From a virus, in the IMG/VR virus record IMGVR_UViG_3300034024_000041, positions 1 to 35,986 of that record: DNA of 35,986 bases; one strand, written 5' to 3'. Position 1 is the first letter of the stretch, and each line of letters opens with the position of its first letter. Below the pieces are notes generated by a model, which made no database searches, had not been told where the DNA came from, and was given only the letters and a program-made list of their open reading frames with translations. The position numbers were made by a program, and so were the translations under genes. This document shows positions 1 to 35,986 of this stretch, piece by piece.

Positions 1-131
1 TCGTGGCGTGTCCTGTTCTTCGGACCGTGAGCGTCGGCCGGGCGGCCGACCTCGATTGCTGCCCCGGGCCCGGTCGCTGCGCGATGCGAGCCCGGGGGCG
101 AAACACAAACCTATCAGGTTGCTAATCGGCT
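1..131. repeat. Left copy of terminal redundancy
   Basis: The first 131 bases match positions 35856-35986 with a single mismatch (C at 127, A at 35982); the first 126 bases are identical. This is the overlap expected when a circular or concatemeric phage genome is assembled as a linear contig, so it probably represents one copy per genome. It contains the leader and promoter of the leftward ssDNA-binding-protein gene, whose ATG is completed at 35856. The mismatch lies inside the 18-bp operator; the right copy fits the operator consensus better. Confidence 0.93.
33..97 (-). promoter_or_regulatory. Structured 5' leader of the SSB-like gene (two hairpins)
   Basis: A leftward transcript starting near 101 has about 100 nt of leader before the ATG at 35856. 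It contains two perfect inverted repeats: CCCCGGGC at 62-69 with GCCCGGGG at 90-97, and GTCGGCCG at 33-40 with CGGCCGAC at 43-50. The next bases hold a weak AGGA Shine-Dalgarno. Such structure could support translational autoregulation or attenuation. That role is inferred; only the repeats are seen. Confidence 0.45.
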
Positions 132-136
132 GTCTA
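108..136 (-). promoter_or_regulatory. Leftward promoter with embedded operator, upstream of SSB-like gene
   Basis: On the minus strand a -35 TAGACA (131-136) is separated by 17 bp from a -10 TAGGTT (108-113). The operator lies in the spacer at 111-128; the right-end copy at 35966-35983 reads CTATCAGGTTGCTAATAG. The -35 overlaps the TAG stop of the exonuclease gene. The element drives transcription across the circle junction into the recombination block that begins at 35856. It shares its architecture with five other promoters in this genome. Confidence 0.65.
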
Positions 137-1606
137 GGGCTGCTGCGCCTGCGTCCAACCGCAGGCGCAGAGACCGGTGCCGACGTGCAATTCGCGCTGC
201 ACGCACTCGACGATCATGCGCCGCCGCTCGCCGAGATACGCGATCGTGCTCGACCACTCGACGCCGTTCGCGACCGCGAGCTCGTACAGCTCGCCGAGCC
301 GAGCGAGGTCGGGCGCGACGTCGATCTGATCGGCGAGCATCCGCACGAGCGGATTGCCGGCCTCGGCGAGCGCCTTGTCGAGCTCGGGGCGCACCTGCTC
401 GATCGGCGCCCATCGCACGAGACCGTCGGCGCCGCGGTACGACTGCTCGACCACCTGCGCGACCGGGTTGCCCATCGCGGCCAGCTCGGGCGCGACCGCG
501 GCGGCGAGCGCGCTGCGCGGCAGGTCGGCCGTCGCGACGTACTGAGCGGGCGTCATCCCGGCCGGCGCCGAGAACCCCATCGGGCCGCGCGCCGCGGCGT
601 CGGCGACGAGCTGCTCGTATCCGGGCCGTTCCGGCGGCTGCGGCAGGTCGACCGGCACGAGCATCGCCCACGCGCCCGGGTTGCCGAGCGGCGTCTTGCT
701 CGCTTTCATCCGGTCGCGCTGTGCCGCCGCGGCCTGCGCTCCGTCCCACCCGGCCGTGAGGTCGACGAGATACGGCACGGCGCGGCCGTCGCGCACGTGG
801 ATCATCAGACCGACGAGCTTGCTGACCGGCGGCATCGGCTCGTACCGGCCGGCAAACGGGCCGTTCGGGTCGGCGTCGGTGGCCGGCCGAGGCTCGGGCA
901 CGAACATGTCGTCGCTGTTCGCGTACTCGGCCAGCTGCGGGCCGATGTGGATCATGTTGCGCAGCGGGTCGCCTTCCGTCTTGACGTCGACGACGAGCAG
1001 CTCGCCCGGCGCGAGCACGCCCCGCTCGACGAGCAGGCCGCACTCGCCGAGGCGGTCGAACGTGCCCACGTTGTCGGTCGTCTTGTTGCGCACGCTGCGC
1101 TCGACGTGCTCGGGCCGGAACGTGAGCCGCATCGCCTGCTTGAGCGCCTCGTACGCTCGCAGGTCGGCGTCGTACGGGGCAGGCAGGCCGATCGACTCGA
1201 CGCTCTCGCCGAGGTCGAGCCGCTCGGTCGCCGTGTGCACGGCCGTGCCCGTGTTGGCGCCGGCCTTGCTCTTTGCGGCGTCGAGCGCCTGCTTGCGCAG
1301 GCCGCGCAGCGTGCTCTTTGCCTCGGTCGTGAGCTTGCCCGTGACCGGATCGAATTGCGCCGCCGCGGCCACGCCGAGCACGAGATCGGACCGCATCGAG
1401 AGGCCGATCGCGAGCATGTTCTCGCGCCACTCGTCGAGATTCCACGTGTCGGTTTCGATCTCTTTGAGCAGGTTGCTGACGCGCTGATACGTGCGCTCGG
1501 CGTCGCAGTAGCGGCCGTTTTTCGTCCGCATCGGGCCGACCCGGGCCGACAGCACGGCCGCGGCCATCTGCGCGCCGGTCGGGGGCGTCAAGGTGGGTGC
1601 GCTCAT
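134..1606 (-). CDS. Cas4/RecB-like PD-(D/E)XK exonuclease
   Basis: A 490-aa protein with the RecB/Cas4 nuclease signature in order: His124 in GTAVHTATERL, Asp184 in GTFDRLGE, Asp207-x-Lys209 in LLVVDVKT, and the QxxxY motif Q224/Y228. These are the metal-binding and catalytic residues of the family, which resects DNA ends. Actinophages commonly carry such 'Cas4-family' exonucleases beside recombination genes. Here it ends the leftward early operon, and on the circle it is followed by the SSB-like and RusA genes. No iron-sulphur cysteine cluster of true Cas4 is evident. The C-terminal 200 residues have no assigned fold. The ATG overlaps the upstream gene's stop by 4 bp. There is no CRISPR context. 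Confidence 0.85.
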   Translation of the reverse strand: MSAPTLTPPTGAQMAAAVLSARVGPMRTKNGRYCDAERTYQRVSNLLKEIETDTWNLDEWRENMLAIGLSMRSDLVLGVAAAAQFDPVTGKLTTEAKSTLRGLRKQALDAAKSKAGANTGTAVHTATERLDLGESVESIGLPAPYDADLRAYEALKQAMRLTFRPEHVERSVRNKTTDNVGTFDRLGECGLLVERGVLAPGELLVVDVKTEGDPLRNMIHIGPQLAEYANSDDMFVPEPRPATDADPNGPFAGRYEPMPPVSKLVGLMIHVRDGRAVPYLVDLTAGWDGAQAAAAQRDRMKASKTPLGNPGAWAMLVPVDLPQPPERPGYEQLVADAAARGPMGFSAPAGMTPAQYVATADLPRSALAAAVAPELAAMGNPVAQVVEQSYRGADGLVRWAPIEQVRPELDKALAEAGNPLVRMLADQIDVAPDLARLGELYELAVANGVEWSSTIAYLGERRRMIVECVQRELHVGTGLCACGWTQAQQP

Positions 1607-1974
1607 CGGTCGTAAGCTCCGTTCACGAGGCGGTCAGCGTGGTCGGCGTCGTACGTGCGCCCCGCGGGGGCGGGCGCCTGCGGCTTGTCGTGCAACGCGG
1701 CGTACATCCGGCGGCCGAGCTCTGCGACCTGCCCCTCGCTCTCGGCGAGCGCCTGCTCGATCGGCAGCACGTGCTCGATCCACACGAGCTTGAGCACTTC
1801 CGCGAGCGCGGTCGCCGTCGACCAATCCGGGTCGGGCGCGTTCGGTTCGGCCGAGCAGGCGTCGAGCGTCGCCCGGAACAGCTCGACGTGCTCGGGCTCG
1901 ATCTCGAACGGCAGGTCGATGGCGCGCGGCGGCAGCTCGTCGGGCAGCGCGGGCAACGGGTTGATATCGGTCAT
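1603..1974 (-). CDS. Hypothetical protein, exonuclease operon
   Basis: A 123-aa acidic protein that I do not recognise. The N-terminal third is rich in proline and acidic residues. The middle, around residues 45-90, looks alpha-helical (WSTATALAEVLKLVWIEHVLPIEQALAESEG) and could form a helical hairpin or coiled coil. It overlaps the exonuclease start by 4 bp and the preceding gene's stop by 4 bp, so translation is probably coupled. Its position directly before the exonuclease suggests a partner in DNA-end processing, which is inference from context alone. Confidence 0.7.
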   Translation of the reverse strand: MTDINPLPALPDELPPRAIDLPFEIEPEHVELFRATLDACSAEPNAPDPDWSTATALAEVLKLVWIEHVLPIEQALAESEGQVAELGRRMYAALHDKPQAPAPAGRTYDADHADRLVNGAYDR

Positions 1975-2264
1975 GGTGTGATGCTCTCCCTGATCACTTC
2001 CGGCGCGAGGCCGGCATCGGCGAGGACGGCAAACGCGCGTGCCTCAAGGTCAGTATCGACCGGCTGTATGACAGTAATCGGCGTGCCGGGCGGGGGCTGC
2101 GCGACGAGCTGCTCGCCGAACCGCGTGAGCGTGACGATCGGGCCCCGGGGGTCGCCGAGCACGATGTCGGCGACCCCGTAAGCCAATCCGTCATGCCCGA
2201 GCACGATGTCGCCCGCGTGTGTCTGCTCCCACGTTGCCGGCGGCGCCTGCTCGGGCGTCGTCAT
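1971..2264 (-). CDS. Small SH3-like beta protein, hypothetical
   Basis: A 97-aa protein whose middle has short beta-type segments with Gly-Asp turns (HAGDIVLGHDGLAYGVADI, then IVTLTRFGEQ), a pattern seen in small SH3-like proteins of actinophage early operons. The C-terminal 25 residues look helical. It starts with ATG overlapping the previous stop (ATGA) and its own stop overlaps the next start. The function is unknown; co-transcription with the exonuclease is the only clue. Confidence 0.7.
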   Translation of the reverse strand: MTTPEQAPPATWEQTHAGDIVLGHDGLAYGVADIVLGDPRGPIVTLTRFGEQLVAQPPPGTPITVIQPVDTDLEARAFAVLADAGLAPEVIRESITP

Positions 2265-2536
2265 CGGGTCGCCCGGTACGCGGCGACCTTATCGGCCGCC
2301 TGCTGCGCGGCTGCGACGTAATCCTCGATGCCCTGCTTGATCTTGCCGAGCTCGGTCAGCGCGGCGGCAACGTCGTCATTCGCCGAGTCCTCGGCCGTGT
2401 GCGTCAGCGAGACCATCGCGCCGTCGGTCCGATCCTCGGCGAGCCGCAGAGCGCTTTGGATCTCTCCGCACGCGTCGATGATCATGCCGAGCCGCTGCTT
2501 GAGATTCTCGATACTGCCGTCGGCGCCGTCGCTCAC
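2261..2536 (-). CDS. Small all-helical protein, hypothetical
   Basis: A 91-aa protein starting at GTG 2536, which overlaps the TGA of the upstream gene. Residues 8-88 are almost entirely helix-forming with heptad-like spacing (IENLKQRLGMIIDACGEIQ, and ALTELGKIKQGIEDYVAAAQ), consistent with a two-helix hairpin. The general look recalls WXG100/DUF6244-like small helical proteins of actinobacteria, but no WxG motif is present and I do not claim membership. It is paired with the next gene upstream, which has the same size and character; the two may be partners or an ancient duplication. Confidence 0.65.
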   Translation of the reverse strand: MSDGADGSIENLKQRLGMIIDACGEIQSALRLAEDRTDGAMVSLTHTAEDSANDDVAAALTELGKIKQGIEDYVAAAQQAADKVAAYRATR

Positions 2537-2790
2537 AACGACCCCCGGTAGGTGAGATTCTGCTCGATCGCGAGCGTGCACAGCGGGGCGACCTGCTGCT
2601 CGCACAGTTCGATCGCCGCGGCGACCTGCGGCACGCCGAGCGGGTCGACCGACGTCTGCCGAATCCAGTCGAGCAGCACTTTCGCCTCGCCGAGCTTGCC
2701 GGCGACCTGCGTGTTGAGTGCCCCCTGCGCCTCGGCAATCAGGTGGTTTGCGCGGTCGATCGCCGCGCGTACTTCCGGAACGGTTGCCAC
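2533..2790 (-). CDS. Small all-helical protein, hypothetical
   Basis: An 85-aa protein with a GTG start at 2790, chosen because the octamer GGGAGAGC lies 4 nt upstream (2795-2802 on the complement). It is helical over nearly its whole length, with an N-terminal segment VRAAIDRANHLIAEAQGAL and a C-terminal YRGSL. It is similar in size and predicted shape to the following gene (2261-2536), with which it overlaps by 4 bp. The own GGGAGAGC leader suggests a separately initiated cistron within the leftward operon. The function is unknown. Confidence 0.68.
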   Translation of the reverse strand: MATVPEVRAAIDRANHLIAEAQGALNTQVAGKLGEAKVLLDWIRQTSVDPLGVPQVAAAIELCEQQVAPLCTLAIEQNLTYRGSL

Positions 2791-2818
2791 TCTTGCTCTC
2801 CCTCTGTTGGGCGGTTGG

Positions 2819-3202
2819 TCATCCGCTGTTGCGGAACCAATACGGTTTGGCGTCGGGCCGCGGCGTCTTGCTGTGCTGCGGGTCGGGCGGGCTCGTGCGT
2901 CCCTGCCGCTTGGCGTGCGCGGCCTCGTCAGCCTGCCGGCGTGCGGCCGACCGCTCGACCGAGGCCGCGAAGTCGGCGAGCGCGGCCTGCGCGGCGTCGC
3001 TGAGCGGAAGCGCCATGAGCGAACCGGGGCAGGCGCCCCACCACTCGAACGGGCCCGCGATGTTGTGCGGCTTGACCCGGTTGACGTGCGGGCCCGCGGT
3101 CGGCCCGGGTGCGCTCTGCTCGTGCACGATCGTCACGCGGGCCGTGCAGTGCACGAACGGGCAGTCGGCCGAGTCGGTCATCGTGGGGCGCAGCTCGGTC
3201 AT
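2819..3202 (-). CDS. Hypothetical protein with N-terminal Cys/His motif
   Basis: A 127-aa protein. An early CPFVHC motif and nearby His residues could bind one metal, but a second CxxC is lacking. The middle is hydrophobic and aromatic (GPFEWWGACPG), followed by an Ala-rich helix and a basic, proline-rich tail. The ATG at 3202 overlaps the stop of the membrane-protein gene upstream (ATGA). A 28-bp gap separates it from the next gene, which has its own GGGAGAGC leader. The role is unknown. Confidence 0.65.
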   Translation of the reverse strand: MTELRPTMTDSADCPFVHCTARVTIVHEQSAPGPTAGPHVNRVKPHNIAGPFEWWGACPGSLMALPLSDAAQAALADFAASVERSAARRQADEAAHAKRQGRTSPPDPQHSKTPRPDAKPYWFRNSG

Positions 3203-3441
3203 CGCACGCCCCCGGTCGGTCCGGGCATCGGCGTCGGGTACGGCGTGACGACCGCGGGGCGGTCGCTCGGCGCGGCCTCGGCCGGCTCGCCGACGAGCAG
3301 CTTGATCGCCCCGGCGCAGAGCGCGAGCAGGACGAGCAGCGTGCCGATCGTCACGGCGAGAATCTGCGCGGTCGTCGGCCGGCGGGGCGGTTCGCCCGAG
3401 GCGTGCGCCGGGATGTGCGGCCGCAATTCCGGCTCGGTCAT
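3199..3441 (-). CDS. Small single-pass membrane protein
   Basis: An 80-aa protein with one transmembrane segment at about residues 27-50 (ILAVTIGTLLVLLALCAGAI). A Pro/Arg-rich N-terminus and a Pro/Ala-rich C-terminal tail flank it. Positive charges before the helix suggest an N-in topology. It is the second gene of the leftward operon and overlaps both neighbours by 4 bp. Early membrane proteins of this kind are candidates for superinfection exclusion or host takeover, which is inference only. Confidence 0.68.
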   Translation of the reverse strand: MTEPELRPHIPAHASGEPPRRPTTAQILAVTIGTLLVLLALCAGAIKLLVGEPAEAAPSDRPAVVTPYPTPMPGPTGGVR

Positions 3442-3530
3442 CGGCCCGGCCGGACGAACAGCGCGCGGCTCGACGGGCGGCGAGTGCCGCGGTACGTCAT
3501 CCGGCGGTACGTGCTGATCAGTCTGCGCAT
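3438..3530 (-). CDS. 30-aa arginine-rich leader peptide
   Basis: A small frame starts at ATG 3530, 5 nt after a perfect GGGAGAGC (3536-3543, complement). It runs 30 codons to a TGA that overlaps the next ATG in the ATGA arrangement used throughout this operon. The product begins MRRLISTYRRM and has nine Arg residues. Being first after the leftward promoter, it may be a translated leader coupling translation to the membrane-protein gene, or a small nucleic-acid-binding peptide. Its size makes it easy to miss. Confidence 0.6.
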   Translation of the reverse strand: MRRLISTYRRMTYRGTRRPSSRALFVRPGR

Positions 3531-3570
3531 CGTGTGCTCTCCCGAGTGGTCGTCGTGCTGTCGAGACGTC

Positions 3571-3600
3571 AAGCTATCAGGTACCTAATAGGCAGCGCAA
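3571..3600 (-). promoter_or_regulatory. Leftward early promoter with embedded operator
   Basis: On the minus strand a -35 TTGCGC (3595-3600) is followed after 18 bp by a -10 TAGCTT (3571-3576). The operator CTATCAGGTACCTAATAG (3574-3591) fills the spacer. It drives the operon 3530 to 134. Its -35 lies back to back with that of the rightward promoter, with only CC (3601-3602) between them, so both share one control region. Confidence 0.62.
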
Positions 3601-3602
3601 CC

Positions 3603-3630
3603 TTGCGACCTAATAGATTCCTGATAGCCT
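3603..3630 (+). promoter_or_regulatory. Rightward promoter of the RHH gene, leaderless, with operator
   Basis: A -35 TTGCGA (3603-3608), a 16-bp spacer and a -10 TAGCCT (3625-3630) precede the ATG at 3637 by only 6 nt. The predicted transcription start is therefore the ATG itself and no Shine-Dalgarno is possible. An operator variant CTAATAGATTCCTGATAG (3610-3627) occupies the spacer. The layout predicts autorepression of a leaderless repressor mRNA, as known for lambda cI from PRM and for many actinobacterial genes. Confidence 0.6.
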
Positions 3631-3636
3631 CTGCCC

Positions 3637-3939
3637 ATGACCGACACGACGACCGGCACGGCCGGAACCTTGACCGCGACGCGCGTCGCACCTGCTGCCG
3701 ACGCGCCCCTCACTGAGCACGTCAACACGCTGCTCGCCCGCGAGACACGCGCATACCTGCTCGGCACAGTCGAGGCCGACGAGGCGCGCGGCGAGGGGGC
3801 GGTCGTGCGCGTACTGCTGGTCAACGCGATCGAGCGCCTGCGGCAGATCGACCCGGATGACTACGCCCGGCGCGTCGCGCTCGGGGCGGCCGAGCTCGAC
3901 CGGCGCGCTGCCGAGCGGCAGGCCGCGGGCAAGAGCTAG
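3637..3939 (+). CDS. Putative ribbon-helix-helix (Arc/CopG-type) repressor
   Basis: A 100-aa protein. Residues 34-70 (ARETRAYLL... then EGAVVRVLLVNAIERL) fit the ribbon-helix-helix pattern: a short strand, helix A, a turn, and helix B of the SAVVREAL type. A disordered N-terminal arm (1-25) and a charged helical C-terminus follow the usual plan of small phage regulators. It is the first rightward gene from the divergent control region, is probably leaderless, and has palindromic operators over its own promoter, which is what an autoregulated repressor would show. A hairpin terminator follows. Binding to the CTATYAGGTACCTRATAG palindrome is inferred. It could instead be an early shut-off regulator of a lytic phage. 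Confidence 0.62.
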   Translation: MTDTTTGTAGTLTATRVAPAADAPLTEHVNTLLARETRAYLLGTVEADEARGEGAVVRVLLVNAIERLRQIDPDDYARRVALGAAELDRRAAERQAAGKS

Positions 3940-3964
3940 ATTCGACCGACCCGAGCCGATGACA

Positions 3965-3997
3965 ACGGCCGCGGTCCCTCACGGGTGCCGCGGCCGT
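3965..3997 (+). terminator. Hairpin terminator after the RHH gene
   Basis: A perfect 10-bp inverted repeat, ACGGCCGCGG (3965-3974) and CCGCGGCCGT (3988-3997), with a 13-nt loop lies 25 bp after the RHH stop codon. No T-run follows, which is common for GC-rich actinobacterial terminators. It would insulate the repressor transcript from the primase/helicase gene, which has its own ribosome-binding site at 4020-4027. Confidence 0.55.
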
Positions 3998-4031
3998 CGC
4001 ACCACCGACCCTTGATCTTGGGAGAGCAATA

Positions 4032-6677
4032 GTGGCAGTTGACCGCGATACTACATATGCCGGGCCCTACGCAACAGCGGCGCGCCTTTACCGGGCGGCC
4101 GGATGGCTCGGCGTGCTGCCGGTCGGCTCGGGCCCGGGCGAGAAGTGGCCGCCCCCGCGGGCGTACACCGGGCACGGCGCACCCGACCCGAGCGGCGCCG
4201 ACATCGAGGCGTATTGCGAGACGCACGGCGATCGGAATCTCGCGCTGCGGGCCCCCGTCGGCGTGCTCGGGCTCGACGTCGACGCGTACGAGAAAGCGGG
4301 CAAGAGCAAGGGTGGCGGCGAGGCGCTCGCCGCGCTCATCGAGGCGTACGGCCCGCTGCCGCACACGTGGGTGAGTGGCGCCCGGCCGGCGCCGAGCGGC
4401 ATCTACTGGTATCGCGTGCCCGAGCTGCTCGACGGCGCCCCGATCAACTGGCCGGGCGAGGCCGCGAAAGGCATCGAGATCATCCAACGCGGGCACCGGT
4501 ACGGGCTCGTTTGGCCGAGCACGAATCCCGAGGCCGACGGCGCCGAGTACGGGTGGCGGTGGCCGCTCGCGGCCGAGCACCGGGTCGAGGGGCACCCGAT
4601 CCCGCGGCCGGCCGACCTCGCCGAGCTGCCCGAGGCATGGGTGCGCGGCCTCGCGCTGTCGTACGCCCGGACCGAAAAGAGTGACCTCGCGGGCAACGAC
4701 ATGGCCGCGTGGTGGGAGATGCTGCGCCCCGATCCGGCCTGCCCGCGGGTGACCGACGCGCTGACCCGGGCCCGCCACGAGATCGCGCTCGGGCAGGCCG
4801 GGCGGCACGAGACCGCTCGCGACTCGGCGCGCCTGCTCGCGGCCTACGGTGGCGAGGGACACGCGGGCGCGGCCGAGGCGCTGACGCAGCTCGGCGCCGT
4901 GTTCGTGGCCGCGATCAGCGGGCCCGGTCGCGACGCCGAGGCCGAGTGGCATCGCCTGCTCGTCGGGGCGGTCGAGCTGGCCGCGACCGACAACCCGGCG
5001 CCGCGGCAGCTGTGCGCCTGCTCGCCCCCGTCGCTCGTGATCCCGCTGCCCCCGGGCGTGCCCCCTTTTGCGTCGCCCCCGTCGACTACGTTGCCCGGGC
5101 CCGCGAGCTCTGGCCTGCCGTCGGGGGAGACGATCACGCAGCTCGGCCCGGTGCCGCTGCCGGACGCGCCGCCTGAGAGCGACGCGCTGACCGACGCCCG
5201 GCTGACGCAGCTCGTGCACGACGAGCTGCTCGACGGCCGCTATTGCTGGTCGCAGGGTTTCGGGTGGCTGTTGTGGGACGGCCGGCGGTGGCGCGAGTGC
5301 AGCGACGAGACCGTGATCGAGGACGTGCGGCAGTGGGCCGTGCGGTTCGTCGAGCAGCAGGTCGCCAACGTCTACATCGCGGCGTCGCGCGAGATGCGCA
5401 ACCTGCTGATCGGCCTGCTGAGTAAGTACCGGCTGACGGCGATCGTCGCGCTCGCCCGCGGGCTCTGTCAGGTCGACCCGGCCGCGTTCGACGGGCACCC
5501 CGACCTGCTCAACACGCCGAGCGGGATCGTCGACCTGCGGACGGGCGAGCTGCTGCCGCACGATCCCGCGATGCGGATGACCAAGATCACGGGCGTTGCG
5601 TACGACCCGGCCGCGGGTCATCCGGACTGGCCGGCCGCGCTGCGGGCCGTGCGCCCCGACGTGGCGACGTGGCTGCGCCTGCGGTTCGGGCAGTCGATCA
5701 CGGGGCACATGACCCCCGACGACGTGCTGCTCATCCTGCGCGGTGGCGGCGAGAACGGTAAGTCGACGATCTTGAACGCGATCAAGCAGGCGCTCGGCGA
5801 CTACGGCATTTTCGTGTCCGACCGGGTGCTGCTGAGCGACCCGGGATCGCACCCGACAGAGCTCATGGACTTCCGCGGGGCGCGGTTCACGCTGACCGAG
5901 GAATTGCCCGACGAGGCGCGCCTCAACGTCAAGCGGCTCAAGGATGTCGTCGGCACGCCGACCATGAAAGCGCGCCGGATGCGGCAAGACCCTGTTGAGT
6001 TCGCGGCGACGCACTCGCTGTTCATCTCGACGAATCCGCTGCCGCTCGTGACCGACACCGATCACGGCACGTGGCGCCGGCTCGCGCTCGTCGAGTTCCC
6101 GTACCGGTTCACCAAACCCGGTCAGCCGGTCGACGAATCCCGGGGCGAGCGGAAGGGCGATGCCGGCCTGCGCGACCGCTTGCGCGACGGCGTGGCGCAG
6201 CGCGAGGCCGTGCTCTTGTGGCTCGTGCAGGGGGCGGTCGAGTGGTATGCGGCCGGCAAGGCGATGCCGCAGCACCCCGAGAGCGTGCTGCGCGACACGC
6301 AGGAGTGGCGCGCCAAGAGCGACCCGATCGAGGGGTTTTGGCACGAGCGGCTGCGGCCGGCGGCCGAGGCATTCATCACGTCGAGCGACATGACGGCCGC
6401 GTTCAACGACTACCTCTCGGCGATCCGTCAGCACGAGTGGAGCGACCGCAGGTTCGTACCGCTGTTCGGCGACCACTCGACGACCCGCAGGCACGGTGTC
6501 GAGTACCGGCAGGAGCGGGTCAAGGCGCATCACGTCCGCTCGTACCGCTTGACGCCCGGCGCGATGAGCGTCACGGTTCCGTCACCGTTCGTGCCCGAGC
6601 CGACCGCTGTCGGGGCAAAAGTGCGGGCATGGTGGGGCGTCCGATTTGCGACGCAGACCGACCTTGACCAGGACTAA
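4032..6677 (+). CDS. Bifunctional primase-polymerase / D5-like helicase
   Basis: An 881-aa replication protein starting at GTG, 4 nt after GGGAGAGC. The N-terminal half resembles the Prim-Pol family (PF09250 type): a GLDVDAY catalytic Asp pair near residues 79-85 and a WVSGARPAPSGIYW segment near 112-125 that corresponds to the nucleotide-binding strand. The C-terminal half is a D5/P4-type SF3 helicase: Walker A GGGENGKST near 572-580, an acidic Walker B-like TLTEELPDE, and the sensor segment FISTNPLPL near 663. It should synthesise primers and unwind DNA at the phage origin. An inverted repeat directly downstream is a candidate origin. This is the main replication initiator; no DNA polymerase gene is present, so the host polymerase is presumably used. 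Confidence 0.88.
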   Translation: MAVDRDTTYAGPYATAARLYRAAGWLGVLPVGSGPGEKWPPPRAYTGHGAPDPSGADIEAYCETHGDRNLALRAPVGVLGLDVDAYEKAGKSKGGGEALAALIEAYGPLPHTWVSGARPAPSGIYWYRVPELLDGAPINWPGEAAKGIEIIQRGHRYGLVWPSTNPEADGAEYGWRWPLAAEHRVEGHPIPRPADLAELPEAWVRGLALSYARTEKSDLAGNDMAAWWEMLRPDPACPRVTDALTRARHEIALGQAGRHETARDSARLLAAYGGEGHAGAAEALTQLGAVFVAAISGPGRDAEAEWHRLLVGAVELAATDNPAPRQLCACSPPSLVIPLPPGVPPFASPPSTTLPGPASSGLPSGETITQLGPVPLPDAPPESDALTDARLTQLVHDELLDGRYCWSQGFGWLLWDGRRWRECSDETVIEDVRQWAVRFVEQQVANVYIAASREMRNLLIGLLSKYRLTAIVALARGLCQVDPAAFDGHPDLLNTPSGIVDLRTGELLPHDPAMRMTKITGVAYDPAAGHPDWPAALRAVRPDVATWLRLRFGQSITGHMTPDDVLLILRGGGENGKSTILNAIKQALGDYGIFVSDRVLLSDPGSHPTELMDFRGARFTLTEELPDEARLNVKRLKDVVGTPTMKARRMRQDPVEFAATHSLFISTNPLPLVTDTDHGTWRRLALVEFPYRFTKPGQPVDESRGERKGDAGLRDRLRDGVAQREAVLLWLVQGAVEWYAAGKAMPQHPESVLRDTQEWRAKSDPIEGFWHERLRPAAEAFITSSDMTAAFNDYLSAIRQHEWSDRRFVPLFGDHSTTRRHGVEYRQERVKAHHVRSYRLTPGAMSVTVPSPFVPEPTAVGAKVRAWWGVRFATQTDLDQD

Positions 6678-6685
6678 CGCAAGCG

Positions 6686-6770
6686 TGTCCCACGTGTCCC
6701 AACTTTTGGGCATCCCGCTCTACGCGCGGGCGAATAGCGACAACCAATATCAGGTGGGACACGTGGGACA
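6686..6770. repeat. Long inverted repeat, candidate replication origin
   Basis: A perfect 16-bp inverted repeat, TGTCCCACGTGTCCCA (6686-6701) and TGGGACACGTGGGACA (6755-6770), flanks 53 bp. Each arm is itself two tandem copies of GTGTCCCA. The centre contains a locally AT-richer stretch (GAATAGCGACAACCAATATC) unusual for this genome, and TATCAGGT, identical to an operator half-site, abuts the right arm. The position immediately after the primase/helicase gene favours an origin with iteron-like initiator sites. A terminator for the primase transcript is the alternative. Confidence 0.5.
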
Positions 6771-6798
6771 GGTTACCGACTGACTACTTACAGCGAAC

Positions 6799-6828
6799 TA
6801 GACACAGCTAATAGGTACCTGATAGGTT
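6799..6828 (+). promoter_or_regulatory. Rightward promoter with embedded operator
   Basis: A -35 TAGACA (6799-6804), an 18-bp spacer and a -10 TAGGTT (6823-6828) precede the gene starting at 6861. The operator CTAATAGGTACCTGATAG is at 6808-6825. A second TTGACA at 6827-6832 has no matching -10 at the right distance, so the assignment rests on the architecture shared with the other operator promoters. Confidence 0.6.
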
Positions 6829-6860
6829 GACAGCTCATCGACCGCATGGGAGAGCAAACG

Positions 6861-8006
6861 ATGACCGAGATCAAGTGGACGACGAACGTGCGCTACGCCG
6901 ACGGTTCCGGCCTGAGCGAGTACCGGGGCGTCGTCGACGGCGAGGCGCTGTACGTCATCCGGGGCACGACCGACAACGACGGCCGGCGCGTGTTCACGTC
7001 GATGCGCTGCACGGCTGACGGCGCCGAGCACCCGGTCGGCCGCGGGGGCACGACCCGCAAGCTCTGGCACGCGAAAGGCGATTGCGAGAGCGAGGCCGGC
7101 GCGCTCGGCGTCGAGCTCTGGGTGACCGAGCTGCAAGAGCGGCGGAAGCTGACCGACCTCGGCGTCAGCCCGGTCGACGAGCACGGCGTACTGAGCTTGC
7201 AGCAGATGCGCGACGTCGCGACGTCGTACGACCTGCCCGGCTACCCGCGGGCCGAGCCGCAGCCGCGCGGCACGATGACGATCACGGCGAGCGGGGCGCG
7301 CAAGATCGCCGCGGCCGTCGAGCGCAGCCGCGCCGCGGCGTGCGTCGAGGGCTCGCGGTGGCACGAGCCGCACGGCGACTGCGACGGCAACCTGCCCCCG
7401 CTGCCCCCGCTCGTGAACGAGTACGACGACGGCGTGACCGTGTGGCGCGTCAGCGACCGGGTGCGGGTCGGTGGGCCCGGCTCGGCGTGGGCGGCCGACA
7501 CGTGGCGCATCCGCTCGATTGCCGTGCCGGTCGACCGTGGGGCGTATGCCGGGCTGACGCTCGTCGATCGCCCGGGCGGTCTCCCGATCGGCGAGACCGG
7601 TACCGCGATCCCGCTCGCGCGGCTGCGGCGTGCCGGGGCGGTCGCTCCGTCGCCCGATGACGCGCAGTACGAGATCGACAAGCTGCGCGGCGCGCTGACG
7701 CTCGCCGACCGGTCGCGGTCGACGTGGGTGCAGCGGGCGGCCGAATTCGAGCGGCAGCGCGACGAGCTCGCCGAGCAGGTCGCCAAGCTGCGCGAGACCG
7801 TGCGCGTCGGCGCCGAGCCGGTCGCCAAGGTGTTGCGGCACCTGCGCGACGACGTGCTGCCCGGGTGGGTGGCGGGCTCGATGGAAAACGACGAGGCGCG
7901 CGGCGTGCGCGACCGGCAGACCGACCCCGAGCTGATCATCTTTCACCCGGCCGACATCCGGGCGATGATCGCTGACGCTGCTCGCGAGTCGGGCGTGCAG
8001 CTGTGA
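6861..8006 (+). CDS. Hypothetical protein with C-terminal coiled coil
   Basis: A 381-aa protein. The ATG at 6861 is chosen because GGGAGAGC ends 5 nt upstream; an ATG at 6846 lies before that site and would be a poor start. The N-terminal 130 residues look beta-rich. Residues 135-165 contain a basic helix and residues 185-265 another beta-rich segment. A coiled coil follows near 275-320 (IDKLRGALTLADR..., FERQRDELAEQVAKLRETV), then a helical C-terminus. No catalytic motif is recognised. It is the first gene under an operator-controlled promoter in the replication block. Confidence 0.72.
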   Translation: MTEIKWTTNVRYADGSGLSEYRGVVDGEALYVIRGTTDNDGRRVFTSMRCTADGAEHPVGRGGTTRKLWHAKGDCESEAGALGVELWVTELQERRKLTDLGVSPVDEHGVLSLQQMRDVATSYDLPGYPRAEPQPRGTMTITASGARKIAAAVERSRAAACVEGSRWHEPHGDCDGNLPPLPPLVNEYDDGVTVWRVSDRVRVGGPGSAWAADTWRIRSIAVPVDRGAYAGLTLVDRPGGLPIGETGTAIPLARLRRAGAVAPSPDDAQYEIDKLRGALTLADRSRSTWVQRAAEFERQRDELAEQVAKLRETVRVGAEPVAKVLRHLRDDVLPGWVAGSMENDEARGVRDRQTDPELIIFHPADIRAMIADAARESGVQL

Positions 8007-8182
8007 CCCGGTGGGCCCGCATGGTGCAGGGCATGTGCCAGCTGTGCTATCGGCCGGCGATCACGACGCTCACGGCCGGGCGCCGGCCGCTCTGGCGCGT
8101 GCTGCTCGGTCGCCCGCGGCGCACGATCCGAGTCTGCGGGCACTGCCTCGCCGACGGCATCGCCCGGATTCGTCGTGGCTGA
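8003..8182 (+). CDS. 59-aa zinc-ribbon-like protein
   Basis: A small GTG-started frame overlapping the previous TGA (GTGA) and running 59 codons. It carries two CxxC knuckles, CQLC near residue 12 and CGHC near residue 47, separated by a very basic segment (LLGRPRRTIRV). This is the spacing of a small zinc ribbon that could bind nucleic acid. Its end overlaps the next gene. It is one of several Cys-rich small proteins between the two helicase genes and the terminase. Confidence 0.6.
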   Translation: MTRWARMVQGMCQLCYRPAITTLTAGRRPLWRVLLGRPRRTIRVCGHCLADGIARIRRG

Positions 8183-8555
8183 CCCGCGGGCGATGTGGGC
8201 CGCGGCTGCCGGGCTCGCCAAGCAGAAAAGCGTGCGCCTGATCTGGCCTGAGCTCGCCGACGCGCTCGACGGGCTCAGCCGGTCGCCGCTCGACGTGGTG
8301 GCCGAGCCGGACGCGCCCGACCCGGCGCCCCCGCTCTGCGGCTACTGCCGGACCGAGCGCGCGATCGGGCGCATGACCGACGACGACACGCCGTGTTGCG
8401 TGCACTGCCGAGCGTCGCACGGGCGCCACGCTCGGCCGGCCGTGATGAATCCCGCGTGGCGGCAGTGGCGGCGCGATCAGCACGCGGCTCGCATGACCGG
8501 CGACGACGGGGGCGACAAGTGGGCCGACCACGAGAAGCGGCGGGGGCGCACGTGA
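8175..8555 (+). CDS. Zinc-ribbon-containing hypothetical protein
   Basis: A 126-aa protein starting at GTG 8175 inside the end of the preceding zinc-ribbon gene. The first 35 residues look helical, followed by an acidic, proline-rich linker. A CGYC...CCVHC double knuckle sits near residues 55-78, and the tail is charged, with Trp and Arg. It overlaps the SF2 helicase start by 4 bp, so the two are translationally coupled and may act together. Confidence 0.65.
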   Translation: MADPRAMWAAAAGLAKQKSVRLIWPELADALDGLSRSPLDVVAEPDAPDPAPPLCGYCRTERAIGRMTDDDTPCCVHCRASHGRHARPAVMNPAWRQWRRDQHAARMTGDDGGDKWADHEKRRGRT

Positions 8556-10228
8556 GCAAGATCGAGACGTTCGAGCTGCGCGACTATCAGCAGGAGACGA
8601 TCGACGATCTCTATCGGTTGTGGGGCATCGGCGAGCGTCGGATCGTCGGCGTTATGCCGACCGGGGGCGGCAAGACTGTGCTCGGCGTCAAGCCGGTCGC
8701 CGACTGCGTGCAGGCCGGCAAGCGTGTCTTGTGGCTCGCGCACCGTACCGAGCTGATCGAGGCGGCCGAGGAAAAGCTCAAGGGCGACTCGGCCGGCCTG
8801 CGGGTCGGCGTGCTGCAAGCGCGACGCCGTGAGTTCGACAGCGACGTGATCGTTGCGAGCGTGGCGACCGCGGTTCGAGCCGGCGCGCTCGGCCAGCTGG
8901 CGCAGCTCGGTATCGGGCTGATCGTCATCGACGAGTGCCATCACTCCGTTGCGCCGTCGTACATGACGATCATGCGGGCGCTCGGGGCGCTCGACGACGA
9001 CGGCCCGCTCGTGCTCGGGCTGACCGCGACGCTCGACCGCGGCGACGGGCTCGCGCTCTCCGAGCTCTGGCAGGCGGTCGCGAAACCGATCGAGATGCAG
9101 CGGCTCATCGACGAGGGGTGGCTACTGCGCCCCCGCGGCATCCGGGTCAAGCTCGACGATCTCAACCTGAGCGGGCTCAAGGCGACCGCATCGCAGGCGC
9201 AGACCGATCAGGCGTACAGCCGGGCGATGAGCGACTCGCTCGCTCCGGCCGCGATCGCCCGGGCGGTCGTCGAGCACTGCGCCGGCCGCAAGGGCGTGAT
9301 CTTCCTGCCGAGCGTCGAGCTGTCGAAAGAGCAGGCGCGCGTGCTCTGCGAACACGGCGTGTCGGCCGTGCACATGGATGCCGACACGCCGAAAGAGGTA
9401 CGGCGCGAGCTCATGCGGCGCGTCCGGGCGGGGCAGTACGACGCCGTTTGCAACGTCGGTCTCTTCACGGAAGGCACCGACGTGCCGATCTGGTCGTATG
9501 CCGGCCTCGCCCGCATGAGCAATTCGGGCGTGCTCGCGACGCAGATGATCGGCCGCCCCCTGCGGCCGTACCCGGGGCAGACCGAGGCGCTGATCTTGGA
9601 TTTCGTCGGGCTGACGGCGCGGTTCCGGCTGGTCACGCGCGTCAACCTTGACGGCGCCCCGCAGGTCGAGGACGTGCCCGATGACCTGCTCGATTACGTC
9701 GACGAGGACGAGGCCGACGAGCCGCACGAGCCCGAGCAGCACGGCGAGGCCGACCCGCTGCCGGAAGGCGTCGACGGCCCGCTCGCGTACGAGCTCGTCG
9801 ACCTTTTCTCGGCGAGTCACACGGCGTGGCAGCAGAGCCCGCGGGGCGTCTGGTTTCTGCCGACCGGCTCGGGGCGCGCCGTGTTCCTGGCGCCCGGGCA
9901 AGAGCCGGGCACGTACGACGTCCGGTGGAGCTCGGGCGAGCTCGTGCACGAGGACAGCGTGCCGCTCGACTCGGCGATGACGTGGGGCGAGCGCGCGGCC
10001 AAGAGCGAGGCGGCGCGGCCGGTCGAGCGCGCGGCCAGCTGGCGCAAGCGCAAGGCGACGCTCGCCGAGAAGTGGGCCGCGCTGTCGGCCGGCGCGGCGC
10101 CCGACGACTTCGGCCGCGAGGCCGGGGGCGTGACCGACGTGCTCGACCGGCAGTGGGCGAGTACGTCGATCGACGTACTGCCGTGCGTCGAGAAAGTCAC
10201 TCCGGCCGGCTACTGGACAACCTATTAG
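8552..10228 (+). CDS. SF2 DEAD/DEAH-box DNA helicase
   Basis: A 558-aa protein with the superfamily 2 motifs in order: LRDYQQETIDDLY near residue 9, Walker A MPTGGGKT near 34-42, DECH near 127-130 (IVIDECHHS), TAT near 158 (LGLTATL), a motif V segment with TEGTDVP, and motif VI QMIGRPLRP near 331. The arrangement matches the type III restriction/XPB-like helicases used by many actinophages. The C-terminal 200 residues are acidic, then basic, with no assigned fold. The GTG at 8552 overlaps the previous stop (GTGA). It probably acts in replication or recombination beside the primase/helicase. Its last codons contain the next operator promoter. Confidence 0.88.
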   Translation: MSKIETFELRDYQQETIDDLYRLWGIGERRIVGVMPTGGGKTVLGVKPVADCVQAGKRVLWLAHRTELIEAAEEKLKGDSAGLRVGVLQARRREFDSDVIVASVATAVRAGALGQLAQLGIGLIVIDECHHSVAPSYMTIMRALGALDDDGPLVLGLTATLDRGDGLALSELWQAVAKPIEMQRLIDEGWLLRPRGIRVKLDDLNLSGLKATASQAQTDQAYSRAMSDSLAPAAIARAVVEHCAGRKGVIFLPSVELSKEQARVLCEHGVSAVHMDADTPKEVRRELMRRVRAGQYDAVCNVGLFTEGTDVPIWSYAGLARMSNSGVLATQMIGRPLRPYPGQTEALILDFVGLTARFRLVTRVNLDGAPQVEDVPDDLLDYVDEDEADEPHEPEQHGEADPLPEGVDGPLAYELVDLFSASHTAWQQSPRGVWFLPTGSGRAVFLAPGQEPGTYDVRWSSGELVHEDSVPLDSAMTWGERAAKSEAARPVERAASWRKRKATLAEKWAALSAGAAPDDFGREAGGVTDVLDRQWASTSIDVLPCVEKVTPAGYWTTY

Positions 10229-10242
10229 GTACCTGATAGGTT
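10214..10242 (+). promoter_or_regulatory. Rightward promoter with embedded operator
   Basis: A -35 TGGACA (10214-10219), a 17-bp spacer and a -10 TAGGTT (10237-10242) overlap the end of the helicase gene. The operator CTATTAGGTACCTGATAG is at 10222-10239. The predicted start near 10249 gives a 35-nt leader with GGGAGAGC at 10272-10279 before ATG 10284. Confidence 0.63.
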
Positions 10243-10283
10243 GACATCTCCAGCACGGAACGGCGCGAACAGGGAGAGCAAAA

Positions 10284-10901
10284 ATGGAGCGCTTCACATG
10301 GACGATCGCCTACCGCAAGCCGACCGCGAACCGGTGGCTGCGGGTCACGAATTGGGCGGGCTCGTGGGCGCAGGCCGTCGGCATGGCGCAGCTGTTCGCC
10401 GAGGCTAACCCGGGCGTGCAGGTCTACTACACGTCGAGCCGCGAGGCCGAGCTCGCGGGGGGCGTCGTCGCCGAGGACATCGGCAACATCCTGAGCGAGA
10501 CGACCGGCCGGCGCGTCCGGATCGTCGAGGGCGGCGAGCTGCCGGCCGACATGATCGCCCGCATCCCGGCGGCCGACGTCGCCCGTAACCGGTGGATCGA
10601 CCGCAAGCCGATCGCTGACCCGGCCGTGACCGAGGAAGCGGCGCACGTCGAGGCGCTCGCGATCTGCGCCGGCATCCCGATCGACGGCCGGCCGGCGGCC
10701 GTGACCGAGCTGCTGACCGCGGCCGAGCTGCTGACCGACGCGCACGAGCACCTGCTGCTCGTCCGGCGGGCCCGGGCGCTGTACGACGCCACGCCGCGGC
10801 AGGCGCCGGCCGCCTGCCTGCACGCGGGCTGTCACCCGGGCCGCTGTGCGTGGCGCGTGACCGATGCCGGCCGCAACGTGCTCACGGCGGCCGGACGATG
10901 A
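10284..10901 (+). CDS. Hypothetical protein under operator control
   Basis: A 205-aa protein that I do not recognise. Its N-terminal 60 residues could form a small alpha/beta domain with aromatic residues (FTWTIAYRKPTANRWLRV). The C-terminal part is helical and ends in a Cys/His cluster (CLHAGCHPGRC) that may bind metal. GGGAGAGC ends 4 nt before its ATG. It heads an operon of short overlapping genes (10284-12002) and is the first product of the second rightward operator promoter. Confidence 0.7.
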   Translation: MERFTWTIAYRKPTANRWLRVTNWAGSWAQAVGMAQLFAEANPGVQVYYTSSREAELAGGVVAEDIGNILSETTGRRVRIVEGGELPADMIARIPAADVARNRWIDRKPIADPAVTEEAAHVEALAICAGIPIDGRPAAVTELLTAAELLTDAHEHLLLVRRARALYDATPRQAPAACLHAGCHPGRCAWRVTDAGRNVLTAAGR

Positions 10902-11074
10902 GGCGCGCAGCGGCGTACGCCCGGGCGGTCAACCCGGGCGCGTGGCTCGCCGTCGGGGCGGTCGCGTGGGTGGCCGCGCTCGCTGCGGTCGAGCTGCTGA
11001 GCGACGTCAGCCCGGTCGCGATCGTCAAGCAGGTCGTCGTCGCGCTCGCCGCGGCCGTGGGTGGTCTGCTGTGA
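10898..11074 (+). CDS. 58-aa membrane protein
   Basis: A short gene with ATG 10898 overlapping the previous TGA (ATGA). After a basic N-terminus (MRRAAAYARA) come two hydrophobic segments, residues about 13-33 (AWLAVGAVAWVAALAAVELL) and 38-58 (VAIVKQVVVALAAAVGGLL), consistent with a two-pass membrane hairpin. The function is unknown. Small membrane proteins in early operons can alter the host envelope or exclude other phages; nothing in the sequence decides. Confidence 0.6.
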   Translation: MRRAAAYARAVNPGAWLAVGAVAWVAALAAVELLSDVSPVAIVKQVVVALAAAVGGLL

Positions 11075-11349
11075 ACCGCGAGGAAGTGCTCGCCGAGCTG
11101 AGCGACGACGTGCTCGCCGTGCTCAAGGGGCGGGGGCCCAAGCAGGCCGAAAAGGTGGCCGCGATCGTGCAGCTCGTCGCTGACCTGCTCGACCCGAGCG
11201 CGGTCGCCGCGATCGAGGTCGTCGGGGCGCGCATCGGCGTCGACACGATCGAGCTCGGCAACGCGTCGATCGAGGTCGACGCGAACGGCGACCTGAGTCG
11301 GGTCGAGCTGCACGTGCCGGTCGACGTCGAGCTGCACGGGCGCGAGTAG
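11071..11349 (+). CDS. Hypothetical protein
   Basis: A 92-aa acidic protein starting at GTG 11071, overlapping the previous stop. Residues 1-50 are helical (NREEVLAELSDDVLAVLKG, then KVAAIVQLVADLLDP). The second half alternates hydrophobic and polar residues as in beta-strands (IGVDTIELGNASIEVD, SRVELHVPVDVELHG). No family is recognised. It sits in a tightly packed operon with 1-4 bp overlaps. Confidence 0.65.
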   Translation: MNREEVLAELSDDVLAVLKGRGPKQAEKVAAIVQLVADLLDPSAVAAIEVVGARIGVDTIELGNASIEVDANGDLSRVELHVPVDVELHGRE

Positions 11350-12002
11350 TGCGCTGCGCCTGCGGCTACGGGCCCGAGTGGCACCCGGGCGCCCCCGAGC
11401 TCGGGCACTGCCCGCTCTGCGCCTGCGGCAAGCTGCCGGGCGAGCACCTGCCGGTCGCGATCGTGCCGAGCCCGCTGCTGACGTTCGACACGTCCGGCAA
11501 CCCGGTCACGTGGGACGGTCGGCAGCTGCTCGTCTGCCCCGGTAAGCCGCTCACGGCGGCCGGCAAGCTGCCGACGCTGCGCCGCGGCTCGTACCGCGAG
11601 GCGCCCCCGAGCCCGCGGTACGCCACTCGGCCCGGGTGGGGCCCGATCATGTTTCCGGTCGTCGACGAGCCCGAGCAGGTCGACGAGGCGCCGGCCGGGC
11701 CCCCGCAGGTGCCCGCGAGGTACACGCAGGCGCTCGACGAGATCGCCCGGCAGGCGATGCCGGTCGGCATGGCCGCGGCTGCGCTCGGGTGGCAGGTCGA
11801 CCCCTGGTATTACCGGGCGGCCGACGGCACCGAGACGAGCGTGCTCGTGATGCGCCGCGGCGACCTGCGAGCGGCTGCGCAGTGGGATCGCGCCCCCGGG
11901 GCGACGTGGCGCACGGCCGGCGCGCTCTGCGTGCCCCCGGGCTCGTGGCCGGTCAAGGTTGGCGTCAAGCGGCTCGTCGAGATCATTACCGAGCTCGGGT
12001 GA
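11349..12002 (+). CDS. Hypothetical protein with N-terminal Cys cluster
   Basis: A 217-aa protein with a GTG start sharing one base with the previous TAG. The N-terminus has CAC at residues 3-5 and CPLCAC near 20-25, spaced like a treble-clef or short zinc ribbon. The rest mixes beta-type segments and a helix (YTQALDEIARQAMPVGMAAAAL), followed by a WQVDPWYYRAADGTETSVLV stretch. No enzyme motif is visible. It is the last gene of this operon before the helix-turn-helix gene. Confidence 0.65.
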   Translation: MRCACGYGPEWHPGAPELGHCPLCACGKLPGEHLPVAIVPSPLLTFDTSGNPVTWDGRQLLVCPGKPLTAAGKLPTLRRGSYREAPPSPRYATRPGWGPIMFPVVDEPEQVDEAPAGPPQVPARYTQALDEIARQAMPVGMAAAALGWQVDPWYYRAADGTETSVLVMRRGDLRAAAQWDRAPGATWRTAGALCVPPGSWPVKVGVKRLVEIITELG

Positions 12003-12015
12003 CGTCGTGTACTCT
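11986..12015 (+). promoter_or_regulatory. Possible promoter before the helix-turn-helix gene
   Basis: A TACTCT at 12010-12015 fits the loose TAnnnT -10 of high-GC bacteria, with TTACCG 18 bp upstream at 11986-11991. It lacks the palindromic operator of the early promoters, so it could belong to a later class. The match is weak. Confidence 0.28.
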
Positions 12016-12054
12016 GTAAAGCTCGCGCAGGTCAGACATGAGGGGGCGAGGTAG

Positions 12055-12375
12055 TTGACGACGCAAAAAAGTTTCGTCGGGCTCGGCCGCGTGCGGTACG
12101 CGCTCGGCGACGGCGCCACCGAGCAGCAGGCGGTCGCCGTGTATCAGCTGCTCGACGGCGCCGGCCTGCTCGGGGGCAGCGACGAGATCGACCCGACGCG
12201 CCTCGTCGGGCTCGCTGAGTTCGCCGAGATCATGAACCGCACGCCGCAGGCGGTTCGCGGGTGGCGCGAGCTGCCCGAGCCGATCGTGCGGCTCAAGGCC
12301 GGGCCGATCTTCGACCGGGTGCACGTCGACCGGTTCAAGCTCGCGCACCCCGAGCTCTGCGGCGTGACCGCGTGA
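12055..12375 (+). CDS. MerR/excisionase-type helix-turn-helix protein
   Basis: A 106-aa protein. Residues 50-95 (LVGLAEFAEIMNRTPQAVRG, W, then a wing IFDRVHVDRF) match the winged helix-turn-helix of MerR/HTH_17/excisionase proteins. The start appears to be TTG at 12055, because no ATG or GTG lies upstream in frame and a GGGGGCGAGG purine run precedes it; this start is less certain. There is no integrase, so it is more likely a transcription factor or packaging-related protein than an excisionase. It overlaps the HNH gene by 4 bp. Confidence 0.7.
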   Translation: MTTQKSFVGLGRVRYALGDGATEQQAVAVYQLLDGAGLLGGSDEIDPTRLVGLAEFAEIMNRTPQAVRGWRELPEPIVRLKAGPIFDRVHVDRFKLAHPELCGVTA

Positions 12376-12770
12376 CGCACGTGCCCCTGCGGCCGTGTGG
12401 CGTCTGCTCGCAGCCGTGCCCGGATGGCGACTGCCCGCGGCACCCTAAGCGCGGCGGCTACCGACCCGGACGCAACGCGACCCGCAACGCGATCTATGGG
12501 CCGCTCTGGCGCGTGCTCGTCGCCCGGGTGCTCGCCGCGGCCGGCTACCGGTGCGCGTACTGCTCGATCGCGACCGCGACGACTGGCGATCACGTCGTGC
12601 CGCACAGCAAGGGGGGTCGCAGCGACGAGCGCAACACGGTCGCAGCCTGCCGCACGTGCAACACGAGCAAGGGGAACCGCACGCTGCGAGAGTGGGTGGC
12701 CTCGGGGCGCGCCCCGCTGCCTGCCTTGCAGCTGCTCGCTGCTCGCATCCGTTCTGAGCTGCCGGTATAG
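12372..12770 (+). CDS. HNH endonuclease
   Basis: A 132-aa protein with a complete HNH signature: CAYC at 61-64, the catalytic DHVVPHSKGG with Asp73-His74, Asn88 in ERNTVAAC, and the second knuckle CRTCN at 93-97 followed by KGNRTLREW. A Cys-rich N-terminus (CGVC...CPDGDC) may hold another zinc. In HK97-like phages an HNH protein assists the large terminase in cutting cohesive ends, and this gene precedes the terminase genes by about 1.7 kb, so a packaging role is likely. A homing nuclease is the alternative. The GTG start overlaps the previous TGA. Confidence 0.88.
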   Translation: MTHVPLRPCGVCSQPCPDGDCPRHPKRGGYRPGRNATRNAIYGPLWRVLVARVLAAAGYRCAYCSIATATTGDHVVPHSKGGRSDERNTVAACRTCNTSKGNRTLREWVASGRAPLPALQLLAARIRSELPV

Positions 12771-12782
12771 GGGAGAGTGCAC

Positions 12783-13181
12783 ATGCTGCGAGGGATGATC
12801 AACCTGCTCAACAGGTGGCGTGATCGGGCCCGGCCTGCTGAGCCTGAGTACGCCCGAGCGGGGCGTATGTGGCGCCGCCCGTGGGACGCACCGAGCACGG
12901 GTGACGGTATTGCCCTGCTCGCTGCCGCGGTCAACAGGGGCGTCGACTGCTGGGTTGCACGTGAGCCGGGTGAGTGCATCACGTGCGGGCATGAGTGGAT
13001 CAAGGGCGAGATCATCGGGCCCGTCTATCAGACGTATCGTCGCGACCTGCGCACGGGTGCTGTCGTGTTCGACCCTGCCACGCGGCGCGCCTGCTGCGTG
13101 TGCGTCGAGCAGCAGCGCGTCGAGGGCGACCCGTCGATCGAGTGGGCGAGGTACGCGGGCGTGCTGCGCTCGCAGAAATAA
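12783..13181 (+). CDS. Hypothetical Cys-rich protein
   Basis: A 132-aa protein starting at ATG 12783 after the variant leader GGGAGAGT (12771-12778). Two cysteine knuckles, CITCGHEW near residue 65 and CCVC near 105, bracket a beta-rich stretch (GEIIGPVYQTYRRD), giving a plausible zinc-binding fold. The N-terminus is basic and helical. The segment after its stop codon is unusually AT-rich. The function is unknown; it may be another DNA-binding accessory of packaging or late gene control. Confidence 0.65.
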   Translation: MLRGMINLLNRWRDRARPAEPEYARAGRMWRRPWDAPSTGDGIALLAAAVNRGVDCWVAREPGECITCGHEWIKGEIIGPVYQTYRRDLRTGAVVFDPATRRACCVCVEQQRVEGDPSIEWARYAGVLRSQK

Positions 13182-13225
13182 ATAATCAATCAGTAATTCA
13201 GTAATTGGGAGAGCGAATAAATAAT
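13176..13225. repeat. AT-rich island with short direct repeats
   Basis: The gap between genes is strikingly AT-rich for this genome. AATAAATAAT occurs at 13177-13186 and 13216-13225, the second copy running into the next ATG. CAGTAATT is repeated in tandem at 13191-13206. GGGAGAGC sits between at 13207-13214. It may be a promoter or DNA-unwinding site for the late region, or a recombination scar. No paired -35/-10 is convincing. Confidence 0.5.
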
Positions 13226-13913
13226 GCGAGATTCTGAGAATGTGGGCGGTTTTTTTCCAGCCGACGGCCGGCCTACACATCCGCGCCCTTCAAGAAAAAA
13301 CGCGCCTCGGGTGCCGGACGATTCGAGCTCGGGTATCTGCGTTAATTGCGGCGAGCTGATCGAGCTGCGCGAGCGCGTCTCGGGCGACGGCTCGACCGAG
13401 CTGCGGCACGTCGAGACCGATCTCGTCGGCTGCGGGCCCGACGGGCTCAAGGGGGCGACCGGGTGGGCGCCGCGGGCCGAGCTGGCATCGAGCGTGATCG
13501 TGACGGATTTGCTCGGGCTCGACATCACTGACCGGGTGATCGCCGAGTACGGCAGCGTGCGCGCGTGGATCGAGAACGGCAAGGCGATGCGGGCCCGGCT
13601 CGACGAGATGTTCGTCGAGTACGCCCGGGCGGTCGATGCGGCCACGCTCGCGCCCGAGCCGCGGGCCGACCTGCCGACGATGGCCGAGCGGAAGATCACG
13701 CGCCTGCACGTCGATCACGTCGAGCTGACGAACGGCGGCGCCGTCGTCGTCGGCCGGATCGACGGCGCGGCGGCCGAGTCGCTCGCCTACTTCGGCCCGA
13801 TGAGCATCTCGACCCGGCCGCAGGATTGGGACGAGCCGGCGCGCTCGTGGCTGTTCAGCGAGGCAGCATGTAAGGCAGCAGCACGTCGTGCGGTCGAGAG
13901 GCGGGGGCAGTGA
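13224..13913 (+). CDS. Hypothetical protein with zinc knuckle
   Basis: A 229-aa protein. Its first 30 codons are much more AT-rich than the rest and include runs of seven T and six A. A CVNCGEL knuckle near residue 39 may pair with a downstream Cys or His. Residues 95-135 are helical and the C-terminal 80 residues alternate beta-strands and helix (RLHVDHVELTNGGAVVVGRI). The start follows GGGAGAGC by 9 nt. No family is recognised. The odd base composition at the 5' end hints at recent acquisition or a junction. Confidence 0.65.
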   Translation: MRDSENVGGFFPADGRPTHPRPSRKNAPRVPDDSSSGICVNCGELIELRERVSGDGSTELRHVETDLVGCGPDGLKGATGWAPRAELASSVIVTDLLGLDITDRVIAEYGSVRAWIENGKAMRARLDEMFVEYARAVDAATLAPEPRADLPTMAERKITRLHVDHVELTNGGAVVVGRIDGAAAESLAYFGPMSISTRPQDWDEPARSWLFSEAACKAAARRAVERRGQ

Positions 13914-14494
13914 TGGGCGACATCGAGATGACGCAGCAGGGAGCAGCTCAGCGGGCGTGGCGTGCTGCTGCCGAGGCCGAGAGCAAGGCCGGCCTCGGCG
14001 ACCGCGGGGGCGCGCACGCGTACGCGGCCGTCGCCGAGGCGTGGGCCCGGGTGGCGGGGCAGCTGCCGGTCGTCGAGCTCGCGGTCGACAACTGCCCGCG
14101 GCCGGCGGCGCACATGCCGGCCGAGCGGGTCGGCGAGTGGCCGCCCGGGCAGGTGCCCGTGCCGACGCCTCGCCCGCTGCGCGGTCACGAGCAGGCGGTC
14201 GTCACGGCCGACGAGCTCGGCGCGACGCAGGTCGATCTCGGCGCCCGGGTGGCGGCCGAGCAGGCGGCGGCCGGGCTCGCGCTGCTCGGGCTCGACCCGC
14301 TCGACCCCCGCGTGCCGGTCGGCGACGTCGAGCAGACGCTCGTGCTCGACGCCCCGGCGCATGAGCCGGCGCACCTGCCGGTCGACGACGTGTGGCCGGC
14401 GACGAACGCGTGCAAGGGCTGCGCGCAGCCGATCGAGTGGCGGGGCGGCGCGTGGGTCGACATCAAGGGGTGGGCCCGCTGTGTCGCACGCTAA
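13913..14494 (+). CDS. Hypothetical protein upstream of terminase
   Basis: A 193-aa protein starting at ATG 13913, which shares a base with the previous TGA. The first 55 residues form an Ala/Glu-rich helix-turn-helix-like hairpin (AAQRAWRAAAEAESKAGLGD, then AYAAVAEAWARVAGQL). A proline-rich linker and another helical segment follow. The C-terminus has CKGCAQPIEW...RC, a possible zinc knuckle. It overlaps the small terminase start by 14 bp. The role is unknown, perhaps linked to packaging. Confidence 0.65.
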   Translation: MGDIEMTQQGAAQRAWRAAAEAESKAGLGDRGGAHAYAAVAEAWARVAGQLPVVELAVDNCPRPAAHMPAERVGEWPPGQVPVPTPRPLRGHEQAVVTADELGATQVDLGARVAAEQAAAGLALLGLDPLDPRVPVGDVEQTLVLDAPAHEPAHLPVDDVWPATNACKGCAQPIEWRGGAWVDIKGWARCVAR

Positions 14495-14978
14495 GCCGGT
14501 CGACGAGCGCGCCGGGGGGCAGCAGCACGTCGAGGTCGTCACGGCCTCGGATGCTGCGCGCCTCGTGGCGCCGCCCGTGCCCGAGCATCTCGATCTCGGG
14601 GGCGACCTGCGGGCGCGGTGGGTGGCGTTGTGGACGTCGCCCGTCGCGACCGTGCTCGACCCGTCGAGCGACCTCGAACCGGTCTCGCGGCTGTTCGAGC
14701 TGTACGAGCTCGACCGGTCGATCGGCAAGGCGACCCGCAATCACGTCAAGCATCTCGAACGGCTCGGCGAGTACGTGCTCGACGAGAGCGCGCCCGCGTT
14801 CGACCCGCAGCTCGTGCGTACCCGCATGGCGGTCGCGAGCGAGATCAGGCAGCTTGAGCAGACGCTCGGCGTGTCGCCCCGCGGCCGGCTGACGATCGGG
14901 CTCGCCGTCATGGCGGCGCAGAATGCGGCAGCCGGCGCGGCCGGCGGCGACGGGGGGCACGACGATGCCGACGACTAG
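14481..14978 (+). CDS. terS: Terminase small subunit
   Basis: A 165-aa protein with the features of P27-type small terminases: a helical middle (LFELYELDRSIGKATRNHVK), then the typical C-terminal EIRQLEQTLGVSPRGRLTIGL motif followed by an acidic tail. It recognises the packaging site and recruits the large subunit. The GTG at 14481 lies inside the end of the previous gene, and its stop overlaps the large terminase ATG by 14 bp, the usual order for HK97-like packaging modules. Confidence 0.8.
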   Translation: MSHAKPVDERAGGQQHVEVVTASDAARLVAPPVPEHLDLGGDLRARWVALWTSPVATVLDPSSDLEPVSRLFELYELDRSIGKATRNHVKHLERLGEYVLDESAPAFDPQLVRTRMAVASEIRQLEQTLGVSPRGRLTIGLAVMAAQNAAAGAAGGDGGHDDADD

Positions 14979-16614
14979 CGCCCGGCCGCTCACGCGCGAG
15001 CAGCTGCTCGCCGAGTGCGACCCGCGGTTTCTGGCCGCGCTGACGTTCGCCAACAACGGGCCCATACCCGAGCGCAATCGGACGCTCGGCCCGACGTGGG
15101 TGCGGTGGGTGCACGACAACTGCGTCATGGGCGAGGGTGACGCGTACGGCACCCCTGCCCGGATGACCCCCGAGCAGCAGGCGCTCTTTTGGAAACTGGC
15201 CGAGCTGCTCGACGACGGCTCGCGGCGGTTCGACTTTGCCCTGATCACGCTCGCGAAAGGCAGCGGCAAGAGCCCGGCGCTCGCGTGGCTCGGCAACATC
15301 GAGATCGCGAGCGACTGCGTGATCTTCAAAGAGTGGGCCCCGAACGGCAACCCGCGGGGGCAGGCGCGCAGCAACCCGGGCGTTATCAATATGGCGTCGT
15401 CGTACGAGCAGGCCGATCTCGTGCTCGACGAGATGCGCGCCACGTTCGAGCACGAGAGCGCGCCGCTCAAGGGCAAGGCAGCGGCACAAAAGGGCGAGAT
15501 CGTCATGCGCGACCGCAAGGCGATCGCCAAGCGGATACCCGCGACGCCCCGCAAGGCGGACGGCACAAAGAGCCCGCTGCTGCTCGTCGATGAGGTGCAC
15601 GAGCTGACGACCGAGAATCAAGAGCGCGCGATCGACGTCGCGTGGGGCGGTACGAGCAAGCGCGAGAACGGCCTCACGATCTTCGGCTCGACGGCCGGCA
15701 ACGACATGACGACGCTGTTCGGCAAGCAGGTCGCCCGCGGCCGGCGCGGCGACTTTGCGCCTAACGAGCTGTTCGTGCTGCTTGAGGCCGAGCCCGGTCT
15801 CGACCCGACCGACGACGACGACGTGATCGAGGGCATCCGGCAGGCGAATCCGCTCGCGCGCCGGGGCGTCGCGAACGTGCGCAAGCTGCTCAGCAAGTTC
15901 CGCGGAATGCCCCTAGCTCGGGCAAAGCGGTACTATTGGAATCAATGGGTACCGAGCGACGAGTCGTGGCTGCCGGCCGGCGCGTGGGACGCGAACAGCG
16001 CGCAGCGGCGCGGCCTCAAGATCGAATTCGAGCCGTCGTGGCGCACGTGGGTCGGCGCCGATATGGCGCTCAAGCGCGACTCGGCCGCGGTCGTCACGGT
16101 GCAGCTGCGGCCGGCGCCCCGCAACCGCAGCAAGCTCGGCAGCGTGTATCAGGCGCAGTCGAAAATCTGGCTGCCAAACGGCGAGCCGATCGACCAAACG
16201 GGCGAGAACGGGCCCGATGCGTATATCCGGCTGATCGCGACGACGCACGCGCTCGAATGGGCCGCGGCCGACGAGGCATGGTGGCCGAGCCTGCCCCTGC
16301 TCGAAAAGGGCGACGACGACAACCCGCCCGTGCCGATGTTCCGGATGCCGCAGCAGGGTCGCAATATGGTCATCGCGTACGCCCGCACGTACAAGATGAT
16401 CACGCAAGGCGAGCTGATACATGACGGCTCGCCCGACTTTAGTGATCAAATTGCGAGCGCGGTCACGCAGTCGACCGACCGCGGGTGGACGTTGCGCAAG
16501 GGGAAGAATCGCAGGCGTATCGACAGCTGCCCGGCACTCGCTGCCGCGCTCTTTGCGACCGGGCTCGAACCGCCCGTCAAAGAGCCGGTCAAGCCGCGTA
16601 GCGCGATTTTCTAG
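14965..16614 (+). CDS. terL: Terminase large subunit
   Basis: A 549-aa ATPase-nuclease. The Walker A variant AKGSGKS is at residues 97-103 and Walker B LLLVDE at 205-210. A coupling motif STAGND follows near residue 250, and the nuclease domain begins around GADMALKRDSAAVV near 371. This order defines the packaging motor that translocates DNA into the prohead and cuts concatemers. The HNH gene upstream and the HK97-type portal, protease and capsid downstream suggest cohesive-end packaging, although no cos site was identified. The ATG at 14965 overlaps terS. Confidence 0.93.
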   Translation: MPTTSARPLTREQLLAECDPRFLAALTFANNGPIPERNRTLGPTWVRWVHDNCVMGEGDAYGTPARMTPEQQALFWKLAELLDDGSRRFDFALITLAKGSGKSPALAWLGNIEIASDCVIFKEWAPNGNPRGQARSNPGVINMASSYEQADLVLDEMRATFEHESAPLKGKAAAQKGEIVMRDRKAIAKRIPATPRKADGTKSPLLLVDEVHELTTENQERAIDVAWGGTSKRENGLTIFGSTAGNDMTTLFGKQVARGRRGDFAPNELFVLLEAEPGLDPTDDDDVIEGIRQANPLARRGVANVRKLLSKFRGMPLARAKRYYWNQWVPSDESWLPAGAWDANSAQRRGLKIEFEPSWRTWVGADMALKRDSAAVVTVQLRPAPRNRSKLGSVYQAQSKIWLPNGEPIDQTGENGPDAYIRLIATTHALEWAAADEAWWPSLPLLEKGDDDNPPVPMFRMPQQGRNMVIAYARTYKMITQGELIHDGSPDFSDQIASAVTQSTDRGWTLRKGKNRRRIDSCPALAAALFATGLEPPVKEPVKPRSAIF

Positions 16615-16625
16615 GGAGAGCAGCA

Positions 16626-16997
16626 GTGGACGCAATCACGTACGACGTGCAGGTCAGACGGCGCAAGGGCAAGTGGATCGCGACCGTGCCCGCTCTGCCG
16701 GACGACGCCCCGCGGATCGTCACGAGCGCGCTCGGCGACGTGGCGGCCGAGATGATCACAGAGCTCGCCGAGTACCTCGGCGTGCCCGCGACGCAGCTCG
16801 ACGTTCGGGTGCCGCACCCGGTCAAGGTGCCCCGGCCGCGGCTGCGCGACCGGGTGACGCACGGCGCCGTGCAGCTGACCGGCGGGGGCGTGCTGCTGAG
16901 CGGCGTGTACCTCGCGGCAGGCGGGGCGGCTACCCTGATCGCAGCGGGTATCGGTATCGCCGCGGTGGCGACCGGCAAAGAGGCGGGGTGGCTCTAA
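16626..16997 (+). CDS. HicB-like domain fused to membrane segments
   Basis: A 123-aa protein starting at GTG, 4 nt after GGGAGAGC. Residues 3-65 (ITYDVQVRRRKGKWIATVPAL, then a helix SALGDVAAEMITELAEYL, then LDVRVPHP) follow the HicB/UPF0150 beta-alpha fold. HicB is the antitoxin partner of the HicA mRNA interferase. After a basic linker, residues 80-118 are strongly hydrophobic and Gly-rich, giving one long or two short membrane helices. No HicA toxin is nearby. The placement between terL and the portal is unusual and the role is unknown. Confidence 0.65.
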   Translation: MDAITYDVQVRRRKGKWIATVPALPDDAPRIVTSALGDVAAEMITELAEYLGVPATQLDVRVPHPVKVPRPRLRDRVTHGAVQLTGGGVLLSGVYLAAGGAATLIAAGIGIAAVATGKEAGWL

Positions 16998-18284
16998 GTG
17001 GGACTCGGCAAGATGCTCGCGTTGCGGCAGGCCGAGCAGCTGCGTGCAGCCGGCTCGGGCACGCGGTACGACGTCACTGACATCGAGAGCGGCGTGCTCA
17101 CGCAGTCGTTCACGGTGGATTACAACACGGCCCCGAGCTGGCCGGCCTCGGCGTACCGCAACGGCATGAGCATCCCGGGCGCGTGGCGCGCCTCGATCCT
17201 GCTGAGCGACATGCTCGGGTCGATCCCGTGGCACGCGTACCGCAAGCCGATCCCGGGCGACCGCGACCCGGCGCCGCGCCTCGTCGAGCCGGGCCCGCCC
17301 CTGCTCGAACAGCCGAGCCCGCCCGATTCGCGGATGGATACGCTGAGCTCGGCCGCGCTCGACTACCTGTGGAACGGCAACGCGATCGGCATCATCACGT
17401 CGCGCGACCGCTACGGCGTGCCGACGTCGGCCGCTTTCGTCGAGGCGAGCATGGTGTTTGTCCGGCGCGTCGACGAGCGGAATTACCCGCTGCCGATCGG
17501 CACGATCGAGTACATGATCGGCGATCTCTCGTTCACCCCGGATGAGGTCATTCACATCAAGGGCCCGCACGCGCCCGGCGCGCTGCGCGGTCTCGGCGTG
17601 CTCGAATCGCACTTGCCGACGCTCGGGCTCGCCGAGGACTTGCAGGCGACCGCGGGCAATCTGACCGGGTACGGCGTGCCGACCGGCCTGCTCAAGTCGG
17701 AAGATCCGGACCTCACGCAGGTCGAGGCCGAGAAGCTCAAGATCAAGTGGCTCAACGCGCAGCGCACGAGGACGATCGCCGTGCTCAACGCAACGACGTC
17801 GTTCGAGCCGCTCGGGTGGAATCCGCAGGAAGCGCAGTTAGTCGAGGCGCGCAAGTTCTCGCTGAGCGAGCTCGAATTGATCTTCGGCCTGCCGGTCGGG
17901 TGGCTCGGCGGGTCGACGAGCACGAGGCAGTACAGCAACATCGAGCAGGATGCGGTCAACCTGATCAAGTTCACGATGCTCGGCCATCTGTCGCGGTTCA
18001 AGCAGACGCTCTCGGGCGTGCTGCCCCGCGGGCAGTTCGTCGAGCCCGATCTCGACGAGCTGCTGCGCAGCGACACGCTCGCCCGTTACCAGGGGTACGC
18101 CTCGGGCATCACGGCTGGGTGGCTGCTGCGCAGTGAGGCGCGTGCGAAAGAGCGCCTCGTCGCGGTCGACGGCATCGACGACGGCCCGGCGCCGCAGAAC
18201 ACGGCCGACCCGAGCACAGCCGGCGCGCCCGGCACCCCGACGTCGAGCAGCGGCTCGTCGGAAGTTGAGAGGATTGAGGCATGA
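16998..18284 (+). CDS. Portal protein, HK97 family
   Basis: A 428-aa portal. Recognisable features are the N-terminal wing start SIPGAWRASILLSDMLGSIP, the LDYLWNGNAIGIIT segment, DEVIHIKGPHAPGALRGLG, the EARKFSLSELELIFGLPVGWLG stem/crown region, and the Asp/Leu-rich FVEPDLDELLRSD end. Twelve copies form the ring at the capsid vertex through which the terminase pumps DNA. The C-terminus is a Pro/Ser/Thr-rich tail. The GTG start directly abuts the previous TAA; the stop overlaps the protease ATG by 4 bp. Confidence 0.92.
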   Translation: MGLGKMLALRQAEQLRAAGSGTRYDVTDIESGVLTQSFTVDYNTAPSWPASAYRNGMSIPGAWRASILLSDMLGSIPWHAYRKPIPGDRDPAPRLVEPGPPLLEQPSPPDSRMDTLSSAALDYLWNGNAIGIITSRDRYGVPTSAAFVEASMVFVRRVDERNYPLPIGTIEYMIGDLSFTPDEVIHIKGPHAPGALRGLGVLESHLPTLGLAEDLQATAGNLTGYGVPTGLLKSEDPDLTQVEAEKLKIKWLNAQRTRTIAVLNATTSFEPLGWNPQEAQLVEARKFSLSELELIFGLPVGWLGGSTSTRQYSNIEQDAVNLIKFTMLGHLSRFKQTLSGVLPRGQFVEPDLDELLRSDTLARYQGYASGITAGWLLRSEARAKERLVAVDGIDDGPAPQNTADPSTAGAPGTPTSSSGSSEVERIEA

Positions 18285-18940
18285 CGACCGACCTGCTCAG
18301 GCGCACATTCGACACCGAGCTCAGCCTGCGCTCGAAAGGCGGGGGCGGCGACGGCCGGACCGTCTACGGCCTCGCCGTGCCGTACGGCGTGCCGCAGTAC
18401 ATCTATGACGGGCTGACCGAGGAATTCGTGCGGGGCGCGTTCGATCACCAGCTGCGCGCTGCGAACCGCGTGCGGGCGTCGCGCGAGCACGTCGCGCTCG
18501 GGGGCACGATGATCGGCGCCGCCCGGTCGCTGAGCGACGAGGCCGACGGGCTGCATTTCGAGGCGCGTATCAGCAAGACGGTCGTCGGCGACGAGACGCT
18601 TGAGCTGATCAACGACGGCGCGCTGCGACAGGTCAGCATCGGTTTCCGGGAGCGCCCGCACGGCAACCGCCGGACGGCGAACAACGTGATCCAGCGGACC
18701 GCGGCCGACCTGTTTGAGATCGCTTTCGTGATGGAAGGCGCGTACGGCGAGCAGGCCGAGCTCGCGGGCGTGCGCAGCAAGCAGCATCTCGACCCGCGTA
18801 CCGCGGCGATGCACGGCTGCACCTGCTGCGACGAGCTCGCGCAGCTGCGCGCCGCGCAGGGGCAGGCCGAGGCGCAGCTCTACACGCTGCCTGCGCTGCC
18901 CGCACTGCCGACCCTGCCCGCGTTGCCGGCGCGGCGATGA
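18281..18940 (+). CDS. Prohead maturation protease (U35 type)
   Basis: A 219-aa serine protease of the HK97 gp4 family. His70 in SREHVALGG and Ser119 in RQVSIGF fit the catalytic His and Ser. The N-terminal VYGLAVPYG and GAFDHQL segments are also typical. It removes the N-terminal delta domain of the capsid protein during head maturation. A CTCC pair near 175 and a C-terminal LPALPALPTLPALPA repeat are additions beyond the core domain. It overlaps portal and the following gene by 4 bp each. Confidence 0.9.
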   Translation: MTTDLLRRTFDTELSLRSKGGGGDGRTVYGLAVPYGVPQYIYDGLTEEFVRGAFDHQLRAANRVRASREHVALGGTMIGAARSLSDEADGLHFEARISKTVVGDETLELINDGALRQVSIGFRERPHGNRRTANNVIQRTAADLFEIAFVMEGAYGEQAELAGVRSKQHLDPRTAAMHGCTCCDELAQLRAAQGQAEAQLYTLPALPALPTLPALPARR

Positions 18941-19737
18941 CGACCGTCACGGGGCAGCTCGTCGCCCCGGCCGGCGTGCTGCCGCGGGTGACGTTCGCCC
19001 GGGTGGCCGTGACGGTCGACCCTGCGGCCGACGTCATCGTGCTGCCGTTCGTCAGCGAGGCGCCCGTGCTCGCCGACGGCTCGCTCAGCATCGACGTGCC
19101 TGCGGGCTCGTACGTCGTCAACATCACGGTCGGGGCGAAAGTGCTGTCGGCGTGGGCCACGATCGGCGCCGAGCCGGTCGACCTCGCCGACGTGCTGCAA
19201 TTTGGTCCGCAGCCGGAACCGCCCGAGGCGTACGCCACGATCGCCGCGCTCGCCGAGCTGGCCGAGACCGTCGCCGACGAGCTCGACGAGTACCTGCCCG
19301 TCAACGGGGGCGAGGTCGTCGACTCGACGCTCAGCATCCGCAAGGGCGACGGCTCGTCGGGCATCCGGTTCCGGTCGACCGGCGGCGCCGTCGACATCGA
19401 CAAGCTCAACGGCGACATCATCATCGGCTCGTGGTCAGAGCCCGGCTACACGGGCACGCAGACAGGCTTGCAGCGGTGGCGCGCGAACGGCACGACGTTC
19501 GCGGGATACACCGAATTCGGGGGCAACGTCTACGGCGGTCAGCAGGCGATCGACGGCGCCGACGGCGTGGCGAAGCTCGGCGCGAAAAACGGGCTGACGA
19601 ACGTCAAGATTGCCGGACTCAAGGCGACGCCCGGCGCCCCGACTACCGGCGATTGGGCCGCGGGCGAGATCGTGCTCGACTCGGCCGGCGCGTGGCATCT
19701 CTGCACGGTGGCCGGCGCGCCCGGCACATGGACGTAA
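18937..19737 (+). CDS. Fibre-like structural protein, probable head fibre/decoration
   Basis: A 266-aa protein lying between protease and major capsid genes. Residues 1-90 look like an immunoglobulin-like or beta-sandwich domain. Residues 95-118 form a short coiled coil (AALAELAETVADELDEYL), followed by a Gly/Ser/Asp-rich beta region. The C-terminus (TTGDWAAGEIVLDSAGAWHLC, then GTW) matches the small terminal domain common on phage tail fibres and spikes. This plan of anchor, coiled coil and beta-rich tip is that of a trimeric fibre. The position in the head module suggests it decorates capsids rather than tails, which is inference. Confidence 0.65.
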   Translation: MTTVTGQLVAPAGVLPRVTFARVAVTVDPAADVIVLPFVSEAPVLADGSLSIDVPAGSYVVNITVGAKVLSAWATIGAEPVDLADVLQFGPQPEPPEAYATIAALAELAETVADELDEYLPVNGGEVVDSTLSIRKGDGSSGIRFRSTGGAVDIDKLNGDIIIGSWSEPGYTGTQTGLQRWRANGTTFAGYTEFGGNVYGGQQAIDGADGVAKLGAKNGLTNVKIAGLKATPGAPTTGDWAAGEIVLDSAGAWHLCTVAGAPGTWT

Positions 19738-19756
19738 CGACGAGGCGTCGGCCGGG

Positions 19757-19762
19757 TATGCT
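19757..19762 (+). promoter_or_regulatory. Possible -10 element before the capsid gene
   Basis: TATGCT in the 120-bp gap before the major capsid gene is the best -10-like hexamer in the head region, but no -35 lies at 16-18 bp. It is offered only because highly expressed capsid genes often have their own promoter. Confidence 0.22.
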
Positions 19763-19857
19763 CGCGATCAGCACGACCGGCACCCGGCCGGCGCAGCGGC
19801 ACCCCCGGTAACGGGCACCCCGAGGCGACCGCGACCGCACCCCGAGAGACTGCATCC

Positions 19858-21270
19858 GTGACCATGACGGCCGACTCTCAAGGGGGATTCGTGGCCGAGA
19901 ACGTGTATCTGACCAGGCAGCGCGAGGCGTACGAGGGCCTGCGCAGCTCGATCGAGGGAATCCAGACGCGCGCCGCCGAGGCGAACCGCGGGCTGACCGA
20001 CGACGAGCGCAAGAGCATCGAGCAGATGAGCGAGCAGGGCAAGACCCTGTTCGCCGAGATCGAGACGCTGACCGACGTCGAGCTGCGCTCGGCCAAGGTC
20101 GCCGACATGCAGGCGCAGGTCGCCGCGGCGATGCGCGGCGGCGACGGCTCGGGCAATCAGGGCAGCGGCAGCACGGGCGACGTCGAGCTGCGCTCGCTCA
20201 ACGCGACCGGCGGCAAGCCGACCGGCGGGGCGACCACCAAGGATCGCGACCCGGGCCACTACCGGTCGTTGCAGGCCGGCGGGCAGCGCTCGTTCTTCGG
20301 CGACATCTACGCGGCGCGCGAGCGCGGCGATCAGGATGCCGCGACCCGGCTCGCCGAGCACAACCGCGCGCTCACGACCGGCTCGGCCGGTGCGGGCGTC
20401 GTCGCTCCCAAGTGGCTGATCGACGAGTACGCCGTGCTCGCGCGGCAGGGCCGGGTGCTGGCGAACGCCGTGCGCAACATCCCGCTCGGCGACGACCCGC
20501 GGCCGATGACGCTGCCCAAGCAGTCGGCCGGCGCTGACACCGAGGTCACCGAGCAGGCGGCCGAGAACGACCCGATCGAGGACGACGACGCGTGGGCGTC
20601 GGCCGTCGACACCGTGACCCCCAAGCCGACCGCGGGCGTGCAGATCGTCTCGCGGCAGATGCTCGACATGAGCTCGCCCGCGATCGACTCGCTGATCTAT
20701 GGCGACCTGATCGCGGCGTACAACCTCAAGGTCGAGAAGAAGGTCGGCACGGCGGTCATCGCCGTCGGTACCGCTCTGCCGGCGGCCGAGCCGGGTACCG
20801 GTGCCGTGCCGATCACCGACAAGACGCACTACTCGCGGGTGCTGATCAAGGCAGCGATCGCCGTGCGCAACGCGCGCAAGCTGCCGGCGAACCTCGTCGC
20901 GATGAGCGTCAACCGGTGGGGCGAGTTCCTCGATCTGACCGACACGACCGGCCGGCCGCTCGTGCTGCCGGGCGCGTACGACGGCCCGAGCAACTCGGCC
21001 GGCCTCGGCGACGTCGCCTCGCTTGAGGGCGGTCGCTTCCGCGGCCTCTCGCTCGCGCCGACCGACGGCATCGCGCTCGACGACCGGTTCGCTGTGCTGC
21101 GCGCGTCCGATGTGCTGCTGTTCGAGTCGAACATGCTGCGCTTCCGGTACGAGCAGCCGCTCGGCCCCGAGTCGGTCAAGATGGGCATCTGGGCGTACAC
21201 GGCCGTGCTCATCCGGTACGGCACGGCGAGCGTCAAGCGCGTCGAGATCACGGTCGACAACACGCCGTAA
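19858..21270 (+). CDS. Major capsid protein, HK97 fold, with N-terminal delta domain
   Basis: A 470-aa frame. Residues about 20-110 are a coiled-coil scaffolding (delta) domain (REAYEGLRSSIEGIQTRAAE ... KTLFAEIETLTDVEL). A Gly/Ser linker precedes the shell domain from about residue 170 (GAGVVAPKWLIDEYAVLARQ, RPLVLPGAYDGPS, YEQPLGPESVKMGIW), typical of HK97-like capsids. The upstream protease should cleave between the two. The start is uncertain: GTG 19858 (GAGAG 9 nt upstream), ATG 19864, or GTG 19891, which has AAGGGGG 4 nt upstream and gives 459 aa starting MAENVYL. It is the most abundant virion protein. Confidence 0.9.
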   Translation: MTMTADSQGGFVAENVYLTRQREAYEGLRSSIEGIQTRAAEANRGLTDDERKSIEQMSEQGKTLFAEIETLTDVELRSAKVADMQAQVAAAMRGGDGSGNQGSGSTGDVELRSLNATGGKPTGGATTKDRDPGHYRSLQAGGQRSFFGDIYAARERGDQDAATRLAEHNRALTTGSAGAGVVAPKWLIDEYAVLARQGRVLANAVRNIPLGDDPRPMTLPKQSAGADTEVTEQAAENDPIEDDDAWASAVDTVTPKPTAGVQIVSRQMLDMSSPAIDSLIYGDLIAAYNLKVEKKVGTAVIAVGTALPAAEPGTGAVPITDKTHYSRVLIKAAIAVRNARKLPANLVAMSVNRWGEFLDLTDTTGRPLVLPGAYDGPSNSAGLGDVASLEGGRFRGLSLAPTDGIALDDRFAVLRASDVLLFESNMLRFRYEQPLGPESVKMGIWAYTAVLIRYGTASVKRVEITVDNTP

Positions 21271-21275
21271 CCGAT

Positions 21276-21321
21276 CGCCCGGCCGGGCCCCGTGCCCCCG
21301 TGCTCGCCCGGCCGGGCCCCG
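21276..21321. repeat. 17-bp direct repeat, each a GC palindrome, after capsid gene
   Basis: CGCCCGGCCGGGCCCCG occurs at 21276-21292 and 21305-21321. Each copy contains the 12-bp palindrome GCCCGGCCGGGC. In RNA each would fold as a tight hairpin just after the capsid stop codon. Protection of the capsid mRNA 3' end or partial termination is plausible. Confidence 0.5.
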
Positions 21322-21353
21322 GTGCACCTGCTCACGAAAGGATCGTGTCGAGC

Positions 21354-21722
21354 ATGTCGCTCGAACAGTGGCCGCCACTACTGGCCGACCTCAAGCTCGA
21401 CGCCTCGATCGACGAGGCCGACGACCGTGACGACCCTGCGCTCGCGCAGACGCTCTCGGCCGCGGTCTCGTTCGTGCAGCGGGTGCACCGTGGGCGGTAC
21501 GACTTCGGACTCGGCAACGTCGGCGACGACCTGCTGCCGGCGCCCGATGTCACGATGTCGCTCGGCACGGTGCGGCTCGCGATGCGGTGGCACACGCGCC
21601 GCCGCTCGCCCGACGCGCTCGTGTCGATGGGGGAGATGGGCGCCGGCCGCGTGCCGTCGTTCGATACCGACATCGACCGGTCGCTGCGCATCGGCCGGTA
21701 CGCCCCGAGCGTGATCGCATGA
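21354..21722 (+). CDS. Head-tail connector (gp6-like)
   Basis: A 122-aa mostly helical protein in the position of the HK97 gp6-type adaptor, directly after the capsid gene. The N-terminus ALAQTLSAAVSFVQRVHRGR resembles the adaptor helices that dock under the portal, followed by an extended RLAMRWHTRRRS segment. An AAAGGA site precedes ATG 21354. Assignment rests on gene order, size and helix pattern more than on sequence motifs. It overlaps the next gene by 4 bp. Confidence 0.65.
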   Translation: MSLEQWPPLLADLKLDASIDEADDRDDPALAQTLSAAVSFVQRVHRGRYDFGLGNVGDDLLPAPDVTMSLGTVRLAMRWHTRRRSPDALVSMGEMGAGRVPSFDTDIDRSLRIGRYAPSVIA

Positions 21723-22099
21723 CCCCGGCCGCGGCGTATCAGAGCGTCGTGACCGGCCTGCGGACCGCGCTGCATAAGCCGACCGGGCCCGGGCACCTGC
21801 GGGTGCTCGACGGCCCGGCTGACCGGGCAGAGCGGGGCAGCGTGATCGTCGGCCCGCCCGTGTTCGCGTGGGAAGGCATGTGCGACCCGGACGAGCCGAC
21901 GTCGATGACTGTGACCGTCTACCTGATCGAGCAGCTCGGCGAGCGCGCGATCGAGCAGCTGCTTACCCGGCTGCCCGAGCTGCTCGTCGCGCTGGCCGGC
22001 GTGCACGACGCCACGATCACGGCGGCCGACCCGGGTAGCTACCCGACGTCGGGCGCCGACCTGCCTTGCTACCGACTGACCGCGGAAATGACGCTCTAG
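21719..22099 (+). CDS. Putative head-tail joining / tail terminator protein
   Basis: A 126-aa protein between the connector and the major tail protein, the slot of tail terminators or neck proteins in siphoviruses. It begins with a helix (AAYQSVVTGLRTALHK), then has beta segments (RGSVIVGPPVFAW, SMTVTVYLIEQL) and a helix (AIEQLLTRLPELLVAL) before a final strand, an alpha/beta pattern compatible with the lambda gpU-type terminator fold. No decisive motif is seen. Confidence 0.6.
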   Translation: MTPAAAYQSVVTGLRTALHKPTGPGHLRVLDGPADRAERGSVIVGPPVFAWEGMCDPDEPTSMTVTVYLIEQLGERAIEQLLTRLPELLVALAGVHDATITAADPGSYPTSGADLPCYRLTAEMTL

Positions 22100-22107
22100 G
22101 GGCGACG

Positions 22108-22536
22108 ATGGCTATTCACAAGCGCAAGATCAAGCTTGTCGAGTTCACGCTCGGCACCGACCCGGATGACCTGTCATTCGAGTGCCAGCTCAACAGCTGG
22201 ACGATCAACAACAACACCGAGGACGGCGAGAAGATTTACACCCTCTGCCCGACCGGCGAAGATCAGGAAGAGACCGACCCCGACTACTCGATCGACCTCA
22301 CGTTTTTCGCAGACTGGCGCAGCGACGGCATCTCGGATTTCCTGTGGTCGAACGACGGGGCGACCGTCGCGCTCGTGCTCGACCACCACCCCGACATCGC
22401 GCTCGAACACGTGCGGTGGGCGGGCAACGTGATCATCAAGGCACCGAGCGTGGGCGGCGAGGCGCGCGAGAACGAGATGACCGAGACGACGCTGCAATTC
22501 ATCGGCAAGCCGGTCTACTCGCGGCCGGGCGTCTGA
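22108..22536 (+). CDS. Major tail protein
   Basis: A 142-aa beta-rich protein (FTLGTDPDDLSFECQLNSWT, TDPDYSIDLTFFADWRSDG, WAGNVIIKAPSVGGEA, then ETTLQFIGKP). The size, beta-barrel pattern and place just before the frameshifted chaperone and tape measure identify the tail-tube subunit. Many copies stack into the tail tube. A purine run AGGGGCGACG precedes ATG 22108. It is followed by a hairpin element before the chaperone gene. Confidence 0.82.
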   Translation: MAIHKRKIKLVEFTLGTDPDDLSFECQLNSWTINNNTEDGEKIYTLCPTGEDQEETDPDYSIDLTFFADWRSDGISDFLWSNDGATVALVLDHHPDIALEHVRWAGNVIIKAPSVGGEARENEMTETTLQFIGKPVYSRPGV

Positions 22537-22537
22537 C

Positions 22538-22590
22538 CCGTACGCTGCACGAGCGGGCCCGTCTGCGGGAAGGCGGGCGGGCCCGTCCGC
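22538..22590 (+). promoter_or_regulatory. CCGTACGCTGCACG box plus GGGCCCG hairpin, copy 1
   Basis: Directly after the major-tail-protein stop codon lies CCGTACGCTGCACG (22538-22551). GGGCCCG (22555-22561) can then pair with CGGGCCC (22578-22584); the GCGGGCCCGTCYGC unit also occurs twice here. The same box followed by a GGGCCCG/CGGGCCC hairpin recurs at 31872-31906 after another stop codon. TACGCT could be a -10, or the element may be an attenuator that lowers expression downstream. Confidence 0.45.
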
Positions 22591-22615
22591 ACCGACCATA
22601 GGGAGAGCACACAGC

Positions 22616-23074
22616 ATGTTCGATTTCAAGATCACTCCGGACGAGGGCGACACGTTCGAGCTCACGGCCGGTATGCGCGACATCGTGATGTGGGAGCGCA
22701 CGCACAAGGGGCGCGCGTTCGCGCAGCTCGGCGACGGCGGCATGTCGGCAACGATGCTGTACGAGATCGCTTACTCGGCCTGCCGGCGGCAGGGGCTCGT
22801 GCCCCGCGAGATCAGCGAACAGCAGTTCATCGCCTCGTACGAGATCGAGCTCGGCGAGGACGAGCCGGCGGCCGAGCCCGAGGCGCCCCCGACGCCCGAC
22901 GACGAGGACGACGACAGCGACCCGATGATCGACCCGTTCGACGGATTCGCGATCGGTAGCCCGGCCGGCGCAGCGCGCAGGCACGCCGCGGCCGAGCTGC
23001 GGGCCGACCCCGAGGACACGCACCCGGACGACCGCGACGAGGCGGCGCCGGACCCTACCCGGTCGGGAGCCTAG
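22616..23074 (+). CDS. Tail assembly chaperone, short form (G-like)
   Basis: A 152-aa protein starting at ATG 22616, 7 nt after GGGAGAGC. The N-terminal 80 residues (DTFELTAGMRDIVMWERTHK, MLYEIAYSACRRQGL) match actinophage tail assembly chaperones that wrap the tape measure protein. The C-terminal half is very acidic and Pro-rich (DEPAAEPEAPPTPDDEDDD). The zero frame stops at 23072-23074. A second frame continues the gene to 23265, as expected for the G/GT pair of siphophages. Confidence 0.82.
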   Translation: MFDFKITPDEGDTFELTAGMRDIVMWERTHKGRAFAQLGDGGMSATMLYEIAYSACRRQGLVPREISEQQFIASYEIELGEDEPAAEPEAPPTPDDEDDDSDPMIDPFDGFAIGSPAGAARRHAAAELRADPEDTHPDDRDEAAPDPTRSGA

Positions 23075-23265
23075 CGAGACGGCTCGTCGCTCTCGCGGTC
23101 GACACGAACACGCTGCCGTCGCAGTGGTTTGACGAGCTCGACCGCGATGAGCGCAACGTCGTGACCGCTCTCGACATCATCGAGAAAGAGGCCGAGCGAC
23201 AGGAGCGAGAGCAGCGCAAGCAACGCGGGCCCCGAGAGAGCGACGGAAGGCAGACGAGTGGCTAG
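22616..23265 (+). CDS. Tail assembly chaperone, frameshifted long form (GT-like)
   Basis: A -1 frame is open past the short form's stop and encodes a T-like domain: LVALAVDTNTLPSQWFDELD, then a helix with TALDIIEKEAERQEREQRK, ending at the TAG 23263-23265. It has no start codon of its own near its beginning, so a -1 frameshift is the expected route. The shift must occur after the -1-frame TAG near 22955 and before 23072. No canonical X XXY YYZ heptamer is obvious; GAC CCC GAG near 23009 and GAC CCT ACC near 23050 are the best single-tRNA slip candidates. The exact site is unresolved. Confidence 0.7.
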
Positions 23266-23713
23266 TCGGCAGCTGACGGTCAACGTGAGCACAGCGGGCG
23301 TCAGAGAGACGCTCAGAGCGTTCAACGCGTTGCCCAAAGAGGCGGCCGACGAGCTGCGCGCTGCGTCGCTCGATCTCGCCCGTGAGCTCGCTGCCTCGGC
23401 TGCCGCTGCCGGCGCGATCGAGGGATCGCAGGCCGCGCTCGTGGCGACGACCGTCAAGGCGTCGCGCGACCGCGTGCCTGCGGTCACGGCCGGCGGCACG
23501 AAGCGGCTCGGCTCGCGTCGCAAGCCTGCGTGGAAACTGCTGTTCGGCAGTGAGTTCGGCTCGAACCGGTTCCGGCAGTTCCCTCACCTGCATCAAGGTC
23601 GCGACGGGATATGGTTCTTCCCGACGATCGAGCACGAGAGCGGTCGCATCGCTCGACGGTGGCAGCACGCGGCCGACAACGTGATCAGGGCGTTCGCGTC
23701 TAGGGGGGCATGA
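23258..23713 (+). CDS. HK97 gp10-like tail component
   Basis: A 151-aa basic protein starting at GTG 23258 inside the end of the chaperone's shifted frame. The N-terminal helical half (LRAFNALPKEAADELRAASL) and the C-terminal RQFPHLHQGRDGIWFFPTIE with a final helix resemble HK97 gp10/minor-capsid-type proteins that join head and tail. These usually lie before the major tail protein; here it lies after the chaperone, so a role in tail completion or tape-measure chaperoning is also possible. An AAGG site precedes it. Confidence 0.6.
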   Translation: MASRQLTVNVSTAGVRETLRAFNALPKEAADELRAASLDLARELAASAAAAGAIEGSQAALVATTVKASRDRVPAVTAGGTKRLGSRRKPAWKLLFGSEFGSNRFRQFPHLHQGRDGIWFFPTIEHESGRIARRWQHAADNVIRAFASRGA

Positions 23714-25704
23714 TGGCCGGCGAACGCTCAGTCAAGATCAAGTTCACGGGCGACAGCAAGGGGCTCGTCACGTCGGCGAGCCTCGGCGAGCGAGCGCTCA
23801 AGCGGTTCCAAGATCAGGCCGACCGGGTGGGCAAGGTCGCCTCGCGCGTGCAGGCAGCGACGAAAGCGCTGATCGCCCCGAATGCTGCGCCCGCGGTGGC
23901 CGCTCTCGGCGTCGCTGCCGTCGGCGCGGTGGCCGCGGTCGGGGCGGCCGGCGCCGCGGTCGGCGTGTTCGGCGCCGTGCTCAAGAGCGCGCAGACCGAG
24001 GTCACTGAGTCGGCGACCAAGGTGCAAGACCTGCGCGACAAGATGGATCTATACGGCAAGCAGGCCGAGATCATGGCCGCGCGTGGCGAAGACAATACAA
24101 AGATGCTCAAAAAGCAGGCCGCCGCGCAGCTCGAATTGCAGGCCGGTCTCGCTCTGCTGCCCCCTGCGCAGCGCGCCGCAACCGAGTCGTTTATGCAGAT
24201 GAAATCCGATGTGCAGGATTTCGTCGACGCAAACAAGCCTGCGACGTTCGGCATTCTTGAGCGCGGCTATCGCCTCGTCGGCGTGGCGGTCAGCAAGATA
24301 CAGCCGCTCTTTGACATCGGTCGAGCCGCGGCCGACAAGGCGCTCGGCGCGCTCGAACGGTTCGCGGCCGGCGGCGGGATCGACCGGTTCGTTGCGTTCC
24401 TCTCGACGAACGCGGGCCCGGCACTCGACAGCCTCGGCCGCATCGCGAGCAACGTCGGCACGTTCCTCGGCGCGCTGTTCAAGGGGACCGTCGCCGACGG
24501 GCAAGGGCTGCTCAAGTTCCTCGCCGACGCGAGCGACAAGCTCGCATCGTTCTCGACGAACGGTGGCCTGCAAGAGCTGCTCGACCGCATCTCGGCGCAG
24601 GGCCCGGGCGCCGGGCAGGCGCTCTTGCAGATTGGGCAGGCCGCGGTCACGGTGGCGCAGGCCGTCGGCCCGCTCGCGCCGATCTCGCTCGCGATCGCGC
24701 AGGCGCTCGCGGCCATCATCGCGGCCGTGCCCCCGCAGGTGATCACGGCGCTCGTCGCAGGATGGATCGCCTACACGGCGGCCGTGAGCGCGTACAACAT
24801 CGTGATGGCGGTCACTGCCGGCGCAACGAAAGCATGGGCCGCGGCGCAGACTGCGCTCAACGTGATCATGGCGCTCAACCCGATCGGTCTCGTCGTCATC
24901 GGCATCGCCGCGCTGATCGCGATCATCGTGCTCATCGCGACCAAGACGACTTGGTTTCAGGACATCTGGCGCGTCTCTTGGAATTGGATAAAGAGCGCTG
25001 CCGCCGCGGTCGGTAATTGGTTCACGGGTACGCTCTGGCCGAGCCTCAAGCGTGCATTCGATCAGCTCATGACGGTCGTCAAATTCGTCGTGTCGATCTG
25101 GCGTGCGCAGTGGAATCTCGTACTCGCCGCGGGGCGGGCGCTCGTCAACGGTTACGTCGCGTACGTCACGGGAATCGTCAACACGGTCAAGCGCATCATC
25201 AATGCGGCGCGCGACGTTTACAACGGAGCAAAGAGCTATTTCGACCGCTTGATCAACTACGTCAAGGGGCTGCCGGGCCGAGTCTCGGGGGCGACCCGCG
25301 GCCTGTTCGACGGCGTGCGCAACAGCTTCCGCAACGCGGTCAACTACATCATCGACGGATGGAACCGCCTGAGCTTCTCACTGCCGTCGATCAACACGCC
25401 GTTCGGCAAGATCGGGGGCACGACGCTCAACACGCCGAACATCCCGCGGCTTGCCTCGGGCGGATGGATGCAGCCCGGCCGCACGTACCTCACGGGCGAG
25501 AACGGGCCCGAGCTGCTCACGAGCTCGCGCCGGGCGTACGTCAACAACGCGGGCGACACGTCGGCGATGAGCTCGGCCGCGCCCGAGGTACACGTCTACA
25601 TCGGCGAGCGCGAGCTGACCGATATCGTTGACGTGCGCGTGACGCACAACAACCGACAGATGCGCCGGGCGGCCGGCGCCCGACTCGCAGGGGCGACCGC
25701 ATGA
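23710..25704 (+). CDS. Tape measure protein
   Basis: A 664-aa protein in the canonical place after the chaperone. It contains long helices, an Ala/Gly-rich hydrophobic segment near residues 58-90, and a second hydrophobic region near 345-425 (LNPIGLVVIGIAALIAIIVL) followed by WFQDIW and Trp-rich helices, the pattern of tape measures that enter the membrane during injection. At roughly 1.5 angstrom per residue a tail near 100 nm is predicted. ATG 23710 overlaps the previous TGA and is preceded by a run of six G; ATG 23713 is an alternative. Confidence 0.9.
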   Translation: MMAGERSVKIKFTGDSKGLVTSASLGERALKRFQDQADRVGKVASRVQAATKALIAPNAAPAVAALGVAAVGAVAAVGAAGAAVGVFGAVLKSAQTEVTESATKVQDLRDKMDLYGKQAEIMAARGEDNTKMLKKQAAAQLELQAGLALLPPAQRAATESFMQMKSDVQDFVDANKPATFGILERGYRLVGVAVSKIQPLFDIGRAAADKALGALERFAAGGGIDRFVAFLSTNAGPALDSLGRIASNVGTFLGALFKGTVADGQGLLKFLADASDKLASFSTNGGLQELLDRISAQGPGAGQALLQIGQAAVTVAQAVGPLAPISLAIAQALAAIIAAVPPQVITALVAGWIAYTAAVSAYNIVMAVTAGATKAWAAAQTALNVIMALNPIGLVVIGIAALIAIIVLIATKTTWFQDIWRVSWNWIKSAAAAVGNWFTGTLWPSLKRAFDQLMTVVKFVVSIWRAQWNLVLAAGRALVNGYVAYVTGIVNTVKRIINAARDVYNGAKSYFDRLINYVKGLPGRVSGATRGLFDGVRNSFRNAVNYIIDGWNRLSFSLPSINTPFGKIGGTTLNTPNIPRLASGGWMQPGRTYLTGENGPELLTSSRRAYVNNAGDTSAMSSAAPEVHVYIGERELTDIVDVRVTHNNRQMRRAAGARLAGATA

Positions 25705-26948
25705 GCATCACGCTGACGTACGACGATCAGCTCGCTCGCGTGCGCGTCGCGCTCAACGACATCGGCGTGCGCAACAGCAACATCTATTTCGAGACCGACG
25801 CGTCCGGCTGGCAGGCGTTCGGCGGGGCGCTCTCGTGGGCGAGCGATCAGGCGCACGAGGGTACGCACTCGCTCAAGCTGACGCCCGACGGCGTGGCCGT
25901 GACCGCTCGCGCCGAGACGACGCCCGCGGCGACCGGCATCACGGCCGGGCAGTTCTACCGGGCCGAGGTATGGGTGCGCTGCGCGGTCGCCCGCAACGTG
26001 AGCCCGCAGATCAATTGGTTCGACGCTGCGGGCACGTACCTCTCGACCGGCAACGGCGGCGCGATCCCGGTCGCCGCTAACACGTGGGTGCAGCTGAGCG
26101 TCACGGCGGTCGCCCCCGCGAGCACGGGCCGAGCGACGATCAACATCTCGCTCGACGGCTCGCCGCTCGCGTCGCACGTGCTGTGGATCGACGAGGCGCG
26201 GCTCATGTTCTCGGCGGTGGCCGATGCCGCGTACATGACCGTCGAGCGGCTCGCTGCCGGCGGCGTCCGGGCGAGCTATGTGCGCGGCGCCTCGCACCTG
26301 CCGGTCGGCGAGCGGACGGTTGACGACTACGAATTCGTGCCGGGCGCGCTGACCACCTACCGCGCCCGGCTGTTCTCCGACGTCGGCGTGCAGGTCGCGA
26401 GCGAGTCGGCGACGATCACGCCGACGATCGACGGGGCGTGGCTCAAGAGCGTCGCCCGGCCGTACCTCAATCGGTCGGTCGTCGTGCAGGACTACACGCC
26501 CCCGCGGCGGCCGAGCCGAGCCGGTGTGTTCGACGTTGCCGGCCGCACGATGCCGATCGTCGTGAGCGACGTCGCGGGCTCGCGCAGGTGGACGCTGACC
26601 GTGCTGACCCGCACGCTCGACGACGCGCACGCGCTCGACCTGCTGCTCGCCTCGGGCGACATCGTGCACGTGCAGGTGCCCCCTGAGTACGACATCCCGG
26701 CCGGGTACGTGTCGGTCGGCGACGTCGACCTCGCGCGCCTCTCGCGCCCGCTGAGCGACGATCGTCGGCTGTTCACGATCCCGCTTACCGAGTGCGCCGC
26801 GCCGGGCCCCGACGTCGTGGGCAGCACGTCGACATGGGCGACCCTGCTCGCCTCGTACGGCAGTTGGACGGCCGTGCTCGCTGAGTTCGCGACGTGGCAG
26901 GAAGTGCTCGACTACGTGGCCGCGGCTGACACTGTGATCGTCCCGTGA
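25701..26948 (+). CDS. Minor tail protein with carbohydrate-binding-like domain
   Basis: A 415-aa protein following the tape measure, the place of distal tail (Dit-like) proteins. Residues 28-175 resemble a CenC/CBM4_9-type jelly roll (GWQAFGGALSWASDQAHEGT, then QFYRAEVWVRC, TWVQLSVTAV, HVLWIDEARL), which often binds polysaccharide. A fibronectin-like stretch follows, then a C-terminal beta domain. Binding to cell-wall glycans during adsorption is inferred. Its ATG overlaps the tape measure stop by 4 bp. Confidence 0.75.
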   Translation: MSITLTYDDQLARVRVALNDIGVRNSNIYFETDASGWQAFGGALSWASDQAHEGTHSLKLTPDGVAVTARAETTPAATGITAGQFYRAEVWVRCAVARNVSPQINWFDAAGTYLSTGNGGAIPVAANTWVQLSVTAVAPASTGRATINISLDGSPLASHVLWIDEARLMFSAVADAAYMTVERLAAGGVRASYVRGASHLPVGERTVDDYEFVPGALTTYRARLFSDVGVQVASESATITPTIDGAWLKSVARPYLNRSVVVQDYTPPRRPSRAGVFDVAGRTMPIVVSDVAGSRRWTLTVLTRTLDDAHALDLLLASGDIVHVQVPPEYDIPAGYVSVGDVDLARLSRPLSDDRRLFTIPLTECAAPGPDVVGSTSTWATLLASYGSWTAVLAEFATWQEVLDYVAAADTVIVP

Positions 26949-28732
26949 GGCCGGTCAGCGAGCGGTTCCTGCGCACGATCGCGGGATCGCATACGGCGAT
27001 CTTCCGGGCGCGCGTCGTCTCGCCCGGGCAGACGGGCGTCGACCCGGACGGCACCGAGCTCTCGATCTTGGGTGGCGACGTCAAGCTCGACGCAGGCGCC
27101 GACATCCGCTCGACCGTCGAGCTGCAAGTCGACGGCCGCGGGCAGTGGCCGAGCAGCTCGACGAGCGAGCTCGTGCCGTACGGCAACGAGCTGTTCATCG
27201 AGCGGGGCGTCGCGTACGGGGGCGGGGCGACCGAGTGGGTAAGCCTCGGGTACTTCCGGATCAACGACGTCGAGCAGGACGACGCGCCCGACGGTCCGAT
27301 CCGGATCACGGGCACCGACCGCATGAGCATGATCGTCGACGCCAAGCTGACCTCGATCAAGCAGTACGCGGCGACCGCGCAGTACGAGGACGTCGTGAGC
27401 GATCTCGTGCTCGACGCCTACCCGGCCGCGGTCATCGAGTGGGACGACAGCGACGTTGCCACCGACGCGACCGGCCGCACGATCATCATCGAGGAAGATC
27501 GGTACGCCAAGCTCAAAGAGCTCGTGACCGGCCTCGGCAAGATCATGTTCTTCGACTACCGCGGCGTGCTGCTCATCCGCACGCCCCCGGCCGCCGACGA
27601 CCCGGTGTGGATCGTCAGCCGGGGCGAGGGGGGCGTGCTCGTGCAGGCGAGCCGCTCGCTGTCGCGCGAGGGCGTTTACAACGGCGTGCTCGCCGTCGGC
27701 GAGGCGCTCGACACCGAACCGCCTGCGCGCGGCCTCGCCGTCGACAGCGGCGCGAGCTCGCCGACCCGGTGGGGCGGGCCGTTCGGCAAGGTGCCGCGCA
27801 CGTTCGCGTCGCCCGTGCTGACGACCGACGCGCAGGCGCGGCTCGCCGCGGCGACGATCCTGCGTCGCTCGCTCGGCCTGCCGTACAACGTCGATTTCAC
27901 GGCTGTACCCAACCCGGCACTCGAACCTGATGACCCGGTGGCGGTCGGCATCTCCGGCAAGCCGACGACGGTCGTGCCCCTGCTCGTCGCGGGCGACTCG
28001 TTCACGCGCGTCGTCGTCGACGGATGGGGCACGAGCGAGAACGGCGACGGCTGGTCAGTGACGGGCGTGACGTGGGCCGTCAACGGCACGCGGGGCACGG
28101 TGTCATTCGCGGCGGCAAATTCGGCGTCGGCGCAGCTCAACTCAACGGCCCGCGGTCGGTTCGACTCTGACAACTACGTCGACGTGCGCGTGCCGGTAGC
28201 GGCGACCGGGGGCTCGCTCGCGATGGGCATCGTGCTGCGAGCGATCTCAACGGCCGAGATGTTCACGTGCCGACTTGAGTTCAACGCGGGGGGCACCGTA
28301 ACCGCCAAGATCGCCCGGCACTCGGCCGCGTTCGGGTACAGCGAGCCGCAGCAGCTCGGCAACTTCGACACCTACACGGCGGGGCAGTGGTGGACCGTGC
28401 GAGCCCGGGCCCGCGGTACCGTCGTGCAGGTCAAGGCGTGGCCGCGCGACGAGGCGCAGCCGCGCGAGTGGCTGCTGACGCATACTGATCCGGCGCGCAC
28501 GATCGTCGGCACGCGCAGCGGCATGTACTTCTGGCGGCTGAGCAGCAACACGAACGCCGTTCTGCCGCAGTGGGAGGTCGACAACTGGCGCGCCTACACG
28601 GCGCCCGCAGAGACGCTCAGAGGGGGCGAGATTCACGTGATCGACTCGCTGACGATCCCGCTCACGGCGGCCGGCGCGATGAGCGCCAACACGCGCGAGC
28701 AGTCGCTCACGACGATCGAGGCGACGTCGTGA
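26945..28732 (+). CDS. Minor tail protein, DUF5047-like with LamG/ConA-like domain
   Basis: A 595-aa tail protein. Its start MRPVSERFLRTIAGSH followed by a beta-rich segment is characteristic of the DUF5047 family of actinophage tail-tip proteins. Residues about 350-560 have the look of a concanavalin/LamG-type sandwich (SFTRVVVDGWGTSENGDGW ... WEVDNWRAY). It probably forms part of the baseplate and contacts the host surface. The GTG start overlaps the previous stop (GTGA). Confidence 0.75.
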   Translation: MRPVSERFLRTIAGSHTAIFRARVVSPGQTGVDPDGTELSILGGDVKLDAGADIRSTVELQVDGRGQWPSSSTSELVPYGNELFIERGVAYGGGATEWVSLGYFRINDVEQDDAPDGPIRITGTDRMSMIVDAKLTSIKQYAATAQYEDVVSDLVLDAYPAAVIEWDDSDVATDATGRTIIIEEDRYAKLKELVTGLGKIMFFDYRGVLLIRTPPAADDPVWIVSRGEGGVLVQASRSLSREGVYNGVLAVGEALDTEPPARGLAVDSGASSPTRWGGPFGKVPRTFASPVLTTDAQARLAAATILRRSLGLPYNVDFTAVPNPALEPDDPVAVGISGKPTTVVPLLVAGDSFTRVVVDGWGTSENGDGWSVTGVTWAVNGTRGTVSFAAANSASAQLNSTARGRFDSDNYVDVRVPVAATGGSLAMGIVLRAISTAEMFTCRLEFNAGGTVTAKIARHSAAFGYSEPQQLGNFDTYTAGQWWTVRARARGTVVQVKAWPRDEAQPREWLLTHTDPARTIVGTRSGMYFWRLSSNTNAVLPQWEVDNWRAYTAPAETLRGGEIHVIDSLTIPLTAAGAMSANTREQSLTTIEATS

Positions 28733-29460
28733 GGTCAGACGATCTCGTGCCCCTGCTCGCGGGCGAGAACGGCGGCCGGTCGGTCGGTTTCCGGCAGGCG
28801 GTCGTCGTCGCGTGGAATCCGGACACGGCCGAGAATACGATCATGGTCGGCGACACGCTGATCGAGAATCTGCCCGTGCTCAACACGAGCGAGGCGAGCT
28901 TGCTCGTCCCGGGTGATGTCGTCGGCGTGCTGACCGCGGGCGCCTCGTGGGCGATCATGGGGCGGCTGATCATCCCGGGCTCGCCCGAGGCCGCGAGCTC
29001 GATCAAGGCGATCACGAACCGCATCCAAGCGGCCGAGGACATCACGAACGGCACGCGAAACAACCTCGCATTCGGCAACCTCACGGGCGCCGACCCGGGC
29101 CCCGCGGTCACGGTGCGCGTCGGCAGCTCGGGCCGAGCGCTCGTTTTCTGGTCGGCCGAGATGGGGCTGACGGCGAATTACAACACGCGCAACACGCCGC
29201 ACGTCGGCGTCGCCGTGAGCGGCGCGAGCTCGATCGCCGCGAACGAGTGGAACGCGTTGAACTTCAATCTTGAGCACCCGGGCGCCGGATTCGTGGGCGA
29301 GGCGCTCTCGTCGTTTTGGATTCAGGCGGCAGTGTTTCACCTGTTCACGGGACTCACGCCCGGCAACAACACGTTCACGATGCAGTACAAGACTGACACA
29401 ATGGTGCCTAACGCTGTCTGCAATTTCCAAGCGCGAGAGATCGCGGTTTTCGCACTGTAG
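28729..29460 (+). CDS. Minor tail protein
   Basis: A 243-aa protein starting at GTG 28729, which overlaps the previous TGA. The first 85 residues form an OB-like beta domain (RQAVVVAWNPDTAENTIMVG, LLVPGDVVGVLTAGASWAIM) common at the base of phage tail proteins. A short helix (ASSIKAITNRIQAAEDIT) and a C-terminal beta-sandwich (AVTVRVGSSGRALVFWSAEM) follow. This arrangement of tail anchor plus receptor-binding-like head fits a tail-tip fibre subunit. The receptor is unknown. Confidence 0.7.
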   Translation: MRSDDLVPLLAGENGGRSVGFRQAVVVAWNPDTAENTIMVGDTLIENLPVLNTSEASLLVPGDVVGVLTAGASWAIMGRLIIPGSPEAASSIKAITNRIQAAEDITNGTRNNLAFGNLTGADPGPAVTVRVGSSGRALVFWSAEMGLTANYNTRNTPHVGVAVSGASSIAANEWNALNFNLEHPGAGFVGEALSSFWIQAAVFHLFTGLTPGNNTFTMQYKTDTMVPNAVCNFQAREIAVFAL

Positions 29461-29469
29461 GGAGAGACC

Positions 29470-30252
29470 ATGCCGGGCGACACGACCCGCTATTCGTGGC
29501 CGTATCAGTCGGCCGCAGACGCACCCGACGGCCCGTCGCTCGGGCAGGATCTTGCCGAGGCGATCGAGGCGACCGTCGGCGCGCTCGACGACAAGCTCGA
29601 CGACGGCTATCTGTGGATCGCGCAGCAGCGGTTCACGAGCTCGGGCGCGTTCACGAAAGCGACCTACCCGACCGCGCGCAAGGTGCGCGTACGGGTGCAG
29701 GCTGCCGGCGGCGCCGGGGGCGGCGCGGCCACGAACGCAGCCGCGAACGTCTCGGCCGGCGGTGGCGGGCAGGGCGGCGCCTACGCCGAGTCGATGCTCG
29801 ACGTCAGCGCGCTCGCGGCCTCGGTCACCGTGACCATCGGCGCGCCCGGCACCGGGGCGGCCGGCGTCGCGGGCACGAACGGCGCCGCGAGCTCGTTCGG
29901 CGCGCACGTCTCGGCGTCCGGCGGGATCGGTGGCGCGCTCGGCGCGTCTGGCGCGACGCCGTTCTCGACCGCGGGTGGCGGCAGCGGTTTCGCGATCGTC
30001 GGCGAGATCCAGATCGGCGGGCAGGCCGGCGGCATGGCTGCGCGGCTCGGCTCGGCCGCGGGGCAGTCGTTCGCGGGCGTGGGCGGCTGCTCGGCTATGG
30101 GCGGTGGCGGATTCGGTGGCCGCAACAACGCGGGCGCGGCTGGCGCGACGTACGGTGGCGGCGGCGGCGGCGCGAGCAACGACCCGAGCCTCGCGGCCAA
30201 AGCAGGCGGCAACGGTGGGGCAGGCATCGTTATCGTTGACATCTACGCCTAA
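29470..30252 (+). CDS. Glycine-rich minor tail protein (fibre tip)
   Basis: A 260-aa protein, ATG 2 nt after GGGAGAGA. The N-terminus (TRYSWPYQSAADAPDGPSLG, then a helix EAIEATVGALDDKLDD) is a typical tail-fibre attachment and trimerisation start. From about residue 75 it is dominated by Gly and Ala runs (GGAGGGAATNAA, GGGGGGASNDPSLAAKAGGN), like the Gly-rich tips of actinophage and T4-like fibre adhesins that fold as polyglycine-II helices. It probably forms the receptor-binding tip and ends the tail module. Confidence 0.75.
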   Translation: MPGDTTRYSWPYQSAADAPDGPSLGQDLAEAIEATVGALDDKLDDGYLWIAQQRFTSSGAFTKATYPTARKVRVRVQAAGGAGGGAATNAAANVSAGGGGQGGAYAESMLDVSALAASVTVTIGAPGTGAAGVAGTNGAASSFGAHVSASGGIGGALGASGATPFSTAGGGSGFAIVGEIQIGGQAGGMAARLGSAAGQSFAGVGGCSAMGGGGFGGRNNAGAAGATYGGGGGGASNDPSLAAKAGGNGGAGIVIVDIYA

Positions 30253-30282
30253 GCAGCTGCTCGGGCGAGAGGGGGGCACATC

Positions 30283-30996
30283 GTGCCGAACAGTCAGAAC
30301 GGGTGGCCGGTAGCGACCGCTGCGCAGCAGGACACGGCGCCGCTCATTCGCGACGTCAAGGTGCCTAACGGCGTGCTCAAGGGCGACGTCGCCGTGATCT
30401 TTCGGTGGCTCGTGCGCGAGTACGACCGGCGCGTCGAGCCGCTCAAGGCCGGATGGTGCTGGGGTTGGTTCGTCAAGTCGATCGAGGGCAGCTCGACGAT
30501 CTCGAATCACGCGAGCGGCACGGCCGTCGACCTCAACGCGCCGGCTAACCCGATGGGGCAGGGGACAACCAAGAAGAGCATGACCGCGGCGCAGATCGCC
30601 GAGTGCCACGAGCTCGAAAACGAGAGCGACAACGTGCTGCGGTGGGGCGGCGACTACGTTTCGCGGCAGGACCCGATGCACTGGGAGATCGTCGGCAGCC
30701 GCGCCGCGGTCGCCAAGTTCGCAGCCAAGATCAGGGGCGCGAACACGCCCCCGCGGAAGGTGGACACGATGCAGCTCACGATCAAGCTGCCCGTTCTCAA
30801 GCAGGGTGACGACGACGCCAAGCTCGACGGGTACAACATGATCACCCGTATGCAGCGGATCGTCGGCGCCGACGACGACGGTAAGTGGGGGCCCGCGACG
30901 ACGAAGGAAATCGCCGCGTGGTGCAACCTGCCGGTCGCCAAGTGCACGAGCCTGACCGAGGACGTTGCACGTAAGGTGTTCGGCCTCGGTCGGTAG
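30283..30996 (+). CDS. Endolysin: M15 peptidase with peptidoglycan-binding domain
   Basis: A 237-aa lysin. The M15 (VanY/Ply-type) zinc peptidase has His76 and Asp83 in NHASGTAVD and His133 in PMHWE, the three metal ligands, with Glu135 close by. It cleaves peptide bonds in peptidoglycan. Residues about 165-235 (ITRMQRIVGADDDGKWGPAT) form a C-terminal peptidoglycan-binding domain of the PGBD-1 type. There is no signal peptide, so the neighbouring holin candidates should release it. The GTG start follows a GAGGGGGG purine run. No amidase, lysozyme or mycolyl esterase accompanies it. Confidence 0.9.
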   Translation: MPNSQNGWPVATAAQQDTAPLIRDVKVPNGVLKGDVAVIFRWLVREYDRRVEPLKAGWCWGWFVKSIEGSSTISNHASGTAVDLNAPANPMGQGTTKKSMTAAQIAECHELENESDNVLRWGGDYVSRQDPMHWEIVGSRAAVAKFAAKIRGANTPPRKVDTMQLTIKLPVLKQGDDDAKLDGYNMITRMQRIVGADDDGKWGPATTKEIAAWCNLPVAKCTSLTEDVARKVFGLGR

Positions 30997-31053
30997 CTAC
31001 CGGGGCGCCCGGGGGCGCGCAGAAATCTCACATAGAGTCGACGTATCACGGAA

Positions 31054-31082
31054 CGGCCCGAGCGCCTCAAGTGCTCGGGCCG
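31054..31082 (+). terminator. Hairpin terminator after the endolysin
   Basis: CGGCCCGAGC (31054-31063) pairs perfectly with GCTCGGGCCG (31073-31082) around a 9-nt loop, followed by CTCCCTACTT. It lies between the endolysin and the first membrane-protein gene and could end or attenuate the long structural transcript. Confidence 0.6.
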
Positions 31083-31106
31083 CTCCCTACTTGAGAGGCG
31101 GTCGCC

Positions 31107-31331
31107 GTGCCTGATTGGGCGAAGATATTGACGCTCATGCTCGGGCTGCTCGGGTGGTCGGCGACCGTGATCGCGACGCTTTGGCAGGGGAAGATTCCCG
31201 ACCTCGGCACGTTAGGCATTCCGGCCGCCTTGATCCTGGCACTCGCGCCACCGATTAGGATCGGCCGCAGAGGGGCAGCAGACGAACCGACCGAGCCCGC
31301 GGGCGCACAGACGGAAGCGAGCGCACCATGA
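31107..31331 (+). CDS. Small two-pass membrane protein, holin candidate
   Basis: A 74-aa protein with GTG start after GAGAGGCGG. Two hydrophobic segments, residues about 5-25 (KILTLMLGLLGWSATVIATL) and 32-50 (LGTLGIPAALILALAPP), are followed by a charged tail, the plan of a class II holin. It heads a run of four small membrane-protein genes behind the endolysin, so a role in lysis is likely. Which of the four is the true holin is not decided by sequence. Confidence 0.62.
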   Translation: MPDWAKILTLMLGLLGWSATVIATLWQGKIPDLGTLGIPAALILALAPPIRIGRRGAADEPTEPAGAQTEASAP

Positions 31332-31513
31332 TCGAACTAGACCCGGGCGCGGTGGCAGGTGCCGCGATGATCGTCGCGAGCGTCGGCGTCGGGCTGCTCG
31401 GCCGGCGCGGTATCGCCGTGCTCGACGCCAAGCGCGACGCACGACTCGCAAGGCGAGAGGCGCAGCGGCCGGCGGCCGTCGTGCGGCAGCTGCCCGCGGG
31501 TGCTCGCCGATGA
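31328..31513 (+). CDS. Small single-pass membrane protein
   Basis: A 61-aa protein with one N-terminal hydrophobic segment (VAGAAMIVASVGVGLLG, residues about 8-24) followed by a very basic, Arg-rich tail. The charge pattern predicts the tail in the cytoplasm (N-out). It overlaps both neighbours by 4 bp. It may be a holin partner or regulator; no homology is recognised. Confidence 0.55.
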   Translation: MIELDPGAVAGAAMIVASVGVGLLGRRGIAVLDAKRDARLARREAQRPAAVVRQLPAGARR

Positions 31514-31869
31514 GCCCGTACAGCAAGCCGGCGCCGCGCGGTTTCCGGTGGGCCGACACGCCCGCGATGCGGGCCGTGCTCGTCGTGCTGATCGTCGCCT
31601 CGCTCGGCCTCTCGATCTACGCGAGCTCGCGGTACGTCGGGCTCGTCAACTGCTTGCAGGATCACGCCGCGGCCGACGCGACCCGCACAAAGAAGATCGC
31701 CGACGCGACCGACGTCGAGCGGGCAGCCGACCGCAACCTGCTCATGGGCCCCCGCGAGGGGCGCACTCCGGCCGAGCTGCGGCAGCGGGCGCTCGACGCC
31801 CGGGCTGAGACCGACCGTGTGCGCGCCGCCAACCCGGCGCCGTCCGGAGAGAGCGCGGCCTGCCGCTGA
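31510..31869 (+). CDS. Single-pass membrane protein, spanin-like topology
   Basis: A 119-aa protein. After a basic start, one transmembrane segment at residues about 18-40 (MRAVLVVLIVASLGLSIYAS) anchors an outside domain made of charged helices (AADATRTKKIADATDVERAA, ELRQRALDARAETDRV). N-in topology with an extracellular coiled-coil tail resembles an inner-membrane spanin and the single-TM proteins seen in actinophage lysis cassettes. One Cys follows the helix and another lies near the C-terminus. A lysis role is inferred from position and topology. Confidence 0.6.
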   Translation: MSPYSKPAPRGFRWADTPAMRAVLVVLIVASLGLSIYASSRYVGLVNCLQDHAAADATRTKKIADATDVERAADRNLLMGPREGRTPAELRQRALDARAETDRVRAANPAPSGESAACR

Positions 31870-31871
31870 CG

Positions 31872-31906
31872 CCGTACGCTGCACGTGAGGGGCCCGCACC
31901 GGGCCC
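31872..31906 (+). promoter_or_regulatory. CCGTACGCTGCACG box plus GGGCCCG hairpin, copy 2
   Basis: CCGTACGCTGCACG (31872-31885) is identical to 22538-22551 and again follows a TGA stop directly. GGGCCCG (31890-31896) and CGGGCCC (31900-31906) form a tight hairpin with a CAC loop. The element precedes the putative holin gene at 31931. See copy 1 for possible roles. Confidence 0.45.
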
Positions 31907-31930
31907 GAGGGATGAGAGCAAGGGGACTCG

Positions 31931-32308
31931 ATGGAAACCAAGGGCAAGGCGATCATCGCCGCGCTGTACGCGGCGGCCGTCATCGCCGTACCGCTGTTCG
32001 AGGGCAACCACGTGCCGAGCCCGGCCGAGTGGGTGCAGATCACGATCGCGCTGCTGACCGCGGTCACGGTCTACGTGCTGCCCGTCATGGCCGGCGCCCC
32101 GTGGATCAAGACGACCGTCGGCGCGCTGCTCGCAGCCGCGCAGGTGCTCGTCACCGTGATCAACGATGGCGTCAACGGCAACGACGTGCTCATGATCGTA
32201 TTCGCAGTGGCCGCGGCGATCGGCATCACGCTCGCGCCGGCCGACTCGACCGCTGTGCGCGGTGGCACGGCCGTCGGGTGGGGCAGCGACAAGCAGCTGA
32301 CCGCGTGA
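31931..32308 (+). CDS. Putative holin, multi-pass membrane protein
   Basis: A 125-aa protein with three or four hydrophobic segments: AIIAALYAAAVIAVPLF (about 6-22), ITIALLTAVTVYVLPVMAG (about 38-56), TTVGALLAAAQVLVTVI (about 61-77) and VLMIVFAVAAAIGITLA (about 86-103). Size, topology and a start after AAGGGGACTCG fit the multi-TM holins of actinophage lysis cassettes. It would permeabilise the membrane to let the M15 endolysin reach the wall. It is separated from the other membrane genes by the box-hairpin element. The next gene begins on its stop. Confidence 0.72.
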   Translation: METKGKAIIAALYAAAVIAVPLFEGNHVPSPAEWVQITIALLTAVTVYVLPVMAGAPWIKTTVGALLAAAQVLVTVINDGVNGNDVLMIVFAVAAAIGITLAPADSTAVRGGTAVGWGSDKQLTA

Positions 32309-32622
32309 TGCAGGCGCAGGGACCGAGCGAGACGATCACGCCCCGGCCGGCGCGTGGCGACGAGCAGCTCGTCGAGGCGACCGAGACCGGGCTGACCGGC
32401 CTCGCGTTGCGGCACCCGAGCGTGCGTCACTTCGGCCCGCTGTTCGCGTACGGGCAGCTGCCCGTGCACCTGCGGACGGTCAGCAAGTCGGTCGCCGAGC
32501 TGGCCGCGGTGGCGTGCAACCTGCTCGCCGACGGGCCCGAGCTCGCGGCCGGGCTGCGCAAGCTACGCGAGGCGAAAGACTGCCTCGTGACGCAGGCCGT
32601 GATCGACTCGCATACGGAGTAA
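32308..32622 (+). CDS. Acb2/Tad1-like cyclic-nucleotide sponge candidate
   Basis: A 104-aa protein with ATG sharing a base with the holin's TGA. Residues 32-98 follow the pattern of the Acb2/Tad1 hairpin family (DUF7681 type): ALRHPSVRHFGPLFAYGQLP, then a helix with VSKSVAELAAVACNLLADG, then GPELAAGLRKLREAKDCLV. Family members form small helical oligomers that sequester cyclic di- or trinucleotides and so block CBASS or Thoeris immunity. Actinophages often carry relatives next to lysis genes, mostly annotated as hypothetical. The family call rests on recalled pattern similarity; activity is inferred. Confidence 0.6.
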   Translation: MQAQGPSETITPRPARGDEQLVEATETGLTGLALRHPSVRHFGPLFAYGQLPVHLRTVSKSVAELAAVACNLLADGPELAAGLRKLREAKDCLVTQAVIDSHTE

Positions 32623-32624
32623 GG

Positions 32625-32642
32625 CGAGAGAGCGCTCTCACG
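32625..32642. promoter_or_regulatory. LacI/CebR-like palindromic box, left copy
   Basis: CGAGAGAGCGCTCTCACG contains the 12-bp palindrome GAGAGCGCTCTC with the central AGCGCT typical of LacI-family operators in actinobacteria. The exact reverse complement occurs at 32992-33009. The two inverted copies bracket a 350-bp segment with one leftward gene and its promoter. Confidence 0.5.
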
Positions 32643-32654
32643 GGTGCGCAAGGC

Positions 32655-32678
32655 GAGGGGCCCCCGCGGGGGCCCCTC
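32655..32678. terminator. Bidirectional hairpin terminator
   Basis: A 24-bp perfect palindrome starts GAGGGGCCCCCG and is mirrored by CGGGGGCCCCTC. It lies between the rightward gene ending at 32622 and the convergent leftward gene ending at 32686, followed by CTGCTGTGT. It is suited to stop transcription from both sides. Confidence 0.72.
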
Positions 32679-32685
32679 TGCTGTG

Positions 32686-32880
32686 TCAGGCCATCCGAGC
32701 CGCGTTGCGCGCCTGCACCTGCCGGGCCCGGGTGCCCATCCCGGCGCGGTACGCCTGCCCGAGGCGCCACGCGAGCGCGTTCTCGGTCCGGCCTTCCTGC
32801 TTGCCGGCGGCGCGCCACGCCCGGTCGAGCTTGGCGATCTTGCGGATCAGCTTGCCGCGGCTGCGCTTGTCGTTCGTCAT
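32686..32880 (-). CDS. 64-aa basic protein under operator control
   Basis: A short, strongly basic protein (MTNDKRSRGKLIRKIAKLDR ...) predicted to be two or three helices and rich in Arg, Lys and Ala. It may bind nucleic acid, but no helix-turn-helix or RHH signature is clear. It is monocistronic, leftward, insulated by terminators, and driven by the promoter with the best -35 (TTGACA) of the operator set. An AAGGGGAAC site precedes ATG 32880. The context suggests a regulator or early host-modifying protein. Confidence 0.65.
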   Translation of the reverse strand: MTNDKRSRGKLIRKIAKLDRAWRAAGKQEGRTENALAWRLGQAYRAGMGTRARQVQARNAARMA

Positions 32881-32921
32881 CTCAGGTTCCCCTTGCCTCG
32901 CTCCGTCTTGCTTACCCCCTA

Positions 32922-32950
32922 AGCCTAATAGGTACCTAATAGGTTGTCAA
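32922..32950 (-). promoter_or_regulatory. Leftward promoter with embedded operator
   Basis: On the minus strand a consensus -35 TTGACA (32945-32950), a 17-bp spacer and a -10 TAGGCT (32922-32927) precede the 64-aa gene. The fully symmetrical operator CTAATAGGTACCTAATAG is at 32925-32942. This is the clearest member of the set and defines how the operator overlaps the promoter. Confidence 0.7.
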
Positions 32951-32991
32951 GCCTCGGGGCGCCCCGCACCGGGATATTTCCGGGCATTTTT

Positions 32992-33009
32992 CGTGAGAGC
33001 GCTCTCTCG
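32992..33009. promoter_or_regulatory. LacI/CebR-like palindromic box, right copy
   Basis: CGTGAGAGCGCTCTCTCG is the exact reverse complement of 32625-32642. It lies about 55 bp upstream of the start codon at 33065, where a regulator could control that gene. No LacI-family gene exists on the phage, so a host regulator would have to bind. Confidence 0.5.
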
Positions 33010-33052
33010 ACCCGCGGGCGCCGCGTGCTGTTTTTCCTGCCCGGCCGGCGGG

Positions 33053-33058
33053 TACCCT
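33053..33058 (+). promoter_or_regulatory. -10 element of a leaderless gene
   Basis: TACCCT ends 6 nt before ATG 33065, the same distance as the -10 of the RHH gene, so the transcript probably begins at the ATG. The -35 region is poor (GTTTTT near 33030), which suggests an activator or a different sigma factor. Confidence 0.4.
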
Positions 33059-33064
33059 GAGCGC

Positions 33065-33727
33065 ATGACTGACCAGGAGACGACCGGCACGGGCGCGGTA
33101 CAGCAGCCCGTCACGATGTACGCAGAGGGCCCGTCCGGCGTCGCCGAGCCGGGCACCGAGCGACAGACGTTCAAGAACAACGCCGAGGCGTTCGACGCCA
33201 AGCAGGCCGAGAGCATGGCCGCGCAGATGGCACCCAACCCGACCACCGACGCCGACCTCGCCCGCGAGGCGTACGGCGAGGACTGGAACCGTCGCCGCGG
33301 TCACGTGCTCATCGCGACCACCGAGGCCGGCGACAAGCTGTTCGATCACGGCGGCTCGGTCGTCGACAGTGTGGGGCACGTGCTCGGGCACACGGCGAAC
33401 GTCGACGACGCCGTTGCGCGCAAGCAGGGGCTCGGCACCGACGGCGAGCTCGGCCGCTACCCGGTCACGGCCGAGGCGCAGGCCGACGAGCTGCGCAAGG
33501 CGAACGACTCCGGCGCGTCCGCGGACGAGAGCAAGACGCTCGACGGCGGGCTCGGCGTGGCGGTCGACGGCGGGGCGCAGAACGAGCACGACCGGCAGGT
33601 TGCCGACTCGGGCGCCGAGTCGTACAGCGCGCCGACCGACGGCAAGCTGTCGACCGACGACGCCGACAGCGAGCCGGTCGGCGTCAAGGCCGGCAAGAGC
33701 ACGCAGGCCAAGAGCGCCAAGAAGTAA
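33065..33727 (+). CDS. Hypothetical polar protein, probably leaderless
   Basis: A 220-aa acidic, hydrophilic protein of low hydrophobicity. The middle (YGEDWNRRRGHVLIATTEAG, then LFDHGGSVVDSVGHVLGHTA) may fold as a small domain. The C-terminal 90 residues are rich in Asp, Ser, Ala and Gly and likely disordered, ending in a Lys-rich tail (GKSTQAKSAKK). No Shine-Dalgarno precedes it. It is a single rightward gene between two terminators, beside a LacI-like box. Candidate roles are an accessory (moron) or virion-associated protein; the sequence does not decide. Confidence 0.68.
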   Translation: MTDQETTGTGAVQQPVTMYAEGPSGVAEPGTERQTFKNNAEAFDAKQAESMAAQMAPNPTTDADLAREAYGEDWNRRRGHVLIATTEAGDKLFDHGGSVVDSVGHVLGHTANVDDAVARKQGLGTDGELGRYPVTAEAQADELRKANDSGASADESKTLDGGLGVAVDGGAQNEHDRQVADSGAESYSAPTDGKLSTDDADSEPVGVKAGKSTQAKSAKK

Positions 33728-33741
33728 CCCGACGCAGCAGC

Positions 33742-33774
33742 GAGGGGCGGCACCCGAACCGGGTACCGCCCCTC
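33742..33774. terminator. Bidirectional hairpin terminator between convergent genes
   Basis: GAGGGGCGG (33742-33750) pairs with CCGCCCCTC (33766-33774), and the inner ACCCG/CGGGT extends the stem with one mismatch. It is followed by TGTCGT rightward and lies between convergent genes ending at 33727 and 33789. Confidence 0.75.
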
Positions 33775-33788
33775 TGTCGTGCAGTGTG

Positions 33789-34280
33789 TCAGCTCGTGGC
33801 GAACGGGTTGACCCGACCGGCCGGCGCGGCGGGCAGCGGCTCGGCCGCGGGTGCGACCGGCTCGGCCGGCGCGGCGACCTGCTCGACAGGGGCGGGCACG
33901 GGCGCGGCCGGCGCTTGCGCGGCCTGCTCGGGCACGGCCGCGCCTTCCGTCGTCTCTCCCACGGCCGCCGCGGTCGGTTCGGCAGCGGCCGGCTCAGCCG
34001 GCGCGGCGGCCGTCTTGCGCGGTCGCCCGCGGCCTCGCTTCGGCTCGCCGTCGGCCGGCGCCGCGGTGGCCGCGGCCGGATCGGCGAGCTCGGCCTGCTG
34101 CTCGCGCCCGGCCGAGCTGTCGATGACGCTCGCGCTCTGCGCGCCGAGCTCGGCCGCCACGTGCGGCAGCATCGCGACGACCGTCGCCCGGCTGCCGGTC
34201 ACGACCGCGAGATCAGTGCGCTCGCCGTCGACGTCGATCTCGACGAGCGCGAGCTCGTACCGCTTGCTGCTGTTCGTCAT
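33789..34280 (-). CDS. AT-hook protein from internal in-frame start
   Basis: ATG 34280 directly follows GGGGAGAGC, the start-associated octamer used elsewhere, and opens a 163-aa product in the same frame as RusA. Residues 1-60 look like a small alpha/beta domain (RYELALVEIDVDGERTDLAV). KRGRGRPRKT at 81-90 is an AT-hook for minor-groove binding. The rest is a disordered Pro/Ala/Glu tail ending in VNPFATS, similar to the VNPFSL end of the SSB-like protein. It may be made both alone and as a RusA fusion. If the missing stop is a sequencing error, this is simply the next gene. Confidence 0.65.
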   Translation of the reverse strand: MTNSSKRYELALVEIDVDGERTDLAVVTGSRATVVAMLPHVAAELGAQSASVIDSSAGREQQAELADPAAATAAPADGEPKRGRGRPRKTAAAPAEPAAAEPTAAAVGETTEGAAVPEQAAQAPAAPVPAPVEQVAAPAEPVAPAAEPLPAAPAGRVNPFATS

Positions 34281-34739
34281 GCTCTCCCCTTGCGTGATGA
34301 CCGGCCGCGGCCGGTCGCTGATGATGATGATCGCCCCGGGCTGCTCGTCGTCCCACGGGCGCTCTTTCGCGATCTCGTGCAGGCGCTTGATCTGCGCGTC
34401 GTCGGCGAACACGTGCGCGTCGCCGAGCCCGTCGATCGTGGCACGCAGCAGCTTGTCGACGTCCGGCCGGCCGATCGGCTCGTCGGTTCCGGCCGCCCGA
34501 CACTGCTCGTCGCCGACGATCAGCGTGAGCTCGTGCACGTAGACGGGCACGCCGACCGGGTACGGCACGCTGCGGGGCGGCAGGCCGGCGTCGCGCATCG
34601 CCGCGTATGCCGCGATCTCGACCTGCCGGCGCCACGCGGCGAGGTAGTTCGAGCTGTGCGTGATCCGGCCGTTCGCGCCGATCTCGTGCGACCCCTGCGG
34701 CGCCGGCCGGCCGAGCACTCGCAGCGCGAGCGTCGTCAC
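33789..34739 (-). CDS. rusA: RusA-type Holliday junction resolvase with AT-hook C-terminal extension
   Basis: A 316-aa frame from GTG 34739 (overlapping the previous TGA). Residues 1-150 are RusA-like: APQGSHEI near 13, then the catalytic acidic residues in GRPDVDKLLRATIDGL (Asp93, Asp95) and FADDAQI (Asp114), matching Asp70, Asp72 and Asp91 of E. coli RusA. RusA cuts four-way junctions. The frame has no stop at the usual RusA end and continues into a Pro/Ala-rich region with an AT-hook (KRGRGRPRKT) and a final VNPFATS. Codon CAA at 34290-34292 is one C-to-T change from TAA. The downstream part also has its own strong start site. It works with the SSB-like protein and exonuclease. Confidence 0.8.
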   Translation of the reverse strand: MTTLALRVLGRPAPQGSHEIGANGRITHSSNYLAAWRRQVEIAAYAAMRDAGLPPRSVPYPVGVPVYVHELTLIVGDEQCRAAGTDEPIGRPDVDKLLRATIDGLGDAHVFADDAQIKRLHEIAKERPWDDEQPGAIIIISDRPRPVITQGESMTNSSKRYELALVEIDVDGERTDLAVVTGSRATVVAMLPHVAAELGAQSASVIDSSAGREQQAELADPAAATAAPADGEPKRGRGRPRKTAAAPAEPAAAEPTAAAVGETTEGAAVPEQAAQAPAAPVPAPVEQVAAPAEPVAPAAEPLPAAPAGRVNPFATS

Positions 34740-34927
34740 GACCGGGCCCGCTGCGCCGCGCGGCGGCCGGCGCGCATCGCCGCGTAGTGCCACCGATTGT
34801 CGAACGGGCTGCGGAAGCTGCTGACCCGCATCCGCCACCCGTGGTCGTCGACGATCGCGAGCGCCTCGTCGAGCGCTTCCTGCCAGCTGAGCAGGCGCGG
34901 CGCGTCGCCGTGCGTACTGCCTTGCAT
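34736..34927 (-). CDS. 63-aa hypothetical protein
   Basis: A short protein starting MQGSTHGDAP at ATG 34927, preceded by AGGGGGC. The N-terminal helix SWQEALDEALAIVDDHGWRM and a beta-type RVSSFRSPFDNRWHYAAM lead to an Arg-rich tail. A longer start at 34984 would read through a 10-bp hairpin and is less likely. It lies between the SSB-like gene and RusA and overlaps RusA by 4 bp, so it is probably a small recombination accessory. No family is recognised. Confidence 0.6.
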   Translation of the reverse strand: MQGSTHGDAPRLLSWQEALDEALAIVDDHGWRMRVSSFRSPFDNRWHYAAMRAGRRAAQRARS

Positions 34928-34940
34928 GGTGCCCCCTAGC

Positions 34941-34975
34941 GGGGCAGGCGCCGCCCCCTCACTGACGCCTGCCCC
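34941..34975 (-). terminator. Hairpin between SSB-like and downstream genes
   Basis: GGGGCAGGCG (34941-34950) pairs perfectly with CGCCTGCCCC (34966-34975) around a 15-nt loop just after the SSB-like stop codon. No T-run follows. It may attenuate transcription into the 63-aa and RusA genes so that SSB is made in excess, or may stabilise the SSB message. Confidence 0.5.
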
Positions 34976-34983
34976 GCGGCTCA

Positions 34984-35856
34984 TCACAGCGAGAACGGAT
35001 TGACCTGCGACACGTACCGGTCGTAAGCCGCGATGTCCTCGGGCGTCGGCGCGGCCAGCACCCACGGGTCGTTTTGCGCGTTGCCGACTTTCCACAGACG
35101 GCCGAGCGCGAGGCCGGGCTCGCCCCGCAGGCGCATCGCGAGCGCTTCCTCAAGCTGCTCGATCAGCTTGCTCTGATTGATCCACAGACCCTTGATCACG
35201 TACGGCACGTCAACCTGCTGCGTGTGCTGACCCTTGCCGGCCGGGCCCTTTTCCGGCTCGCCACCGAACGCGAGCGGGCCCCCGTCGAGCACGATCACGG
35301 TCGCCGTGAGCTTGTCCTGCGTCTGCGGCGACCCGTCGCGGTTCGTGAACCGCGAGGCGACGCCCCGCTGCACGTGCTCGGGCAGCACGATCAGCAGCCG
35401 GCCGTACATGTCGAGCAGGCGCGGCCGTGCGCCGCCACCCGAGCTCGGGGGCGGGGGCGTGACGAACTGCCCCGGCCGGGCGACGAGCCCGCCACCGTTC
35501 GCGGCGGCCGGCGCGGCACCCTGCGGCCACCCCTGCGCGGTCGGCGCGTACTGCTGCGGCGCCTGCTGCTGCGGGGCGGGCGCGTACTGCTGCGGCGCCT
35601 GAGCGGGCGCCTGCTGCGGCGCGTACTGCTGCGGCGCCTGCGGGGCGGGGGCGTACTGCTGCGGCTGCTGCGGGGCGTACGCCTGCGGGGCGGGCGCCTG
35701 CTGCGGCTGCTGCGGGGCGTACGCCTGCGGGGCGGGCGCCTGCTGCGGCTGCGGGGCGTACTGCTGCGGCGCCTGCGGAGCGGGCGCCTGCTGCTGCGGA
35801 GCGGGCGCCTGCTGCGCCTGCGGGTCGCGCGGCATGAACGGATTCGGCTGAGCCAT
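34984..35856 (-). CDS. ssDNA-binding-like protein with long Pro/Gln N-terminal tail
   Basis: A 290-aa protein starting at ATG 35856. Residues 10-135 are low-complexity Pro/Gln/Ala/Tyr repeats (QQYAPQ, QAYAPQQPQQAPAP). Residues about 150-285 form the conserved part: LLDMYGRLLIVLPEHVQRGV, then KLTATVIVLDGG, then VPYVIKGLWINQSKLIEQL, then LGRLWKV and DPWVLAAPTPEDIAAYDRYV. This order matches actinophage ssDNA-binding proteins with an OB-like fold. Short NPF motifs occur at both ends (QPNPFMP; VNPFSL). It would coat ssDNA made by the exonuclease. The disordered tail is N-terminal, unlike bacterial SSB. Expression comes from the operator promoter at 108-136 across the circle junction. Confidence 0.68.
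   Translation of the reverse strand: MAQPNPFMPRDPQAQQAPAPQQQAPAPQAPQQYAPQPQQAPAPQAYAPQQPQQAPAPQAYAPQQPQQYAPAPQAPQQYAPQQAPAQAPQQYAPAPQQQAPQQYAPTAQGWPQGAAPAAANGGGLVARPGQFVTPPPPSSGGGARPRLLDMYGRLLIVLPEHVQRGVASRFTNRDGSPQTQDKLTATVIVLDGGPLAFGGEPEKGPAGKGQHTQQVDVPYVIKGLWINQSKLIEQLEEALAMRLRGEPGLALGRLWKVGNAQNDPWVLAAPTPEDIAAYDRYVSQVNPFSL
35657..35740. repeat. Perfect 42-bp tandem duplication in SSB-like gene
   Basis: The 42 bp at 35657-35698 are repeated exactly at 35699-35740, encoding a 14-residue PQ-rich unit twice. The surrounding 35550-35820 has further imperfect copies of GCGTACTGCTGCGGCGCCTG. The tail length is therefore likely to vary between relatives through repeat slippage. It is coding and is not a CRISPR array. 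Confidence 0.8.
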
Positions 35857-35986
35857 CGTGGCGTGTCCTGTTCTTCGGACCGTGAGCGTCGGCCGGGCGG
35901 CCGACCTCGATTGCTGCCCCGGGCCCGGTCGCTGCGCGATGCGAGCCCGGGGGCGAAACACAAACCTATCAGGTTGCTAATAGGCT
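35856..35986. repeat. Right copy of terminal redundancy
   Basis: Matches positions 1-131 except at 35982 (A; C at 127). It carries the -10 TAGGTT (35963-35968, minus strand) and the operator CTATCAGGTTGCTAATAG (35966-35983) of the SSB-like gene promoter. The matching -35 is only present after joining to position 132 onward, which supports circular continuity. Confidence 0.93.

What the first reader, a model, noticed from the sequence alone, without database searches (positions are those of the whole stretch)
32308..32622. Possible anti-CBASS/anti-Thoeris cyclic nucleotide sponge beside the holin
The 104-aa product has the two-helix core and the GLRKLREAKDC end typical of the Acb2/Tad1 hairpin family. 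If correct, the phage carries a counter-defence gene coupled to the lysis cassette, starting on the holin stop codon.
Basis: partly seen in the sequence, partly recalled or inferred. Interest (0 to 1): 0.7.

Follow-up and report, generated by a model that had tools for sequence, protein, structure and literature searches.

The report
Phage immune-signal sponge beside lysis genes
A small phage protein encoded right behind a holin-like gene belongs to a very common but nameless phage family that looks like a distant sister of Acb2/Tad1, proteins that soak up the alarm molecules bacteria use against phages; if so, a great many phages carry an unrecognised counter-defence gene.

Summary
The ORF is real: 32308-32622, 104 aa, coding-like GC by codon position, starting one base inside the stop of a holin-like gene. 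Its C-terminal 60-70 residues belong to a large conserved family (PHROG 5120/1761, no function) with the motif FxYxHLPxHLxxVS...LPDGPExxxGLRKLLEAKDCFVR, found in 294 phage records and over 500 IMG/VR stretches. The family has no Pfam match and fails the Acb2_Tad1_hairpin model (PF24729), so it is not a member as defined. Remote-homology evidence nevertheless links the two. Profile-profile scores far exceed shuffled controls; in an HMM search of 26,198 ORFs, all 68 non-family hits at E<=1 were Acb2/Tad1-type. The predicted fold (short helix plus two long helices, pLDDT 96) is that of Acb2, and Y48 aligns with the ligand-stacking Y8 of T4 Acb2. Context agrees: in 49 phage records not chosen for it, the only Tad2 genes (2) and RyR gene (1) lie directly beside this gene, and one N-terminal domain is joined in different phages to this domain, to an Acb2/Tad1 hairpin and to Tad2. 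Best reading: a divergent sister clade of nucleotide-signal sponges. Ligand binding is untested; three recent sponge papers could not be read.

The parts
30283..30996 (+). endolysin (peptidase M15_4), start of the lysis cassette
   Evidence: PF13539 E=5.3e-11; PHROG 1512 endolysin E=9e-24
31107..31331 (+). 74-aa hydrophobic small protein, holin-like by its hydrophobic segments only
   Evidence: sequence; no family match
31328..31513 (+). 61-aa single-hydrophobic-segment protein, overlaps its neighbours
   Evidence: sequence; no family match
31510..31869 (+). 119-aa protein with one N-terminal hydrophobic segment and a charged helical part; spanin-like by shape only
   Evidence: sequence; no confident family match
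31931..32308 (+).
   Evidence: sequence; PF23809 Phage_holin_9 only E=0.62, below cut-off
32308..32622 (+). sponge-like protein P0001, 104 aa; ATG overlaps the upstream stop (TGATG)
   Evidence: codon-position GC; PHROG 5120 and 1761
32308..32406 (+). N-terminal extension, residues 1-33, not shared with the homologues inspected
   Evidence: an alternative TTG start lies at 32407
32416..32619 (+). conserved domain, residues 37-104, of PHROG 5120/1761
   Evidence: A3 alignment; AlphaFold2 pLDDT 96.4
32422..32445 (+). short N-terminal helix, residues 39-46
   Evidence: AlphaFold2
32449..32451 (+). Y48, aromatic in almost 90% of the family; aligns with cyclic-dinucleotide-stacking Y8 of T4 Acb2
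   Evidence: Y8 from PMC12657218
32464..32523 (+). long helix 1 of the hairpin, residues 53-72
   Evidence: AlphaFold2
32536..32616 (+). long helix 2 of the hairpin, residues 77-103, with E78, G82-L-R84-K85-L, E88-A-K90-D91-C
   Evidence: AlphaFold2; conservation

Best explanation
P0001 is a small counter-defence protein that works as a nucleotide-signal sponge. Shown or strongly indicated: its C-terminal domain folds as a short helix plus a long antiparallel helical hairpin and is a remote homologue of the Acb2/Tad1 hairpin, in a large sister family (PHROG 5120/1761) that existing models miss. Inferred: by analogy with Acb2, several copies assemble so that the N-terminal aromatic (Y48) and conserved charged residues of helix 2 (R84, K85, E88, K90, D91) line pockets that hold, without cutting, a cyclic-nucleotide or cyclic-ADP-ribose alarm molecule of CBASS, Thoeris or a related system, so the host effector is not switched on. 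Its start inside the upstream stop suggests translational coupling and expression with the lysis genes. Which signal it binds is unknown.
For: Homology: hhalign of 66 family members against 10 hairpins (six of them scanned and all Pfam-confirmed) gives prob 91.2, score 36.4, 35 columns without gaps. 200 column-shuffled controls reach at most 17.2 and an unrelated phage domain, crAss001_48, gives 14.1. Two groups that Pfam does place in PF24729 score 33.0 against each other. Larger sets give prob 92-94. Of 26,198 ORFs, all 68 non-family hits of the family HMM at E<=1 are Acb2/Tad1-type; the reverse is 38 of 41. Fold: helices 3-10, 17-36, 41-67 against 4-11, 19-42, 47-70 for a known hairpin; this equals the Acb2 protomer as described in PMC12043709. 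Foldseek lists nine named Acb2/Tad1 proteins in its top 50, best prob 0.89, and the known hairpin shares several of these hits. Pocket: Y48 aligns with the F/Y column holding T4 Acb2 Y8 (PMC12657218). Context: in 50 phage records, one of them (L053) added because it had RyR, the only Tad2 genes (2) and RyR genes (2) lie directly beside the family gene (coordinates); also in Yersinia similis. Domain swaps: one N-terminal domain is joined to this domain (L012), to an Acb2/Tad1 hairpin (L184) and to Tad2 (L073).
Against: No hit to PF24729 by HMMER for P0001 or the 15 relatives tested. P0001 on its own gives no profile similarity. Against the most diverse hairpins alone (T4 Vs.4 and three others) the family scores only 8.5. 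Foldseek matches to Acb2/Tad1 are not significant (E 0.4 or worse) and no solved Acb2/Tad1 structure appears among the PDB rows shown. Helical hairpins are simple and can converge. The helix-2 signature differs (GLRKLLEAKDCFVR against A.TKLEEAMFWANA). The window copy departs at three positions kept by over 90% of the family (Q50 for H, R87 for L, T95 for R). No binding, oligomer or infection data exist here.
Confidence: 0.66

Rival explanations
1. A lysis-cassette accessory, for example a soluble holin regulator or lysis-timing factor, whose placement next to the holin is functional.
For: It overlaps the holin-like gene in the window. Among 147 neighbouring ORFs of family members, lysis families recur (Amidase_2 4, Rz 4, r1t holin 3). 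E. coli MS 115-1 carries a 62-aa member right after holin-lysozyme-Rz. Gustav, NS-I and Vibrio phage 1.183 also have it near lysin and holin.
Against: Many members lie elsewhere: beside the major capsid gene (Perlina), in early or accessory regions (BigNuz, Skog, Fortunato, ZZ1), or beside Tad2/RyR. Confirmed Acb2/Tad1 hairpins sit in lysis cassettes too. It has no membrane segment.
Confidence: 0.13
2. A sponge or ligand-binding protein that reached the same hairpin shape independently, related to Acb2/Tad1 only by convergence; the function may still be sequestration.
For: No direct HMM match, different helix-2 motif, weak similarity to T4-type Acb2, insignificant Foldseek E-values.
Against: The gapless in-register profile alignment far exceeds shuffled and unrelated controls, and the 68-of-68 ORF result is hard to get from convergence.
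Confidence: 0.1
3. A small adaptor or structural protein that binds a protein partner rather than a nucleotide, carried as an accessory gene.
For: Very high conservation of charged helix-2 residues could be a protein interface; some members are fused to other domains such as crAss001_48.
Against: Known sponges share its partner domain and its neighbours. Presence in very different phage types and hosts argues against a fixed structural partner.
Confidence: 0.1

Closest known systems
Acb2 / Tad1 hairpin family (PF24729, Acb2_Tad1_hairpin; T4 Vs.4; PDB Acb2 homolog 43, 9ptq)
   Same: Short N-terminal helix plus two long antiparallel helices, matching helix spacing, LPxG.E(K).. turn and KL.EA core, aromatic at the Y8 position, small phage protein, sometimes in lysis cassettes
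   Different: Below detection by the Pfam model; helix 2 reads GLRKLLEAKDCFVR instead of A.TKLEEAMFWANA; ligand and oligomer unknown
PHROG 5120 and PHROG 1761
   Same: Direct members by HMM (E 3.6e-25 and 4.5e-16); same motif
   Different: These families carry no function; the window copy has an N-terminal extension and three departures from the consensus
Tad2 (PF11195)
   Same: Adjacent gene in several relatives, and the L073 Tad2 gene carries the same N-terminal partner domain
   Different: No similarity to this domain; a different fold according to PMC12043709
crAss001_48 domain (PF21825)
   Same: Fused to this domain in L073, L081 and L085
   Different: No profile similarity; function unknown

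Membership tests
Acb2/Tad1 hairpin, PF24729 (DUF7681) | Match to the curated profile above its gathering score (27 bits) | tested here: not met
   No match at E<=1 for P0001, E<=10 in the window or for 15 relatives
Acb2/Tad1 hairpin, PF24729 (DUF7681) | Remote sequence homology to confirmed members (profile-profile) | tested here: met
   prob 91-94, score 36-40 against at most 17.2 in 200 shuffles; ORF-search reciprocity. Not met for the single sequence P0001
[quoted passage not shown]
   AlphaFold2 of the family and of known hairpins; description in PMC12043709
Acb2/Tad1 hairpin, PF24729 (DUF7681) | Helix-2 signature REK..A.TKLEEA..WANAAIA | tested here: not met
   Family reads PE...AGLRKLLEAKDCFVR; only the E, KL and EA positions are kept
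Acb2/Tad1 hairpin, PF24729 (DUF7681) | Aromatic residue at the position of T4 Acb2 Y8, needed for cyclic-dinucleotide binding | tested here: met
   Y48; column F/Y in 91 of 94 hairpins; Y, F or W in 87% of the family
Acb2/Tad1 hairpin, PF24729 (DUF7681) | Hexamer that binds cyclic nucleotides or gcADPR | not testable with these tools
   Only single-chain folding is offered; no binding data
PHROG 5120 / PHROG 1761 | HMM match over the conserved C-terminal domain | tested here: met
   E=3.6e-25 and 4.5e-16; all 16 aligned members match both
Phage lysis proteins (holin, spanin, endolysin) | Membrane segment or lysis-family profile | tested here: not met
   No lysis-family match for P0001; no hydrophobic segment in the sequence

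The most novel reading that the evidence does not exclude
PHROG 5120/1761 is a separate, very widespread class of phage sponge that arose from the Acb2/Tad1 hairpin but binds a different alarm molecule, perhaps a cyclic ADP-ribose signal given its pairing with Tad2 and RyR genes, and uses its invariant R-K-L-x-E-A-K-D surface as a new ligand site.
Probability: 0.35. Interest if true: 0.78.

Novelty: new variant of a known kind. Interest (0 to 1): 0.62.

Why it matters
If right, a family carried by hundreds of sequenced phages of Gram-positive and Gram-negative hosts, including E. coli prophages, and annotated 'hypothetical protein' almost everywhere I looked, becomes a testable class of counter-defence proteins. 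It would help explain how phages, among them actinobacteriophages, escape CBASS and Thoeris, and the sequence motif makes the family easy to find. A 62-aa E. coli prophage member gives a simple laboratory test.

Tried and rejected
Direct Pfam, NCBIfam and PDB sequence searches with P0001 gave nothing relevant, and PDB searches with family profiles gave only chance hits. The single-protein scan of IMG/VR found no relatives; the alignment did. PF24729 was not found elsewhere in the window or in 15 phages carrying the family, and none of 30 IMG/VR records had a match above its cut-off. Conservation of RKL.EAKD in the scanned loci is partly built in by the search pattern; the unbiased evidence is the tblastn set. 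Foldseek against PDB gave no significant match. Literature searches for the family, DUF7681, crAss001_48, and Sequestin with Lockin found nothing; three relevant recent sponge papers were not held, so prior description cannot be excluded. The 1,211 E. coli genomes are not a count of the gene, as many matches cover only flanking sequence.

Full report
The observation. The ORF 32308-32622 (+) encodes the stated 104-aa protein. Its ATG uses the last base of the TGA that ends the 31931-32308 ORF (sequence TGATG). GC by codon position is 75/49/94%, as for the neighbouring endolysin and membrane-protein genes, and the first 34 codons share that pattern, so the ATG start is plausible; a TTG at 32407 would give the length of many homologues. 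Upstream lie an M15-type endolysin and several small hydrophobic proteins, so this is a lysis cassette, although the 125-aa 'holin' is called from its hydrophobic segments only. The window is an IMG/VR virus record; its terminase is only distantly related to known phages, mostly of actinobacteria.

What it is. The last 60-70 residues match PHROG 5120 (E=3.6e-25) and PHROG 1761 (E=4.5e-16), both without function. tblastn finds relatives in 294 phage records of Gordonia, Mycobacterium, Rhodococcus, Nocardia, Vibrio, Erwinia, Acinetobacter and others. Consensus: FxYxHLPxHLQxVSxPxxxLAxxMxxxLPDGPExxxGLRKLLEAKDCFVRxAL. In the unbiased tblastn set E78, G82, R84, K85, L86, E88, A89, K90, D91 and V94 are invariant. 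The window copy differs at three strongly kept positions: Q50, R87 and T95.

Relation to Acb2/Tad1. The direct test fails: no PF24729 match for P0001 or for 15 relatives. I therefore gathered known hairpins from actinobacterial, Paenibacillus and other phages (the six scanned give PF24729 E=1.6e-17 to 1.8e-27) and compared profiles. Family against hairpins: probability 91.2, score 36.4, 35 columns with no gap, VSKP..LA.....LPDGPE...GLRKLLEA against VR....LA.....LPPGREK.LA.TKLEEA. Shuffling hairpin columns 200 times gave at most 17.2 and the unrelated crAss001_48 domain 14.1. Two groups both inside PF24729 score 33.0 against each other, so the family is about as close to one hairpin group as known groups are to each other, though it does not match the T4-type group alone (8.5). 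Larger hairpin sets give probabilities 92-94. In 26,198 ORFs from 274 loci, every one of the 68 non-family hits of the family HMM at E<=1 is an Acb2/Tad1-type ORF, and 38 of 41 in reverse. These hits are not all independent, since many hairpins resemble each other.

Fold and pocket. AlphaFold2 with 66 relatives gives pLDDT 96.4 and helices at model residues 3-10, 17-36 and 41-67. A known hairpin gives 4-11, 19-42 and 47-70. [quoted passage not shown] Foldseek against viral models ranks the family itself first, then nine named Acb2/Tad1 proteins within the top 50, with E-values of 0.4 or worse. As a yardstick, the known hairpin hits its own kind at E=4e-4 to 3 and shares targets such as G1EDP4, B2BTN4, A0A8S5Q4N3 and A0A411AWH0 with the family model. 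T4 Acb2 Y8, needed for cyclic-dinucleotide binding (PMC12657218), falls in an F/Y column of the hairpins that aligns with Y48 here.

Context. An N-terminal domain (PHROG 872-like) is joined to this domain in Vibrio phage 1.183 (L012) and, with 58% identity over 71 residues, in an Acinetobacter protein (L184) whose C-terminal end is an Acb2/Tad1-type hairpin (over the cut-off in the genome search; 26 of the required 27 bits as a protein). A similar domain precedes Tad2 (PF11195, E=5.7e-23) in L073. That Tad2 gene lies directly upstream of a family gene that is itself fused to crAss001_48. In 50 phage records carrying the family there are two Tad2 genes, and in a set of 50 that includes L053, two RyR genes; all four sit directly beside the family gene. 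L053 was added because its RyR gene had been seen, so the fair count is three of three, for which a rough chance estimate is 5e-5. Phage RyR proteins were recently shown to degrade or sequester Thoeris signals (PMC13232231). A Tad2 also follows the family gene in Yersinia similis and precedes a hairpin gene in L259/L260. Lysis genes are frequent neighbours too, but confirmed hairpins also sit in lysis cassettes (lysin B-hairpin-holin in prophi91-3, lysin A-hairpin-membrane protein in Jace), so that position does not argue against a sponge.

Judgement. Shown: a real gene, a conserved family, a helical-hairpin prediction of high confidence, statistical similarity to Acb2/Tad1 hairpins, and association with known signal-disabling genes. 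Inferred: oligomer, pocket, signal binding, timing of expression. By the rules of membership it is not PF24729; it most likely works like it, as a divergent sister clade. Whether recent sponge papers already name this family could not be checked.

Noticed in passing
window 3574-3592, 6808-6826, 10222-10240, 32925-32943: A near-palindromic intergenic element, CTA(T/A)(T/C)AGGTACCT(A/G)ATAGG, occurs four times (7 strand matches, none expected by chance); a candidate repressor operator or stoperator.
   Followed up: partly
L012:2240-2470, L184:1030-1290, L073:5446-5680: An uncharacterised phage domain (PHROG 872-like, GEYNEYRGW...YISWSPK) is joined to three different sponge-type domains, so it may itself take part in counter-defence.
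   Followed up: partly
L073, L081, L085 (C-terminal part of the family ORF): PF21825 (crAss001_48), a domain of unknown function, is fused to the sponge-like domain and may be another counter-defence domain.
   Followed up: no
L053:569-916 and L045:6546-6692: RyR-domain genes lie directly downstream of the family gene, in L053 starting inside its stop codon: possible two-gene anti-Thoeris modules.
   Followed up: partly
L276:3045-3233 (E. coli MS 115-1, WP_000097967.1): A 62-aa E. coli prophage member lies right after holin-lysozyme-Rz and is annotated hypothetical.
   Followed up: partly
window 12261-12770 and 33789-34838 (-): By eye, an HNH-endonuclease-like ORF and a RusA-like resolvase with a long low-complexity C-terminal tail.
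   Followed up: no
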